From contig NZ_JAALJI010000014.1 of the NCBI RefSeq assembly GCF_011064595.1, forward strand, positions 62,001-126,000: a stretch of DNA of 64,000 bases, read 5' to 3'. The notes beneath the pieces were generated by a model. The model worked only from the letters and a program-made list of their open reading frames with translations, was not told the origin of the DNA and did no database searches. The stretch's first letter is position 1. The number at the start of each line of letters is the position of its first letter. Origin of the DNA: Paludisphaera soli. Its GTDB lineage: Bacteria; Planctomycetota; Planctomycetia; Isosphaerales; Isosphaeraceae. Positions 1 to 64,000 of this stretch are shown one piece after another. The position numbers and the translations under genes are program-made.

Positions 1-482
1 AAGCCCATCCCCCAGGCGGGGCGGGCGTAGCTGTCGATGCTGCGCTGGATGGAGTTGTACCGTTGGGTCCCGGCGTTGTAGGCCGCGATCTGCTCGGCCC
101 GGTCCGGGGCCCCGCCCCCCTGATCGAACTTCGCCCGCTGGACGGGGTCGCGTGCGGTTCGGTCGTGGAAATCGTCCCCCGCCGAGTAATACTCCGCGTA
201 TCGCCCGCGTCCGCCGGGATTCCGGAACCCGCCCTGCTGATCCCCGTGGTAATACTCGGGGTACGGGTAGGGATTGTGGTGCACGATGCTCCGACGCTGC
301 TGCGGATAGTGCGCCGGCGGCCGGACGTGGGCCGGGTAAGGGGCCTCTCCCTGGCCGGCATCGGCCGCGTCGATAGCTGGCGGGGGGGGAGTCGCGTCCT
401 GCGAGACGGCGAAGCCGGAGAACGCCGCACAGGCCGCGAAGGACGCGGCTGACAACGTGGCGAGCCGGAGACGTTTAAGCAT
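1..482 (-). CDS. Secreted protein, 3' end beyond window
   Basis: The gene starts at an ATG and runs off the left edge, so only about 160 N-terminal residues are seen. The N terminus (MLKRLRLATLSAASFAACAA) is a Sec-type signal peptide, followed by a Pro-rich stretch and a Tyr/His/Gly-rich segment (PYPYPEYYHGDQQ) and then a hydrophilic helical segment. No catalytic domain is visible. This suggests a low-complexity cell-envelope protein; the rest of the gene is needed for a family assignment. No strong Shine-Dalgarno is seen before the ATG. It lies downstream of metH on the same strand, separated by about 140 bases with no recognisable feature. Confidence 0.6.
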   Translation of the reverse strand, partial: MLKRLRLATLSAASFAACAAFSGFAVSQDATPPPPAIDAADAGQGEAPYPAHVRPPAHYPQQRRSIVHHNPYPYPEYYHGDQQGGFRNPGGRGRYAEYYSAGDDFHDRTARDPVQRAKFDQGGGAPDRAEQIAAYNAGTQRYNSIQRSIDSYARPAWGMG

Positions 483-623
483 TGGTGGAAGATCCCAGGA
501 AGGAGCGGGCGCGGGCCGAACGCCTCGGACGCGATCATCTCCTGAATTCTAGGAGACGTGCGCGCCGAGAGCTTCGGAAATCCAGGAAAACCGAGACCGG
601 GGGACGGTCGCCCGCCCCCTCGC

Positions 624-4340
<3,717 letters not shown>

Positions 4341-4567
4341 GAGCAAGCGTCCAGTCGGAGAGGGGCGGCCGGGCTCCGGCGCCCATCGGAGACTTCGACG
4401 GGGGGCCGGGCGGGCGAGCCCGATGGCGGGTGCGGATGACGAGCCTCTGCCGTTAGGCATGGAATTATCCGGGCGATTTCGCACGAGTGTCAAGCGGAGT
4501 TCCGCGGCACGACGGCCTCCAGCCTCCTCGCCCGCCCACTCCCGCGATCCGGCGACGAAGGTGGACC

Positions 4568-4984
4568 ATGACCCCGTTCGATCCCGATCTCGACACGATG
4601 ACCCGGCCGACGACGGTCGCGCCCGGCGAGGTGGCGGACTTCCAGCGTCTGATCGCCAACCCCCTGCTGGCGGTTATGGCATTGCTGGGCGTCTGGGTCC
4701 TCTTCCGCTACTCCCTGGAGTCGCGGAACCTCGCCCTGTTCCTGGCGACCCTCTTCGCGGCGGCCGTCTGCCCGCTCCTCATCCAGTATCATTGTCTGGA
4801 CTGCGGCCGGACCGACCTGGCGCTGCGATCGAGGGCGCACGCCTGCGCCGCGGTCGTGCATCGTCGTCGCGCCGACGAGGACGCTCCCTTCTTCCCCCCG
4901 ACGTTGCGATCTCAGGTTAAGGCCTGGGCCCTGACCTCGGTACTGGCGGGGTTGCTCTACGCCATCTTCCGGCACCACTCCTGA
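4568..4984 (+). CDS. Small membrane protein, unknown function
   Basis: A 138-residue protein with two central hydrophobic segments ([15 protein letters not shown] and [17 protein letters not shown]), a short loop with the pair HCLDCGRTD, a basic region with several His/Cys, and a third hydrophobic segment near the C terminus ([14 protein letters not shown]). The CxxC may bind metal, but a single pair is weak evidence. The start is chosen after AAGGTGG; an in-frame ATG at 4487 would add a basic non-conserved-looking leader. It is divergent from metH and convergent, with a 20-base gap, to the glycosyltransferase. I do not recognise the family. Confidence 0.6.
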
Positions 4985-5004
4985 GCCCGCATCGGTCCGG
5001 ACCC

Positions 5005-6168
5005 TCAGCGGGGCTCGACCAGGGGTTCGGCCTTCGACGACGCGGCGTAGCCCCGCCCTTTCCAGCGGCTGGGGCGCCCCAGGATCTTGCGGGCGAACGA
5101 ATACCACTGGATCGCCACCAGCAGCGCGACGCCCACGGGGTGAAGCAAGGCCCCGGCTAGCGACTGCCGAAATCGTCGAACCCCGATCATCCGAGGTGCC
5201 CACGCGGCCGCCACGGCGACGCCGAGCGCCCCCAGTTCGAGCCCCGTCCACGGCCGGGGCCAGGACGACGCGGCCGCGACGGCCAGCGCGAACGGGGCGA
5301 CCTGGCCCATCAGGAGGATGATGGACATGGGGACGATCAGCCCCGGCGACGCCAACGCCTCGCCCGCGTTTTTGGCGAGGCCGTGCCAGACTTCGCCCGC
5401 GTTGCGGTACATCCGGCAGGTCGCCACGTCGGTCGCGTCGAACAGGTCGTTCCGCAGGCCCGCCGCCCGGAAGGCGCGGGGTAGCTTGATGCCGTCGTGG
5501 AGGGATTCGCGGATCGCCGCGTGGCCCCCGGCCTGGAAATAGCCCTCGCGGCGGGCGACGAAGAGTTGCCCGCAGCCCGCCGAGAGGGACGGCAACTGCG
5601 TCCGCCTCATGCTCACGATCGACAGGAATCCGAGCATCACGAAGTGGATCAGCGGGATCAGCAGCCGTTCCATCAGGCTTCCCGTCACTTGCCTCGGGAT
5701 CCCGCTCGCGAGGTCGACGCCCGACTCGTCCATGAATCGACCCATCCGGGAGAGGGCGTCGGGCTTCAGGATGACGTCCGCGTCCAGGAAGACGAACAGG
5801 TCGTGACGCGCCTCCTGGGCCAGCAGCCAGCAGGCCCGTTGCTTGCCGCACCAGCCCGGCGGCGGGCCCTCCCCCGAGATCAGCCTTACGCGGTCGTCGC
5901 GCGCGGCGATCGCCCGCACGACGTCGGCCGTGGCGTCGTCGGAGTCGTCGTCGAGGACCACGACCTCGATCGGCCCGCCGGCGTTCGCGAGGATCGACTC
6001 GACGGCCCAGCCGATCGCCCGCTCCTCGTTCCGCGCCGGGATCAGGACGGAGACGGCCGGAAAGTCCTGGGGAGCCTCCGGTAGCCGCCGATAAGCTCGA
6101 AGATTCCCGACGAAGACGACCGCCGGCGGGATGGCGAAGGCCAGGCAGGCGAGGAGAAGGGAGGTCAT
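5005..6168 (-). CDS. GT2 glycosyltransferase, carotenoid-type (CrtQ-like)
   Basis: A 387-residue membrane-bound family 2 glycosyltransferase. An N-terminal hydrophobic segment precedes a GT-A fold with VSVLIPARNEERAIGWAVES, the nucleotide-binding acidic cluster VVLDDDSDD and the metal-binding FLDADV. Four to five C-terminal membrane segments follow. The WCGKQRACW segment and overall layout resemble CrtQ, which glycosylates diaponeurosporenoic acid in staphyloxanthin synthesis, and related hopanoid-associated transferases. Its ATG overlaps the stop of the acyltransferase gene (ATGA), so the two are translationally coupled, and it is the last gene of the carotenoid set. Sugar and acceptor are inferred from context only. 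Confidence 0.8.
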   Translation of the reverse strand: MTSLLLACLAFAIPPAVVFVGNLRAYRRLPEAPQDFPAVSVLIPARNEERAIGWAVESILANAGGPIEVVVLDDDSDDATADVVRAIAARDDRVRLISGEGPPPGWCGKQRACWLLAQEARHDLFVFLDADVILKPDALSRMGRFMDESGVDLASGIPRQVTGSLMERLLIPLIHFVMLGFLSIVSMRRTQLPSLSAGCGQLFVARREGYFQAGGHAAIRESLHDGIKLPRAFRAAGLRNDLFDATDVATCRMYRNAGEVWHGLAKNAGEALASPGLIVPMSIILLMGQVAPFALAVAAASSWPRPWTGLELGALGVAVAAAWAPRMIGVRRFRQSLAGALLHPVGVALLVAIQWYSFARKILGRPSRWKGRGYAASSKAEPLVEPR

Positions 6169-7007
6169 GAGGGTGGACCGTCGGAGTACTGGTGGACCTG
6201 GTGTTCGCTCGTGAATCGCTGGCCCCGGAGCGCGTACCGGAGCCGGCGTCCGAATTCATAGACCCCGCCGACGCCCGCGGAACCCCGGACCAGGGTGTCG
6301 AAAGGCCCTTCTTCCCGCGTCAGCGAGGCGGCCGCCAGCCCATCTTGCGCCTCGACGAGGGCGGCTTCCAGCCTCCGCGTCCAGGAATCGGCCGATTCGG
6401 CCCCTCCGTCGACGACCGGGATCCAGGCACCGAAGCGGACGAGGATCTCGGGCCGCCGGTCGTTCCAGAACGGATACTCGATGGCGAGCGGGACGACCGA
6501 GGCGTGGGACGTGCGATGGAGGAGCCGGCCGAGTCCTTCTTTGAAGCGGACGGGCCGGTCCCGGACGTCGACGAAGCGGCCCTGTGGAGTGATCCACAGA
6601 ACCGACTCCGGCTGCGAGAGGATCGCCGAGCATCGGCGGAGGAACGCGAGGCCGCCTCGCGCGGTCTCCAGTTCGATGCCGAAGATCCCGACCCTTTCCA
6701 GGACCCGATATTGATTCACGCCCCCCGCATCCATCGGCGCGTAGTGGAGGCGCGATGGGCCGAACGACTCGCTCAAGATCAGGGCGACCATCGGGTCCCA
6801 CCAGGACGCGTGGTTCATGACCACGATCAGCGGGCCGGGCGGCGGGGGCTGGAGGTTCCCGAGCCGATCGACGCGAAGCGCGTGGAAGTTCTTCGCGACG
6901 AACCGTCGGCAATACTTGCGGAACCCTTTGAAGAACCACGGGTAGCTCGGGGGGAGGGCGGAGGGCGCCTCCCCCCGAGCCTTGGAGGCTCGGGCGGCGC
7001 GCGGCAT
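6165..7007 (-). CDS. PlsC-type acyltransferase in carotenoid cluster
   Basis: A 280-residue 1-acyl-glycerol-3-phosphate acyltransferase-like protein. The family block I is NHASWWDP, with the Asp four residues after the His (NHxSxxD); block III is the ITPQGRF region (usual form EGTR-like, here weakly conserved). The start ATG shares one base with the stop of the upstream desaturase gene (TGATG), and the stop overlaps the glycosyltransferase start, so all three are one coupled operon. Context suggests it acylates the sugar of a glycosylated carotenoid, the step CrtO performs in Staphylococcus with an unrelated enzyme. A general phospholipid acyltransferase role cannot be excluded. Confidence 0.8.
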   Translation of the reverse strand: MPRAARASKARGEAPSALPPSYPWFFKGFRKYCRRFVAKNFHALRVDRLGNLQPPPPGPLIVVMNHASWWDPMVALILSESFGPSRLHYAPMDAGGVNQYRVLERVGIFGIELETARGGLAFLRRCSAILSQPESVLWITPQGRFVDVRDRPVRFKEGLGRLLHRTSHASVVPLAIEYPFWNDRRPEILVRFGAWIPVVDGGAESADSWTRRLEAALVEAQDGLAAASLTREEGPFDTLVRGSAGVGGVYEFGRRLRYALRGQRFTSEHQVHQYSDGPPS

Positions 7008-8584
7008 CAGGAGACGCCCACCGGCGGCCCCGAGGCCCGCTTGGCGAGCGGCTCCCGAGTCGGCTCGACCAGGCCGTCGGAGTCGAGGGCGTCGGCGGCG
7101 ATCCAGCCCGACATCAGGACCATCGGCATGCCCGGCCCCGGATGCGCCGCGCCTCCCGCGAGGTAGAGCCCGGGGACGTCCGGGCTGCGATTGGCCGGCT
7201 TGAATCCGCCGCTCAGCCGGCCGTGACTCGCGAGCCCGTAGATCGCGCCGTTCAGGACGCGGTAACGGTCGTGGATGTCCTGCGGCGTCAACCACCGCTC
7301 GAACTTGATGTGCTTCTCCAGGTCGGTCAGGCCCGCCGTCCGTTCGAGCTTGTCGAGGATCGTCTTGCGGTAGGTCGGATAGAGGGTCGACCAGTCGTGG
7401 TGCGGGCGGAGGTAGGGCGTGTGCACCAGGACGTAGAGGGCCTCGCCGCCCGGCGGTGCCGTCTCGGGCTCCGTCCCGGCCGTCGCGCAGACGTAGCAGG
7501 TCGGGTCCGGCGCGGGCTCGCCCTTGTTGTAGATGAAGTCAAACTCCTCGTGCGGGTCTCGCGAGAAGACGAAGTCGTGATGCCGCAGGTGCTCGTAGCG
7601 ACGGTCCAGACCCAGGTACATGACGACGCCCGAGCAGGCCGGCTCGTACTTCCGACGCCCTTCGAACTTCTTCGCGGCCTTCTGATCCGTCAGCAATTCC
7701 CGATGGGTGCGGACGGCGTCGGAATTGGAGACGACGGCCGCGAGCGGGACCTGCCGCCCGTCGGACAGCAGGACGCCCGAAACCTTCCCCTTCGCATCGG
7801 TCTGGATCGACTCGACCGAGGCCCCGGGGACCAACTCGACGCCCAACTCGCCCGCCAGCTTGACGAGGGCCTCGGCCACGGCGCGGGTTCCGCCGCGGGG
7901 GTACCAGACCCCCTCGCCGGTCTGCATCTGCGCGATGCCGCAGAGGATCGCCGGGGAGAGGTCGGGCGACGAGCCGACGTACTGCGTAAAGTGGTCGAGC
8001 ATCTGCGCGACCCGGTCGTCCTTGACGAAGTTCCGGACGGTCCGGCCGACCGTGCTCCAGGGTCGCATCCGCAGGACGTCGGCCAGCATCGCCACGTTGA
8101 AAGTAGCGGACGGGTCGAACATGTCGCGGACGGAGCCGATCGACTTCCAGAAGTAGAACCGCTGCGAGATCTCCTCCAGCTTCTTCGAGAAGTCGAGGAA
8201 ACGGCCGTACTGACCGGACGCGTCGCCGCCGGGAGTGAAGGCGTCGAGCGCCTCGGCCATCCGAGCGCGGTCGGCGTGTAGGTCGAGGACCGTGCCGTCG
8301 TCGAAGAACGAGCGCCACTGGGGGTCGAGGTTGATCAGGTCCAGCTCGTCCTTCACGTCGCGGCCGGCCTCCGCGAAGATCTTCGCCAGGACCGAGGGCA
8401 TCAGGAGGATCGTCGGCCCCATGTCGAACCGATATCCGGCCTCGGCCAGCACGGCCGCCTTGCCGCCGAGCCAGGGATTCTTGTCGAACAGGACGACGTC
8501 GTAGCCCCGCGCGCCCAGGACGCAGGCCGAAGCCAGCCCGGCCAGCCCGCCGCCGACGACGCCGATGCGTTCCGATTTGCTCAT
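7007..8584 (-). CDS. CrtI/CrtN-family carotenoid desaturase or oxidase
   Basis: A 525-residue FAD-dependent oxidoreductase of the phytoene/diapophytoene desaturase family. The Rossmann FAD motif is at the N terminus (GVVGGGLAGLASACVLGARG), followed by FDKNPWLGGKA, and the family C-terminal signature is present as GGAAHPGPGMPMVLMSGW. The start is the second Met, placed 10 bases after AAGGA; an ATG six codons upstream lacks a ribosome site. It lies 21 bases after the second family member and shares one base with the acyltransferase gene. The pair likely performs sequential desaturation and terminal oxidation of a C30 backbone (CrtN and CrtP roles), but which copy does which cannot be settled by reading. 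Confidence 0.87.
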   Translation of the reverse strand: MSKSERIGVVGGGLAGLASACVLGARGYDVVLFDKNPWLGGKAAVLAEAGYRFDMGPTILLMPSVLAKIFAEAGRDVKDELDLINLDPQWRSFFDDGTVLDLHADRARMAEALDAFTPGGDASGQYGRFLDFSKKLEEISQRFYFWKSIGSVRDMFDPSATFNVAMLADVLRMRPWSTVGRTVRNFVKDDRVAQMLDHFTQYVGSSPDLSPAILCGIAQMQTGEGVWYPRGGTRAVAEALVKLAGELGVELVPGASVESIQTDAKGKVSGVLLSDGRQVPLAAVVSNSDAVRTHRELLTDQKAAKKFEGRRKYEPACSGVVMYLGLDRRYEHLRHHDFVFSRDPHEEFDFIYNKGEPAPDPTCYVCATAGTEPETAPPGGEALYVLVHTPYLRPHHDWSTLYPTYRKTILDKLERTAGLTDLEKHIKFERWLTPQDIHDRYRVLNGAIYGLASHGRLSGGFKPANRSPDVPGLYLAGGAAHPGPGMPMVLMSGWIAADALDSDGLVEPTREPLAKRASGPPVGVS

Positions 8585-8605
8585 AAGATCAGATTCCTTC
8601 ATGAT

Positions 8606-10147
8606 TCAGACGACCCCGGCGAGGGGCGGGAGCGGGACGTCGTCGGAGTCGACCGGGACCGAAACGCCCAGGTCGCGGCCCACGAGCTTCGACGTGATCC
8701 GGGCGGATTCGAAGATGACGGGGAGTCCGCTCCCCGGGTGCGTCCCCCCGCCGACGAGGTAGACCGACCGGAGGTCCTCGAAGCGATTCCGGGGCCGCAG
8801 GTAGAGCATCTGCCGCAGGTTATGGGACAGGTTGAAGGTCGCCCCGAGATGGATCTCGTAGTCCTGATCCCAGTCGGCCGGCGTGACCTGACGCTCGAAC
8901 ACGATCCGCGACGCCACGTCCTTCAGGCCGAGCTTGCCGAGCTGGCGGACGGCCAGATCCCGGAACGCCGGGGCCTCGCGGGCCCAGTCGACGTTGTCGT
9001 GCTGGTGCGTGACCGGGAGGAGGACGTACAGCGTGCTCTTGCCGTCGGGAGCCAGGGACGGGTCGGTGACGCACGCGTTCTGGACGTAGAACGACGGGTC
9101 GCGCGACAGGACGTGTCGCTTCTCGATGTCGTCCAGATTCGCGATGTAGTCCTCGGCCAGGTAGATCGTGTGGTGGGCGAGGTCGTCGTAACGGCCCTCG
9201 ATCCCCAGGTAGAGCATGTACGTCGAGCAGGAGAACCGCTTGCGGGCGATCTTCCGATCCGACCAGCGGGGCCGCAGCTCGTCCGGCACCAGCCGGCTCA
9301 TCGCCCTCGCGAAGTCGGCGTTGATGACGAGGGCGTCGCACTCATGGACGCCCGACCGCGAGCGTACTCCCACGGCCTTGCGACCCTCGAACAGGATCTC
9401 CTCGACTTCGTCGTCCAGCGAGATCGTCGCTCCCAGGTCCTGCGCCACGCGGGACATCGCCTCGGAGACCGCGCCGCAGCCGCCGATCGGGTGGAACACT
9501 CCGTACTCATACTCAAGGAATGACAGTATCGAGAACAGGCTGGGGCAATTGAACGGCGACATCCCCAGGTACTTCGACTGGAAGGTCATCGCCAGCCGGA
9601 TGCGGGGGTCGTGGAAGTAGCGCTTCAATTCGCCGTCGAGCGACAGCCAGGGGCGGAGCAGGGGAAGCATCCGGGCGAGCTTCGGCGAGAGCAGGTCGCG
9701 GAACCGCAGGAAGGGCGATTCCAAGACGGTCCGGAACTGGTCCATCTTGACCCGGTTGTCGGCCATGAACCGCCTGAGTTGCGCGGCGTCGTGAGGCGAG
9801 AAGGCAGCGATCTCCCGTTCCATCCGCTCGACGTCGGGCGTGGCCTTCAGCTCGCCGCCGCCGCCGAAGACCAGGTGGTACTGCGGATCGAGTCGTACCA
9901 TCCGGGTCTCCGCGTGGAGGTCGCGTCCCACGGCGGAGAAGATCGATTCCAGGACCCTCGGATAGAGGAAGAAGGTGGGCCCCAAGTCGAACCGGAAGCC
10001 ATCCGACTCAAACGTCGACGTCCGGCCGCCGACCTGGGACTGACGCTCGAGCACGGTGACGGAGCATCCTGCCGACGCGAGGAGCATGGCGGCCGCCAAC
10101 CCCCCGGGCCCCGCCCCGATGACGACGACTCGTTTCTTGCGACTCAT
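8606..10147 (-). CDS. CrtI/CrtP-family carotenoid oxidoreductase
   Basis: A 513-residue second member of the CrtI/CrtN/CrtP family. The N-terminal dinucleotide motif is VVVIGAGPGGLAAAMLLASA with VLERQSQVGGRT after it, and the C-terminal signature is GGGTHPGSGLPVIFESARIT. It is clearly paralogous to, but not a recent copy of, its downstream neighbour. The start MSRKKRVVVIG is chosen because the open frame upstream to 10255 is arginine-rich and unlike coding sequence. It is the first gene of the minus-strand carotenoid run. No squalene/phytoene synthase gene (hpnCDE or crtB/crtM) lies in the window, so the substrate must come from elsewhere. Confidence 0.87.
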   Translation of the reverse strand: MSRKKRVVVIGAGPGGLAAAMLLASAGCSVTVLERQSQVGGRTSTFESDGFRFDLGPTFFLYPRVLESIFSAVGRDLHAETRMVRLDPQYHLVFGGGGELKATPDVERMEREIAAFSPHDAAQLRRFMADNRVKMDQFRTVLESPFLRFRDLLSPKLARMLPLLRPWLSLDGELKRYFHDPRIRLAMTFQSKYLGMSPFNCPSLFSILSFLEYEYGVFHPIGGCGAVSEAMSRVAQDLGATISLDDEVEEILFEGRKAVGVRSRSGVHECDALVINADFARAMSRLVPDELRPRWSDRKIARKRFSCSTYMLYLGIEGRYDDLAHHTIYLAEDYIANLDDIEKRHVLSRDPSFYVQNACVTDPSLAPDGKSTLYVLLPVTHQHDNVDWAREAPAFRDLAVRQLGKLGLKDVASRIVFERQVTPADWDQDYEIHLGATFNLSHNLRQMLYLRPRNRFEDLRSVYLVGGGTHPGSGLPVIFESARITSKLVGRDLGVSVPVDSDDVPLPPLAGVV

Positions 10148-10273
10148 CGGCCGTCTGTATCTCCGTAAATCGGCGTCCCGGCGCCGGCCGTCGTCCCAGC
10201 CTCTCCCACCTCGGAGCGATCCTGCAGGCGTTGATCTCGGCGAAACGGCCGACATCTGCGGGACTATCTGAAA

Positions 10274-11443
10274 TTACGACAAATTCTGTTCAGAGATCAA
10301 GCGGGCGATCGGACGAGTCCCCGGCGTGTGCTCCAGGATGATCTTGAAGATCACGGTCAAGGGGACGGCCAGGACAAGGCCGACGAAGCCCCAGAGCAAG
10401 CTCCAGAAGGCCAGACCGATGAGGACGACCAGCGGGTTGAGCCCGAGGGCCTTGCCCGTCATGGCCGGCTCGATGAGATTCGCGGTGACCCCGTGGATGG
10501 TCAGCAGGATCCCGGCGAACGCCAGCGGGGGCCAGACGTTCGGGAACTCCAGGAACGCGATCGCCAGCGGCGGGATGACGGAGATGAGCGGCCCGATGTA
10601 CGGCAGGAAGTTCCCGAAGAACGTGAGGACGCCCCACGTCGCCCCCCCGGTGATCCCGAACGCCATGCACAGCGCCCAGACCGGGATGGCCACGAGCAGG
10701 CTCGCCTTGACCTTCACCAACAGGTATTCCGAGACCGCCTCGTTGATCGACTCGACGATCTCCAGGATCCTCCCCGCCCGCGCCGAGGAGAAGCTCGATC
10801 GGATGCGCGCCGGGACCGTCGAGGCCGATTGCAGCAGGAAGATCATGTAAAACGCGATCACGACGGACTCCAGCGCCATCGACATGAAGGCCGAGGCGGC
10901 CCCCCGGACGAGGCGCTGCGACATCTCGGCCGTCAACGAGTCCTCCTCGGTCGTCTCGTCCCGGACCGTGCCGTCCCCCGCGAACGCTGGGGTGACCGAG
11001 GCGACCGCCCGTCGCACGGCTCGCTCCAGTTCCGCCTCGCGTTCCTGGTACCGGGCGCGGCTCTGGTCGATGCTCACGATGTCGTGATAGACCATCCGTC
11101 CGAGCGCGAGGATGCCGAGCGTGAATCCGAAGGTGATGAGCAGGAAGGCGAAGACGGGCCGGACTCGCCGACGCAAACGATTGTAGAAGGGCAGGAAGAG
11201 ATAGCAGAGGAGGACCGCGATCAAGAGCGGACGGAGGACCGGTTCGAGACGTTCCAGCAGGTAGAGGCTGGTCGCGACGCTGATCAGCGTGAACGCCAAG
11301 GAGCGCGAGCCCCCCAGCTCCGACGCCTTTTCCAGGATGGAACCCGCCGCCTCCAACTCCGGCGAGGCGTCGGGAGCCGCCGACGGGGGGGACTCGAAGG
11401 AGGAGGGCGGGAGGCCCGGATAATCGCCTGTGTGTGCATCCAT
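10274..11443 (-). CDS. AI-2E family transporter (PF01594 permease)
   Basis: A 389-residue multi-pass inner-membrane protein. After a Pro/Ser-rich cytoplasmic N terminus come two hydrophobic segments, a charged helical region of about 90 residues, then the family's C-terminal cluster of membrane segments with FFGNFLPYIGPLISVIPP, the ANLIEPAMTGKALGLNPLVV motif and WGFVGLVLAVPL. These are hallmarks of the YhhT/PerM/TqsA family. The exported substrate cannot be inferred; family members include autoinducer-2 exporters and Na+/H+ antiporters. It is separated from the carotenoid genes by 126 bases, so shared transcription is possible but unproven. Confidence 0.88.
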   Translation of the reverse strand: MDAHTGDYPGLPPSSFESPPSAAPDASPELEAAGSILEKASELGGSRSLAFTLISVATSLYLLERLEPVLRPLLIAVLLCYLFLPFYNRLRRRVRPVFAFLLITFGFTLGILALGRMVYHDIVSIDQSRARYQEREAELERAVRRAVASVTPAFAGDGTVRDETTEEDSLTAEMSQRLVRGAASAFMSMALESVVIAFYMIFLLQSASTVPARIRSSFSSARAGRILEIVESINEAVSEYLLVKVKASLLVAIPVWALCMAFGITGGATWGVLTFFGNFLPYIGPLISVIPPLAIAFLEFPNVWPPLAFAGILLTIHGVTANLIEPAMTGKALGLNPLVVLIGLAFWSLLWGFVGLVLAVPLTVIFKIILEHTPGTRPIARLISEQNLS

Positions 11444-11457
11444 CGTAAACGCGCTCC

Positions 11458-12180
11458 TCAGTGTCGAAGGGCACCGTCATTAGTCCAGGGAATCGCGGAC
11501 TCAACCCAGTCGAGAAGCTCCGTGGGGTCGAGTTTCGCAGCGAAGTCGGCGAGGGCGTTGCCCAACGGGCAGCCGAATCCGGCCCAGAATCCTTCCAGCG
11601 GGTCGATCCGGAGGCCGGAATTCCGAGGCCGCGGCACACCCTGCCCGACCTCGCCGGCGGGCATGGCCGAGATCGGAACCGCGTCGAAACCGAAGGCTCG
11701 GACGATCGGCCGAGCCCACGTCGGCCTGTCCATCACCTCGGGGCCGACGACGTTGATCAGCCCGGAGACCGCCGTCCCGTCCAGGCGGACCACGGCGCGA
11801 TCGACGTTCAGGCGGTGGGTAGGGCCGCTCGGGATGGTGGGAGGCTCGCGCCGGCTCATCGTACGGATGAGCTGGCAGGCGAAATTCTCGCCCTGTCGCT
11901 CCGGCCCGAAGGCTGGGCAAGTTCGAGACGTCGTGAGGCGATCCCCCAACGTGCGTTCGAGCACGGCCCCGGCGTGGTGATCGTCGCAACCGCGAATCCA
12001 GAGCGGATTGGTCGGCGACTCCTGGGATGGGGGCCCATGGGGACGGTCGAAGACGTCGGTCGAGGTGGGAGTCGGTCGAGAAGCCGACGAAAGGGCTGAC
12101 GGACTGGGCGTCGCGGAGCGCCTTCCAGGGCTCCTTGGCGCCGGCGTCCTCGGATGACAGAACGTCGGGTCGCGCGACCG
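11458..12180 (-). pseudogene. Decayed rmlD-like dTDP-4-dehydrorhamnose reductase
   Basis: The C-terminal part reads like RmlD/sugar-nucleotide reductases: FGPERQGENFACQLIRTMSR, a VDRAVVRL stretch, SGLINVVGPEVMDRPTWARP, IVRAFGFD and PRPRNSGLRIDPLEGF. The middle (STDVFDRPHGP..ESPTNP) matches the usual STDxVFDG..GP..E..xxNP. Two frames are needed to read it, because gtcggtcgag is repeated 16 bases apart at 12055 and 12071; removing one 16-base unit restores one continuous frame through FVGFSTDVFDRPHGP. The catalytic YxxxK and the N-terminal GxxGxxG cannot be seen, so further decay is present. The upstream limit is approximate. A short protein could still be made from an internal ATG at 11964. 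Confidence 0.62.
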
Positions 12181-12387
12181 TGAGCGGTGACGACATCCCG
12201 GATCCGCTCCTTCCCAGATGCCGCGCCAGGCGCGGCCGCCTCGTCGGCCTGGCCGATCCGAGCGACATCATAAGGCTGGCGGGATCGGGAAGGAAGCGTG
12301 GGGTAGATGGATTCGGATCGGGGTCGGACTGTCGCGCCGCGGGCCCCTCGCTCGCGGAAGGGCCGCGCGGAGCGTTTCCCTCGTCCG

Positions 12388-13041
12388 TCAGCTGTTCCGG
12401 GTGCCGAACACGCCACCCCGAGGGCCGAACGCCGCGACGTACGAAGGCAGGATGCCGAGCGTGCCGTTCGTCCCCCCCGCGAGGGTGACGAATCGGACGC
12501 GCTGCATGTTGCTGGCGAGTTCGGCGCGGTCCGCGGCGGTGCCGATGGCGTTCTCCATCAGTTCGGCGACGGAGAGATCGCCCTCCGACGTCCCGTCGAG
12601 GGCGGGGTTGGCGCTCGTCAGGGCCGTGCGATTGGAGAGACCGACCCCTCCCGTCGGGTTCCCGGCGCCTAGGCCTCGTCCGTAAGGGAGCTTGACCTCC
12701 AGGGCGGCCAGCCGGGAGTCGAGGCTCGCCAGGCCCGTCCCGGCGCGATAGAGGTACGGCTGCGAGCCCTGCCCGTAGGTGCCGACCCCCACCTTGTCGT
12801 AGAAGCGAGCGGTGAAGCCCCCCTCGCGATCGTAGAGCGTCAGGACGTTGCGCGAGAAGTTGTTGATCGCCACGTCCACCGACCGCTGGACGTTCTCGTA
12901 GGTCCGGCTGGTCAGCACGAAGGCGCCTTTCAGGCCCAAGGTGTTCGATCCTCCCCACGCGGCCGGGAACCGGAAGCCGCTCAGGAGGGCGCGGGCTTCC
13001 ATCGGGTTCGGCTGCTCCGGCACGAACTGGTGCTTCTTCAT
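12388..13041 (-). CDS. Hypothetical protein with planctomycete N-terminal tag
   Basis: A 217-residue protein beginning MKKHQFVPEQPNPMEARALLSGF after a good GGGAG site. The 'P-x-MEARALLSG' segment is the short N-terminal tag common on planctomycete extracellular proteins (usually LExRxLLS), which often stands in place of a normal signal peptide. The rest is mixed alpha/beta with LKGAFVLTSRTYENVQRSV, a Gly/Thr/Asn-rich centre and the end GGVFGTRNS. No enzymatic motif is visible. It is probably exported or surface associated. I do not know the family. It lies between the kinase gene and the rmlD remnant. Confidence 0.68.
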   Translation of the reverse strand: MKKHQFVPEQPNPMEARALLSGFRFPAAWGGSNTLGLKGAFVLTSRTYENVQRSVDVAINNFSRNVLTLYDREGGFTARFYDKVGVGTYGQGSQPYLYRAGTGLASLDSRLAALEVKLPYGRGLGAGNPTGGVGLSNRTALTSANPALDGTSEGDLSVAELMENAIGTAADRAELASNMQRVRFVTLAGGTNGTLGILPSYVAAFGPRGGVFGTRNS

Positions 13042-13411
13042 CGAGTGTTCTCCCTGGAATGCCTGATGAGTCTCGGCGCGTCCACCGGGGCGCGGAATTG
13101 CCCATCGGCGACTCCCAGGCCGCCGTGCTCTCGCCCGCACGAGGATCGCAGGAATCCCTCCCGCTCCACGGCCGACGGCGCATCGTCGGATCGGGCGATC
13201 GGCTCGTTTTGAATCCGCCGAGGCAAATCTCGTGTGAAGACCGAGCGTCTCATCGACCGGGGATACGGCGAACTTTCCCGAATCTTACGAACGATTTAGC
13301 GACAAAAGAAGGCGGCCGATCGCGCGACGCGGCGGGCAGGGAGCCTGGAACAGGGGGTCTCGGAAGTCCCGAGATCGTTCGCAAAGCTGGGGATGCGCTG
13401 AGATGGAGGGA
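13042..13411. other. Non-coding gap upstream of tagged protein
   Basis: About 370 bases between two minus-strand genes. The segment near 13270-13310 is less GC-rich (cgaatcttacgaacgattt) than its surroundings and may hold the promoter of the downstream gene, but no clear -35/-10 pair or hairpin was found. Confidence 0.35.
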
Positions 13412-14668
13412 TCAGGGTTTGGGGTCGTCGACCTTCTCGGCGGCCTTGAGTGCGGCGTCGAGGAGTTCGGCCTCGGCCCTCCTCATGTTGGGCCCCTCGA
13501 CCTTCGCGCCTTCGGCGCCGGTCGGGCTGCCCTGGGAGAGCCAGATCTCGTAGGCTCGGGCCTCGACCTCTTTTCGGACCTGCTCCTCGGCCTTGAACCA
13601 GTTGGCGGTGCTGACCTCGTCACCCTCCTCGCCTTCGGGAGAGCCTTGCGCCACCCAGAGCTCATGGGCGCGCATGCTGGTCAGGCGGCGAAACTCGGCG
13701 GAAGGTCCGGGGGCGTCTTCCGGGACGCCTTGGGCCGCGAGGACCTCTTGAGGAGGGACCTCGCGAGCGGGGAGGACGCTATACACCAAAGCCGCCGCCG
13801 CGAGGAGCGTCAGGGCGACCAAGCCGGTCGCGATCAAGGGGCGGGAAGAGGGAAGGGAATCGGTGGCCAGCCCCCGGTCCAGGTCGGCCAGGAAATCCTC
13901 CAGGCGGGCGTAGCGACTTTCGGGGTCGAGGGAAAGGGCCTTCATGAGCACCCCGTCCAGTCGCTTGTCGAGCGTCGGCTCGACGGTCGAGGGGGGCTTG
14001 AAATTGCCCACCGGGCGTTTTCCCGTCGCCATCTCGTAGGCCACGGCCGCGAGCGAATACTGGTCGGACCGGGCGTCGACCGGACCGCCGTTCTGCTGCT
14101 CGGGCGACGCGTAGACGAGAGTGCCGATGCCCCGGTTGGTCCGCGTCAGGTCGCCGCGCTCGGACAGGAGGACCGCCAGCCCGAAATCGGCGACCTTCAC
14201 CAGGGAGTCGGTCGGCGTCAGGATGTTCTCCGGCTTCAGGTCCCGATGGAGGATGCCCTTGGCGTGGAGATGCACCAGGGCCTGGCCGATCTGGGCGAGG
14301 ATGGCCCGGCGTTTGGCGGCGGGGACGGCGCGGCCGCTCCGCAGGAACTTGCGGAGGTCGCCGTTCTCGATGTATTCGGTCACCAGGAACGGCTCGCCGG
14401 TCTCCGGGAGCGTGCCGAAATCGAGGACGGTCAGCACGTGGGGGTGCGACACCATCGCCAGGATTTTCGCCTCGCGTCGGAACCGCTCGCGACGCTCCGA
14501 GGCGTGCTCGGCGTCGGGGGCGGTGAGGAGCTTCACGCAGACGGCCCGCCCCAGGTTGAGCTGCCGCGCCAGGTAGACGCGGCCCATGCCGCCGCGGCCG
14601 ATCTCGCGCACGACCTCATATCCGGGGACGTCGGGGACGGTCTCGGGATTTACATCGCTCCGCGGCAT
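13412..14668 (-). CDS. Hanks-type Ser/Thr kinase with two DUF2934 repeats
   Basis: A 418-residue transmembrane kinase. The kinase domain (about 16-285) has the Gly loop GRGGMGRVYLAR, the VCVKLL lysine, catalytic HRDLKPEN, ADFGLAV and YASPEQ, so it should be active. One membrane helix follows (LIATGLVALTLLAAAALVYS, about 300-322). The C-terminal, presumably outside, part carries two repeats of a DUF2934-like unit: RAHELWVAQGSPEG and RAYEIWLSQGSPTG, each followed by an acidic insert and a helix (NWFKAEEQV / NMRRAEAEL). DUF2934 normally occurs as a small cytoplasmic-looking protein, so its use as the sensor side of a kinase is unusual. The start follows GGGAGGA. Confidence 0.9.
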   Translation of the reverse strand: MPRSDVNPETVPDVPGYEVVREIGRGGMGRVYLARQLNLGRAVCVKLLTAPDAEHASERRERFRREAKILAMVSHPHVLTVLDFGTLPETGEPFLVTEYIENGDLRKFLRSGRAVPAAKRRAILAQIGQALVHLHAKGILHRDLKPENILTPTDSLVKVADFGLAVLLSERGDLTRTNRGIGTLVYASPEQQNGGPVDARSDQYSLAAVAYEMATGKRPVGNFKPPSTVEPTLDKRLDGVLMKALSLDPESRYARLEDFLADLDRGLATDSLPSSRPLIATGLVALTLLAAAALVYSVLPAREVPPQEVLAAQGVPEDAPGPSAEFRRLTSMRAHELWVAQGSPEGEEGDEVSTANWFKAEEQVRKEVEARAYEIWLSQGSPTGAEGAKVEGPNMRRAEAELLDAALKAAEKVDDPKP

Positions 14669-15016
14669 GGCCGTTCCTCCCGGATGCGGGGGCCGAAGGC
14701 GGATCGCCCGCCTCGACCCGGACGCTGTCGGAGACGTCGGACGGACCGGGGTGGAAGATTCGCAGGCCTCGCATCCCGCGGGACCCCCTGTATCGATTTG
14801 AACAGATGTCTTCACGTCTTTCAAGCCCGACGTCCCGGCGGGGACCGGCGTGCGCGACGACCGGGGTCGGACGCTTCCTCCAACCTGCGATGGCGTCTGG
14901 CGTGCTCGGACGAGGCCGATTACACTCGTCGCAGGTCCGTCGGGGCGAGGCCGATCGAGGGGCGTGGGACGCCCCCGGCCTACCATGCCCGGGAGGGCCC
15001 GCGAGGCGGTGGATTG
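14669..15016. other. Divergent intergenic region
   Basis: About 350 bases between the divergent kinase and membrane-protein genes, so it should carry promoters in both directions. The AT-richer stretch around 14788-14825 (tatcgatttgaacagatgtcttcacg) is the likeliest promoter area. No operator repeat was recognised. Confidence 0.35.
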
Positions 15017-16450
15017 ATGGACTCGTTCGGCCCCCCTTGGATCTGGGCCCAGGCGACCGGGTTCGCCGCGCCGGCCAACCCCGCCGCCACCGCCTACCTG
15101 GCGCTCCGACGTTGGTGCGGCGGCCTGACCCTTTCGCCATCCCGCCCGGCACCGGAGTGGGACGTCTTCCTGATCCTCGGCGCGGCGCCGCTGGTGCTCG
15201 CCGTCGCGGCCTCTCTGTTCCAGGGTCCCGGGACGACGTTCCGGCAGGTGGTGGACGTCTTTGGCCACGCCAGGCTCTTCCGCGAGGCGGTGACGCGCAT
15301 CTGGCAGGCCGGTCGCATGGTGACGATCCTCCTGACCTGCACTGTCCTCTCGTGGACCGGGAGTCAGAGCCTCGCCTTCTTCTCGGGTGACGCCGAACGG
15401 GGAAGGTCGGACCTGCTGCTGCTGGAACGGAGCCGGGGGCCGGTCGAACTCATCCTGGAGCATGGAGCGGCCGCGGCGACCACCCCGCTCCGCGACGTGG
15501 CCGGGCTGGGGGACTACCTGCCGCTCCTCGTCGCCGCCGTCGTGATCGTCTACTCGTCCGCCAGGAGTCGCTCGTCGTCCCCGAAGCCGGGCCGGGGATA
15601 CGCCGCGGAGGGCGATGCTGGATCGTTCGACGACGCCTCCGGGTGGCGAAGCGCCGTCGGTGCCTGCGCGATCCTCTACGTCCTCTACCGGCTCTTCGCC
15701 AGGGCCGCGGGGGGGGGCGAGCTTCCCGTCGGGAATTGCCTCCTCCTGGAGGTGCTCATCATCCCCGCGCTGATGCTGGCCTGCGACGGCTTCCTCCTGG
15801 CCTGGATCCTCGCCGAGCTTCGAGACGGCGGCTCGGCGGACGACCAGGCCGGCGCGATCGACGCCCGGCCGGCAATCGGCCTGATGCCCGCGGCGTGCGT
15901 CGTGTGCCTCGCCGTCCTCCCGGCTCGCTACGCGGCGACCCTGATCCTCCTGGCGTCGCAGCATCTCCCCGCGACGTGGATGGCGGGCGAGGCGGGGCGA
16001 GCCGTCCGCTGGTCGCTCGGGCCAGGTCTGCTCATGCTCCAGGCGGGCTCGTTGGTGGTGATGGGGATCGCGGGACCGGCGGCCTGGGGACGGGGGTCGA
16101 TCCGCGAAGCCGTCCGCGGCCTCGGCCGACTGCTGACCCGTGAGGGAGGGAGGCTCGTCGTGGTGGCCGTCGTGGCGGCGCTCGGTTGCGGGTGCCTCTC
16201 GGCGCTGGCGTATGCGGTCCTGTTCCTGCTGCCGCCCGCCGGGTGGGTGTTGCCGGCGGCCGACGCCTACGCCCACTATGTGAGCCTTCCCGTCGGACTC
16301 TGGACGCTCTCCGCCCTGGTCCAGCTCGGCGAACAGAGCCTGCCGACGGCCCGCCTGGCCCGCGACCCCAACGAAGTCGAACCCGAGATCGTCCCGATCC
16401 GCGGGCAAGGCGACGCGGCCGCCGAGGGCTCGGCCCTGACCCTCGGCTGA
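15017..16450 (+). CDS. Large multi-pass membrane protein, unknown
   Basis: A 477-residue protein with about eight hydrophobic segments. These include LILGAAPLVLAVAASLF, MVTILLTCTVLSWTG, YLPLLVAAVVIVYSS, LLLEVLIIPALMLAC, LMPAACVVCLAVLPA, LMLQAGSLVVMGIAGPA, LVVVAVVAALGCGCLSAL and AYAVLFLLPPAGWVLPAA. Soluble loops are short and polar, and the C terminus is a charged tail. No transporter signature or catalytic motif was recognised. The first visible residues (MDSFGPPWIWAQATGFAAPANPAATA) are soluble. The same frame stays open far upstream because of GC bias, but that part overlaps the opposite-strand kinase, so this ATG is preferred. It is divergent from that kinase, which may be a functional partner. 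Confidence 0.72.
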   Translation: MDSFGPPWIWAQATGFAAPANPAATAYLALRRWCGGLTLSPSRPAPEWDVFLILGAAPLVLAVAASLFQGPGTTFRQVVDVFGHARLFREAVTRIWQAGRMVTILLTCTVLSWTGSQSLAFFSGDAERGRSDLLLLERSRGPVELILEHGAAAATTPLRDVAGLGDYLPLLVAAVVIVYSSARSRSSSPKPGRGYAAEGDAGSFDDASGWRSAVGACAILYVLYRLFARAAGGGELPVGNCLLLEVLIIPALMLACDGFLLAWILAELRDGGSADDQAGAIDARPAIGLMPAACVVCLAVLPARYAATLILLASQHLPATWMAGEAGRAVRWSLGPGLLMLQAGSLVVMGIAGPAAWGRGSIREAVRGLGRLLTREGGRLVVVAVVAALGCGCLSALAYAVLFLLPPAGWVLPAADAYAHYVSLPVGLWTLSALVQLGEQSLPTARLARDPNEVEPEIVPIRGQGDAAAEGSALTLG

Positions 16451-17034
16451 TCGACGCGAACTTTCGGCTCTGCGGCGCCCTCCGAAGGGGAGGCGGGCGA
16501 TCGACGCCGGGCGAACCCGGCGCGGGCGTAGTCGCAGGGCGCGGTACCCGGCGACGCGATGCGCGGAGTGGGAAAAAATGCCGGAAAGCTTCGCCCGGAA
16601 CGTCCACGACGTACGTACTGGAGTCGGCGGCGCCGTCGGGGCACCGCGGCGATCCGTGAGAGGCTGGGGCTTCCGGTTCGCTTGACAGATTCGCGACGGC
16701 GGGGTTGTAATGGCGATCGACGACTCCAGACCACCAACGTGTCACCCGTCGTCGAGAGCGGCTTGCCCTGGGAGACCCATTCGTCCGCCTTCCGGACCCC
16801 TCGCTCGCTTCGCCGACCTTCGCGGGATCCCTCGCCAGGTCCAGCCCTCCCCTTTCGCCTCGCAATCGTCCCGTTGGCAATACGGTCGCGCCTTGAGCCG
16901 GAGCGGGGCGTCGCGCGCCTTTCCCGCACCGGCCGAATCGGGATCCTCTCCTCTCCGAGCGACCGATTCGCCGACTCGATCTCCTCTCGGTGGGCAAACA
17001 GCCTGAAACAACGACCTACAGGAGGATCCTAGTC
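16451..17034. other. Leader/promoter region of the prkA operon
   Basis: About 580 bases without a credible gene, upstream of prkA. It contains a sigma-70-like promoter candidate (separate entry) and ends in a consensus ribosome-binding site. The resulting leader of about 320 bases is long; no known riboswitch fold was recognised in it. Confidence 0.5.
16682..16711 (+). promoter_or_regulatory. Candidate sigma-70-type promoter for prkA operon
   Basis: An exact TTGACA -35 box is followed after 18 bases by TGTAAT, five of six matches to TATAAT. It points toward the PrkA kinase gene about 320 bases downstream. This is a motif reading only; planctomycete promoters often differ from consensus. Confidence 0.42.
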
Positions 17035-19092
<2,058 letters not shown>

Positions 19093-19555
19093 GGACTCGC
19101 CGCGAGCCCCTGGAGCCGCGCCGGGCTTTCGTCCGGCCGGTTCGAGGGGCCGAGACCGGTAGAGAGGTCGCGTCGCCCCGCCCGCGAGGCAGGCATGGGC
19201 AGCCTGCGTTCCGGGCAGGGCGAGGCGAAGTGACATCGCTCGATCCCGCGAAACCGACGATTCCGCGGGCCGGCTTGATGACCGAGGGATGCCCGGCCTA
19301 CAATTTGCCGTTGAGACGTCGATCGATCCTTCGACCCGGGAAGCCGGATCTCGCCGATCGTTGCGAGCCGCGATCTCAACCCACCTCCATCGTCACCCGG
19401 CCGCTACGCCTCGACCCGTCCCGGATTTCCACCCTCGAACGTTTCAACCTGCTCTTTGCCAAACGGATTCCGGCGGATCTCTGATCTATCCGGAGTATTC
19501 GTCGTTTCGTCCGCGTCGGGGCCGTCGCGGCGGGACGGCCGCGTCCCCGGCCGGG
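19093..19555. other. Gap between prkA and the DUF444 gene
   Basis: About 460 bases, long for an operon of this type. It holds some GC-rich inverted segments (around 19183-19225) but no T-rich terminator. A second promoter for the two downstream genes is possible. No gene was recognised here. Confidence 0.35.
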
Positions 19556-20701
19556 ATGCGAATCAACAAACCTGCGAGCGGCGGGGGCTCGAGAGCCGTG
19601 GTGCGAAAAATCGATCGCGACGCCAATCGTTTCAAGCAGATCGTCCGGGGCAAGATCAAGTCCGACCTGCGGAAGTACATCACGCACGGCGAACTGATCG
19701 GCAAGACCGGCGGCGAGTTCGTCTCCATCCCGCTCCCCCAGATCGAGATCCCCGAATTCCGTTACGGGGACAAGAATCGAGGGGGCGTGGGGCAGGGGCC
19801 CGGCGACGTCGGCACGCCCATCGGACGCTCCGGCGAGGGCGAATCCGGCCCCGGCGCGGGCGAGGCCCCGGGCCAGCACATCCTCGAGGTCGAGCTGACC
19901 ATGGACGACCTGGCCCAGATCCTCGGCGAGGAACTGGCCCTGCCGCGCATCGAGCCCAAGGGGCGGGCGAACATCATCGAGGAGAAGGACAAGTACACGG
20001 GCATCCGCCAGGCCGGCCCCGAAAGCCTGCGGCACTTCAAGCGGACCTACAAGAAGGCCCTGAAGCGCCAGATCGCCTCCAGCCAGTACAATCCCCGCGA
20101 CCCCCTGGTGATCCCGATCCGCGAGGACAAGCTCTACCGATCGTGGAACCCGATCACCTCTCCCCAGTTCAACGCCGTGGTCCTCTACCTGATGGACGTC
20201 TCCGGGTCGATGACCGACGACCAGAAGGAAATCGTCCGGACCGAAGCGTTCTGGATCGACACCTGGCTCAAGAGCCAGTACGACGGCGTGACGACCCGCT
20301 ACATCATCCACGACGCGGTCGCCAGGGAGGTCGACGAGCACACCTTCTACCACACCCGCGAGAGCGGCGGCACACGCATCAGCTCGGCCTACAACCTGGC
20401 GAACAAGATCATCGAGGAATCCCACTCGCCGATGGACTGGAACATCTACGTCCTCCACTTTTCCGACGGCGACAACTGGGGCGAGGACAACCGCCAGTGC
20501 ATCGGCCTCCTGCGCGACCAGCTCCTGCCCAAGTGCAACCTCTTCGGCTATGGGCAGGTCGAGAGCCCCTACGGCTCCGGAGAGTTCTACCGCGAGCTTG
20601 AGGAGGCCTTCGAGGCGGTCCCGAACATGGCGCTCTCCGAGATCCGGAACAAGGAGGGCATCTACGAGTCGATCAAGGAATTCCTGGGCCGCGGACGCTG
20701 A
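19556..20701 (+). CDS. yeaH: DUF444 / YeaH-YhbH family VWA-like protein
   Basis: A 381-residue protein of the YeaH/YhbH family. After a basic N terminus ([20 protein letters not shown]) and the family block [17 protein letters not shown] comes a Gly-rich segment, then [10 protein letters not shown] von Willebrand A-type domain follows with a MIDAS-like [13 protein letters not shown] (about 225), the conserved [17 protein letters not shown] and [13 protein letters not shown]. It acts in the cytoplasm with the PrkA kinase as its phosphorylation target or adaptor. The ATG lacks a strong ribosome site, but the length and N terminus match YeaH; a GTG twelve codons later (VVRKIDRD) is the alternative. 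Confidence 0.9.
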
Positions 20702-20774
20702 GCAGGGCCGGGGAAGGAGGCCCAGCGGGCCGCCCCGAACCGACCACCGACGAATCGAGGGAGGGGCCGGAACC

Positions 20775-22328
20775 ATGTCGATCGCCAACACCCACGACCT
20801 GCCCGCCGACCTTCGGGCCATCCAGCTCGAAACCGAAGGCCACGCCCGCGACTACGGGCTCGACTTCTACGAGACGATCTTCGAGGTCCTGGACTACGAC
20901 GAGATCTCGGAGATCGCCGCGTTCGGCGGCTTCCCGACCCGCTATCCCCACTGGCGGTTCGGGATGGAGTACCAGCAGCTCTCCAAGGGCTACCGCTACG
21001 GGCTCCAGAAGATCTACGAGATGGTGATCAACAACGACCCCTGCTACGCCTATCTCCTGCGGTGCAACCAACTCGTCGACCAGAAGCTCGTGATGGCCCA
21101 CGTCTACGGGCACAACGACTTCTTCAAGAACAACATCTGGTTCAGCCAGACGAATCGCAAAATGATGGACGAGACGGCGAACCACGGCACCCGGATCCGA
21201 TCCTACATGGAGCGCTTCGGCGAGGACGCCGTCGAGAGCTTCATCGACTCGTGCCTCTCGCTCGAGAACCTGATCGACGTCTACTCGCCCCACATCAAGC
21301 GCCGCGAGCCCGTCGATCGATACGACTTCCAAGAGGGCGAGGAGGCCGATCCTCAGACGTCGAAGTTCCAGAGCAAGGCCTACATGGACGGCTTCATCAA
21401 CCCTCCAAGCGTCCTGAAGGAGGCCCAGCTCCAGCAGGAGGCCGAGCGTCAGAAGGCCAAGCCCTCCGCGTTCCCCGAGCAGCCCGAGCGTGACGTCCTT
21501 CTATTCCTGCTGGAGCACGCCCCGCTCAAGACCTGGCAGCACGACGTGCTTGCGATCATCCGCGAGGAGGCCTACTACTTCGCCCCGCAGGGCCAGACCA
21601 AGATCATGAACGAGGGCTGGGCCTCCTTCTGGCACTCCACGATCATGACCCAGAAGATCCTCCACCCGTCCGAACTGCTCGACTACGCCGACCACCACTC
21701 GGGCACCATGGCCACGCAGCCCGGACGCCTGAATCCATACAAGCTCGGCATCGAGCTGCTGCGCGACGTCGAGGAGCGCTGGAACAAGGGCCAGTTCGGC
21801 CCCGAGTGGGAAGAGTGCGACGACTACGAGACCAAGCGACGCTGGGACACCCAGGCGGGCCTAGGGCGAAAGAAGATCTTCGAAGTCCGCTGCATCCACA
21901 ACGACGTGACCTTCATCGACACCTTCTTGACGCAGGACTTCTGCAAGCGCTATCAGCTCTTCAGCTTCAAGCACAACGATCAGAACGAGCTCTACGAGAT
22001 CGAGAGCCGCGAGTTCAAGAAGATCAAGGAGCGATTGCTCTTCAACCTGACGAACTTCGGCCAGCCCATCATCCGAGTCAGGGACGGGAACTATCGAAAT
22101 CGAGGGGAACTCTACCTCGGCCAGGAGCACTTCGGCGTCGACTTACGCCTGGATTACGCCCAGGACACCATTCGTCATCTTCACCGCCTCTGGACGCGTC
22201 CGGTCCACCTGGAAACGACCGTCGACGGGCGGCCGACCTTACTATCGTTTGACGGAACCGATCACTCGATCCGCCCTTTGGGAGGTGTTTCCCATGACGC
22301 TGAGCCGAAAGATCGCCGCCGCGCTTGA
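20775..22328 (+). CDS. spoVR: SpoVR family protein (YcgB-like)
   Basis: A 517-residue SpoVR/YcgB protein. Recognisable blocks are the N-terminal [49 protein letters not shown], the HxxxxH-like region around [14 protein letters not shown], and [20 protein letters not shown]. The biochemical activity is unknown; in Bacillus loss affects the spore cortex, and in non-sporulating bacteria the gene follows prkA and yeaH, as here. The start is chosen after GGGAGGGG. Its last 35 bases overlap the next gene in another frame. Length is typical of the family. Confidence 0.93.
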
Positions 22329-22776
22329 CGAGAACACGAGGGCCTACAACCTCCCCTGCGTCGTCACGCTCGACGACGGGCCCGACCGGATCAACCTGGA
22401 GATCACGTCGCTCGACTCGGTGGGCGTCGCCCTGGACGCCCTGGAGTACGTCGCTTCGGATCGCAAGGAATGGACGCCTGAGGCCCTGAACGCCTGGGGC
22501 GAAAAGCTGTCGAAGAGCGTCTCCTACCTCCTGGAACCCCTCAAGGTTCTGGAGGTCGACGGCGGCGCGGGGCTGGCGCAACTCCGAAGCGCGTCCCCGA
22601 CCGTTCGCGGCGACGTCCGCGGGTACTACGAGGTTCGACTCGATCGGCAAGGGATCTGCCGGTTCGAACGGTACGTCGTCGACCCCGGCGGACGCGGCCG
22701 CCGACGCACGCCATGCCACCTGACCCGCGAGGTGGTCGAGCGACTCGCCGACGACATCGCAGCCGGTTCGAGCTAA
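22294..22776 (+). CDS. Hypothetical protein overlapping spoVR
   Basis: A 160-residue soluble protein ([20 protein letters not shown]...). It starts inside the 3' end of spoVR with a strong GGGAGGTG site, so it is translated with the prkA-yeaH-spoVR set. Visible blocks are [43 protein letters not shown] and a regular [20 protein letters not shown]. The last looks like a beta-hairpin rich fold, but I do not recognise the family. It ends with [13 protein letters not shown]. Being bound to this conserved trio suggests a shared stress or starvation function. Confidence 0.75.
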
Positions 22777-22822
22777 GGCCGGGCTCCGTCCGGCCATCGA
22801 TTTCGCACACGCCGGCGGATCT

Positions 22823-23110
22823 TCAGAGCGCCGCCGGCTCTCCATTTCGAATGTGATCCCCCCGCGTCATCTCGATCGGGTCCGCCGGCGAATGGCAGCT
22901 CGACCGCGTTCGGACCACCTTCGCCGCGACGTGATAACCGCCGCATCGAGGGCATCGATAGACGCTCAAGCGACGATTTCCCAGGTCGCGACCGGTGGCG
23001 CGGTTCCAGATCTCCATCGCCACGAGCTGCCCCTGCGCCCCCTGCCGATCGGCATGGAAGAGGCGTCGGCAGGCCGGATCGAACATGGGGAGGATCATTT
23101 GAGGCGACAT
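22823..23110 (-). CDS. Small zinc-ribbon-like protein
   Basis: A 95-residue protein with N-terminal MSPQMILPMFDPACRRLF, then a helical stretch (GQLVAMEIWNRATGRDLG) and a one-knuckle zinc ribbon, YRCPRCGGYHVAAK. The knuckle is C-x2-C with a following His, and single Cys residues lie elsewhere. The start is chosen because CAGGAG stands ten bases upstream; the open frame reaches further upstream with non-coding-looking sequence. Such proteins occur in planctomycetes without a known role. It converges on the prkA set with a 46-base gap holding a short GC hairpin (ggccggg/tccggcc). Confidence 0.6.
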   Translation of the reverse strand: MSPQMILPMFDPACRRLFHADRQGAQGQLVAMEIWNRATGRDLGNRRLSVYRCPRCGGYHVAAKVVRTRSSCHSPADPIEMTRGDHIRNGEPAAL

Positions 23111-23467
23111 GACCGCGAATCTCCTGAGTCGATAGGGTTCCCCGCGCCTCCCTGCCGCCGCGAGCCCGATCCGCGTCCCCCGTCGAGGGGCGGAAAAATC
23201 GACCGGCGCCCGCACCCATGAATGCCGCACCGAGTGCATCGTTCTAACGCGGGCCCCCTATTCCGGTGACTCGATTCGCATCGACCTTCGCGACGCCAGG
23301 TTTTCCAGGAGTCGTGAGCCTGGCGAGAAGCTTCCCATGAAGCGCCCAAAGTCACTCATCGGGAGGGTTTCTTGAGGGCCCGACGTCGAGGGGGTACAGT
23401 AGGGTGGGCCCGGGGAACATGCGTCGTTTTTTTGCAGACCGTCCGCCTGGGCGGTTCAGGATCCGGC
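23111..23467. other. Divergent intergenic region
   Basis: About 360 bases between the zinc-ribbon gene and the divergent kinase gene. It should carry both promoters. A T-run (cgtcgtttttttgcag) lies just upstream of the kinase, but no hairpin before it was seen. No gene recognised. Confidence 0.35.
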
Positions 23468-26065
23468 ATGCTCGATCCGAAGACATCGCGATTCTGGAAA
23501 GCGGGGCTGCAGAGCGGGCTGCTCGACGTCGAGTCACTCGCCCGGTGCTGGGAAGCCATCCCGCCCGAGAAGCGGCACGCATCGGAGCACCTCGACCGCA
23601 GGTTGGGCCGGCAGGCCGTCCAGCTCGGCCTGCTGACCCTGTGGCAGGCCCAGCAGCTCCTCGCCGGCCGCGTCACCGGATTTCTGGTCGATCGCTACGT
23701 CTTGCAGGACCTGATCGGCCAGGGAGGCATGGGTCGCGTGTACCTCGCCAGGGACAAGCGATTGAATCGCCAGGTTGCGTTGAAAATCCTCTCGCCCGAG
23801 CGGATGAACAACCCCCGCGCGATCGCCCGATTCCAGCGCGAGGCGAAGGTCGGCGCCCAACTTCAGCACGAGAACCTGGTCCGCCTGTACGACTTCGGAG
23901 AATCCAACGGGCGACACTTCCTGGTGATGGAGTTCATCGAGGGCCGAAGCCTTGGCTTCTTCATCGCCACGGAGGGGCGGATCCCATACGCGCTGGCCGC
24001 TCGGTTCTGCCAGCAAGTCGCCCTGGGGCTGGACCATGCGCACCGCAAAGGTCTGATCCACCGCGACGTGAACCCGTATAACGTCATCGTGACGAACGAG
24101 GGGGTCGCGAAGCTGGCGGACATGGGACTGGCGATCGATTTGGCCGATGAGGGGCAGGTCACGCGGGACGGCGCCACCGTCGGCACGTTCGATTACGTCG
24201 CGCCGGAGCAGGCCCGCCATTCGCACTCGGCCGACATCCGGAGCGACATCTATTCGCTCGGCTGCAGCCTGTATCACATGATCTCCGGCCAGGTGCCGTT
24301 CCCGCACCCCAGCCTGGCGGAGAAGCTGTTCGCCCACCAATCCCAGGATCCGGCCCCGCTCTCCGCCATGACCCCCGACCTGCCGCAGGGGCTGGTCGAG
24401 GTCGTCGCCAAGATGATGCGAAAGAAGCCCGAGGAACGCTACCAGACGCCACTGGAACTGGCCGCCGCGCTTCGGCCCTTCGCGGAAAAGACGACGTCCG
24501 ACCGCGAACCCGTCCTGACGGCGATCGTCGCGGAGGTCGGGCAGGCCGAGGCGAGACCCGAGATCGCGCCTCCGGAGGTGCCGACGAGTACGACAGGGGG
24601 CGGCGACGGAGGCGCCGGGACTTCCGGAGAGTTTTCGCTCGGCCTGGAAATCCCTCCCGAGCCTTTGCTCACCGACGTTTCTCGAACGTCCAAGCCCTGG
24701 TTCGGTTCGAGCGGAGGCCGAACGTCCTCCTCCGGCAGCGGGACGAGTTCAAGCGGATCTGCCTCGACATCGGGCGTCTCGGCCTGGCACCTCGCCACGG
24801 CGGCCTCGACCGGACGAGGTCGCTGGATCGCGGCGGCGACCCTGGTGTCGGTCCTCGGGCTTTATGTGGGGACTTCCGCCATCCGGAGGTGGTGGCCGAT
24901 CTCATCGGACGATTCGACTCCGCTCCGCAAGTCGGCGTCCTCGGCCGTCGGGAAGGATTCCGGGCGTGCGAGCCCCCCGGAGTTCTCCTGGGGAAAAGCG
25001 TCGATCGCCGTCCTCGGGGTCGACGGGAAGATGAAGGCGGCACCCGACCTCCTCAGGGCGATGGAGACGGCCCTTGGGGGCAAGGGCGTCGTGGTGTTCA
25101 AGAGGGGGGAGCCGATCGAATTCCAGGCGGACGCGGGCCTGAGCCTGTCAGGTCGCGGGAGCTTGCAGCTGCAGGGGGAGGGCGGGACGCCCACGGTCCT
25201 GAAGATCCGCCTGGACGGGAAGAAGCCTTTCCTGTCGCTGGGGTCGAGCGTCAACCTGGTGTTGAAGAACCTGACTCTGGAAGTCCACCGAAGCGGCGCC
25301 ACGGAGGGAGCCGCCGCGACGCCGCCGCTAATCATGACCGCCGGCAAGTGCGAGCTCGATCACTGCGAACTGCGGGCCGCGCCGGCGGGCGGCTATCCCG
25401 GCTCCTGCGCCGTCCGGACGGATGGGAGCGGGATGAAGATCGATCATTGCTGGTTCGAGGGCTTTGAAACCGCCTTCGAGATCCACGCCCTGGCCGGCGC
25501 GACCCACGTGATTCGCGAATCCATGTTCGTCCCGGGGGGTACGCCGTCCGAGGCGGTGAAGGCCGGGAAATCGGTCCGGACGGGGTGGGCAGGCAAGATC
25601 CGTTTCGAGGGGGGCGGCTTGAGAGACGGATCGCGGTCGCTCCGGCTGGAACGCTGCACGGTTTCGGGCGAGGGATTGCTGCAACTGGTGGATTTCCCGG
25701 ATCGCTCGAGGCTCGACCTGGAGGTCGTTTCGTGCGCAGTGAAGGTGGACCGGCTCCTGGATTGGAAACCTGCCACGCCCGAGGTTCCGCTCACCCGAGA
25801 CGTGGTAGCCTGGAAAGGAGTGGAGAATCAGCTCGACGTGGTGGGCAATTCCTGGGTCTCGGGCCCGTCGAGCGTCCCTCCGATCGCCGGGCTCGACGAA
25901 TGGTCCGCGCTCTTCTCCGAGACGCGACCGATCCGTTCGGCGATCCAGTTCGCGATGGGGCCGACGACGCCCGAGGGGCGCCTCTCCTCGCGAGCGTACG
26001 CGATCCTCAACGCGGACGCCTCCTCGCCGGGCGCCGACGCCGAAGACGTCGGCCCGCGGCCCTGA
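23468..26065 (+). CDS. Membrane Ser/Thr kinase with beta-helix-like ectodomain
   Basis: An 865-residue Hanks-type kinase. The first 75 residues contain the planctomycete kinase helper segment (AVQLGLLTLWQAQQLLAGR, then FLVDRYVLQDLIG). The kinase domain (about 78-345) has GQGGMGRVYLAR, VALKIL, HRDVNPYNV, ADMGLAID and VAPEQA. The catalytic loop has Asn where most kinases have the Lys of HRDLKPxN, and DFG is DMG, so catalysis may be altered. A Ser/Gly-rich linker (about 410-435) leads to one membrane helix (about 455-475). The outer 390 residues have short repeating beta segments (SLSGRGSLQLQGEGG, SVNLVLKNLTLEV, KCELDHCELRA, GMKIDHCWFEGF), typical of right-handed parallel beta-helix folds. The start follows AGGAT. 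Confidence 0.88.
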   Translation: MLDPKTSRFWKAGLQSGLLDVESLARCWEAIPPEKRHASEHLDRRLGRQAVQLGLLTLWQAQQLLAGRVTGFLVDRYVLQDLIGQGGMGRVYLARDKRLNRQVALKILSPERMNNPRAIARFQREAKVGAQLQHENLVRLYDFGESNGRHFLVMEFIEGRSLGFFIATEGRIPYALAARFCQQVALGLDHAHRKGLIHRDVNPYNVIVTNEGVAKLADMGLAIDLADEGQVTRDGATVGTFDYVAPEQARHSHSADIRSDIYSLGCSLYHMISGQVPFPHPSLAEKLFAHQSQDPAPLSAMTPDLPQGLVEVVAKMMRKKPEERYQTPLELAAALRPFAEKTTSDREPVLTAIVAEVGQAEARPEIAPPEVPTSTTGGGDGGAGTSGEFSLGLEIPPEPLLTDVSRTSKPWFGSSGGRTSSSGSGTSSSGSASTSGVSAWHLATAASTGRGRWIAAATLVSVLGLYVGTSAIRRWWPISSDDSTPLRKSASSAVGKDSGRASPPEFSWGKASIAVLGVDGKMKAAPDLLRAMETALGGKGVVVFKRGEPIEFQADAGLSLSGRGSLQLQGEGGTPTVLKIRLDGKKPFLSLGSSVNLVLKNLTLEVHRSGATEGAAATPPLIMTAGKCELDHCELRAAPAGGYPGSCAVRTDGSGMKIDHCWFEGFETAFEIHALAGATHVIRESMFVPGGTPSEAVKAGKSVRTGWAGKIRFEGGGLRDGSRSLRLERCTVSGEGLLQLVDFPDRSRLDLEVVSCAVKVDRLLDWKPATPEVPLTRDVVAWKGVENQLDVVGNSWVSGPSSVPPIAGLDEWSALFSETRPIRSAIQFAMGPTTPEGRLSSRAYAILNADASSPGADAEDVGPRP

Positions 26066-26074
26066 GCCCCGGCG

Positions 26075-26521
26075 TCAAGGATTGTCGTCGCCGAGCAGGT
26101 GCTCGCTGGATCGAAGGATGCGCTGCTGGCGGGTGACGGATGCGATGGCGGCGGAGGGCGTCACGCTCTGGGCCTCGAGGTCCGCGAGGTTCGCCTGGCA
26201 GAAGGGGCACTCGACGACCTCCAGATGGAACTGGAAGTACGCGCCCAGGTCGGGATCGAGCGCGTCGAGCAGATAGCTCCCCAGCTGCTGGCGGGTCGGG
26301 CAGGTCAGCCGGGACCGGCGCCAGATGGCCCCCAGGGAATGGAGGTGGAAGTCGTCGCGATCGTTGCGGACGTCTTCCAGGCGTGCCCGGAGCGAGGCCG
26401 ATTCGCGAAGGGCTTTCTCGACGCGGGCCATCAGTTCGGGCGGCAGTCGATCGGCCAGGTAGGCGCGGAGCGTCTCTTCTTCGATCGCGGCCGGGCCTTG
26501 GGTCGGATCTTCACGACTCAT
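26075..26521 (-). CDS. Probable zinc-finger anti-sigma factor
   Basis: A 148-residue soluble protein with a helical N-terminal half (EETLRAYLADRLPPELMARV), then LTCPTRQQLGSYLLDALD and a His/Cys cluster FHLEVVECPFCQANL (H-x5-C-x2-C), resembling zinc anti-sigma domains (usual spacing H-x3-C-x2-C). No membrane helix is seen, so it would act in the cytoplasm. It lies seven bases after the ECF sigma gene and shares its operon, the classic partner position. The frame opens with a GTG one codon earlier; the ATG has AAGGG upstream. The assignment rests on position and the Cys/His cluster. Confidence 0.7.
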   Translation of the reverse strand: MSREDPTQGPAAIEEETLRAYLADRLPPELMARVEKALRESASLRARLEDVRNDRDDFHLHSLGAIWRRSRLTCPTRQQLGSYLLDALDPDLGAYFQFHLEVVECPFCQANLADLEAQSVTPSAAIASVTRQQRILRSSEHLLGDDNP

Positions 26522-26528
26522 CACGCCG

Positions 26529-27158
26529 TCACCCTTCGTTGAGTTCGTCGAAACTCATCCCCGCGCGGCGGGCCATGTCCTTGAGCCGGGCGATCGTCTG
26601 GAACTTGTAGCTGGCCACGGCCTGCTCGGTGAGGCCCAGCCGGCGGGCCACGTCCTTGTTGGCCCAGCCCTTCACGATCAGCAGCTCCATGCAGCGGATT
26701 CGGTCGAAGTCGCCCCGCCCGAGCCATTCGCGGACGAGGCGTCCCATCGATTCGCTGAGGAGCTGTTCCTCCTCGCGTCGACGTTCGCCGCTGCGGGCGA
26801 TGCTCGACGCGGCGCGGGCGCCGCCGGCCACCTCGTCGAGGGGCCGGCCGTGGTCGTCCGAGCCGAATTGGTCGATAGGCCGCCGTCCTTGCTTCCGGAG
26901 ATGGTCGGTCAGCTTGTGGGCGGCGATCGAGAACAGGTAGGCTTCGATGTCGCGCTTTTCGTCGTAGTGCGGCAGGCTCGTGAGGAAGCCGATGAACGTC
27001 TCCTGCACGACGTCCTCGCTCGCCGCGCGATCCCGCAGGCGGCTGTCGACGAAGGCGAGGAGCCTGCCCTCGAAACGCTCGATGAGTTGCCGCCAGGCCA
27101 GGGCCTTTCCCGATCGGACTTGTCGGACGATCAGGGCGTCGGATTCGGACGTCGCCAT
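26529..27158 (-). CDS. ECF-type RNA polymerase sigma factor
   Basis: A 209-residue sigma-70 family factor with only regions 2 and 4. Region 2 contains LIERFEGRLLAFVDSRL, the 2.2 block SEDVVQETFIGFLTSL and the -10 recognition helix around DIEAYLFSIAAHKLTDHLRK. A charged linker follows, and region 4 has the helix-turn-helix GWANKDVARRLGLTEQAVASYKFQ. Planctomycetes have expanded ECF groups linked to Ser/Thr kinases, and two kinases flank this gene, so phospho-signalling to this factor is plausible. It is followed at once by the probable anti-sigma gene. About 140 upstream bases should hold its promoter, often self-recognised. Confidence 0.92.
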   Translation of the reverse strand: MATSESDALIVRQVRSGKALAWRQLIERFEGRLLAFVDSRLRDRAASEDVVQETFIGFLTSLPHYDEKRDIEAYLFSIAAHKLTDHLRKQGRRPIDQFGSDDHGRPLDEVAGGARAASSIARSGERRREEEQLLSESMGRLVREWLGRGDFDRIRCMELLIVKGWANKDVARRLGLTEQAVASYKFQTIARLKDMARRAGMSFDELNEG

Positions 27159-27299
27159 CGGAGGAGGTGTCTCGCCTGGAGGTCGCTCGGTTGCCGCCGA
27201 TCCGCGCCCGGCCTCTCGGGATTCTAACTCCGCCGACGGCCCCTTGGCTATCGAAACCCTCGCGGACGGCGGGGAACGCCGACACGTCGTGAGATTCGA

Positions 27300-27950
27300 T
27301 CAGCTGAGCATTTGGTAGATTAGCACGCCCGAGGCCCCCACAACGGCGGCCGCGGCCAGGCGGAGGCGGCTGGTGTAGTAGCCCTTGGTCGCCTCGTCCG
27401 CCCGGATGTATCCGGAGGTGGACGCCAGGCAGACCAGAAGGAAGCCGAACAGGGCCCCGAGCTTCAAGATCCGCTCGTGTACCACGTCGCCCTGGTAGGC
27501 GGCGATCAAGCGATCGCGTCGAGCGGCGTCGAACTCCGCGTCCAGGGCGGCGGTGTAGACCGTCCCGTAGGGCTTCTCCTCGGGGGTCACCCGGGTCTCG
27601 ACGACGAGATCGTCGACGAGGTGCCCCGGAGGGAGCCAGGACATCGGGACCTGTGGATCGAGCCAGGAACGCACCTCTTCCACGAGCTGGCGGCGGGCGT
27701 CGGCCTTGGCGCGCTCCTCGGTGGCGGATACCTGGCCCAGAACCTGACGCACCGTCCCTTCGTGATCGCTCGCGACGGTCCTGATGGATCGAGGCTCGCC
27801 GGCGTCGCGAGCGAATCGTGTGGTCAGGGCGCGGACGGCCCGGTCGATCCCCCCGTCAGGTCGCGAGACTTCAACTCGCGTCACCGAGACGAAAGAGAGC
27901 AGGATCAGGCCGACCCCGAGGAACAGCAGGAGTTGCAGCAGGCGTTTCAT
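27300..27950 (-). CDS. Membrane protein with extracytoplasmic domain, unknown
   Basis: A 216-residue protein with an N-terminal membrane anchor (LLQLLLFLGVGLILLSFVSV), an outside or periplasmic domain of about 120 residues, and two C-terminal membrane segments (ILKLGALFGFLLVCLAS and RLAAAAVVGASGVLIYQ). The soluble part has a helical block (TEERAKADARRQLVEEVRSWL) and short beta strands (VDDLVVETRVTPEEKPYGTVYTAALD). I do not recognise the family. It sits between the ECF sigma gene and a kinase gene on the same strand, so a signalling or envelope-stress role is possible but is inference. Confidence 0.75.
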   Translation of the reverse strand: MKRLLQLLLFLGVGLILLSFVSVTRVEVSRPDGGIDRAVRALTTRFARDAGEPRSIRTVASDHEGTVRQVLGQVSATEERAKADARRQLVEEVRSWLDPQVPMSWLPPGHLVDDLVVETRVTPEEKPYGTVYTAALDAEFDAARRDRLIAAYQGDVVHERILKLGALFGFLLVCLASTSGYIRADEATKGYYTSRLRLAAAAVVGASGVLIYQMLS

Positions 27951-28004
27951 GAGACTGATTCCCTATCGGCTACGGGGTACGAGCAGGACTGATACGCCCC
28001 GGAG

Positions 28005-29930
28005 TCACGCGGCCCGCGTCCGCCCCCCGGCCTTATCAAGGGTCTTCACGTATTCGGCGTATCGCGCGGCCTTCTCGCTCCAGGGGCTGACGAGCTGCAC
28101 CGCGCCGGCGATCATCATGGCGATCGCGGGCCCCTCCGCCTCGTGATGGGGCCAGAGCGGGAGCAGGGCTACGCTGACGAGGAGCGTCCACGCGAAGGGC
28201 AGGAGCCGGAACCGTTTCTTCCGATCGCGGACGGCCTGACCGTACCACCCCGAAGTCCCCGCGTAGAGGGCCGCGAAATAGGCGGGGGTGAGCGTCGCGG
28301 TGCGGGGGTCCATCAGGAGCCCCCGCGACAGAAGGTAGGCGCCGCCCCCCACGCCCGCCCCGAGCAGGGCCGACGCGAGGCGACGACCGATCGGGTCGAC
28401 TCCCCGAGCTTCCAGAACCTTGTTCATCACGAGGGCGCCCCAGGCGCCGAGGAGGGTGGTCCCGTAGAGAAAGACCAGCCGGGTCGTCTCATGCGCCGGA
28501 TCGACGCCGAGGGCGGCGGCCGCCGGCAGGATGAGCATGCCCACCAGGAGGGCCGACCAGAGCATGGAGGCGGTCGCCTCAGCGACGCACGCCCTCCCCG
28601 TCGGGGCCTGGGGGGGCTCGGGGGGTTGATACGCGGGCCGGAAGCCGCGATCGGCGGCGCCCGCCGGTTCGTCGAGCACCTGTCGCTCGAAGCCCGCTTG
28701 CCGGAAAGGCGCCGCGGGCCGCCGACGCGCCGAGGCTCCGTCGCGCATCCGTCGCCAGTCGGCGGCGAGCCGCTGGTGAAGAGCATTCGCCTTCCCCGGA
28801 GGCAGGGTGTCGGGGCCGATGTAGAAGACGGGCTCCTCGTCGTCGATCCGATGGACTTCCACGGGGTCGGGCGTGGGCGTCGCCGTCGAGGCGGCCGCGG
28901 CCCCCCTGTTCCCGATGATGCGGATCTCGGGGGCCCGGGGGGCGTCGCCGGGGAGAAGCAGGTCGTAGATCCGCGAGGGACGCTGGTTGGGGTCCTTCGC
29001 GAGGGCCCGCGAGACGATCTTGCGGTATTCCTCCGGCAGCGCCGCCACGTCCGGCCGCGCCGTCAGGTGCTTCATCAGGATCTCGTTGACGGTCTCGCCG
29101 TCGAAGGGGACCCGGCCGAGGAGCATCTCATAGAGGATCACCCCGACGGCGTAGACGTCGATCGGCTTGTTGTACTTCCCGGAGCCGATCTCCGGCGCCA
29201 TGTAATGGCACGTCCCGATGCTCTCGGAGTGCTCGCTGCCGTGGCTCGCGGTGATCAGCTTGGCGAGGCCGTAGTCGCCGATCTTGACCACGCCCTCTTC
29301 CATGAAGAGGTTCGCCGGCTTGAGGTCGCGGTGGACGACGCCGTGGTCGTGCAGGTAGGCGACGCCCTCGACGAGGCCCCGCAGCCAGTGCCGGACCTCG
29401 TCCGGTGGGAGGCCGCCGGGGTTCTCGCGGAGGACCTGCGCCAGGCTCGGGCCGGCGACGTATTCCATGACGACGAACGCGTCCCCCCCCTCGGTCGTCT
29501 TCAGGTCGAAGATCGTCAGGAGGTTCGGGTGCTTGAGGTTCATGCACTGGACCACGCCCCGGCGCTCGACGTCGAGGTTGCGGAGGATCAGCTTGAGGGC
29601 GACCTCCCTGCCGGAATCCGAGGTCGCGTAGTAGACCTCGCCGAACCCCCCCCGGCCGACGGCTCGCTTGATCGTGTAGCCTTCGAGCGGGCGGTCGCCG
29701 GAGCCGAAGGCGTAACGACCGCCGGGCTGCCGCATGGACGTGGAATCAAGCATGGGGACGTTTCCCGTCGGCTTTCCGGAGAGGAAGCCGGACGCCTCCT
29801 CTTCGTGATAGTGGACCGTCTCGTCGAGGTGGTCTTCGACCCGGTTCGCGGCCGTCGCGCCCATCGGTTGCTCCGCTCCAGGGTCCGGTAACTGTTCGCG
29901 TCGAGCCACGGTTCTGTCCTTCCGGCCCAT
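28005..29930 (-). CDS. Ser/Thr protein kinase with multi-pass membrane C terminus
   Basis: A 641-residue Hanks-type kinase. A disordered acidic N terminus of about 80 residues precedes the kinase domain (about 84-340) with GRGGFGEVYYAT, VALKLIL, catalytic HRDLKPAN, the magnesium motif as DYG instead of DFG, and YMAPEI. A Pro-rich linker leads to five or six membrane segments (SALLVGMLILPAAAALG, LYGTTLLGAWGALVM, LGAGVGGGAYLLS, LVSVALLPLWP, MIAGAVQLVSPW). Multi-pass kinases of this kind are common in planctomycetes, and the stimulus is unknown. An internal ATG at 29864 is an alternative start. Upstream on the same strand is an FHA protein, a natural phosphothreonine reader for it. Confidence 0.9.
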   Translation of the reverse strand: MGRKDRTVARREQLPDPGAEQPMGATAANRVEDHLDETVHYHEEEASGFLSGKPTGNVPMLDSTSMRQPGGRYAFGSGDRPLEGYTIKRAVGRGGFGEVYYATSDSGREVALKLILRNLDVERRGVVQCMNLKHPNLLTIFDLKTTEGGDAFVVMEYVAGPSLAQVLRENPGGLPPDEVRHWLRGLVEGVAYLHDHGVVHRDLKPANLFMEEGVVKIGDYGLAKLITASHGSEHSESIGTCHYMAPEIGSGKYNKPIDVYAVGVILYEMLLGRVPFDGETVNEILMKHLTARPDVAALPEEYRKIVSRALAKDPNQRPSRIYDLLLPGDAPRAPEIRIIGNRGAAAASTATPTPDPVEVHRIDDEEPVFYIGPDTLPPGKANALHQRLAADWRRMRDGASARRRPAAPFRQAGFERQVLDEPAGAADRGFRPAYQPPEPPQAPTGRACVAEATASMLWSALLVGMLILPAAAALGVDPAHETTRLVFLYGTTLLGAWGALVMNKVLEARGVDPIGRRLASALLGAGVGGGAYLLSRGLLMDPRTATLTPAYFAALYAGTSGWYGQAVRDRKKRFRLLPFAWTLLVSVALLPLWPHHEAEGPAIAMMIAGAVQLVSPWSEKAARYAEYVKTLDKAGGRTRAA

Positions 29931-30030
29931 CGTCAGTTCGCCGGGGATGAGGGAATGTTGATCGCCGACGGCGGATTTCGCCCACTTCCGGGATCCTTGC
30001 AGGCGCCGCTCCGAAGTGGTCGCGGGTCGA

Positions 30031-31569
30031 TCAGACTCGGTTCGGGGCCAGCGGCTCCAGGCTGAATGAAAAGCCCTCGCCCAGCACGCTGGAGTTCATG
30101 GTCAGGGGCGCCCGCGACATGCATGGGCGGCCGTCGACCTCGAATCCACCCTTCGCCCGGCACCAGAGGGCGTCCCCCTGTCGATAGAGCACCACCGGGT
30201 CCCGGAGCGTCGCCGCCGAGATGTGCGCGTGGCTTTCCGGGCCCACGATGCAGGTTTCCGCCATCAGCAGGACGCCGTCGACCGCGAGGGGGAGGCGATG
30301 CCGGCTGACGATCGCGAGTCGGGCCGTGGCGCTGAACGGGCTGGGCTGCCGGAACTCCAGCTCGACCGTCGACCCCAGGCGGACGACGTCGCCGTTGCGG
30401 AGGACCGTCGGCTCGATCACGCGACGACCGTTCACGTACGACTCCTGGTGGGGCTCCAGCATGTAGCTCTCGCTCCCCCGGACCAGGGTCGCGTGCCTCC
30501 GCGACAGGTCCCCCATCAGGGGGACGTCGGCAGGGCCGTCCGGGCCGGCGCGGCCGAGCACGACGCGGTCGTCCAGGCAAACGAGGTAGCCGCCCACGGC
30601 GTCCGCCCAGAGCAGGAACCGGCCGGTGAGGCCATCGGTCGCGGCGAGCGCCAGCGGTCGGTCCGGCGCGGGTTCGAATCGGCGAGGGGCGATGGGATCC
30701 TGAAGCTTCGGGAAGAGGCGGCGTTCCACGTCCTTCCGAGGGGGATGGGGCTCGCCCTCGGGGCCGTTGTCCGGCTCCTCGGACCTGGTGATCGGGACGA
30801 CTCGCGGGGGATCGGGCTTGCGACGGGCCCACTGCGAGCCGCTGGAAGGCCCGATCGCCGCGATCTTCTGCCAGGCCTTCGCTCGCGCCTGGCGGGCGGC
30901 CGGATGTTCGGGAACGGTGGCGACCAGGGCTTCGGCGGCCGCGAGGATCTTCGGCCACTCCCCGTCGGAGAGCGCCGTGTAGAGCGCCTCGACCAGGGGG
31001 GCCGAGGCCTTCTGACGGGCTTCGAGTTCACCCCGGGCCGTCGCGACGGCGTTCTGGATGGTGATGGCTCCGGCTCCGGCGGCGAGCCGTTCTGCCCGGT
31101 CGAGGTGCTCGTGGGCGTGACCGAACTCGCCCCGGCGGGCGTCGCTCGCTGACTGTCGCCAGGCGTCGGCGATCTCGCGAAACCGTCGGAGCGAAGGCCC
31201 GGAGATCCTGTCCCGGGCCAGGGCCTCGACGCGGTCGAGGGCCCGGATCGGCTCGCCGACCTCGAGGTCGCCGCGAATCTCGTCGGCCATGAGGTCCGCC
31301 AGGCTCATCCGGGCCGCCGCGAGCGAGTCGGGAGGGCCCCCCAGGCGTTCGGCCAGCCTGAGGTCCTCGACGGCCCCGGCGAGGTCGTCGGCCGCTCCGC
31401 GCCGCGCCGCCCGGGCGATCAGGTCGAGGCCCAACCGCGATCGAAATTGGACCGCCTGATGATGATCGGCGACGTCGGGCCGACCCGCGAGGGCGTAGGC
31501 TTCCTCGAACCGCCCGGCCCGCGCGGCCTCTTCGGCCTGTCGCAGCACGATCCGCCATTGGCCCATCAT
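30031..31569 (-). CDS. FHA-domain protein with helical repeat N terminus
   Basis: A 512-residue cytoplasmic protein. The N-terminal 230 residues are Ala/Leu/Arg-rich helices that look like TPR-type repeats (AEEAARAGRFEEAYALAGR, EALVATVPEHPAARQARAKA). A proline-rich linker follows, then an FHA domain (about 320-410) with VVLGRAG, GDLSRRHATLVR and SYVNGRRV, the GR-S-RH-NG signature for phosphothreonine binding. A further domain of about 100 residues follows. The FHA protein probably docks on a phosphorylated kinase tail or substrate of the neighbouring kinase. The start MMGQWRIVL is chosen; the frame opens nine codons earlier at another ATG. Neither has a strong ribosome site. Confidence 0.88.
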   Translation of the reverse strand: MMGQWRIVLRQAEEAARAGRFEEAYALAGRPDVADHHQAVQFRSRLGLDLIARAARRGAADDLAGAVEDLRLAERLGGPPDSLAAARMSLADLMADEIRGDLEVGEPIRALDRVEALARDRISGPSLRRFREIADAWRQSASDARRGEFGHAHEHLDRAERLAAGAGAITIQNAVATARGELEARQKASAPLVEALYTALSDGEWPKILAAAEALVATVPEHPAARQARAKAWQKIAAIGPSSGSQWARRKPDPPRVVPITRSEEPDNGPEGEPHPPRKDVERRLFPKLQDPIAPRRFEPAPDRPLALAATDGLTGRFLLWADAVGGYLVCLDDRVVLGRAGPDGPADVPLMGDLSRRHATLVRGSESYMLEPHQESYVNGRRVIEPTVLRNGDVVRLGSTVELEFRQPSPFSATARLAIVSRHRLPLAVDGVLLMAETCIVGPESHAHISAATLRDPVVLYRQGDALWCRAKGGFEVDGRPCMSRAPLTMNSSVLGEGFSFSLEPLAPNRV

Positions 31570-31833
31570 GGTTGATTCGCCGCCCGGAGTGACCATGGGT
31601 TCTCACTCTCCGCCATCTTACGCTGGGTATCTGACGCCGCTCAACACGTCGAACGGGGCGTCGTGGGGGCCGAGATCCGTCCTCCGCCTGAGGCGACGTC
31701 GGCCGGTGTGGGGGCGGGGATGGCGGGCGGGACCGCCGGGCCGTCTCGCCGTGCGGAAACCGGAAGAAGCCGCCCGGCCGCCGCGTCATCGGGCGGCCGG
31801 ACGGCCTCGGGTGTCCGCTGTCCGCGGGTGGGC

Positions 31834-32661
31834 TCAGAGGCTCTTCCCGCCGGTCTTGGCCTCGGTGCCGGGGGCCGACGCGGGGGTGAACTCGGCGTCG
31901 ATCTCCTGCACCACGTCGCGGGTCGGGTTGACCTCGACGGGGACGCCGGACTCGGCGTAGCGACCTTCCATCTCGGCCTTGCGGGCCATCACTTCGAGCT
32001 TCTTCTCCAGGTCGGCGACCGTCTCACGGGCGTGCGACAGGGCGCCGCCGTCGAGCTGGAACTCGTTGGAGGTCTGGGTGGCCTCGATCTGGCGGAGGCG
32101 GGCCTCGATCTCGTCGAGCTTCGTGGTCAGCGTCTTCTTCTGGGCCATCATGGTGACGAGCTGCTTGCGGAAGGCGACGATCTCGCTCTGTTTGGCCTTG
32201 ATCGTGGACTCCTTGGCTTCCAGGATCTTCTTCACGTTGTTGTAGGAGTCGTAGCGGCGGGCCAGGTCGTTCTTGACCTCGTCCTCGGTGTAGGCGACCC
32301 GGCTGTGGCCGGCGAGGCGGTAGTCGCCCGTCTTGAGGCTCTCGCGGAGCGTGAGCATGGCGGTCTTCTCGACGTCCATGTTCGTCCGGATGGCCGCGAC
32401 TTCCTTGTCGAGGTGCTCGACGTCCACCTCGGCGCGGGCGAGCTTCTCGATGTTCTCGCGGATCGCCGGCTCCAGGCTGGCGATCTCCTCGCGAGCCCGA
32501 TCGATGTCGAAGGGCAGGGGCACCATGTCCTTGGCGTCCCGACGGACCTTGTGGAAGGCGGTCTTCACGTAGCTGGGGGCGTGCGTGCCGAACACCAGGA
32601 ACAACGTCCCGGCTCCGAGGGCCGCACCGACGACCGACTTCTTGACCAATGAGCAGGCCAT
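31834..32661 (-). CDS. Membrane-anchored coiled-coil protein
   Basis: A 275-residue protein with an N-terminal hydrophobic anchor (SVVGAALGAGTLFLVFG), then long heptad-rich helices: DIDRAREEIASLEPAIRENI, EVDVEHLDKEVAAIRTNM, AKESTIKAKQSEIVAFRKQL and ETVADLEKKLEVMARKAEME. The end is Pro/Ala-rich. A consensus AGGAG precedes the ATG. This layout (single anchor plus antiparallel coiled coil) is shared by a planctomycete family often found near stress or kinase genes. It could be a periplasmic or cytoplasmic scaffold. No enzymatic function is suggested. Confidence 0.8.
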   Translation of the reverse strand: MACSLVKKSVVGAALGAGTLFLVFGTHAPSYVKTAFHKVRRDAKDMVPLPFDIDRAREEIASLEPAIRENIEKLARAEVDVEHLDKEVAAIRTNMDVEKTAMLTLRESLKTGDYRLAGHSRVAYTEDEVKNDLARRYDSYNNVKKILEAKESTIKAKQSEIVAFRKQLVTMMAQKKTLTTKLDEIEARLRQIEATQTSNEFQLDGGALSHARETVADLEKKLEVMARKAEMEGRYAESGVPVEVNPTRDVVQEIDAEFTPASAPGTEAKTGGKSL

Positions 32662-33241
32662 GCTGAGTCTCCTGAAACCGGGAACCTGGATGTTCGTCCG
32701 CGTCCGATTCTGCGTCCACGAACCTGATCGGCGGCGGCCACTTCTCGACCCGTCCCGCCATACACAGGTAATTCGACGCCCCGCCGGGTTTATTGGAGGT
32801 CCTGCATTTCCGTGAGCCGGTATCCCCGAAGAGCACCTGGAGCCATGGCGGCCGAGCCTCGGCGAGTCCGGCCGTTGTGACTTACATTGTAAGTTTTTAC
32901 TCCTAGCGGCATTCGAGAAGGGCCTTCGCGGCCCTACCACCGTCAGGATCGATCCAGCCGCAACCTGATTTCCCATAATAATCTGCGTCACGGCTTCGGC
33001 ACACGTCTTGCTCTAGGAGCGTTCGTCTTCGGAAAGGGCCGCCGTCGCCGCATGGCGGATTCAATCGGCCCGGCCATACCGCCTCGCTCGCCTTGATTTC
33101 CTCCGGCTCATCCGACCTCCGACGCTTTCGACTCCCCCTTAAGGCCACGCCTCCGCCCGCCTTCTCGGCTCGCGGCGTGGGTGCCGAAGCGTCCCCGGTG
33201 CGCCTTGTCGAGATTACATCCCGAGAAAGGGCAGGATATCC
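32662..33241. other. Divergent intergenic region, AT-richer centre
   Basis: About 580 bases between the coiled-coil and CAP-domain genes. The middle contains the perfect short palindrome listed separately and an AT-rich patch (32955-32990). No credible gene; a minus-strand frame from 33382 overlaps the CAP gene start and looks like GC noise. Confidence 0.4.
32880..32894. promoter_or_regulatory. Perfect 7-1-7 palindrome, possible operator
   Basis: ACTTACA-T-TGTAAGT, an exact inverted repeat with a one-base centre in an AT-rich patch of a high-GC genome. It lies between divergent genes (219 bases before one start, 348 before the other). A dimeric repressor could bind here; no cognate regulator is adjacent. 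Confidence 0.35.
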
Positions 33242-33913
33242 ATGACGAAGCTCCAGTCCCCCTGGATCCTGATGCTCCTCTTCGCCGCCGCCCCCGCTTC
33301 GGCCCAGGAAGCCTCGGAGGGACCGATCTCGCGATTCGTCGGTCGCTTCCGCCAACCCTCGCATCAGCACCATCACGTGCACGTTCAGCCGGCCGCCCCG
33401 GTCTATGATTACACCTATGCCCAGGTCCAGCCGGCCGTCGCCCAGGAGCCCCAGCCGGAGGTCCCGGATGCAACGCCCGGAACGGAATCAACCGACGAAG
33501 TCGCCCCGCATGCCGAGGCTGTGGCCACGGAGGCGCCTCCCGTTCCCCAGGACGCTGCGGAGGTCGCTCAGGCGGAGCCCACCTACGAATACTCGTCGGG
33601 ATGCGATCCTTACGGATTCATGCACGTCCTGAACCGCATCCGGTCCTCGGCCGGCCTCCATCCGCTCGAATACGATCCCAATCTGTCCTCGTGGGCGCAT
33701 CAGAATAACGCGGAGCAGTGCCGCCGCGGGCTGGGCCACCACGTCAATCCTTCGGGCATCCAGAACTGCGCGTACAACTACACGGACGCCGACTCGGCTG
33801 CGGCCGGCTGGATGAATTCGCCCGGGCACCGCCGGAACATGCTCTCGCCTTCCGCCACCCGCTTCGGCATCGCCTTCGGTCCCGGCCCCTACTGGACGCT
33901 CAACGCTCGCTGA
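33242..33913 (+). CDS. Secreted CAP/SCP-domain protein
   Basis: A 223-residue exported protein. The signal peptide (ILMLLFAAAPASAQ) is followed by a His-rich motif (SHQHHHVHVHV-like) and a Pro/Glu/Val-rich linker. The CAP domain (about 115-223) has LNRIRSSAGLHPLEYDPNLS, WAHQNNAEQ, GLGHHVNPSG, GWMNSPGHRRNML and FGIAFGPGPYWTLN. This matches the SCP/PR-1-like family, including the H-x-x-N block used for cavity metal or lipid binding. The usual 'GENIA' motif reads QNCAYN, so the cavity may differ. Bacterial CAP proteins are extracellular and often of unknown ligand. A ribosome site (AGGAT) precedes the ATG. Confidence 0.88.
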   Translation: MTKLQSPWILMLLFAAAPASAQEASEGPISRFVGRFRQPSHQHHHVHVQPAAPVYDYTYAQVQPAVAQEPQPEVPDATPGTESTDEVAPHAEAVATEAPPVPQDAAEVAQAEPTYEYSSGCDPYGFMHVLNRIRSSAGLHPLEYDPNLSSWAHQNNAEQCRRGLGHHVNPSGIQNCAYNYTDADSAAAGWMNSPGHRRNMLSPSATRFGIAFGPGPYWTLNAR

Positions 33914-33932
33914 GGAAAATTCCAGGGTTTCG

Positions 33933-33980
33933 AAACGCGAACGGCCCTCCCCCAGATTTCGGGGAGGGCCGTTCGCGTTT
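33933..33980. terminator. Perfect 20-bp hairpin terminator, likely bidirectional
   Basis: Arms of 20 bases (33933-33952 and 33961-33980) are exact reverse complements around an 8-base loop. The arm ends give AAA before and TTT after the GC-rich stem. It sits 20 bases after the CAP gene stop and 29 bases from the stop of the convergent LysM-like gene, so it can end both transcripts. Confidence 0.88.
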
Positions 33981-34008
33981 GTGAAAGGGCTCCAAACCTA
34001 ATCCGGAT

Positions 34009-35358
34009 TCAGGGTGCCGGAGTTACCGCGGCGGAGGGCAAGATGAGTCGTTGCCCCACACGGGGGCGGCCTTCGGGCGTCAGGACGTCGCGATTGAGTG
34101 CGATGATCTCCAGGGCCTTCCGCTCATCGCCGCACTTCTCCCGGGCGATGATCCGAAGCGTGTCCTCGGGCCGAACCACGTGGACCGCGAATCCACCGGT
34201 CCCCGACGCCTCCTGGACGGGCGGCGTCGGCTCGACGTAGGAGGCCCGGACCATCTCCGGATCGCGTCGCGGAGTCGACCTTCTCGGAGCCGGCGATGCA
34301 CCGATCGGGGTCGGCGACTCGGTCATGACCATCTTCGGGTCGAGCTTACCCAACGCAGGGACCGCGATCGACTTGCCGGGAGTTAATGCGTCAGGCCAGG
34401 CGATCCGGTCGCGATTGGCCCACCAGAGGGCCCACGCATAGCGAGAATCGCCATAAAAGCGATGAGCAAGAGCCCCGAACGTCTCCTCCTCGCTCACGAT
34501 GTGCATCTCCGGCCCAGCGTTCTGCTCCGACTTAGCGGTGTAATCGGCGCGGAAAGCTTGCGGGTCGCGGGATGGCTCGGGACTGGGTCCGGCCGCCGTC
34601 GGGGCCGGCCAGGGTGATCGGATGGATCCGTCGATAATGGGGCCGCCGCTCGCGAGGGATTCGAATCGATCCCCCGCCGTCAAGCCGAGTGAGCCCTCAG
34701 GGCCACCCACCCCCCTGAGCGGCCGAGGTTCCGACAGCGTTCGTGACGGATCGACGGGCTCCGAAACAATCGACGGACGACGGGAAGGGGCCGAGTCGAT
34801 CCTCTCCACCCGCGACGCCCGCGACGCTTCTGGGTCTTCGGCATGCTTCACGACGCCCAGAAGCCGGCCGAGGGCCGCGAGGCGCGGGAACTCCGAGGCC
34901 AGTGGCCGGGACGGGCCAGCGACCTTCTGGACCTGTCGAAAGGTCGGGGCTCCAACCTTACTAGCCGAGTCGATCACGAGTTTAGGATCGCCGGGCGAGC
35001 CGGGCTTCGTGACTGTGAGGGTGTCCTGACTCCCGCTCACGACCATGGCCGGTTGGCCGTCGCGATCCGCTGAGGACACGATATGGATGACCCCATCCAC
35101 CTTCTCGATGGCGCTCACGAGCTTGAGGAGTTCGGCGATCGTGACCTTGTCGAAATCGACAGTGATCGTGCCGTGCACCTTGATCTGGGTGGATGGAGCC
35201 GAGTCATCTCGACCGAGCATGGCCCCGTCCGCGGATGGGGCGGACGACTCCGAATCCACGGCGAAGGCCGGCCGTCCCAGGGTGCCGAACGCCAACAACA
35301 GCCCCAAGGAGAAGAGGGAGAAGCTCCCGCCTGGATGTCGCTTCCGTGCCAGGTTCAA
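34009..35358 (-). CDS. Exported STN-like / double LysM protein, TTG start
   Basis: A protein of about 449 residues if the TTG start is right. That codon lies seven bases after GAGGACGAAACC and gives a basic leader plus a signal peptide (SLFSLGLLLAFGTLGRPAFA). Without it, the ATG at 35571 adds 71 arginine-rich residues that do not look coding. After the signal comes a short STN/secretin N-domain-like block (ITVDFDKVTIAELLKLVSAI), a long low-complexity Pro/Ser region, and two C-terminal LysM-like modules (HIVSEEETFGALAHRFYGD ... GKSIAVP and HVVRPEDTLRIIAREKCGD ... GQRLILP). LysM modules bind peptidoglycan, so it is probably an envelope protein. Convergent with the CAP gene. Confidence 0.75.
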   Translation of the reverse strand: MNLARKRHPGGSFSLFSLGLLLAFGTLGRPAFAVDSESSAPSADGAMLGRDDSAPSTQIKVHGTITVDFDKVTIAELLKLVSAIEKVDGVIHIVSSADRDGQPAMVVSGSQDTLTVTKPGSPGDPKLVIDSASKVGAPTFRQVQKVAGPSRPLASEFPRLAALGRLLGVVKHAEDPEASRASRVERIDSAPSRRPSIVSEPVDPSRTLSEPRPLRGVGGPEGSLGLTAGDRFESLASGGPIIDGSIRSPWPAPTAAGPSPEPSRDPQAFRADYTAKSEQNAGPEMHIVSEEETFGALAHRFYGDSRYAWALWWANRDRIAWPDALTPGKSIAVPALGKLDPKMVMTESPTPIGASPAPRRSTPRRDPEMVRASYVEPTPPVQEASGTGGFAVHVVRPEDTLRIIAREKCGDERKALEIIALNRDVLTPEGRPRVGQRLILPSAAVTPAP

Positions 35359-36007
35359 GGTTTCGTCCTCGCCGATAGGGGCCTCTCGCAGCCCAGGCCT
35401 CGGCCGAGTCGGCTCAAGGCGTCGAGCGATCGTTCGCGCCGGCGGTCCGCATCGAATCGATGCCGCAACCACCTCCGCACGTCTGGGGCGCGGCGTGGGC
35501 TTCCATCCCAGATTTCGGCATGGACAGGGCGGGAGCTTGAGGATTGCGAGCCTGGTGCGGATCCGCCGCATCGGATCGATCGCCCGGCCTGGCCGACCGT
35601 AAGATTGGCGGATTTTAAGTTTTCGATGAACTTGACCGTTGGATCAATGCGATCTATTGTTGATGTAGGAAGACGAGGGTTTCGGAAATCGAACAAGCTC
35701 CGATCCTCCCATCTCCCTCCTTGCTCCTAGACGAGTTTCGATCGACCACACCGGAAAACTTCTCGGTGGCTCCGGGTGTTCCGGTTCGTTCAGCCCTCGC
35801 TTGGGGCGGCTTCAGTTGTTCTGTCGGAAAGGCCTGCTATTCCGAGCCGATAGAGACTGGATGCCTCGCGAGGTACAACGGGCGGGGGAGATTACTCTCC
35901 CCCGCCCGTTTTTTGTTGGTGCGGTCTTCAGGAAGCACGGCCCCGGATCGGGGCGGGGGACGACCCCGGCGTGAACGTGTGCGCCGGGATCCTGACAGGC
36001 GGGCGGA
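35359..36007. other. Intergenic region with orphan hairpin
   Basis: About 650 bases without a credible gene. From 35595 to 35680 the sequence is unusually AT-rich for this genome (gattttaagttttcgatgaac; gatctattgttgatg) and probably holds the promoter of the LysM-like gene. A strong hairpin near the right side is listed separately. Confidence 0.4.
35877..35914. terminator. Rho-independent-type terminator hairpin
   Basis: A 15-bp perfect stem (35877-35891 with 35896-35910) and a 4-base loop, followed on the plus strand by TTTT. It lies about 95 bases past the stop of the minus-strand isomerase-like gene, which it may terminate from the other side. The T-run fits a plus-strand transcript, but no plus-strand gene ends here. 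Confidence 0.75.
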
Positions 36008-36895
36008 TCAGACGATGCAGAGTTCAACGGCCTCGGCCAGGCTCTTCAGCGGCTCGCGGACCGGGATGAACTCGTGGGCGAAGAAGACCTCGTCCTTCAG
36101 GTCGGCGATGGCGCGTGCGATGGCCTTGTAGTTCAGCTCTTGCGACTCGTCGATCTCGTGACGGCCAGGGTTCCCGCCGGTGTGATAGTGGCCGAAGGCG
36201 GCGTGATCCTTCTCGATCGTGCGGATGACGTCCCCCTCCATGATCTGCATGTGGTAGATGTCGTACAGCAGCTTGAAGTTGTCCGACCCCACCCGCTTGA
36301 CCAGCTCGACGCCCCACCTGGTGTTGTCGCACATGTAGTCGGCGTGGTCGACCTTGCTGTTGAGCAGCTCCATGTTGAGGACGACGTTGGCCTTCTCGGC
36401 GACCGGAACGATCTTCCTGAGCGCCTTGACGCAGTTGTCCATCCCCACCTTGTCGTCGATGCCGCGGCGATTGCCCGAAAAGCAGATGACGTTCCGCCAT
36501 ACCTCCTTCGAGGTCGCCTCGATCGCGGCGTTCATCATCTCCAGAGACTTCTCGTGGAACTTCGGGTCGCAGAGGCCGTCGCTCAGGGGATGGGAGCCGA
36601 CCATCGTGCAGACGAGGCCGTGCTTCTTGATCGTTTCAAAATCGGGGGGTGACAACAGGTCGATTCCGACGAGGCCTATCTGCTTGGCGGCCGAGCAGAG
36701 CTCGTCGAGCGAGATCTTCCCGTAGCACCACCGACAGACGGACTGCTTCAGCCGGCCTTCGGCGGCCGACTTCCGGGCGCCGGCGGCGAAAGCCGTGGAC
36801 GTCGCGGAGCCGAGCGTCGCGCCGGCGGCGACGGCCGCCGTGGCGGCCCGGAAGAGATCGCGTCGGGTGTTTTCCGGCTTGGGAGAGAGCGGCAT
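36008..36895 (-). CDS. Tat-exported TIM-barrel (hydroxypyruvate isomerase-like)
   Basis: A 295-residue protein of the xylose isomerase-like TIM-barrel family (hydroxypyruvate isomerase/sugar epimerase type). The N terminus has a twin-arginine signal (TRRDLFRAATAAVAAGATLG), so it acts outside the cytoplasm. Barrel motifs include GLVGIDLLSPPDF, CTMVGSHPLSDG, VLNMELLNSKVDHADYM, KLLYDIYHMQIMEGDV and GHYHTGGNPGRHEID; Glu, Asp, His and Glu at these spots are the usual metal ligands. A ribosome site AAGGAG precedes the ATG. The gene follows a Gfo/Idh/MocA oxidoreductase by about 60 bases; such pairs occur often in planctomycete sugar catabolism. The natural substrate is unknown. Confidence 0.85.
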   Translation of the reverse strand: MPLSPKPENTRRDLFRAATAAVAAGATLGSATSTAFAAGARKSAAEGRLKQSVCRWCYGKISLDELCSAAKQIGLVGIDLLSPPDFETIKKHGLVCTMVGSHPLSDGLCDPKFHEKSLEMMNAAIEATSKEVWRNVICFSGNRRGIDDKVGMDNCVKALRKIVPVAEKANVVLNMELLNSKVDHADYMCDNTRWGVELVKRVGSDNFKLLYDIYHMQIMEGDVIRTIEKDHAAFGHYHTGGNPGRHEIDESQELNYKAIARAIADLKDEVFFAHEFIPVREPLKSLAEAVELCIV

Positions 36896-36954
36896 GTTCG
36901 GCTCCTTGATTCGGATCGGGACTGTCGGCTGATCATGACGCGGGGACGCTTCGC

Positions 36955-38304
36955 TCAGCTCGAGGTTTCGGCCGGGTGGGTCCAGGGCCCGCGATACGGA
37001 CGCTTGAGCAGCGCATTGGCCTCGTCGTCGCCGACGATCTGGTGGTTCTCGGCATCCCAGGCGAGGGAACGGCCGAGCTTCTGCGACATGTTCGCCAGGA
37101 TGCACGCGGTCGTCGAGAGGTAGCCCTGCTCGATGTCCGCCACCGGCCTGCTGCGGTTGGCGATCGCCGACAGGAAGTCCAGCATGTGGTAACGAACCGC
37201 CGGCGCGACCTGGCGTTCCAGGTCTTTCTCGGTCTTGTCGACCGGATACTGATCCAGCTCCATCGTCACGTCGCGGTGCACGGGCGGCCCCTCGTTGGGG
37301 ATGAAATCGTAGCCGTTGATGCTGAACTTCAACGTCCCCTTGTCGCCGTAAAGCGTTCCGCCCCAGGGGTACTTCGGGTCGGGTGACGAGCCCCAGGTAC
37401 GATGCTGCCAGACGACGTCCAGGCCGTCGAACTCGAAAGTGGCGACCTGGGTGTCGGTCGTGTTGCTGGAGCCTCCCTTCCCCATCACGATTCCACCCGC
37501 CGACGCGACCGATTTGGGGGCTCCCAGGTCCAGCATCCAGCGAACGGTGTCGAGCATGTGGATGCACATGTCGCCGATGATCCCGTTGCTGAACTCCATG
37601 TAGCCTCGCCAGCCTCGAGGGTGGATGCTGGGGTTGTAAGCCCGCATTGGTGCGGGGCCGACGAACATCTCCCAGTCCAGATACTCCGGCGCGGGCCCCT
37701 CCGGGGGCGAGCCGTTGCTCCGCATGTGGTAGTAGCAGTAGACCTCGGCGAACCCGACCTTCCCGAGCTTGCCCGCCTTGACGATCTCGTCCCGAGCCTC
37801 GATCAGGTGGGGGGTGCTCCGGCGCTGGGTGCCCACCTGGACGACCCGGTTGTGCTTGCGCGCGGCGCGGAGCATCGCGGTCCCTTCGGCGACGTCGACG
37901 CTGATCGGCTTCTGGACGTAGACGTCGGCGCCGGCCTCGACCGCCGCGATCATGGAGAGCGCGTGCCAGTGGTCCGGAGTGGCGACCAGGACGATGTCCA
38001 GGTCCTTCTCCTTGAGCATCTCGCGGTAGTCGCCGTAGGTCCGCGGGGTCTTTCCGGACGCCTGTCGGCTCGCGACGATCTCGGCCGCCTCGCCGAGCAT
38101 CCGCTTGTCGACGTCGGCCATCGAGACCACCTCGACCGGGGCGACCTGGATCAGCCGGAGGAGGTCGACCTTGCCGTACCAGCCCGGGCCGATGATCCCC
38201 ACCCGTTTGACCGGCTGATCGGCGACTTCCTCGGCTTTCGCGCGGTAGGCCGCCGGCAGCGTCAGGCCCATGGCCCCCGTCTTCAGAAATCCACGACGAT
38301 CCAT
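36955..38304 (-). CDS. Tat-exported Gfo/Idh/MocA family oxidoreductase
   Basis: A 449-residue NAD(P)-dependent oxidoreductase. A twin-arginine-like signal (MDRRGFLKTGAMGLTLPAAY) precedes the Rossmann motif (VGIIGPGWYGKVDLL) and the family active-site segments VATPDHWHALSMIAAVEAG and DVYVQKPISVDVAEG, with the Lys of the EKP motif present as QKP. The C-terminal alpha/beta domain contains FSNGIIGDMCIHMLDTVRW. It precedes the TIM-barrel gene in the same direction with a 59-base gap, so they probably form a two-gene catabolic unit for a modified sugar. The start is preceded by GAGGGG. Confidence 0.88.
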   Translation of the reverse strand: MDRRGFLKTGAMGLTLPAAYRAKAEEVADQPVKRVGIIGPGWYGKVDLLRLIQVAPVEVVSMADVDKRMLGEAAEIVASRQASGKTPRTYGDYREMLKEKDLDIVLVATPDHWHALSMIAAVEAGADVYVQKPISVDVAEGTAMLRAARKHNRVVQVGTQRRSTPHLIEARDEIVKAGKLGKVGFAEVYCYYHMRSNGSPPEGPAPEYLDWEMFVGPAPMRAYNPSIHPRGWRGYMEFSNGIIGDMCIHMLDTVRWMLDLGAPKSVASAGGIVMGKGGSSNTTDTQVATFEFDGLDVVWQHRTWGSSPDPKYPWGGTLYGDKGTLKFSINGYDFIPNEGPPVHRDVTMELDQYPVDKTEKDLERQVAPAVRYHMLDFLSAIANRSRPVADIEQGYLSTTACILANMSQKLGRSLAWDAENHQIVGDDEANALLKRPYRGPWTHPAETSS

Positions 38305-38490
38305 GACACGACCCCTCTCGACTGGTCCACCGACGGATTGCCGCCGCTCGCACTCGCCCCAATGTATTCCCTTCCTCGAGGCTTCGCGAGAGTCTAGACG
38401 AGAAGCCTCGCGATCGAGATTCACCCATGCTGAACCTCTTGCGAAGGCCTGTGTCCGGTGGACGTGGCGGCTTTCGGAGGTTCGCAAGCG

Positions 38491-39393
38491 GTGAGCACGA
38501 TCCAGAGATTGACGGATGCGGGCCTGGTCCGGCCGCCGAGATGGCTCCCCGGCAACGTCCAGTACGAGACGATCATGGGGAGCGTTGCGTACGGCGTCTC
38601 CTCCGACACGAGCGACGTCGACGTCTACGGCTGGGCGATGCCCCCCAAGGACGACGTCTTCCCTCACCTTCGCGGCGAGATCCTCGGCTTCGGGACGCAC
38701 AGGAAGCGATTCGAGGTCTTCCAGGAGCACCACATCCGCGACGCCGACGCGCTCGGGGGAAGCGGTCGGACGTACGACGTCACCCTGTTCAGCATCGTCC
38801 GATTTTTCGATCTGGCGATGCAGAACAACCCGAACGTCCTTGACTCGCTCTTCACGCCGATCAACTGCGTCCTGCACTGCACCCGGGTCGGGAACCTCGT
38901 CCGCGAGAACCGACGCCTCTTCCTCCACGAGGGAGCGTGGGCCAAGTTCAAGGGATACGCCTATTCGCAACTCCACAAGATCGCCACCAAGAAGCCCGAG
39001 GGCCGCCGCGCCGAGCTCGTCGAGAGGCACGGCTACGACGTGAAGTTCGCCTACCACGTCGTCCGTCTCATCGGCGAGGTGGAACAGATCCTCACCGAGG
39101 GGGACGTCGACCTTCAGCGCGACAACGAGAGGCTCAAGGCGATCCGGAGGGGCGAGTGGACCGAGGAACGGCTCCGCTCCTGGTTCGCCGAGAAGGAGAC
39201 GCAACTCGAAGCCGCCTGCGCCGCGAGCGATCTCCCCGCGACGCCCGACGAATCGCGTATCAAGGACCTTTTGATGCGATGCCTCGAGGAACACTACGGC
39301 AGCCTCGACGCATGCATCGTCGATCCCGAGCGAGCCGTCGTCGCGCTCCGCGAGATCCAGGCGAGTCTGGATCGGGTCAAGGATCTACTCTGA
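38491..39393 (+). CDS. RlaP/YcgL-type nucleotidyltransferase, first copy
   Basis: A 300-residue protein of the DNA polymerase beta superfamily group containing YcgL and RlaP (RNA-repair-pathway nucleotidyltransferases). The catalytic block is GSVAYGVSSDTSDVDVYGWA (G-S..S-x-SD-x-D), with a third acidic position in TYDVTLFSIVRFF. The C-terminal half is helical (YAYSQLHKIATKKPEGRR, a likely RNA- or nucleotide-contacting region). A GTG start nine bases after GGAGG is chosen over the earlier GTG at 38458. Thirteen bases separate it from a second, different member of the same family, suggesting the two work together. Confidence 0.85.
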   Translation: MSTIQRLTDAGLVRPPRWLPGNVQYETIMGSVAYGVSSDTSDVDVYGWAMPPKDDVFPHLRGEILGFGTHRKRFEVFQEHHIRDADALGGSGRTYDVTLFSIVRFFDLAMQNNPNVLDSLFTPINCVLHCTRVGNLVRENRRLFLHEGAWAKFKGYAYSQLHKIATKKPEGRRAELVERHGYDVKFAYHVVRLIGEVEQILTEGDVDLQRDNERLKAIRRGEWTEERLRSWFAEKETQLEAACAASDLPATPDESRIKDLLMRCLEEHYGSLDACIVDPERAVVALREIQASLDRVKDLL

Positions 39394-39406
39394 GGTGCAA
39401 ATCGCC

Positions 39407-40165
39407 ATGAACGCCCAGCAACGCCTGGAAGCCGCGGCCGCCGCGCATCCCTTTCCGCTCCTGTTCGCCACGATCAGCGGCGCGCATCTCTACGGTTTCG
39501 CCTCGCCCGATTCCGACTACGACCTGCGAGGTTGTCATGTGCTGCCCGCAGACGAGATCTTCAAGCTCGATCCCGGCCCGTGGACGGTCCAGACCGATCG
39601 ACGCGAGGCCGACGGCTTCGAACTGGACCTGGTGACCCACGACGCCCTCAAGTTCTTCGGGCTGATGCTCAAGAAGAACGGGTACGTCCTGGAGCAGCTC
39701 CATTCGCCGCTGATCGTCGCAACCACGCCCGAGCATGAGGAGTTGAAGTCCATCGCCCGCCTCTGCATCACCCGTCATCACGCCCACCATTACCTGGGCT
39801 TCGCCGAGACCCAATGGCGACTCTTCGACAAGGAGCGGCCCCGTCGCGTCAAGCCGCTCCTTTACGTCTATCGAGTGCTCCTGACCGGCATCCACCTGAT
39901 GCAGACCGGCGATATCGAGGCCAACCTGGCCAGGTTGAACGAAACGGCCCGTCTGCCGCACGTCGCGGACCTCATCGCCCGCAAAATCGACGGCCCCGAA
40001 CGTGCGACGCTGGAAGACGCCGACATCGAGAGGCACCGCCGCGAGTTCGAACGCCTGCGATCCGAGCTTGAGACGGCGAGTCGATCGAGCGAACTCCCCG
40101 AGCGTCCCACCGCGAGGGCGGCCCTGGACGACCTGCTGATCCGCCTCCGACGACAGGCCGGATGA
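39407..40165 (+). CDS. RlaP/YcgL-type nucleotidyltransferase, second copy
   Basis: A 252-residue second member of the polymerase-beta-like YcgL/RlaP group. It starts with LLFATISGAHLYGFASPDSD then YDLRGCHVLP, so the G-S-like helix and D-x-D pair are placed as in the family, with the later acid in FELDLVTHDALKFFGLMLK. The C-terminal part is helical (HHYLGFAETQWRL, PLLYVYRVLLTGIHLMQTG). The two copies share only the catalytic pattern, so this is not a recent duplication. The ribosome site GAGG precedes the ATG. No RNA ligase or kinase/phosphatase for RNA ends lies nearby, so the RNA-repair link is by family name only. Confidence 0.85.
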   Translation: MNAQQRLEAAAAAHPFPLLFATISGAHLYGFASPDSDYDLRGCHVLPADEIFKLDPGPWTVQTDRREADGFELDLVTHDALKFFGLMLKKNGYVLEQLHSPLIVATTPEHEELKSIARLCITRHHAHHYLGFAETQWRLFDKERPRRVKPLLYVYRVLLTGIHLMQTGDIEANLARLNETARLPHVADLIARKIDGPERATLEDADIERHRREFERLRSELETASRSSELPERPTARAALDDLLIRLRRQAG

Positions 40166-40208
40166 AGCCACAGGGTCTGACCATCCCACGAGTCAGGAGA
40201 TCGAGTCG

Positions 40209-40748
40209 ATGCTGGAAGATCGAAACGCCGCCGGTCTCGCGTTCCTGGATGAGGCTCGGGTCCGCATCGAGGAAAGCGTCGGACTGATCCATCACTGCGT
40301 CGAGCAGATCGACGACGAGCAGATCTGGTGGCGTCCCCGAGGTGAGATGAACAGCATCGGGAACTTGCTGCTTCATGTCGCGGGAAATCTGCGTCAGCGG
40401 TTCCGGTCCGACATCGGCGGGGAAGCCGACGCTCGCGATCGCTTCGCGGAGTTCACCGAGCGAAGACACATCCCGATCGTCGACTTGCTGGCGACCTTCG
40501 ACGCGTCCGTGGCCGACGCCCTGGCTCGGCTTCAGGCCCTGGGCCCCGAGGCCCTCGCCGAGACGAGAAGCACGAGGAGACTCGGCGGCGAGGCGGAGAA
40601 GAGCGTGCTCGCGATCGCTTTCCAGGCGATCAATCACCTGAGCGGACATGCCCAGGAGATTCTTCACATGACGCGGATGCAACTGGGGGGGAGCTATCGG
40701 TTTCGCAATCCGGGCGACGTCCCCCCCGAGATGCGTACCCCAGGTTGA
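40209..40748 (+). CDS. DinB-like / DUF1572 protein
   Basis: A 179-residue four-helix-bundle protein of the DinB/YfiT-like superfamily (DUF1572-type). Characteristic positions are the first helix LDEARVRIEESVGLIHHCVEQI, the central His block NSIGNLLLHVAGNLRQRF and the second His pair in FQAINHLSGHAQEILHMTRMQ. These three histidines normally bind a metal (Ni/Zn). Members act as thiol-dependent transferases or have unknown functions. The start follows AGGAG. It lies 43 bases after the second nucleotidyltransferase and 22 bases before the next gene, all on one strand. Confidence 0.85.
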   Translation: MLEDRNAAGLAFLDEARVRIEESVGLIHHCVEQIDDEQIWWRPRGEMNSIGNLLLHVAGNLRQRFRSDIGGEADARDRFAEFTERRHIPIVDLLATFDASVADALARLQALGPEALAETRSTRRLGGEAEKSVLAIAFQAINHLSGHAQEILHMTRMQLGGSYRFRNPGDVPPEMRTPG

Positions 40749-40770
40749 TCGACGACATGACGGAGGATGC

Positions 40771-41340
40771 ATGGGCAAAACCTATCCAGAGATCGACGAA
40801 CGTTTGGCCGAGTTCATCGCCAGGCAGCACCTCTTCTTCGTCGGGACGGCGCCGACGAGCCTCGACGGCCGTCTCAACATCTCGCCCAAGGGTCTCGACA
40901 CTTTCCGGATCCTGGGGCCGACGACGGTGGCGTATCTCGACCTGACCGGGAGCGGCGTGGAGACGATCGCGCACCTGCGTGAGAACGGCCGCATGACGAT
41001 CCTCTTCTGCGCGTTCGAAGGTCGCCCGCTCATCCTCCGGCTCCAGGGCCGGGGACGAGTCGTGGAGTTCGCCGACGCCGAATGGTCGGATATCGCGAAC
41101 CGATTCCCCAACACGCCGGGAGCGCGCGCCGTGATCGTCCTGGATATCGACCGAATCGCCGACTCGTGCGGATTCGCCGTGCCGCTTTACGAATACCAGG
41201 GTGAAAGGACGCAACTCGTCGATTTCGCCCGCAAGCAGGGTGCGGAGGGGCTGGAGGTCTATCGACGACGGAAGAACTCGCGGAGCATCGACGGGCTCCC
41301 CGGCCTGGCGATGGGTGGAGCGCAGATCGATGAAGGATGA
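40771..41340 (+). CDS. Pyridoxamine 5'-phosphate oxidase-fold protein
   Basis: A 189-residue protein of the PNPOx-like split-barrel FMN/F420 superfamily. Blocks: IARQHLFFVGTAPTSLDGRL, NISPKGLDTFRILGPTTVAYLDLTGSG, GRMTILFCAFEGRPLILRL and GRGRVVEF. The NISPKG segment is typical of general stress and pyridoxamine oxidase-like flavoproteins that are not true PdxH. Substrate unknown. Preceded by GGAGG. Its last 11 bases overlap the start of the GNAT gene (ATGAAGGATGA), a coupled arrangement. Confidence 0.88.
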   Translation: MGKTYPEIDERLAEFIARQHLFFVGTAPTSLDGRLNISPKGLDTFRILGPTTVAYLDLTGSGVETIAHLRENGRMTILFCAFEGRPLILRLQGRGRVVEFADAEWSDIANRFPNTPGARAVIVLDIDRIADSCGFAVPLYEYQGERTQLVDFARKQGAEGLEVYRRRKNSRSIDGLPGLAMGGAQIDEG

Positions 41341-41833
41341 ACGAAGCAGGGCGATCATCCTCCGGGAGGCGGTCGGCCGGGAGGACCTGGACAGAGTCCG
41401 TCGACTCCTGATCGATTACGCGGCGGAGTTCGCCCCCGCCATCCGCGAGTGCCTCGCACGGCAGGGCTTCGAAGCGGAGATGGAGGGACTTCCCGGTCGG
41501 TACGCCGCACCTGGGGGAGTCCTCTACCTGGCGATGATCGCGGAGACACCTGCGGGCTGCGTGGCGTTCCGAAAGGTCGGCGACAGCGACTGCGAGATGA
41601 AGCGTCTCTACGTCGCCCCTGGGTTCCGGTCGATGGGGTTGGGAGCACGCCTCATCGAGGCCGCGATCGAACATGCCGTTCGGCTCGGCTATCACCGCCT
41701 GGTCCTCGACTCGACACCCGAGATGTCCCGCGCCGTGGCCTTGTATCGATCGTTCGGCTTCGAGGAGGTCCAGCCCCATATCGCCGGTGATCATGCCCTG
41801 TACTTCGTCAAGCGACTCTCTGCCCGTGACTGA
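41330..41833 (+). CDS. GNAT family N-acetyltransferase
   Basis: A 167-residue GNAT enzyme. It has the acetyl-CoA-binding motif A as RLYVAPGFRSMGLGARLIEA (R-x2-x-G-x-G/A form), preceded by YLAMIAETPAGCVAFRKVGD and followed by LGYHRLVLDSTPEMSRAVALYRSFGFEE. This is close to small PhnO/YhbS-type acetyltransferases acting on free amines or proteins. It starts within the previous gene's stop, so it is co-translated with the flavin-fold protein. It ends seven bases before the convergent ADP-ribosylglycohydrolase gene, with no terminator between. Confidence 0.9.
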   Translation: MKDERSRAIILREAVGREDLDRVRRLLIDYAAEFAPAIRECLARQGFEAEMEGLPGRYAAPGGVLYLAMIAETPAGCVAFRKVGDSDCEMKRLYVAPGFRSMGLGARLIEAAIEHAVRLGYHRLVLDSTPEMSRAVALYRSFGFEEVQPHIAGDHALYFVKRLSARD

Positions 41834-41840
41834 GCAAGCG

Positions 41841-42878
41841 TCAGAACGGAAGCAGCCTACGCAAGCCGTGGGCGAGTACGACCGGATAAAGCGCCAGGTT
41901 GCGGGACAGGGCGTGGACGGTCGAGTAGGAAGGCGTGGGTTCGACGACCCCCTGGGCACGAGCCGCCAGACACTCGCCCAAAGCCCTCAGATGGGACGGA
42001 CCGAAAGGTCCGTCGTGAATGCGACCGAGCAAAGACGCCGGGAGTTTCTCGGGGCCGTGCAGCGCCCCGAGCCATGCGCCGAGGATGGCGGCGATGGAAT
42101 CCGTGTCGCCCCCGGCGTGGATGGCTTCGGTCAGGGTCGCCATCGGCTCGTCGCCGAAACGCGCGAAGCAGAAGGCTGCGAAGGCCAGGGTGTGAACGAC
42201 GTAGCCGGATGTGCCGCACGCCCGCGCCGCGTCCTCCGTCGTGCGAGCTGTCGTCGCAAGCTCGATCGCCCGTTCGAGGGCTGCCAAAAGGGTGCCATCC
42301 TCGACGACGTGGCAGGCTTCGCGAAGGATGGCGAGTCGTGAAACATCTCCAGGTCCAAGGGCGGCGAGGGCCGCCGTCTCGGCGACGAACACCGCCCCGT
42401 CGACGGCCCGAGGATCCCGGTGCGTGACTTCGGCCAGTGCACGAGCGAGTTCCCGGCGTCGATCCGGACGATCTCGCAGGAAGCCTCCCACGATCGCCGC
42501 CCGCATCGCCGCACCGTTTCCGGCCGACCGTACCCCCGTGGGTCGCAGCCCGAGACCGATTCGAAGACAGGAGAGGACCGTCGCCTTGCCGACCCCCCAG
42601 GGGAGGCGGCAGAACCAACCGAGCAGGGCTCTTCGGAAGTCCCGGACGCACGCATCGAAGTCGTCAGGATGGCGGGCGAGACTTTGGGCGACGAGAGCGG
42701 ACTGCTCGGTGTCGTCGGAAACGAATCCTAGGGAACCGAGGAGCCGAAACCGATCCACCGTCCCGAACCGCCTCGCGATGGATCGGGCGGACATCCCCTC
42801 GCACGGCAATCCAAGCGCGTCGCCGAGCGCCGTGCCCAGGAGGATGCCCACGAGTCGATCGTCCGCGGGATAGGCCAT
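41841..42878 (-). CDS. ADP-ribosylglycohydrolase family protein
   Basis: A 345-residue member of the DraG/ARH family, which removes ADP-ribose from proteins (or related substrates) with a di-magnesium centre. The three metal-binding motifs are clear: GTALGDALGLPCEG near the N terminus, FVSDDTEQSAL (about 55), and EAIHAGGDTDSIAAILGAWLG near residue 260. Length fits the family. It converges on the nucleotidyltransferase/DinB/PNPOx/GNAT group with a 7-base gap. ADP-ribosylation and nucleotidyl transfer often co-occur in conflict or repair loci, but no ADP-ribosyltransferase is seen here. The start ATG has no strong ribosome site. Confidence 0.9.
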   Translation of the reverse strand: MAYPADDRLVGILLGTALGDALGLPCEGMSARSIARRFGTVDRFRLLGSLGFVSDDTEQSALVAQSLARHPDDFDACVRDFRRALLGWFCRLPWGVGKATVLSCLRIGLGLRPTGVRSAGNGAAMRAAIVGGFLRDRPDRRRELARALAEVTHRDPRAVDGAVFVAETAALAALGPGDVSRLAILREACHVVEDGTLLAALERAIELATTARTTEDAARACGTSGYVVHTLAFAAFCFARFGDEPMATLTEAIHAGGDTDSIAAILGAWLGALHGPEKLPASLLGRIHDGPFGPSHLRALGECLAARAQGVVEPTPSYSTVHALSRNLALYPVVLAHGLRRLLPF

Positions 42879-43014
42879 TCTAATGCTCCTCGCCCTGTCC
42901 TACGACATTTGAAAGACGTCGTGACTGAGGCGTCTGGAAGGCCTGGTAATCGACCCGTCCTTGACTTACCATCGGCCCGTCCTCCTCAGCCCTCCCTCCC
43001 CAAGGAGCACGCCG

Positions 43015-44220
43015 ATGTCGTCGAGACGAAACTTCCTGGAGACTTTCGGTGCCGGATCGTTGACCCTTGCCGCCGTGAGCAACGTCGGCGGATCCGCTCG
43101 GGCCCAGCAGCCGCCGGGGGCGGAGATCCTCGGCGCGGAAGGCGTGAAGACCTCGGCGAAGTCGGCGAAGGTCTGGAAGCCCATCTCCGACCGCAAGATT
43201 CGAGTCGGGATCATCGGCTACGGCGTCTGCCAATTCGGGGCCGCGTTCGGCTTCCAGGATCACCCCAACGTCACGATCACGGCCGTCAGCGACCTCTTTC
43301 CCGACCGTTGCGCCGGACTCGCCAAGGCGTGTCGGTGCGACAAGACCTACCCGTCGCTTGAGGAACTCGTCAAGGACGACTCGATCGAGGCGGTCTTCAT
43401 CGCGACCGACGCTCCAAGCCATGCCCGACATGCGATCGAGGCCCTGAAGCACGGCAAGCACGTGGCCTCCGCGGTCCCCGCCGTCTTCGGCTCCCTGGAC
43501 GAGGCGCATGCCCTGTACGAGGCCGTGAAAGCGAGCGGCCTCACGTACATGATGTTCGAGACCTCCGCCTTCCACGAGGACCTGCACGCCATGCGCCAGG
43601 CGTATCGAGCCGGAGCGTTCGGGAAGCTCGTCTACACGGAAGGCGAATATTATCACCACAGCGTCGAACAGATCCCTTCCTATCGCGAGTGGCGGGTCGG
43701 CCTGCCCCCGCAGTGGTATCCGACCCACGCGACGGCCTACTACGTCGCCGTCACGGGCGGGAGCTTCACCGAGGTGACGTGCAAGGCGATGCCGAGCGTT
43801 ATGAAGAAGTTCCAGCCCGGAGCCAACAAGTACGGCAACCCGTTCGGCACCGAGATCGCGCTCCTCCGCACGAGCGAGGGCGGGGTGGCGAGGATGGGCG
43901 TGAGTTGGGACACCTTCGTACCAGGGAGCGAGACCGGCCGCATCTACGGCCAGCGCGGCTTCATGACCGGCCTGAGCTACCAGGGCGAGGAGAAGTCGCT
44001 CCCGGACCTGGCGAGGCCCGCGCTGCCCCCCGAGGTCGCCTCGGGCGGCCACGGCGGCTCGCACGGCTATTTGACCGATGAGTTCGTGTCGGCCATCCTG
44101 GAGAATCGCCGCCCGCTGGTCGATGTCGCGTCGGCACTCAACATGACCGTGGCGGGCGTGGTCGCCCATCAGTCGGCGCTGCAGGACGGCGAATCCCTCA
44201 AGATCCCCCAGTTCGCCTGA
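43015..44220 (+). CDS. Tat-exported Gfo/Idh/MocA family oxidoreductase
   Basis: A 401-residue second Gfo/Idh/MocA protein. A twin-arginine signal (SSRRNFLETFGAGSLTLAA) is followed by IRVGIIGYGVCQFGAAFGF, the Rossmann motif, and a family block at AVFIATDAPSHARHAIEALK and GKHVASAVPAVFG. Here the usual EKP lysine motif reads AVPAVFG, so the catalytic Lys is missing at the expected spot and the protein may be a non-redox or altered member. Chosen start: AAGGAG 11 bases upstream. It is a single plus-strand gene, divergent from the ADP-ribosylglycohydrolase, with a phosphatase 44 bases downstream. Confidence 0.85.
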   Translation: MSSRRNFLETFGAGSLTLAAVSNVGGSARAQQPPGAEILGAEGVKTSAKSAKVWKPISDRKIRVGIIGYGVCQFGAAFGFQDHPNVTITAVSDLFPDRCAGLAKACRCDKTYPSLEELVKDDSIEAVFIATDAPSHARHAIEALKHGKHVASAVPAVFGSLDEAHALYEAVKASGLTYMMFETSAFHEDLHAMRQAYRAGAFGKLVYTEGEYYHHSVEQIPSYREWRVGLPPQWYPTHATAYYVAVTGGSFTEVTCKAMPSVMKKFQPGANKYGNPFGTEIALLRTSEGGVARMGVSWDTFVPGSETGRIYGQRGFMTGLSYQGEEKSLPDLARPALPPEVASGGHGGSHGYLTDEFVSAILENRRPLVDVASALNMTVAGVVAHQSALQDGESLKIPQFA

Positions 44221-44264
44221 GCCTGGGACGGGCATCGGACCTCTCATGCGGGACGAGTTCGATC

Positions 44265-44921
44265 ATGAGCTTTCGCGCGGTCCTCTTCGACCTCGACGGG
44301 ACCCTCCTGGACACGCTGGAAGATATCGGGCGTTCGGCCAATCAGGCGCTCCAGGAGGGGGGATTCCCGCTCCATCCGATCGACTCGTATCGGCGGTTCA
44401 TCGGCGACGGCGTGGCCATGCTCTTTCAGCGGGCGCTCCCTCCAGACGCGGCGCTCGACCAGGTCGCCGTGTCAACCTGCGTCGCGGCGTTCGGTCGCTT
44501 CTACGGAGACGGCTGGAACGTCGCGACTCGGCTCTATCCGGGGATCGCGGGTCTCCTGGACGCGCTCGCCGCCCGCTCGATCCCGACCGCCGTCCTATCG
44601 AATAAGCCCGATCACTTCACGCGGCGATGCGTGTCGCACCATCTCGCCGACTGGCCGTTCGCGGTCGTGCTGGGACAGCGGGAGGGGACGCCTCGCAAGC
44701 CCGACCCGGCCGGAGCGCACGAGATCGCCGAAGCCCTCGGCCTGGATCCCGCCGAGATCTTGTATCTCGGGGACTCCTCGGTCGACATGACGACGGCGAA
44801 TCGAGCCGGCATGTTCGCCGTGGGAGCCTGTTGGGGATTTCGCGGCGTCGAGGAGTTGAGGGTCCACGGGGCCGTGGCGACCATCGCCGCGCCGGGAGAG
44901 CTTCTCCGACTGCTGGGGTAG
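44265..44921 (+). CDS. gph: HAD phosphatase, phosphoglycolate phosphatase-like
   Basis: A 218-residue HAD subfamily IA hydrolase. Motif I is VLFDLDGTLLDT, motif II the Ser/Asn of AVLSNKPDHF, motif III the Lys in GTPRKPDPAGAHEI, and motif IV LYLGDSSVDMTTA. This set and the cap region (LFQRALP ... YGDGWNVATRLYPG) are typical of Gph/PGPase, which hydrolyses 2-phosphoglycolate, though assignment within the subfamily is not certain. It follows the oxidoreductase gene by 44 bases. A second HAD gene follows on the same strand, unlike this one in the cap. Confidence 0.8.
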   Translation: MSFRAVLFDLDGTLLDTLEDIGRSANQALQEGGFPLHPIDSYRRFIGDGVAMLFQRALPPDAALDQVAVSTCVAAFGRFYGDGWNVATRLYPGIAGLLDALAARSIPTAVLSNKPDHFTRRCVSHHLADWPFAVVLGQREGTPRKPDPAGAHEIAEALGLDPAEILYLGDSSVDMTTANRAGMFAVGACWGFRGVEELRVHGAVATIAAPGELLRLLG

Positions 44922-45001
44922 CCGTGCGGCGAAGGCACACGAGTTGCACCGGGTGGGGCTTAGAGAATCACCAAGATTGACACCCACGCGGAGCCGATGA
45001 C

Positions 45002-45688
45002 ATGCCGCCCTATGAAGCCGTCCTTCTCGATGTGGACGGAACGCTCGTCGACAGCAACGACGCGCATGCCGAAGCCTGGGTCGTCGCCTTCCGCGACCAC
45101 GGTTTCGAGGTCCCCTTCGAGAAAGTTCGCGAACGGATCGGCAAGGGCGGCGACAAGGTCCTGAGCGAGCTGGCCGATCTGAATGAGGCCGACCCCCAGG
45201 CCAAGGCCGTCCAGGAAGCTCGCTCCCGTCTCTTCCTCCAGGAATACGCACCGAAGCTGAAGGCGTTCCCGAAGGTCCGGGAACTGGTCCTCCGGCTCAA
45301 AGAGGCTGGCCTCAAAGTCGTCGTCGCCAGTTCAGCCCAGGAGAAGGAGCTTGAGAATCTCCTCAAGATCGCCGGGGTGGACGACCTGATCGAGGCCCAG
45401 ACATCGTCCGACGACGCCGAGAACTCGAAGCCGGACCCCGACATCGTCCTCGCCGCCGTGGAGCAGACCGGCAAACCGGCGTCCAAGGTCGTGATGCTCG
45501 GGGACACGCCGTACGACGTCCAGGCGGCCGCCAAGGCCGGCGTCGACGTCATCGCGGTCCGCGCGGGCGGTTGGAACGACGAGGATCTGAAAGGAGCCGT
45601 CGCCGTCTACGACGATGTCGCCGACCTTCTGGCGCACTACGAGGATTCCCCCCTCGGGGCCGCGACTCAATCGGCTACGTCGCGTTGA
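45002..45688 (+). CDS. HAD family hydrolase
   Basis: A 228-residue HAD subfamily IA protein with motif I VLLDVDGTLVDSND, the Ser/Thr of motif II in VVVASSAQEKELE, Lys in SKPDPDIVLAAV and motif IV MLGDTPYDVQAAAKAG. The N-terminal helical cap (HAEAWVVAFRDHGFEVPFEK) resembles beta-phosphoglucomutase-like phosphatases. Substrate unknown. It ends 50 bases before the convergent ceramidase-like gene; no hairpin was identified in that gap. Confidence 0.85.
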   Translation: MPPYEAVLLDVDGTLVDSNDAHAEAWVVAFRDHGFEVPFEKVRERIGKGGDKVLSELADLNEADPQAKAVQEARSRLFLQEYAPKLKAFPKVRELVLRLKEAGLKVVVASSAQEKELENLLKIAGVDDLIEAQTSSDDAENSKPDPDIVLAAVEQTGKPASKVVMLGDTPYDVQAAAKAGVDVIAVRAGGWNDEDLKGAVAVYDDVADLLAHYEDSPLGAATQSATSR

Positions 45689-45738
45689 ACCGGGGCCGGC
45701 ACGCCCACGCCTCGGAGGCGCGGCGGACCGCCCCCGAT

Positions 45739-47118
45739 TCAGTCGCTCAGCAGCGTCTGGATCGCCTCCATCAGCACCTGTTCGACCTGCGGGGCGACAA
45801 GCGAGACGTGATGCGAGGTCTCGTATCCGCCCTGCGGATACGCCTCCTCGACGCCGATGTAGCCGGGCCCATAGTCACCGTAGGCGGCCATGGCGACGAA
45901 GAGGTCGGGACGGCGCTTCTGAGCCGCGAGTTGATACTCGACGAACAATTCGCCCGGCATCAAGAGCACGCGTCCCTTGCCGAGCTTGAGGCACGAGATA
46001 TCGATGGTCTCACCGGCCTTGCAGCGGCGTACCCAGGCCAACTCACACGCGGCCTTCCAACGCTGCCTGCCCGGCAGGGCCTTGTCGGAGACGATCTCCG
46101 CCAGCTTGGCTTCATCCAGCTCGGGATCGACGGGCAGTGCGGTTTTGAGCGTACTCCACGCCAGATCGCCAGACGTGATCGGGGTCCTGACGGTGGCGGT
46201 CCAGGCCTTGTTCATGCCCTCTGCAACACGGTCGGCCAGGATCTGCCGATTCTCCGTCGAACCATCGTTGTACTTGCCCGCGGTGATGTTGCCGCCGGCG
46301 CCGTCGAAGTGGACGTGGAAGACCCCGGTGGCCTCCTGGCGTTGGTCTCGGGCGATGCCGGGGAAGTCGGGATTGGCGAGGCCCGTGCGGTAGTAGCTCT
46401 GAGGATGGGTCGCATAGAAGGTGAGGACCGCGACCGGATCCTCGCCGTCCCAGAGGCTGATCATCTTCAGCGCCGGATCGATGAGGCCCTCGGGCTTATC
46501 CCGGACTTTGGGATCCTTGGAGGCGGAATAGCGGACGTGCTCGACCTTCTTGCCGGAGGCGTCAAGGACGCGACGGTTCGACGCGACCTTTTCGACGACG
46601 CCCTCGCCCAGGCCGATGTGAGAGATCGGCCGCGCCTCGGCCACGGCCTTCTTGACCGCCTCGGCGGTCCGGGCGATGACGTCGCGGGCCAGGGCTGAAT
46701 CGAAGTACTCGCCGTTGATCCCCTGTCCCGCGAGGATCGCATCCGAAGTGAAATCACAGATCGGGGCGTCGTGCTGGTGGAGGGTGTGGACCTGGACGCG
46801 CTCGACCGAGGTCCCCGCGGCCTTCGCGAGCGCCTCGCGGAACTCCCGCTGCCCGTCATTGGCCACGCCGATCCAGTCCAGGGCGCAGAGGACGACGGGC
46901 CCGCCCTCGCCGACGACCACGACGCCCTTGCAACTCAGCGGGTGGGCGACGCCCTTCGTCGGATCATAGGTCAAGGGGCTCCCCACCGGGGGCGTGGCGT
47001 CGACCGCGAAGACGCCCGCCTTCAGGGGCTGCGCGGCGACCGCCCGGGCGACGTTCGACGCGAGCATCACGGCCGACAGCGTGCCCAGCAGAGCGATCCG
47101 ATAAGTCCATCGAAGCAT
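45739..47118 (-). CDS. Exported neutral ceramidase-like protein
   Basis: A 459-residue secreted protein with a Sec-type signal (IALLGTLSAVMLASNVARAVAAQ). It resembles the neutral/alkaline ceramidase N-terminal family, with an early beta-rich block (KAGVFAVDATPPVGSPLTY), LCALDWIGVANDGQ, a His cluster QVHTLHQHDAPICDF and HPQSYYRTGLAN. HVHFDGAGGNITAGKYNDG follows. The HTLHQHD block replaces the usual HTHSGPG, so substrate and metal ligands may differ. Start: AAGGA ten bases before the ATG. It is the last gene of a minus-strand three-gene set with DUF1501 and DUF1549/1553 proteins, 23 bases after the former. Confidence 0.72.
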   Translation of the reverse strand: MLRWTYRIALLGTLSAVMLASNVARAVAAQPLKAGVFAVDATPPVGSPLTYDPTKGVAHPLSCKGVVVVGEGGPVVLCALDWIGVANDGQREFREALAKAAGTSVERVQVHTLHQHDAPICDFTSDAILAGQGINGEYFDSALARDVIARTAEAVKKAVAEARPISHIGLGEGVVEKVASNRRVLDASGKKVEHVRYSASKDPKVRDKPEGLIDPALKMISLWDGEDPVAVLTFYATHPQSYYRTGLANPDFPGIARDQRQEATGVFHVHFDGAGGNITAGKYNDGSTENRQILADRVAEGMNKAWTATVRTPITSGDLAWSTLKTALPVDPELDEAKLAEIVSDKALPGRQRWKAACELAWVRRCKAGETIDISCLKLGKGRVLLMPGELFVEYQLAAQKRRPDLFVAMAAYGDYGPGYIGVEEAYPQGGYETSHHVSLVAPQVEQVLMEAIQTLLSD

Positions 47119-47141
47119 GTGCGAAAGATCCTTGATAACGG

Positions 47142-48596
47142 TCAGGCGGAGTCGAGGATTTCTCGGACCACGCGGGCCTCGCGGCCGTCGATGAGGCGTT
47201 GGGCCCGTCCGCTCGACTGATAGGCGAGGCGATCGTGATCGAGGCCGAACAGGTGGAGGACGGTCGCCTGGAAGTCGTTCGGCGTGACGACGTTCTCGAC
47301 CGCGCGGTGGCCGACCTCGTCGGTCGCGCCGAACGTCATCCCGGGCTTGACGCCGCCCCCCGCCATCCAGATCGTGAAGCCCTGCCCATTGTGGTCGCGC
47401 CCGGCGTTGGCGTCGAGGGCCCCCTCGACGACCGGGAGTCGGCCGATCTCCCCCCCCCAGTGGACGAGGGTGGTGTCCAGCAGGCCCCGCTGCTTGAGGT
47501 CCTTGACCAGGGCCGCGGAGGGTTTGTCGGTCCTTCGGCAGATCGCGGGCAGGCCCGACTGGATCCCGCCGTGGTTGTCCCAGGGCTGCCCGCCGAGGAA
47601 GATCTGGACGAAGCGCACGCCTCGCTCGACGAGCCGGCGTGCGATCAGGCACCGGGTCCCGTAGTCGCGAGTCGCGTCGTCGTCCAGGCCGTAGAGTTTC
47701 TGGATGGACCGCGGCTCCCGCGAGACGTCGAGGGCCTCCTTGGCGGCCACCTGCATCCGGGCGGCGAGTTCGAAGCTCTGGATCCGGGATTCCAGGTCCG
47801 CCTCGCCCGGATGCCGCGCCAGATGGCCTCGGTTCAGCCGGTCGAGGAATGCCAGATTCTGCTCCTGGAGGGATCCCTTCAGTTTCGGTGGCGGGTCGAG
47901 GTTCAGGATCCGCGGCTCCTCGGGTCGGAGCACCGTCCCTTGATAGAGGGGCGGCATGAAACCGCTCGACCAGTTTACTGGCCCGTCCACGGGATGGCCC
48001 CCCGGGTCGGAGAGGACCATGTAGGCGGGTAGTTCGCGAGACTCGCTGCCGAGCCCGTAGACGAGCCAGCTCCCCAGGGTCGGCCGGCCGGTCTGCGCCG
48101 GGATCCCGCCGTGGAAGAACCGTATCGAGACCTCATGGCCGTTGTGCCCGGTGTGCATCGAGCGGATCACGCACAGGTCGTCGACGCAATCGGCGATGTG
48201 CGGCAGGAGGGAGGACACCTCGGTCCCGGACTCGCCGTGCTTGGCGAATTTCCAGGGGCTCCCGAATAGCTTCTTGCTGGCCCGGTTGACGAAGCTGAAG
48301 CCGACCTCGCCCTCGTAATCGGTCCCGTGCTTCCGGGTCAGCTCCTCCTTGGGATCGAAGAGGTCGACGTGGGAGGGGCCGCCGTGCATGAAGAGGGAGA
48401 TCATGGCGTTCGCCCGGGGGGCGAAGTGTGGCGGGCGCGGTGCCAGGCTCAGAGGATGGTTCTCGGGGACGAGCTTGCCCGGATCGGCGAGCAGGCCTTC
48501 CTCGCGGAGCAGCTGCGCCAGGGCCACGGCGCCCACCCCGAACGCCGAATTCGCCAGGAACGACCGGCGGGTTGAGAAGCGTTGGTCAGTCGACAT
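47142..48596 (-). CDS. DUF1501 family Tat-exported protein
   Basis: A 484-residue DUF1501 protein, a family of sulfatase/alkaline-phosphatase-like fold very abundant in planctomycetes. A twin-arginine signal (STRRSFLANSAFGVGA) is followed by ISLFMHGGPSHVDLFDPKEE, VIRSMHTGHNGHE, LPAYMVLSDPGG and a C-terminal metal-site-like region (LVHWGGEIGRLPVVEG, then DHNGQGFTIWMAGGG). It nearly always pairs with a DUF1549/DUF1553 gene, as here: its ATG overlaps the end of that gene by 11 bases. Enzymatic function is not established. The first Met of the open frame is four codons upstream. Confidence 0.92.
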   Translation of the reverse strand: MSTDQRFSTRRSFLANSAFGVGAVALAQLLREEGLLADPGKLVPENHPLSLAPRPPHFAPRANAMISLFMHGGPSHVDLFDPKEELTRKHGTDYEGEVGFSFVNRASKKLFGSPWKFAKHGESGTEVSSLLPHIADCVDDLCVIRSMHTGHNGHEVSIRFFHGGIPAQTGRPTLGSWLVYGLGSESRELPAYMVLSDPGGHPVDGPVNWSSGFMPPLYQGTVLRPEEPRILNLDPPPKLKGSLQEQNLAFLDRLNRGHLARHPGEADLESRIQSFELAARMQVAAKEALDVSREPRSIQKLYGLDDDATRDYGTRCLIARRLVERGVRFVQIFLGGQPWDNHGGIQSGLPAICRRTDKPSAALVKDLKQRGLLDTTLVHWGGEIGRLPVVEGALDANAGRDHNGQGFTIWMAGGGVKPGMTFGATDEVGHRAVENVVTPNDFQATVLHLFGLDHDRLAYQSSGRAQRLIDGREARVVREILDSA

Positions 48597-51147
48597 ACAA
48601 GAACTCATTCGAGTTGAGGAGCTGCTGGCAAAGGTTCGCGAGCGACGCCCGTTCGGGGTCCTTCCGGTTCGGGTCGCGTGCGAGTTCGACCCGCTGGGCG
48701 GCGAGGAAGTCGCGGGACGCCGCCACCTCCTCGTCCGAGGGTGGGCGTCGATAGATCGCCCGCCAGGCGGCGGCGATGCGACGATCCCGGGCGGACGGCT
48801 CCTCGCCCGGCGTCTCGTCCACGAGCCTCCCCGCGAGCGACTCGGCGTGCTTCAGGACGAACTCCCCGTTCATCAGCATGAGCGCCTGGGGAGCCGACGT
48901 CGCCTCGATCCTTCGTTCGCAGTTCACGCTCATGACGGGCGCGTCGAAGGTCGTCAGGAACGAGATCGGTCGGGAGCGTCGCGATTGGAGATAGACGCTG
49001 CGGCGCGGCGAGTCTCCCATCGCGTTCACGAGGCCGACGGAGTCCTCGACGACCGAAATGGATGGGCCGAAGAGTTGCCGATCGAGGCGTCCGGAAGTCT
49101 GCAACACCGCGTCTCGGATCGACTCCGCGTCGAGCCTGCGGACCGGGAAGCGACTGAGGAGTGCGGCGTCGCCGTCCAGCCGGTCCCGGAGCGAGTCGCG
49201 GAGGGAGGACTGGCGATAGACGCTCGAAGTCATGATCAGCCGATGGACCTTCTTCAGGCTCCACCCCGAGTCGGCCAGCTCGGACGCCAGCCAATCGAGA
49301 AGCTCGGGATGCGTCGGCTTGCCGCCTAGGGCGCCGAAATCGCCGGGCGTCTCCACGATCCCGCGGCCGAAGTGGTGCATCCAGATCCGGTTGGCGAGCG
49401 TGCGGCCCGTCAACGGGTGTCGGCCGCTCGTCACATGGCGTGCGAAGGCCAGGCGGCGGCCGGTGCTGGCGGCGTCGGGAACGGCGTCGACGATCTCGAA
49501 TCGGGCCCCTTCCGGGGCCGCGATGGTGAGATCGCCCGGGGTCACCGATCGGGTCGGCTGACGGTGGTCGCCGCGGTGGAAGACCTTCGTCTCCGGCCGA
49601 ACGCCCGACGTTTCGTCGAGAACGCCGACGAAGTCCTCGACCGGCTTCTCGGCTCGCTTCGCCGCCACGACCTCGTTGTCCTTTTTCAGCTCCTCGGCCG
49701 CCTTGGCGTTGTATTGATAAAGGACCCCGGCGGTGATGTTCAGGCTGGGGTTGCTTGCGATCAGGGCCTTCTGCTCGTCGCTACGCTTTTCCTCGGGGGT
49801 CGAGAGCGTTTCCCGGAGGCGGGCCTGAAGCGGCTCGGCGAACTTCTTCAGCTCGACCTCGAGCGCCTCGGCGAGGAATTTGTCCGTCTTCTCCTGCACG
49901 GCCTTCTGGAGGACGGCGGCTTCCGCCTCGACGGTCGCGGCCCTCTCGCGGTCGGCCGCCGTATAGAGCGAGACCAGACGTTGACCGGGACGACGCCAGT
50001 GGGCCGGGTCCAGGGCCGGTTCGAAGACGGCGCGGAGGCGGTAGTAATCCTCCTGGGAGATGGGATCGTAGCGGTGATCATGACACTGGGCGCAGCCGAC
50101 GGTCAGGCCCAGGATAGTCGAGGCGACGACCTTGAGCGCATCGGCGACGACCTGATTCGAGGCCAATTCGAGATCACCGCCGCCGTTCGAGGTCCCGTCC
50201 GCGACCATTCGCAGAAAGCCGGTGGCGGCGAGGATCTCGATCTCGTCGGCCGACAGGCCGTCGCGGCGGTCGACGAGTTCGTCGCCGGCGAGCTGCTCTA
50301 CGATGAACCGATCGAGGGGCTTGTCGGCGTTGAGCGAACGGATCACGTAATCGCGATATTTGTACGCGTAGGGCCGAGGCGTGTCGGCGCTGCCGTCGCC
50401 GTCGGAGTCGGAATAGCCGACGACGTCCAGCCAGTGACGCCCCCATCGTTCCCCGTAATGGGGGCTGGCGAGGAGTCGATCGATGAGCCGATCGTAGGCG
50501 TCGTCGTTCGGATCGTCGAGGAACGCCTGCACTTCCTCGGTCGTGGGCGGCAGCCCCGTGAGATCGAAGGTCGCCCGCCGGATCAAGGTCCTGCGGTCGG
50601 CTTCGGGGGAGAGATCGAGTCCCTTCTCGCGAAGCTTGGCAAGGATGAAGGCGTCGATCGAGGTTCGCGCGGGGGTCGCTTCTGCGGGTCGCGGAGGGGT
50701 CGGTTTGCGGATCGGCTGGTAGGCCCAGACCGCGCGATCCTCGGGCGTGATCGGGAGCCCCGGCGGGAGCTGGTCCGGCTCCTCGCGGATCGTGGGCGCC
50801 CCGGCGGCGATCCAACGCTCGATGACGGCGATCTGCTCGGCGGGGACTTTCTTCTCCCCGGGGGGCATCTCGCCCTCCTGCATCCGGACGAGGAGGTAGC
50901 TCGCGTCGGGATCTCCGGCGACCATGGCCGGGCCGCTCGTCCCGCCCTTCTCGGCGAACCGCCTGAGCCGAAGGTCGAGCTCCCCCTTCGTCGCCTCGCC
51001 TCCGTGACAGTCCAGGCAGTAGGTCCTCAGGATGGGCCGGACGTCTTTCTCGAAGGTCGAAGGTTCCTCACACCGTCCGGGCGCGCCCGCCAAGGTGGAG
51101 AGAATCACGGCCAAACCCATTGAACTCGCACTTCCAACGCGCGCCAT
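48586..51147 (-). CDS. Planctomycete cytochrome DUF1549/DUF1553 protein (PSD1-type)
   Basis: An 853-residue exported protein. After a signal peptide comes a planctomycete cytochrome C domain with one heme motif CLDCHGGE (about residue 44-50), the DUF1549 region with DAFILAKLREKGLDLSPEADR and TFDLTGLPPTTEEV, a second CxxCH (GCAQCHDHRYDPISQEDYY) and DUF1553 at the C terminus (HPLTGRTLANRIWMHHFGRG, then FGALGGKPTHPELLDWLA). The function is unknown; involvement in polysaccharide or sulfated-sugar metabolism has been proposed from genomic context. A GAGGAAA site seven bases upstream fixes the start. The next gene (DUF1501) starts before this one ends. Confidence 0.92.
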   Translation of the reverse strand: MARVGSASSMGLAVILSTLAGAPGRCEEPSTFEKDVRPILRTYCLDCHGGEATKGELDLRLRRFAEKGGTSGPAMVAGDPDASYLLVRMQEGEMPPGEKKVPAEQIAVIERWIAAGAPTIREEPDQLPPGLPITPEDRAVWAYQPIRKPTPPRPAEATPARTSIDAFILAKLREKGLDLSPEADRRTLIRRATFDLTGLPPTTEEVQAFLDDPNDDAYDRLIDRLLASPHYGERWGRHWLDVVGYSDSDGDGSADTPRPYAYKYRDYVIRSLNADKPLDRFIVEQLAGDELVDRRDGLSADEIEILAATGFLRMVADGTSNGGGDLELASNQVVADALKVVASTILGLTVGCAQCHDHRYDPISQEDYYRLRAVFEPALDPAHWRRPGQRLVSLYTAADRERAATVEAEAAVLQKAVQEKTDKFLAEALEVELKKFAEPLQARLRETLSTPEEKRSDEQKALIASNPSLNITAGVLYQYNAKAAEELKKDNEVVAAKRAEKPVEDFVGVLDETSGVRPETKVFHRGDHRQPTRSVTPGDLTIAAPEGARFEIVDAVPDAASTGRRLAFARHVTSGRHPLTGRTLANRIWMHHFGRGIVETPGDFGALGGKPTHPELLDWLASELADSGWSLKKVHRLIMTSSVYRQSSLRDSLRDRLDGDAALLSRFPVRRLDAESIRDAVLQTSGRLDRQLFGPSISVVEDSVGLVNAMGDSPRRSVYLQSRRSRPISFLTTFDAPVMSVNCERRIEATSAPQALMLMNGEFVLKHAESLAGRLVDETPGEEPSARDRRIAAAWRAIYRRPPSDEEVAASRDFLAAQRVELARDPNRKDPERASLANLCQQLLNSNEFLYVD

Positions 51148-51472
51148 GATGTTTCCTCGGGCTGGCAGGGCCACATCAACTTCGCGGTGAGGACCATGCT
51201 ACGCAGGGACTCGTTGAATTATTGTTCAACGGAGCGTCCGGCACAACCCCTGGTCTTGCGGCTCGCTCACCGTCGTCAGTCGTTCGAGCGAGCCAGCTCA
51301 CGGGCTCCGGAGGTTCGGGGGCCGAGGACCGCATTGACGGAGTGGCTTCGGATGGATGGGAAGTACCGGAAACGAGGGCCGGAGCGGCGTGGGTTGGAGA
51401 TTGGTCGGGGCGTGGTAAAGCGAAAGCCCCTCGGCGCGAGAGCCGAGGGGCTTGGGGCAAGGCGTTCGACGA
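51148..51472. other. Gap between the PSD1 gene and the sdh operon
   Basis: About 325 bases. It carries the sdh terminator (separate entry) close to sdhB and the promoter side of the planctomycete cytochrome gene. A short AT-rich stretch (ttgaattattgttcaac, 51214-51230) is itself a partial inverted repeat (gttgaa/ttcaac). No gene seen. Confidence 0.4.
51424..51453 (-). terminator. Hairpin terminator after sdhB
   Basis: A 12-bp stem (51424-51435 with 51442-51453) and a 6-base loop, 20 bases beyond the sdhB stop on the minus strand. On that strand the second arm is followed by TTTCGCTTT, a weak T-rich tail. Confidence 0.75.
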
Positions 51473-52282
51473 TCAGCCGGCGCCGCCGGCCGCGGCGGAC
51501 GCCCGGGGACGCTTGAGGCTGGCCTTCAGGTAATCGCGATTGAGCCTCGCGATGAAGGCCATGCTGATCTCCTTGGGGCAGACGGCCTCGCACTCGCCGT
51601 GGTTGGTGCAGTTACCAAAGCCTTCGCCGTCGGCCTGGTCGATCATCGCCAGGACCCGGGAGTCCTTCTCGGGGGCCCCTTGGGGCAGCAGGTTGAGGTG
51701 CTCGGCCTTGGCCGCGACGAAGAGCATCGCCGAGGCGTTCGGGCAGGCGGCCACGCAGGCGCCGCAGCCGATGCACGCGGCCGCGTCCATCGACAGGTCG
51801 GCGTCGTACTTGGGCACGGGGATGTTGTTGGCCTCCGGGGCGTTGCCGGTGCGGACGGAGATGTAACCGCCCGCGGCGACGATGCGGTCGAAGGCGCTCC
51901 GGTCGACCATCAGGTCTTTGACCACCGGGAAGGCCGAGGCTCGCCACGGCTCGATCGTCAAGGAGTCCCCGTCCTGGAAGCTCCGCATGTGGAGCTGGCA
52001 GGCGGTGGTGGCCTTGCGCGGGCCGTGCGGGCTGCCGTTGACGACCACGCCGCACTGTCCGCAGATGCCCTCGCGACAGTCGTGGTCGAAGGCGATCGGC
52101 TCGCGACCCGACTTGATCAGCCGCTCGTTGACGACGTCGAGCATCTCCAGGAACGACATGTCGGTGCTGATGTCGCGGGCTTCGTCTTTATAGGTCTCGA
52201 ACCGGCCCGCGTCGCCCCGATTCCTCTGCCGCCACACGTTCAGGGTCAGGTTCAGGAGCTTCTCTTCGCCATGTCCGGCCAT
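51473..52282 (-). CDS. sdhB: Succinate dehydrogenase/fumarate reductase iron-sulfur subunit
   Basis: A 269-residue iron-sulfur subunit transferring electrons between the flavin and the membrane quinone site. The 2Fe-2S cluster ligands are [13 protein letters not shown] plus TTACQLHM; the 4Fe-4S and 3Fe-4S ligands are in [15 protein letters not shown] and [16 protein letters not shown]. All family cysteines are visible. The C-terminal tail is Ala/Pro-rich. It is the third gene of sdhCAB, 60 bases after sdhA, and is followed by a hairpin. Confidence 0.95.
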
Positions 52283-52342
52283 CGCGGATCCTCTCGGAGA
52301 AATCGCGGGTGAGAATGGAGTTCGCCACGATCCGGCGCCCCG

Positions 52343-54259
52343 TTACTTGTAGCTGCGCGTCTGCAGGTGGACGTTCTCGAACGTCAACGGCTCGACGTGG
52401 CGGACCGGCGTCGAGTCTTCTCCGGTGTATTCCCAGGCGGCGACATGGCAGAAATTCTCGTCGTCGCGACGGGCCTCGTGGTCCGGGGTCTGGTATTCCT
52501 CGCGGAAGTGGGCTCCGCAGGATTCCCGACGCTCCAGTGCGTCGAGGCAGAGGAGCTGGCCGAGCTCGATCAGGTCGGCCACGCGTCCCGCCTTCTCCAG
52601 CGACTGATTGATCTCACCGTCCGTGCCAGGGACCCGGACCCCCTTCCAGAACTCCTCCTTGAGCGCGGGCAGCTCGACCAGGGCCTTCTTCAGGCCCTCC
52701 TCGGAGCGTCCCATGCCGCTGTAGTTCCACATGATCTTGCCGAGTTCGCGGTGGAAGTCGTCGGCCGTCCGATCGCCGTTGATCCCCAGCAGCCGCTTCG
52801 AGCGTTCAGCGACCTCGGCCCGAGCCTCCTGGAACGCGGGGTGATCGATCCCCACCTTGTCAAAGGTCCGAACGGTGCCGAAGTAGTTGCCTAGCGTGTA
52901 GGGGATGACGAAGTAGCCGTCGGCGAGCCCTTGCATGAGCGCGCTGGCGCCCAGGCGATTCGCGCCGTGGTCGGAGAAGTTGGCCTCCCCGAGCACGAAC
53001 AGACCTTCGATCGTGCTCATGAGGTGGTAGTCCACCCACAGGCCGCCCATCGTATAGTGCGACGCGGGATAGATCCGCATCGGCGACTTGTATGGGTCCT
53101 CGTCGGTGATCCGCTCGTACATGTCGAACAGGTTGCCGTACCGCTCGCGGATCGTGTCGACGCCGAGGCGATTGATCGCGTCGGCGAAGTCGAGATAGAC
53201 GCCGAAGCCCGTCTTGCCGACCCCGCGTCCCTCGTCGCAGACCTCCTTGGCGGCGCGCGAGGAGATGTCTCGGGGCGAGAGGTTGCCGAAGGCCGGATAC
53301 TTGCGCTCCAGGTAGTAGTCCCGCTCGTCCTCGGGGATCTGGTCGGGCGCCCGCTTGTCGCCCCGGGCCTTCGGTACCCAGATGCGGCCGTCGTTGCGGA
53401 GCGACTCCGACATCAGGGTCAGCTTGCTCTGGTGGTCGCCGGTCACCGGGATGCAGGTCGGGTGGATCTGCGTGTAGCAGGGGTTGGCGAAGGCCGCCCC
53501 CTTCTTGTACGCCCGCCAGATCGCCGTGCAGTTCGCGCCCTTGGCGTAGGTCGCCAGGTAGAAGACCGTGCCGTAGCCTCCCGTCGCCAGGATGACGGCG
53601 TCGGCCGCGTGCGACTCGATCTCACCCGTCTCCAGGTTCCGGACCACGATCCCTCGCGCCTTCCCCTCGACCTTGACGACCTGCTGCATCTCGTGCCGCG
53701 TGTACATCTTCACCGCGCCCAGGCCGACCTGCCGCTCCAGCGCCTGATAGGCTCCGAGGAGGAGCTGCTGACCGGTCTGGCCGCGGGCGTAGAAGGTCCG
53801 CGAGACCTGGGCCCCTCCGAACGAGCGGTTCGCCAGCAGGCCGCTGTACTCGCGCGCGAACGGCACGCCCTGGGCGACGCACTGGTCGATGATGTTGACC
53901 GACACCTCGGCCAGGCGATGGACGTTGGCCTCGCGGGCGCGGAAGTCGCCGCCCTTGATGGTGTCGTAGAAGAGGCGCTGGACGCTGTCGCCGTCGTTCT
54001 GGTAGTTCTTGGCGGCGTTGATGCCGCCCTGGGCGGCGATCGAGTGCGCCCGCCGGGGGCTGTCCTGGTAGCAGAAGCAGGAGACCTGATAGCCGAGCTC
54101 GGCCAGCGAGGCGGCGGCCGAGGCCCCGGCGAGTCCCGATCCCACGACGATCACGGAATACTTCCGCTTGTTCGCCGGGTTGATCAGCTTCATGTCGAAC
54201 TTATGCTGCGTCCACTTGGTCTCCAGCGGACCGGGAGGGACGTTCGATTTCAGTTCCAC
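52343..54259 (-). CDS. sdhA: Succinate dehydrogenase/fumarate reductase flavoprotein subunit
   Basis: A 638-residue catalytic FAD subunit. It has an N-terminal FAD motif ([20 protein letters not shown]), the covalent FAD His in [20 protein letters not shown], the substrate-binding [13 protein letters not shown] region, [20 protein letters not shown] and a late [12 protein letters not shown] with catalytic Arg nearby. The long insert around [18 protein letters not shown] and the total length are the Bacteroides/Bacillus-like subtype, found in enzymes acting either as succinate dehydrogenase or fumarate reductase. Sequence alone does not decide direction. Middle gene of sdhCAB, 13 bases after sdhC. 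Confidence 0.95.
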
Positions 54260-54272
54260 GTTCGAGCTCCGA

Positions 54273-54977
54273 TCACAGATGGAGGACGCCGGTCAGGACG
54301 GCGAGGGGGACGGTCGCGAAACCCACCGTGACCAGGATGGTGAAGATCGTGGCGACCGTCCGGCCCAGCGACCCGTAACGTCCCTCCGGGAGGCCGAGGG
54401 TCAGCATCATGCTCCAGACGCCGTGCCACAGGTGGAACGCCAGCATGGCCATCGCGGCGATATAGATGAGGCCGTTCACCCCGCCGAGTCCGGTCACCAG
54501 GTTGTGATACACGGCGCCTTCCTCGTAATCCGGATGCACCGTCCCGGTCGTCAGGTGGAGGATGTGATAGACGATGAACGCCAGGAGCAGGGGCCCGGTG
54601 AGAGTCATCGACCGCGAGGCGTAGCTCGACTCGCGCCACTTCCGCTGCCGGTAGCCCTTCGGCCGCGCCGTGTTGTTTCGACGCGTGAGGGCCAGGTACG
54701 CGAAGATGTGCATACCCACGAGCCCCAGCAGGCCGAGCCGGACCCCCCAGAGAAGCGCGGGCTCCTTGTGGAGCAGCGCCCCGTAGGCGTCGAGCGCCTC
54801 GGCCCCTTGATAGGCCTGGAGGTTGCCGAGCATGTGGCCCAGGGCGAACAGGGAGAGGAAGACGCCGGAGAACGCCATGATCAGCTTCAGCCCGATCGAC
54901 GAGGTCAAGAACCTCTGGAGGCGCGATCGGGGGGCCGGCCTCCGTCCGGCGGCGGGACTCGAGGCAACCACGCTCAT
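54273..54977 (-). CDS. sdhC: Succinate dehydrogenase cytochrome b subunit
   Basis: A 234-residue single-chain membrane anchor with five hydrophobic segments ([87 protein letters not shown]). Histidines in four of them (LGHMLG, GMHIFA, YHILHL, FHLWHG) are positioned to bind two b-type hemes, as in the Bacillus/Wolinella type with fused C and D subunits. First gene of sdhCAB, with about 200 upstream bases before the epimerase gene that should contain the sdh promoter. Confidence 0.92.
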
Positions 54978-55176
54978 TTCGTGTTCCTATTCAACGAGGA
55001 AAAGGGCCGGTGGGACGCCGAGGCGACGACGCCTCCGGCTCGACGAATCGAGGTCGACGCGGACGGAGGGGGCCCGTTCCGCGCTTTCGCTTCATTCTAT
55101 GCAGGGAGGTCCAGCCCGGGGAGGAATCGCCCCCACGATCGAGGCCTACAGGCGCCTCGATCCGGGCGGAAGGCTG

Positions 55177-55596
55177 TCAGTGCGGCTCCTTCACGACCTC
55201 GCAAAGCTCGGTCAGGACGCCGAACGTGCTTTTGGGATGGACGAAGGCGATCTGGAGGTGGTGCGACCCGGCGCGAGGCTTCTCGTCGACCATCCGCAGC
55301 CCTTTCGCCTTCACGTCGGCGATGCGGGCCTCGATGTCCTCGACTTCCAGAGCCACGTGGTGCAGGCCCTCGCCCTTCTTCTCCAGGAAGGCGGCCACGG
55401 TGCTCGTCGGGTCGGTCGGCTCGAGCAGCTCCATCCGTACGTCGCCGATCCGGAAGAAGCCGACCTTGACCTTCTGGTCGGCCACGACCTCCTCGCCCTC
55501 GAAGACGGCGCCGAGGACGTTGGTGTAGTAGTCCTTCTGGGCCTCGATCGACCGCACGGCGATCCCGATGTGGTTGACGGCCTTGACGGGCGTCAT
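55177..55596 (-). CDS. mce: Methylmalonyl-CoA epimerase
   Basis: A 139-residue vicinal-oxygen-chelate protein converting (2S)- and (2R)-methylmalonyl-CoA. The family metal-site residues fit: AVNHIGIAVRSIEAQKDYY with the first His, the central VRMELLEPT with Glu, LHHVALEVEDIEA with the second His and TELCEV near the end. Length equals that of known epimerases (about 135-150). The start follows AAGGAG. It is the last gene of the minus-strand transcarboxylase-type set, 76 bases after the biotin carrier gene. Confidence 0.95.
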   Translation of the reverse strand: MTPVKAVNHIGIAVRSIEAQKDYYTNVLGAVFEGEEVVADQKVKVGFFRIGDVRMELLEPTDPTSTVAAFLEKKGEGLHHVALEVEDIEARIADVKAKGLRMVDEKPRAGSHHLQIAFVHPKSTFGVLTELCEVVKEPH

Positions 55597-55672
55597 GACT
55601 GGCTCCTTGAAACGTCCCCGATCGGCGCCGGAAGGCGGCGGACGCATCGACCGCCGCCCGGCCCGGCCGGGG

Positions 55673-56053
55673 TTATTCGAATTCGATGAGGACCTGTCCC
55701 TGCTTCACGGCGTCGCCGGCGGCGACGTTGATCTTGGCGATCTTGCCGGCCGCGGGGGCCGTGATCGAGGTCTCCATCTTCATCGCTTCGATGACGACGA
55801 GCACCTCGTGGGGCTGGATCTTGGCCCCCACCTGCGCCTCGACGCGCGACACGGTCCCGGCGAACGGGCTGCGGCAGACCTTGGTCTCGTCGCCCACGGT
55901 CTCGACGGCGAGGGAAGGGGCGGGTGCCACGGGTGAGGCCGGCACGCGGACCTGGCCGATCGGCGGGACGAAGCCGGGCTTCGCCCGCTCGGGTTCCGAA
56001 ACCTCGACGTCGACCTCGTACAGCTTCCCGTCTACGGTGATCTTGAGTTTCAA
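55673..56053 (-). CDS. Biotin carrier protein (transcarboxylase 1.3S-like)
   Basis: A 126-residue biotin-accepting protein: N-terminal beta/linker segment (KLKITVDGKLYEVDVEVSEP), a Pro/Ala hinge (about 35-50), then a biotinyl domain with SPFAGTVSRVEAQVGAKI and the biotinylation site EAMKMETSI (Lys in MKM). Length matches Propionibacterium 1.3S (123 aa), much shorter than full AccB/PycA fusions. The start overlaps the stop of the preceding small gene (ATGA), so they are coupled. It serves both carboxyltransferases upstream. Confidence 0.93.
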   Translation of the reverse strand: MKLKITVDGKLYEVDVEVSEPERAKPGFVPPIGQVRVPASPVAPAPSLAVETVGDETKVCRSPFAGTVSRVEAQVGAKIQPHEVLVVIEAMKMETSITAPAAGKIAKINVAAGDAVKQGQVLIEFE

Positions 56054-56382
56054 GGCTGACTCCTCGCCGTGCTCAGGGCGTGCGACGCCTGGATGGTGAC
56101 CCGGCCTTGCTGGGCCCAGGCGGCGGAGCCGAGCAACTGAATCTGCCGGATGTGGGCTTTCTTGCCGAGGAAGGCCGCGATCGCCGCGCCGATGACGAGG
56201 ATCGTCTCATCGCTCAGCACCGGGCCGTCCCGAGTCGGTTCCCCGGCCGAGGCCGAGTTCGAGGAGGGGCGGGGGGCGGCCGCCTCGAGGGCGGCGATCC
56301 GCTCGCCCATGCGGGCGAGTTCGGCCTGGATCGCGGCCAGGGCGCTCGCGACGTCGGCCAGGCTGGGCGTCTCCGTTTTCAT
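56050..56382 (-). CDS. Small accessory subunit of biotin carboxyltransferase
   Basis: A 110-residue protein: helical coiled N terminus (SLADVASALAAIQAELARMG), a hinge, then a conserved-looking C-terminal block (ETILVIGAAIAAFLGKKAHI, RQIQLLGSAAWAQQGRVTI). Small proteins with this block sit between carboxyltransferase and biotin-carrier genes in methylmalonyl-CoA decarboxylase and transcarboxylase clusters, like the OadG/delta-type partners. The hydrophobic LVIGAAIAAFLG may be a short membrane or interface helix. Position: 15 bases after the 12S-like gene and overlapping the biotin carrier gene by four bases. Confidence 0.8.
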   Translation of the reverse strand: MKTETPSLADVASALAAIQAELARMGERIAALEAAAPRPSSNSASAGEPTRDGPVLSDETILVIGAAIAAFLGKKAHIRQIQLLGSAAWAQQGRVTIQASHALSTARSQP

Positions 56383-56397
56383 GGGTCTCGCTCCAGC

Positions 56398-57957
56398 TCA
56401 GAGGGGGATCAGGCCGTGTTTCTTGGGCGGCCGCTGTTCGCGCTTGGTGCTGAGGTACTCGAGCGCCTGCGCCAGGTGGCGCCGCGTATCGGCCGGCTCG
56501 ATGATATCGTCGACCAGGCGGCGTCCGGCGGACGCGAAGGGCGACGAGAAGGTCGCCTTGTACTGCTGAATCAGCTCGGCCCGCTTGGCGGCCTTGTCCT
56601 CGGCCTGGTCCATCTCCTTGCGGAAGACGATCTCCACGGCCCCTTCGGCGCCCATTACCGCGACCTCGGCCGTCGGCCACGCGAACACCCGGTCGGCGCC
56701 CAGGTCCTTCGATCCCATCGCCAGGTGCGCCCCGCCGTAAGACTTGCGGAGGATCACCTGGATCTTCGGGACGGTGGTCGCCGAGTACGCGAACAGCAGC
56801 TTCGCCCCATGGCGGATGATGCCGCCGTACTCCTGCTGGACGCCGGGGAGGAACCCGGGGACGTCGACGAACGTCACCAGCGGGATGTTGAATGCGTTGC
56901 AGAACCGGATGAACCGGCTCCCCTTGGTCGACGCGTTGATGTCGATGGCGCCGGAGAGGACCTGGGGCTGATTCGCCACGATCCCCACCGGACGCCCCAG
57001 GATCCGGGCGAAGCCGACGACCATGTTCATGGCGTAGCCGGCCTGGACCTCCAGGAAGTCCCCCTGGTCGACCACCGCGGCGACGACCTTCCGCACGTCG
57101 TAGGCCTGCTTCGGCTCGACGGGGACGATCGTGTTCAGCTCGGGGTTGGGGTCGACGTTGTTCGGGGCCTCGATGCGGGGCGGGTCCTCCAGGTTGTTCG
57201 ACGGCAGGAAGCTCAGGAGCCTCCGGCAGAGGTACAGGGCCTCCTGATCGTCCTCGGCGACGAAGTGGAGGACGCCCGAGTTCCCCATGTGGGAGTCGGC
57301 CCCGCCGAGCGCGTCGGCGCTGATCTGCTCGCCCGTGACCTGCTTGATCACCTGCGGCCCCGTGATGAACATCTGGGCCTTGCGGGTCATGATGATGAAG
57401 TCGGTCAGGGCCGGCGAGTAGGCCGCCCCCCCCGCGCAAGGCCCGCATATCAGGGAGATCTGCGGCACCGCGCCGGACAGCGAGACGTTCGTGAAGAACA
57501 CCTTCCCGTAACCCGAGAGCGAGTCGATCCCCTCCTGGACGCGCGCGCCGCCTGAATCGTTGATGAAGACGAACGGGCTCCCGGTGTGGAGCGACATCTC
57601 CATCACCTCGGCGACCTTCAGCGAGTGGACCTCGCCGGCCGAGCCCCCCAGGACGGTGAAATCCTGGCTCGCCAGGTGGACGAGGCGGCCGTCGATCGAG
57701 GCCGCGCCGGTCACCACGCCGTCGGCCGGGACTTCCTTGCCGAGCATGCCGAACTCGACCTGGCGGTGTCGCGCGAACAGGCCGATCTCCTCGAAGCTCC
57801 CCTCGTCCACCAGGGTTGCGACCCGTTCGCGGGCGGTGAGCTTCCCGTCCTTCTTCTGCTTCTCCAGCCGCGCCGGGCCGCCCCCCTCGCGGATGTGGGC
57901 CCTGGCGGCGCGAAGCTCTTCGACGAGCTTCTCCATCGATTTCGATTCCGTGCTCAT
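56398..57957 (-). CDS. Acyl-CoA carboxyltransferase beta (12S-like)
   Basis: A 519-residue propionyl/methylmalonyl-CoA carboxyltransferase of the crotonase-like two-domain type. Landmarks: VTGAASIDGRLVHLASQDFT, SPFVFINDSGGARVQEGIDS, ISLICGPCAGGAAYSPALTD and the C-terminal carboxybiotin pocket (FVDVPGFLPGVQQEYGGII, then KSYGGAHLAMGSKDLGADR). Length is close to Propionibacterium 12S and PccB. It transfers the carboxyl of methylmalonyl-CoA to biotin, or the reverse. Placed between the 5S-like and small accessory genes, 22 bases from the former. Confidence 0.93.
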   Translation of the reverse strand: MSTESKSMEKLVEELRAARAHIREGGGPARLEKQKKDGKLTARERVATLVDEGSFEEIGLFARHRQVEFGMLGKEVPADGVVTGAASIDGRLVHLASQDFTVLGGSAGEVHSLKVAEVMEMSLHTGSPFVFINDSGGARVQEGIDSLSGYGKVFFTNVSLSGAVPQISLICGPCAGGAAYSPALTDFIIMTRKAQMFITGPQVIKQVTGEQISADALGGADSHMGNSGVLHFVAEDDQEALYLCRRLLSFLPSNNLEDPPRIEAPNNVDPNPELNTIVPVEPKQAYDVRKVVAAVVDQGDFLEVQAGYAMNMVVGFARILGRPVGIVANQPQVLSGAIDINASTKGSRFIRFCNAFNIPLVTFVDVPGFLPGVQQEYGGIIRHGAKLLFAYSATTVPKIQVILRKSYGGAHLAMGSKDLGADRVFAWPTAEVAVMGAEGAVEIVFRKEMDQAEDKAAKRAELIQQYKATFSSPFASAGRRLVDDIIEPADTRRHLAQALEYLSTKREQRPPKKHGLIPL

Positions 57958-57979
57958 GATCGAGTCTCGCTTTCTCGGG

Positions 57980-59488
57980 TCAGGCCGGTTGGACGGTCAC
58001 CTTGTGCGTCTTGTCGCCGACCTGCACATCGTAGGTGACCGGGCCGGTGATCGACCCGGAGCCGTCGAGCCCCATGGCCCCGGGGCTCGCCGACTTGGAC
58101 GCCGCGGTGGCCGGGCTCTTGCAAGGGTCCTTGGGGCCCTCGGCCCGGCGTGCGAAGAATTTGGGGGCGACCTGGGGGAACATGGCGTAGGTGAGGGTGT
58201 CCTCGGGGGTGCCGTCGTTGCCCGGCAGCGCCTTGGCGGCCCGGTCCAGGGCCTCCCATTCGGGCTTCAGCAGGTCGGCGGGGCGCTCGGTGATGGACGA
58301 CTTCTTGGCGTGCTTCTCGGCCGCCGCGATCACCTCGGGGTTCCGCTCGGCGATCGTCTCGCCGTAGTATCCCAGCATCAGGTCGGCGAACTCGCCGGTC
58401 AGCGCCTTGTACTCGCCCATCAGGACGTTGAAGACGGCCTGGGTGCCGACGATCTGGCTCGAAGGCGTCACCAGCGGCGGATAGCCGGCGTCCTTGCGGA
58501 CCCGCGGCACTTCGGCGAGAACTTCCTTCAAACGGTCGCCAGCCCCCTGCTGCTTGAGCTGGCTTTCCATGTTGGAGATCATGCCGCCGGGGATCTGGCT
58601 GTCGAAGATCTCGGTCTCGACGCCGTAGATCTTCGACTCGAACTCGGCGTAGCGGGGGCGGACCTTGGCGAAATGCTCCTTGATCTTGAGCAGCCGTTCC
58701 TTGTCCAGCCTGGTCTCGTAGCCCGTATCCCTGAGCATCTCGACGAGCGCCTCGGTCGGGTTGTGCCCGGGGCCGAGGCTGAGCGAAGAGATGGCTGTGT
58801 CCACGATGTCGGCCCCGGCCTCGATGGCCTTCATCAGGCTGACCATCGTCACCCCGGTCGTCGAATGGACGTGGACGTGGACGAGCGTGTCCTCGCCGCA
58901 TTTCTCCTTGATGCCGCGGACGATGTCGAAGGCGGGCCGGGGGCGGAGGAGGGCGGCCATGTCCTTGAGGCAGATCGATTGCGCGCCCATGTCCTTCAGA
59001 CGCTGGGCCAGCTCGACGAACTTCTCGACCGTGTGCAGGGGGGAGGTCGTGTAGCAGATGGTCCCCTCGGCCCACTTGCCGGTCCGCTTCACGGCGTCCA
59101 TCGCGCGCTTCAGGTTCCTCGGGTCGTTCAGGGCGTCGAAGACCCGGAAGACGTCCATGCCGTTCTCGGCGGACTTGTCGACGAATCGATCGACGACGCC
59201 GTCTTCATAATGACGATAACCCAGCAGGTTCTGGCCCCGAAGGAGCATCTGGAGGCGAGAGTTGGGCATCAACTTGCGGAAAGTCCGCAGCCGGTCCCAG
59301 GGATCCTCGTTGAGGAAACGTATGCACGAGTCGTACGTGGCTCCGCCCCAGCACTCGACGCTCCAGAAGCCCGCCTGGTCGATATCCTCGCAAGCCGGGA
59401 TCATGTCCTCCAGCGTCATGCGAGTCGCCAACAAGCTCTGGTGGGCGTCGCGGAGGACCAGCTCCGTGACCTCGACCATGCGTGACAT
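57980..59488 (-). CDS. Pyruvate/oxaloacetate carboxyltransferase (5S-like)
   Basis: A 502-residue TIM-barrel carboxyltransferase of the pyruvate carboxylase/oxaloacetate decarboxylase alpha family. Key residues: VLRDAHQSLLATRM, the carbamylated-Lys segment SICLKDMAALLRP, and metal ligands LVHVHVHSTTG. After the barrel a helical domain with TQAVFNVLMGEYKALTGEF follows, and the end (GPVTYDVQVGDKTHKVTV) lacks the EAMKM biotin site. So the biotin is on the separate carrier, as in the Propionibacterium 5S subunit (about 505 aa). The AGAGGAG site nine bases upstream sets the start. First gene of the minus-strand set. Confidence 0.92.
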   Translation of the reverse strand: MSRMVEVTELVLRDAHQSLLATRMTLEDMIPACEDIDQAGFWSVECWGGATYDSCIRFLNEDPWDRLRTFRKLMPNSRLQMLLRGQNLLGYRHYEDGVVDRFVDKSAENGMDVFRVFDALNDPRNLKRAMDAVKRTGKWAEGTICYTTSPLHTVEKFVELAQRLKDMGAQSICLKDMAALLRPRPAFDIVRGIKEKCGEDTLVHVHVHSTTGVTMVSLMKAIEAGADIVDTAISSLSLGPGHNPTEALVEMLRDTGYETRLDKERLLKIKEHFAKVRPRYAEFESKIYGVETEIFDSQIPGGMISNMESQLKQQGAGDRLKEVLAEVPRVRKDAGYPPLVTPSSQIVGTQAVFNVLMGEYKALTGEFADLMLGYYGETIAERNPEVIAAAEKHAKKSSITERPADLLKPEWEALDRAAKALPGNDGTPEDTLTYAMFPQVAPKFFARRAEGPKDPCKSPATAASKSASPGAMGLDGSGSITGPVTYDVQVGDKTHKVTVQPA

Positions 59489-59849
59489 CTTGCCAAACTC
59501 CTCTGCAAAGTTCCGGCCGCCTCGCCGTGCGTGTACACGCCCGGCTGCGAGCCGAGATTCCAACAAGGTCGGGGCGGACGGGGAGTCCGGTATGATCCGG
59601 GGCCGTGCGCGGCGGCTTGCGTCTCATCGGGAAGGGGAGGACGACCTGAGGTCAAGTGAGGACCCGCTCGCCAGAATCTCATCATAGACGACCCGGCAGG
59701 GGAGTGCTATATCACAGGAAGGCTTTCCGCTTCAATTTTTCGACATTGCAGTCAAAACCGAAGACACGATCGCGGCTCCCTGGTCGGGACGCAGCCAGGA
59801 AGCGCGAAACGACTCAACGGCGTGCAAGAGGCAGGGGGAGGAGGGATTC
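59489..59849. other. Divergent promoter region, transcarboxylase / thioesterase
   Basis: About 360 bases between the divergent 5S-like and thioesterase genes. The AT-richer patch at 59705-59765 (gtgctatatcacagg; cttcaatttttcgacattg) probably contains promoter elements. No regulator gene or clear operator is present. No coding frame is credible. Confidence 0.4.
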
Positions 59850-60248
59850 ATGAAAAAAGTATCCCTGGACGTCATCGTCCGATCGACCGAGATCGATGTG
59901 AATGCGCACGTCAACAACGCCAAGTTCGTCGAGTATCTGGAATGGGGTCGCGAGGAGTGGTACGACCGCAACGACCTGGGCTACGATCGGCTGAAAGCCC
60001 TGGGTGCGACCACCGTGACGGTCAACGTCGACGTCAATTACCGCAAGGAATGCGGCCAGGGCGAGGTCCTGACGATCCTGACCCGTCCCGGTCGGCTGGG
60101 GAGGACCAGCTTCGTCTTCGATCAGGAGATTCGGAAGGCCGACGGCTCCGTCGCCGTCGACGCCAAGGTCACTTTGGTGACCATCGACCCCGAATCCCGC
60201 AGGCCGCGGGTCGTGCCCGACGAGCTGGGCGCGGCCCTCACGGCCTGA
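59850..60248 (+). CDS. Acyl-CoA thioesterase, 4HBT hotdog family
   Basis: A 132-residue single-hotdog thioesterase. The family segment is VRSTEIDVNAHVNNAKFVEY with the catalytic Asp in DVN and the downstream EWGREEWYDRN helix, followed by beta strands TVTVNVDVNYRKECGQG and SFVFDQEIRKADGSVA. This is the 4-hydroxybenzoyl-CoA/YbgC type, cleaving small or medium acyl-CoAs. Substrate unknown; the surrounding propionyl/methylmalonyl-CoA genes suggest a short-chain acyl-CoA. A GGAGGAGGG site precedes the ATG. Convergent with glpX at a 15-base gap. Confidence 0.88.
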   Translation: MKKVSLDVIVRSTEIDVNAHVNNAKFVEYLEWGREEWYDRNDLGYDRLKALGATTVTVNVDVNYRKECGQGEVLTILTRPGRLGRTSFVFDQEIRKADGSVAVDAKVTLVTIDPESRRPRVVPDELGAALTA

Positions 60249-60263
60249 TTTCGAGCGGCCGTC

Positions 60264-61331
60264 TCATTCCGCCCGGGGGTCCGCGCCCTCCTTCCGCAAG
60301 ATCGGCGGAAGGCGATGGGCGGGGCGGCCGGGCTCGTGGACGCTGTCGGAGATCGGATTGAGGGTCTCCCAGCGATGCTCGGCCTTGATCGTGCGGATGG
60401 TCCCGGATCGGGAACGCATGACCACGGACTCGGTGGTCGCCCCATCGGGGCTGTACCGCACGCCGCGAAGGAGCGAGCCGTCGGTGATGCCGGTGGCGGC
60501 GAAGAAGACGTCCTCGCCTCGGACGAGGTCGTCGGTGGTGAGGATGCGGTCCAGGTCGAAGCCGGCGTCCAGCACCGCGCGTCGCTCCCCGTCGCTCTTG
60601 GGGCAGAGACGGCCCTGGATCTCGCCGCCCAGGCACTTGAGGGCCGCCGCGGTAATCACCGCCTCCGGGGTCCCGCCGATGCCATACAGGAGGTCGATGC
60701 CCGTGCCGGGGGTCGCCGCCGCGATCGCGCCGGCGACGTCGCCGTCCGTGATGAGGTAGACGCGCGCGCCGGCCGCTCGGACGCGGGCCATGACCTGGTG
60801 ATGCCTTTCGCGGTCGAGGATCACGACGGTCAGGTCTTCGACCTCCATCCCTCGGGCGCGGGCGACGTTCCGAACGTTGTCCTCGATGGGAGCGGACACG
60901 TCGAGGACGCGGCCCCCTTCGCGGCCGGCGGCGATCTTCTCCATGTAATAACAGGGGCCGGGGTCGAACATCGTCCCCCGCTCGGAGACGGCGACGACGG
61001 CCACCGCGTTCGCCTGGCCGCCGGCGACGAGCTTGGTGCCGTCGATGGGATCGACGGCGATGTCGACCCGGGGGCCGTCGCCGGTCCCCAGGCGTTCGCC
61101 GTTGAACAGCATCGGCGCCTCGTCCTTCTCCCCCTCGCCGATCACGACGACGCCGTCGAACTGCATGGAGTTGAAGAGCAGGCGCATCGCGTCGACGGCC
61201 GCGCCGTCGGCGGCGTTCTTGTCGCCGCGGCCGACCCAGCGCGCGGCCGCGAGCGCCGCGGCCTCGGTGGTGCGTACCAGGTCGAGGGCCAGGTTGTGGT
61301 CCGGCGTGATCTGCGGTCGAGGCCGATTCAT
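60264..61331 (-). CDS. glpX: Class II fructose-1,6-bisphosphatase
   Basis: A 355-residue GlpX-type enzyme that hydrolyses fructose-1,6-bisphosphate (and in some bacteria sedoheptulose-1,7-bisphosphate) in gluconeogenesis. Motifs: [37 protein letters not shown] and [19 protein letters not shown] with the metal-binding Asp/Glu residues, and [20 protein letters not shown] in the substrate domain. Length is slightly above E. coli GlpX. Gluconeogenesis from propionate or succinate would need this step, so its position next to the methylmalonyl-CoA genes fits. It follows the SDR gene by 76 bases on the same strand. Confidence 0.93.
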
Positions 61332-61407
61332 CGGTCGCCTCCTTGGCGCCGGGGGCTCGCGGCGGGGCGGGCGGGCCGCCGGGCCGCGAAGGGGACGGGG
61401 GCGGCGG

Positions 61408-62223
61408 TCAGGCCTGGGGATGCCAGCCGGCGTCGGCCCAGAGCTGGCCGCTGACGGCCGAATTGCAGATCAGGAAGTAGATCGCGTCGGCGATCTCCGA
61501 CGGGGCGATCAGTCGGCGGAGCTGGGTGTAGGGGAGGATGTTCTTCTCGATGTACTCCTCGCCCAGTGCGCGGGTCATCGGCGTGTCGGTGTAGCCGGGG
61601 TGGATCACGGCGCAGCGGACGCCGAAATTGATGGCCTCCTTGGCGAGCGTCGAGGCGACGCCTTCCAGGCCCGATTTGGCCGCGGCGTAGGCGACCTGCC
61701 CGGAGTTCCCGTGGGACGAGACGGCGCCGAGGAAGATGATCGTGCCCTGGATCCCCTCGTCGGGATCCCAGGTCTTGCGGCCCCGCTTGTGGCGGTCCTG
61801 GGCGATCCGGGCGATGGTCTCGATGGCCCAGGCGGCGGGGGCGATCAGGTTGACCTCGGCGACTTCGCGGAACTTCTCCAGCGGGTAGGTCACGGCCTTC
61901 CCCGTCGCCTCGTCGATCTGGACGGCGAGCTGGTCCCGGCTCACGCCCGCGGCCGGGATGCAGATGCTGGGCGCGCCGTACTTGTCGGTTATCAGGTCGA
62001 AGGCGTGGGAACGGAAGGCCGGATCGGTCACGTCGCCGATGATCGCCTCGGCCACCGGCCGCTCCATGCGGTCGTTGATCGCCCGGGCCACGTTGATGAC
62101 GCTCTCGCTGCTGTCGACCAGGCCGACGGCGCCCACGCCGCGCTCGGCCAGTTCCATGGCAACGGCCTGGCCGATGCCGCTGCCGGCGCCGGTGATGACG
62201 GCCGATTTCCCCTTGATGATCAT
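61408..62223 (-). CDS. SDR family oxidoreductase
   Basis: A 271-residue short-chain dehydrogenase/reductase. It has the classical cofactor motif [20 protein letters not shown] and catalytic Tyr-Lys in [13 protein letters not shown] preceded by Ser residues in [13 protein letters not shown] short insert ([14 protein letters not shown]) lies before the catalytic Ser. The C-terminal loop is [13 protein letters not shown] then a unique tail. Substrate specificity cannot be read from sequence. It is upstream of glpX and divergent from methylmalonyl-CoA mutase, with a 544-base region between them. Confidence 0.88.
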
Positions 62224-62767
62224 GGCGAAACTCCCGAAGAACTGGCGGACTTTGTACGCCGTCGCTCGGCACTCCCCCCCGGGCCGGCGGGTGGGGGGCG
62301 ACGGGCTCCCTCGCCCGATGGGCGACGGCGACTCGGTTTATCGTGGCAGATTCCCGGGGCCTGTCAAGGCCGTGGCGGAGTAAACGTTCAAGAATTTGTT
62401 TACCTGATGTTGGAGCTTCCGGCCCGTTCGCAAGGGCCGGAATCGACGCCTCCGGCGAAAATGGCGAAATGTCGGAAACTCGCCGAAGCCGCGCTTCCGC
62501 GATGGCCGAGGCCCTCCGGAACGGGTATCCTTGCACGAACAGAACACCCCGATGCGGTCGCCGATCGCGTCGCTCGGGGCCCCGCCTCCGATCGCGGGAC
62601 GCGTCCAAGCGCCCGCGGACGACGAGCGGATCGCACATTTCCAGGGACCAGCGTCGTCGATGACCAGGCCTGGTGCGGGGCGTTCACGCCTTCGAAAATC
62701 CGGGCGATGAAGGATATGCGCCGCGGTGATCCCCACTTCAAGCTGAGGGATGAGAGGCCCGATAACG
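62224..62767. other. Divergent intergenic region before mutase
   Basis: About 540 bases. It includes an AT-rich patch with a dyad (separate entry) and a long arginine-rich pseudo-coding stretch that appears only because of GC bias. A mutase promoter is expected in it. No riboswitch was recognised. Confidence 0.4.
62380..62403. promoter_or_regulatory. GTAAAC-N12-GTTTAC dyad, possible operator
   Basis: Six-base inverted arms (62380-62385 and 62398-62403) with 12 bases between, inside the only AT-rich patch of this gap. It lies about 160 bases from the SDR start and 365 from the mutase start. Could be a repressor site for either gene; chance cannot be ruled out. Confidence 0.3.
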
Positions 62768-64000
62768 ATGAGCGAGTCATTGCCCAACTCCTCGAACCTG
62801 GGCGGCTGGGAGAAGGCCGCGGCGAAATTCGCCCCCGGGAACAAGGTCGAAAATCTCGATTGGAGGACGCCGGAAGGCGTCGACGTCAAGCCGCTGTACA
62901 CCCGTCGCGACGTGGAGGGCCTGCCCTTCGCGGACACCCTCCCCGGCTTCGAGCCCTTCGTCCGCGGCCCTCAGGCGACGATGTACGCCGTCCGCCCCTG
63001 GACGATCCGCCAGTACGCCGGCTTCTCGACCGCCGAGGAATCCAACGCCTTCTACAAGCGGGCCCTGGCCGCCGGGGGCCAGGGGGTCTCGGTGGCGTTC
63101 GACCTGGCCACCCACCGCGGCTACGACTCCGACCACCCCCGCGTCCAGGGCGACGTCGGCAAGGCCGGCGTGGCGATCGACTCCGTCGAGGACATGAAGC
63201 TCCTCTTCGACGCCATCCCGCTCGACAAGGTGTCGGTCTCCATGACCATGAACGGCGCCGTCCTGCCGATCCTCGCCGGCTACATCGTCGCGGCGGAAGA
63301 GCAGGGCGTCGCGCTCGACGCGCTCTCCGGGACCATCCAGAACGACATCCTCAAGGAGTTCATGGTCCGCAATACGTACATCTATCCCCCCGAACCCTCG
63401 ATGCGCATCGTCGGCGACATCATCGAGTACACGGCGCGGAAGATGCCCAAGTTCAACTCGATCTCGATCTCGGGCTATCACATGCAGGAGGCCGGCGCCA
63501 CCCAGGCGCTGGAACTCGGCCTTACGCTCGCCGACGGCCAGGAGTACGTGAAGACGGCCCTCGCCAAGGGCCTCGACGTCGACGACTTCGCCGGCCGGCT
63601 GAGCTTTTTCTTCGCGGTGGGGATGAACTTCTACCTGGAAGTCGCCAAGCTCCGCGCGGCGCGGCTCCTGTGGTGGAAGATCATGAAGGGCTTCGGCCCC
63701 AAGAAGCCGAAGTCGATGATGCTCCGGACCCACTGCCAGACCTCGGGGTGGTCGCTCACCGAGCAGGACCCGTACAACAACATCGTCCGAACCACGATCG
63801 AGGCGATGGCGGCCGTGTTCGGCGGGACGCAATCGCTCCACACCAACTCGTTCGACGAGGCGATCGCGCTGCCGACGGACTTCTCGTCGCGCATCGCCCG
63901 GAACACCCAGATCATCATCCAGGAGGAGACGCACATCACCAACGTCGTCGACCCCTGGGCCGGCTCGTACATGATGGAGAAGCTGACCCAGGATCTCGCC
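62768..64000 (+). CDS. Methylmalonyl-CoA mutase large subunit, 3' truncated by window
   Basis: The first 411 residues of an adenosylcobalamin-dependent methylmalonyl-CoA mutase; the window ends in frame. The family acyl-CoA barrel is complete at its start: [96 protein letters not shown] and [20 protein letters not shown], then [14 protein letters not shown]. The B12-binding C terminus (DxHxxG) should follow outside. It converts succinyl-CoA and (R)-methylmalonyl-CoA. GAGAGG precedes the ATG. It is the missing carbon-skeleton step between sdh and the epimerase/transcarboxylase genes. Confidence 0.95.

Follow-up and report, generated by a model that had tools for sequence, protein, structure and literature searches.

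What might a Ser/Thr kinase do with a C-terminal tail built of two DUF2934 units, and on which side of the membrane would it carry them? The question is raised by a gene in a 64,000-nucleotide stretch of the Paludisphaera soli genome (contig NZ_JAALJI010000014.1, positions 62,001 to 126,000; hereafter the window), which an earlier note, made from the letters alone, had described as a kinase sensing signals through tandem DUF2934 repeats on the outside of the cell.

The gene is a minus-strand frame that opens with ATG after a GGAGG and closes with TGA (Table 1). A Pfam scan of its product matched two families, Pkinase (6.6e-46) and DUF2934 (PF11154; 1.8e-6), and an alignment of eight homologues shows that K46, E66, the HRD at 141–143, N148, the DFG at 161–163 and the PEQ at 189–191 are invariant. 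The catalytic Lys, Glu, HRD, Asn and DFG that define Hanks-type Ser/Thr kinases are thus all in place, and on these motifs the protein is a Hanks-type (PknB-like) kinase. A frame artefact was ruled out, since all homologues keep the minus-strand frame in register; the long plus-strand frames that overlap the gene are put down to the high G+C content. Scans for a promoter and a terminator at the gene returned nothing above chance.

Table 1 Features of the kinase gene and its product (coordinates are positions in the window).
Feature	Position	Strand	Basis and remarks
Whole kinase gene, 418 aa + stop	13412..14668	(-)	Minus-strand ORF read 14668 -> 13412; RBS-like GGAGG 5' of ATG
Hanks-type Ser/Thr kinase domain, residues 17-265	13874..14620	(-)	PF00069 6.6e-46 (Pfam stretch 17-235) and homologue alignment
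Single predicted transmembrane helix, residues 278-296	13781..13837	(-)	Kyte-Doolittle 2.28; other segments all <=1.3
Variable Pro/Ala-rich linker, residues 297-322	13703..13780	(-)	~36% identity, 42% gapped columns (8 homologues)
DUF2934 unit 1, residues 323-366	13571..13702	(-)	PF11154 27.7 bits alone; 5-residue loop insertion vs canonical DUF2934
DUF2934-like unit 2, residues 367-405	13454..13570	(-)	PF11154 19.4 bits alone; degenerate, N-M-R where N-W usual

The DUF2934 assignment, originally made by eye, passed the profile search that had been set as its refutation test: against the full protein PF11154 scores 27.9 bits (E = 1.8e-6, two stretches at E<=1), above the Pfam gathering threshold of 22 bits. 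The note had placed the repeats at residues 340–418, which is the right part of the protein but a slightly late range; the pair occupies residues 323–405 (window 13454–13702). When the units are scored singly, the first is above the 22-bit cut-off, while the second falls below it (E = 8.5e-4) and so does not stand as an independent match. Its similarity to the profile lies mostly in the first helix, and its second conserved Trp is lost, so that by these scores unit 2 is a degenerate copy, best named DUF2934-like; in the homologue from genome G028 the corresponding unit reaches 24.7 bits and is over the cut-off. An alignment with 31 further DUF2934 segments shows unit 1 to follow the common pattern and, in addition, to carry the loop insertion. 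Searched with PF11154, the whole genome yields the kinase locus at 24 bits as one of only two DUF2934 loci, and the same search is silent in 14 control genomes; an IUPAC pattern search of the genome gave 392 matches, too many to be informative. A chance match to DUF2934 was ruled out, since every homologue matches the profile (8/8 aligned homologues, best 2.3e-12).

In order to establish how far this architecture extends, relatives were collected by whole-protein and profile searches. Homologues with the pair at the protein end occur in each of the other five genomes of the genus (59–68% identity), in G028 (52%) and in G035 (46%). A profile of the tail pair recovers nine kinases in 9 of 45 genomes of the family (E = 1e-31 to 2e-41), although eight of these had built the profile, so that their matches show the pair to be intact and are no independent discovery, whereas the ninth, in G437, was new; elsewhere there are weak matches only. 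The nine are spread over three genera (6/6 genomes in the genus, two in g7 and one in g19). In samples of 392 genomes from the phylum and 347 from the class the tail-pair profile gave no further kinase at that level, among a limited number of scored candidates in which rare cases may have been missed. One homologue, from Planctomycetales bacterium 71-10 (L066), is a kinase identical in sequence to that of G004.

A class-wide search with PF11154 uncovered two further kinases, L131 (G443) and L132 (G444), both of genus g9, in which the order is kinase, membrane helix, two DUF2934 units and an FGE-sulfatase domain identified by Pfam (DUF2934 E = 2e-11 and 2e-15; FGE E = 4e-34 and 1e-29, respectively). 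A third relative, L040 (G029), shares the kinase type and ends in an FGE-like region but lacks DUF2934; its C-terminus matches the FGE-related NCBIfam models EgtB, SenA and GldK, all below their cut-offs. The planctomycete kinase–DUF2934 fusions that the note proposed to look for therefore exist, nine in the family including the window kinase, plus L131 and L132. In a tree of kinase domains these 11 kinases and the FGE-only L040 form one clade (100/98), and constraining the 11 DUF2934 kinases to a single group gives no rejection (p-AU 0.38). A single acquisition of the pair in an ancestor of the kinase clade is probable, and in the simplest history the FGE domain was gained, lost or exchanged afterwards. 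By the planctomycete sequences compared, the architecture is no single-genome oddity, being conserved in four genera, but it is lineage-restricted.

Conservation within the protein is uneven. Among the eight homologues the mean pairwise identity is 62% for the kinase, 53% for unit 1 and 49% for unit 2, compared with 30% for the helix region and 36%, with many gaps, for the linker. Invariant positions comprise R-A, W, Q-G-x-P, N-W and A in unit 1, and A, W, G-x-P-x-G and N in unit 2. An AlphaFold model of the tail, built from a two-sequence alignment, has a mean pLDDT of 83.6 and helices at model residues 4–20, 26–58 and 73–93, with the second helix of unit 1 continuous with the first helix of unit 2; the five tail models range from pLDDT 59 to 84, and it is the helix pattern alone that can be trusted. 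The full-length model, also from two sequences, is poor (pLDDT 43.9) and has the same helix pattern. A Foldseek search of the tail model against the PDB gave no match with E<=0.001, and a second structural search reached a best Z of 5.5, mostly to histone-fold-like helices at 6–7 A rmsd, which amounts to helical-bundle background.

A helical and charged tail with a degenerate second unit, which in two relatives separates the membrane helix from the FGE domain, would suit a mere spacer or stalk, kept for its length and helicity without a specific partner. We consider that decidedly improbable, as a spacer would have no need of the R-A, W, Q-G-x-P and N-W residues that are invariant even in divergent homologues.

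The location of the pair follows from the membrane topology. One clear hydrophobic helix lies C-terminal to the kinase domain in every homologue tested, with Kyte-Doolittle values between 1.65 and 2.49 across the nine tandem-tail kinases, and is weakest in L035 and L037, where it is marginal on the biological scale. With one predicted membrane helix between kinase and tail, the protein has the layout of a single-pass receptor-like kinase; the note's description of two tandem units following one membrane helix is upheld, the pair being conserved in all nine kinases even though unit 2 is below threshold alone. The helix is Ala-rich and in most homologues has Arg or Lys ahead of it and the Pro-rich linker behind it, and Cys is absent from all nine tails. 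With a kinase domain in the cytoplasm and one crossing only, the pair should lie outside the cell, in a topology drawn from hydropathy only. A survey of planctomycete kinases describes 70–80% of them as having membrane helices, mostly one, with the kinase domains all predicted to be cytoplasmic, and places the FGE (sulfatase modifying enzyme 1) domains of single-pass Ser/Thr kinases mostly on the periplasmic side (PMC11032199). The position of the pair between the helix and such a domain in L131 and L132 lends added support to the outer location. That the pair is extracytoplasmic is therefore a good prediction, in line with the outer placement that the note had assumed.

A contrary topology would have the hydrophobic segment non-spanning or only part-inserted, leaving the pair in the cytoplasm beside the kinase, where it could recruit substrates. 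An Ala-rich helix that is marginal in some homologues would suit this, as would the other DUF2934 fusions with an assignable compartment, which are mostly cytoplasmic (SpoIIE phosphatases, P-type ATPase tails, MalQ and PRC-barrel proteins). The retention of the helix in every homologue tested, its Arg/Lys and Pro-rich flanks in most of them, and the C-terminal FGE domain of the two relatives, of a type mostly periplasmic on planctomycete kinases, make this topology quite unlikely, and we retain the extracytoplasmic one.

With the pair outside, the predicted layout resembles that of PASTA Hanks kinases (PknB/Stk1, NF033483), which likewise combine a cytoplasmic kinase, one helix and repeated small extracytoplasmic domains. 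The NF033483 model matches the kinase part over residues 17–270, but the protein scores 237 bits against a cut-off of 450 and bears a helical DUF2934 pair in place of PASTA; a Pfam scan of the tail at E<=1 found no PASTA or propeller family. The view that the pair replaces PASTA or beta-propeller sensors thus holds insofar as no such domain is in the tail, but not as a simple substitution, since relatives carry the pair alone, the pair with FGE-sulfatase, or FGE-sulfatase alone. Single-pass planctomycete kinases with FGE-sulfatase (SUMF1-like) domains belong to the same clade (L040, L131 and L132) and share the single helix; the window kinase differs from them in lacking an FGE domain by Pfam, whereas L131 and L132 combine FGE with the DUF2934 pair. 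Single-pass planctomycete Ser/Thr kinases with TPR or WD40 domains also carry repeated accessory domains, mostly periplasmic, in the survey's account; the accessory unit here is instead DUF2934, which is absent from the survey's main text (PMC11032199). In the passages of the open-access literature that mention DUF2934, the domain appears in lists or gene contexts, with neither a function nor a Ser/Thr kinase fusion. DUF2934 on a Ser/Thr kinase is thus unreported in the literature searched, with the reservation that the survey's supplementary tables may list such an architecture.

DUF2934 itself is common among planctomycetes, being present in 114 of 347 genomes from the class, and is found in other bacteria too. 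Small DUF2934 proteins and fusions match the same profile and share with the window units the pattern A-x-x-x-W-x-x-x-G ... W-x-x-A, but usually have one copy and are small or cytoplasmic, whereas the kinase has two, predicted to be outside, the loop being longer and the second unit degenerate. Fusion partners in the phylum include SpoIIE phosphatases with GAF domains (L113, 1386–3236; L137, 986–2473), a 4-alpha-glucanotransferase (MalQ; L134, 2095–3789), a PRC-barrel protein (L109), DUF4058 (L142) and a YCF48/BNR protein (L145), and by sequence the domain lies near the ends of two P-type ATPases (L107, L108). In P-type ATPases the ends face the cytoplasm, and from established knowledge of their families we take most of the hosts found to be cytoplasmic, which makes an outer location unusual for DUF2934.

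Several further DUF2934 loci were observed along the way. Proteins of approximately 290 residues, with an N-terminal DUF2934 and a zinc-finger-like CRFCE...CxxC part, are widespread in the family and occur in the window's genome as well (L001, L005, L007, L016, L019, L021 and others); L001 has a weak HNH_5 match, below the cut-off of that family. A 520-residue Pro- and acid-rich frame with a DUF2934 unit at its end, a further uncommon host of the domain, has no family assigned (L031:55-1617, on G005:C4). Two similar large proteins (L133:924-2912 and L136:2319-4250) have a C-terminal DUF2934 and, by eye, a nuclease-like ECKA stretch, and are possibly restriction-type or defence enzymes; L133 has no Pfam match besides DUF2934. 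In a verrucomicrobial Opitutaceae MAG (L067), small DUF2934-like frames (5917–6144 and 5978–6628) adjoin a ferritin-like gene, and in Sinorhizobium a DUF2934 gene and a ferritin-like gene are both listed among induced genes (PMC9100948).

The breadth of these hosts bears on what the pair might do. It could be a true sensor, as the note had supposed, with a small extracellular ligand, soluble or derived from the wall, switching the kinase in the manner of PASTA. The pair comes behind one helix and a flexible linker, an arrangement shared with PASTA kinases, and its units are conserved where the linker is variable. There is also a hint of glucan: 11 of 32 DUF2934 segments match Pfam DUF7067 of the plant alpha-glucan water dikinase (best 6e-5), a weak link that suggests a distant relationship between the two families and that stands alongside the MalQ fusion. 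On the other hand, a domain found on many unrelated and mostly cytoplasmic proteins is a poor fit for a dedicated extracellular ligand, and a sequence search of the PDB yielded no solved relative of DUF2934. A small-ligand sensor is accordingly unlikely in our judgement. The spread over functionally unrelated, mostly cytoplasmic hosts is easier to reconcile with a generic docking or interaction module than with a ligand sensor, and favours a general interaction role over the signal sensing first proposed.

The gene neighbourhood was searched for possible partners. On the 3' side of the kinase, 6/6 genomes of the genus have a gene for a 250-residue protein (window 12388–13140), followed by an AI-2E-type transporter and a gene resembling phytoene desaturase; the 250-residue protein is of a small surface type, with an M-E-x-R-A-L-L-S-G motif near its N-terminus. 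The other flank holds prkA, in most genomes of the genus with a fast-evolving multi-helix membrane protein in between, and neither this protein nor the 250-residue one matches a Pfam family. The block from crtI-like gene through AI-2E transporter, surface-type protein, kinase and divergent membrane protein to prkA (window 8606–19092) is largely conserved in 6/6 genomes of the genus. The gene at 12388–13140 was rejected as a conserved partner: it is adjacent to the kinase throughout the genus and was not found near the homologues of G028, G035 and G437. As the block as a whole was not found around those three homologues either, no partner can be named from the neighbourhood.

PknB-type Hanks kinases can be raised in activity by association, via trans-phosphorylation. 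We propose, at what we judge to be about an even chance, that the window gene encodes a single-pass Hanks kinase whose outer DUF2934 pair binds proteins or associates with itself, so joining kinases to each other or to a partner in the envelope. The catalytic domain would sit in the cytoplasm and be followed by one membrane pass, and the tandem pair outside would fold as short, long and short helices. By tethering kinases to one another or to the envelope, the pair may promote clustering or dimerisation, which would lead to phosphorylation of the activation loop and higher activity, as in other RD-type Hanks kinases.

A bolder version, which we regard as a long shot, is that DUF2934 is a general helical interaction module, a distant relation of the helical DUF7067 units in plant alpha-glucan water dikinase, that this kinase clade moved outside as a receptor pair; if true, the kinase would be a route to the first function of DUF2934, possibly glucan or protein binding. 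A kinase fusion that is both conserved and defined in position offers a testable handle on DUF2934. It also extends the large kinase repertoire of planctomycetes by one accessory domain and illustrates the exchange of accessory regions within one kinase clade.

Follow-up and report, generated by a model that had tools for sequence, protein, structure and literature searches.

The window analyzed, a stretch of 64,000 nucleotides of Paludisphaera soli, contains a gene for a predicted single-pass membrane protein kinase, whose parts and downstream neighbors are the following:

23468..26065, + strand: kinase gene, 865 amino acids plus stop codon (open reading frame list, Pfam; start matched in the relatives L051 and L052)
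23468..23683, + strand: N-terminal helical segment, residues 1-72 (helices at residues 8-65 of the model; mean pairwise identity among orthologues 0.55)
23684..24487, + strand: Hanks-type protein kinase domain, residues 73-340 (Pfam and PDB matches; mean pairwise identity 0.68)
24059..24082, + strand: catalytic loop HRDVNPYN, residues 198-205 (translation, DNA pattern match, orthologue alignment)
24119..24127, + strand: metal-binding loop DMG, residues 218-220 (translation, orthologue alignment)
24182..24196, + strand: P+1 loop GTFDY, residues 239-243 (domain alignment)
24488..24823, + strand: linker of low conservation, residues 341-452 (identity 0.20 over residues 341-450)
24827..24883, + strand: single transmembrane segment, residues 454-472 (hydropathy peak)
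24998..25864, + strand: extracytoplasmic domain, very probably a right-handed beta-helix, about residues 511-799 (model, Foldseek, structural realignment)
25865..26062, + strand: C-terminal tail, ending in GADAEDVGPRP (low model confidence)
26075..26524, - strand: zf-HC2 anti-sigma-like protein, convergent (Pfam, NCBIfam, locus comparison)
26529..27158, - strand: ECF sigma factor with the sigma2 stretch ASEDVVQETF, convergent (Pfam, NCBIfam, locus comparison)
27300..27950, - strand: 216-residue protein, with no match in Pfam or NCBIfam but matched in relatives (locus comparison)
28005..29930, - strand: second Ser/Thr kinase, with the Lys-type loop HRDLKPAN (Pfam; loop match G000:C46:91310-91333, which is 29310-29333 of the window)
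30031..31596, - strand: FHA-domain protein (domain search, locus comparison)

The start, strand and end of the kinase gene were those given in the first-pass annotation of this DNA, with the ATG at 23468 and the stop codon at 26063-26065. There is an in-frame TTG upstream, at 23372, yet the start at 23468 (MLDP...) recurs in L051 (Planctomycetales bacterium 71-10) and L052 (Isosphaeraceae bacterium KatS3mg108), both full-length relatives. From the N to the C terminus, the protein consists of the helical segment, the kinase domain, the linker, one transmembrane helix and the extracytoplasmic domain. The kinase domain matched Pfam PF00069 (Pkinase) with E=1.8e-48 and, in the PDB, PknB of M. tuberculosis with E=1.2e-56. 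Of 31 proteins (the window kinase and 30 orthologues), 28 had a hydropathy peak of at least 1.6 on the C-terminal side of the kinase domain, the peak of L091 being 1.24 and no value being obtained for L103 and the truncated L109. The structure model of the kinase, for which three sequences were aligned, was poor (pLDDT 61, pTM 0.45) and does not give the geometry of the active site.

The orthologues were collected with the ectodomain as the query, so they were sampled without bias toward the Asn of the catalytic loop. Matches were obtained in 31 of 59 genomes, the own genome included: 31 of the 37 Isosphaeraceae and none of the 22 from other families. Concerning the six Isosphaeraceae without a match, four genomes were less than 90% complete, while G011 and G024 were 92% and 99% complete, respectively. 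The match was single in 29 of the 31 genomes, and G016 and G034 carried an extra partial one. Among orthologues, the kinase domain had a mean pairwise identity of 0.68, compared with 0.29 for the ectodomain and 0.20 for the linker. In the own genome, 75 stretches matched the kinase query, some kinases being counted as two pieces, and all of them except the gene itself fell within query residues 36-375, i.e., the kinase-domain region. Another kinase gene of this genome, L016 (G000:C120:30796-31593), spans one in-frame TGA and is perhaps a pseudogene or the product of an assembly error.

Downstream of the kinase, the order is anti-sigma factor, ECF sigma factor, 216-residue protein, second kinase and FHA protein, the FHA family being a reader of phosphothreonine. 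The convergent anti-sigma/ECF pair was found at 13 of 30 loci, 12 of which also had relatives of the second kinase and 11 of the FHA protein. Of the 24 loci with sufficient flanking sequence, 11 lacked the pair, six other contigs being too short. In three of the loci devoid of the pair, both the second kinase and the FHA protein had relatives, which were in inverted order. Altogether, a relative of the second kinase was near at 15 of 30 loci (12 in the order of the window and three inverted). According to the passages cited from PMC8103513, in ECF factors activated by Ser/Thr protein kinases (ECF43 type) the DAED motif of sigma2 is replaced by uncharged residues. The neighboring sigma factor does not conform to this type: its motif, identified by eye, is ASED, with loss of the first Asp and conservation of Glu-Asp, as in all 13 loci. 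ECF43-type control by phosphorylation is thus probably not the case here, despite the replacement of the first Asp and the Ser next to it. If the kinase acts on the sigma/anti-sigma pair, the likelier targets would be the anti-sigma factor or the FHA protein. On the upstream side, genes for PrkA, DUF444 (YeaH-like) and SpoVR stand in a row (16990-22328), an arrangement kept in four of five other loci of the same genus. They are followed by an open reading frame at 22249-22776 (+ strand), matched in relatives and without a match in Pfam or NCBIfam, and by a small divergent one at 22823-23239 (- strand), just upstream of the kinase, with a CPRCGGYHVA motif, a best Pfam E value of 0.088 and a match on the same side at 11 of 30 loci.

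The first-pass annotation had pointed out that the catalytic loop has Asn in place of the Lys of HRDLKPxN, and the substitution is real and fixed in the orthologue group. Asn202 occupies the position of PKA Lys168, and each of the 30 proteins whose loop could be read had Asn there (the window kinase and 29 orthologues; L109 lacks the catalytic loop and was left out), which, together with the long open frames, rules out a sequencing error or a decaying gene. The rest of the catalytic apparatus looks normal: beta3 Lys106, alphaC Glu125, HRD Asp200, metal-binding Asn205 and DFG Asp218 were invariant wherever covered in the set of 31 proteins, and so were the glycines of the G-loop. The kinase thus has the Lys-Asp-Asp triad of a Hanks-type bacterial kinase, which comprises beta3 Lys, HRD Asp and DFG Asp and serves as the criterion in the passages cited from PMC11032199 and PMC12599244. 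The latter define a pseudokinase as a protein in which one of these three residues is lost; judging from their invariance in the sequences, the window kinase would be ruled out as such by definition. In view of the same invariance, the earlier suggestion of a weak or regulatory kinase finds no support, although the activity may still be weak. On the other hand, the passages cited from PMC4702295 state that Lys or Arg is present at the place of PKA Lys168 in all EPKs (eukaryotic-type protein kinases), and that amino acids are probably not phosphorylated efficiently unless a base lies near the substrate; the Lys, or a nearby Arg, is described there as contributing to the action of a kinase on proteins. 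In that sense the window kinase falls outside the EPKs, with Asn in 30 of 30 proteins. Relocation of the base two residues downstream (+2) is ruled out in the window kinase, as the residue there is Tyr.

Concerning the metal-binding loop, its middle residue was Leu in 26 of the 31 proteins and Met in five, so that variation at this site is ordinary. The description 'DMG rather than DFG' is true of the window but limited to it and four relatives of the same genus, the other 26 proteins having DLG. DMG was accordingly dismissed both as a mark of weakness and as a functional oddity, and this part of the observation is ordinary.

Compared to 42 Lys-type kinases, the clade was distinct not only in the catalytic loop but also at the end of the G-loop, at several alphaC positions, after DFG and in the P+1 loop. 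Arg90, at the end of the G-loop, was present in 28 of 30 clade members, and it is possible from the alignment that it serves as a substitute base; the poor kinase model leaves it without spatial placement. Phe241 of the P+1 loop was found in 30 of 30 clade members in the domain alignment, while 24 of the 42 Lys-type kinases have Pro. Ile223, the residue after DLGLA, stands where 34 of the 42 have Arg or Lys. In PKA, the residue after DFGLA helps to bind the phosphate of the activation loop, so the activation of the clade kinases may also differ. The GTFDY P+1 loop and the Ile after DLGLA, instead of Lys or Arg, would suggest a different substrate or mode of activation rather than a broken enzyme.

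The occurrence of Asn in every readable relative, together with the conservation of the other catalytic residues, points to a protein that probably works as an enzyme, its active site being unusual. A rather unlikely alternative is a regulatory kinase fold that would bind ATP and signal by conformation, or by recruiting the Lys-type kinase at 28005-29930, with little or no phosphotransfer, slowness having been selected after the loss of the base. It would be in line with the disappearance of the Lys168-type residue from 30 of 30 readable proteins, with the additional loss of the basic residue after DFGLA, and with the presence of a second-kinase relative near 15 of 30 loci. However, the three residues that define pseudokinases in the passages cited from PMC12599244 are invariant, and so are the metal-binding Asn and the alphaC Glu, residues that a scaffold could do without when diverging to this extent.

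The ectodomain had been described as a series of repeated short beta segments of the parallel beta-helix kind, and this held up well. Its AlphaFold2 model, based on a three-row alignment, had a mean pLDDT of 69 and a pTM of 0.76. Over model residues 11-280, the means of ten-residue blocks were 59-91, all except one being at least 66, and values were below 50 from residue 294 onward. When the model was submitted to Foldseek, the matches listed were mostly beta-helix proteins, the best E value being 5.9e-3 (probability 0.98), with none below 1e-3 and query-length TM-scores of 0.16-0.41 among the matches listed. Realignment with VIA-align, which is a re-examination of Foldseek's own candidates, gave for the 50 matches listed Z values of 16.9-19.5 over 232-274 residues, with rmsd 3.1-6.3 and 8-16% identity, the top Z of 19.5 spanning 240 residues. 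The neighbors included polygalacturonases, tailspikes and PL6 lyases, among others. Since the model matches solved beta-helices over most of the domain, and taking into account its pLDDT of 69 and the weaker support from Foldseek, the fold of the ectodomain is very probably that of a right-handed parallel beta-helix. At the sequence level, it gave no match beyond chance in Pfam and nothing useful in the PDB (best E=0.92).

It had also been proposed that the domain binds polysaccharide, and a receptor whose beta-helix binds or cleaves a glycan, with the kinase reporting it, is a second alternative, which we consider unlikely. The structural neighbors listed are largely polygalacturonases, phage tailspikes, and pectate and alginate lyases, and there are conserved Trp residues toward the end of the domain, both of which agree with this proposal; but a common fold proves no function. 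In the ectodomain alignment of 30 members (the window and 29 of the 30 orthologues, without L101, which is cut by a contig end), only four columns were invariant (Ala, Phe, Trp, Trp), and Pro, Leu, Gly, Asn and Trp made up the nearly invariant ones. Neither kind of column contained a charged residue in these 30 sequences, so no family-wide catalytic center is visible and glycan sensing is a guess, against which the mean pairwise identity of 0.29 and the lack of a Pfam match beyond chance also weigh. Single members could nevertheless be active lyases or hydrolases.

The history of the substitution was studied in a midpoint-rooted FastTree tree of 101 kinase domains. L145, L148 and L149, which did not align as such kinases, and L138, whose match lies in a non-kinase frame, were left out, and L018 and L121 are one gene entered twice, both in the tree and in the Asn-type alignment. 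The orthologues formed one clade, with Lys-type kinases as nearest relatives. Judging from the topology of this tree, the change from Lys to Asn would have a single origin, in the clade's ancestor, and would have been kept since. The other HRDxNPxN kinases were scattered to many places, so the change looks recurrent, and other planctomycete kinases look to have gained the same Asn separately. In a DNA search of 392 Planctomycetota genomes, the pattern HRD-hydrophobic-N-P-x-N gave 60 matches, at least four of which are not such kinases, in 42 genomes, while the reversed control pattern gave three. The Asn form is rare: in 25 planctomycete genomes it had three matches versus 1170 of the Lys form, and in the own genome two versus 53. 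In that genome, no match was obtained with C, G or T as the first base of the codon at the Lys site, ACN, AGN and ATN being outside the search. The site varies elsewhere too, as shown by an Asn-type match in one of four genomes tried outside Planctomycetota and by Ser in two relatives from other phyla, L077 and L083. In the phylum of L087 (Nocardiopsis), the Asn form was found in one of 149 genomes drawn.

When the other Asn-type kinases were aligned, 20 of 26 rows (19 of 25 distinct genes) kept all five key residues. The second Asn-type kinase of the own genome, L018 (G000:C119:40351-41259), lies in a frame of 1210 residues and has the loop HRDLNPSN and a normal DFG; it is distant from the window kinase in the tree. 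L123, L124 and L125, from three genomes, form a separate kinase family with the loop HRD[VLI]NP[YF]N and a metal loop DLD (IIDLDFC) instead of DFG. L148 and L149 are kinase-like, have the loops YHRDLNP or HHRDLNP and did not align with Hanks kinases at E 1e-5; by eye, we take them to resemble the Kdo/WaaP type of lipopolysaccharide kinase.

The single origin in the tree, the one-base distance between Lys and Asn codons and the low-frequency recurrence of Asn elsewhere are also what would be expected if the substitution were near neutral, the Lys being dispensable at the working rate of this kinase and the ancestral change being inherited without functional meaning. We find this distinctly improbable, in view of the persistence of the Asn in 30 divergent proteins, with neither reversion nor any other change, though reversal takes only one base, and of what is observed at +2 in other Asn-type kinases. 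In these, once the duplicate (L018/L121) was removed, Arg or Lys occurred at +2 in 10 of 25, versus 1 of 42 Lys-type kinases (Fisher 1.1e-4), and on raw codons in 17 of 54 versus 1 of 203 (P 5e-12), both P values being too small because related kinases are counted repeatedly. The 54 Asn-type rows are the 60 matches minus two clade members and the four matches left out above (L138, L145, L148 and L149), 29 of them being read over 24 bases alone, and the 203 Lys-type rows, read by eye, are 150 listed of the 1170 from 25 genomes plus the 53 of the own genome. The enrichment suggests that the Lys168-type site matters. In the clade of the window kinase, +2 was Arg in just 3 of 30 members and Tyr in 18 of 30, so most of the clade does without a relocated base.

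It is rather probable, on sequence grounds, that the window kinase is an active single-pass membrane kinase of the Ser/Thr type, proper to Isosphaeraceae, with an Asn acquired once by an ancestor and a sensing beta-helix. The beta-helix, or its binding partner, would report a condition of the envelope or of the outside through the transmembrane helix, and the cytoplasmic kinase would transfer phosphate by means of its beta3 Lys, HRD Asp and DFG Asp, as is usual, these being all in place. The side chain that normally steadies the gamma-phosphate is positive; Asn202, which stands in its place, would hold this phosphate by hydrogen bonding. In such a predicted active kinase, the most likely consequence would be an altered phosphate chemistry or choice of substrate. 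Overall, this is a genuine variant, fixed in its lineage, of a known kind of enzyme, probably active and provided with a beta-helix receptor domain. More tentatively, and with the balance somewhat against it, Planctomycetota may harbor a recurrent 'Asn-loop' variant of Hanks kinases in intact, active enzymes, some lineages having a base at +2 like tyrosine kinases, and the beta-helix clade of Isosphaeraceae being mostly baseless and shifted in substrate or amino-acid preference. If true, this would contradict the claim that all such protein kinases have and need Lys or Arg at that position. A natural clade devoid of the Lys, together with scattered independent cases, some of which have a relocated base and others not, provide natural pairs, rather than dead mutants, in which the role of the residue is directly testable. 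Surveys based on the triad only do not single out the Asn variant; for instance, in the passages cited from PMC11032199, the kinases of Planctomycetota were scored as functional by the Lys-Asp-Asp triad. In the open-licence PMC literature, no mention was found of HRDLNP, HRDVNP or HRDINP, nor of PknB K140N, nor anything relevant on planctomycete or bacterial kinases with a beta-helix.

Concerning known systems, the bacterial pseudokinase families (DYD, DLHK and others), as described in the passages cited from PMC12599244, share with the window kinase an altered catalytic loop. In the DYD models a catalytic-loop Asn contacts the gamma-phosphate, those passages leaving unstated its equivalence to the position of Asn202. 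However, DYD proteins are described there as devoid of beta3 Lys and alphaC Glu, whereas the window kinase has both, besides HRD Asp and DFG Asp. Tyrosine kinases and the JH2 domain of JAK2 also lack a Lys168-type residue and, according to the passages cited from PMC4718504, use instead an Arg or Lys at +2, as seen in 10 of the 25 other planctomycete Asn-type kinases; the window kinase differs in having Tyr at +2, and in its clade only three of 30 members have Arg. Polygalacturonases, PL6 lyases and tailspikes resemble the ectodomain in the beta-helix fold predicted by the model, but at 8-16% identity in the 50 matches listed, and the ectodomain shows no family-wide charged center and is tethered to a kinase. 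In kinase domain (E=1.2e-56) and general layout, the window kinase is close to transmembrane Hanks kinases of the PknB/Stk1 kind (PDB 1mru). PknB has a single transmembrane helix and an extracytoplasmic C-terminal domain, both also features of the window kinase. The match to NCBIfam NF033483 (PknB_PASTA, Stk1 family) covered residues 72-349 alone and scored 302.5 bits, below the cut-off of 450, so the window kinase does not belong to that family. It differs from PknB in having HRDVNP instead of HRDVKP, a GTFDY P+1 loop and, by the model, a beta-helix where PknB has PASTA repeats.
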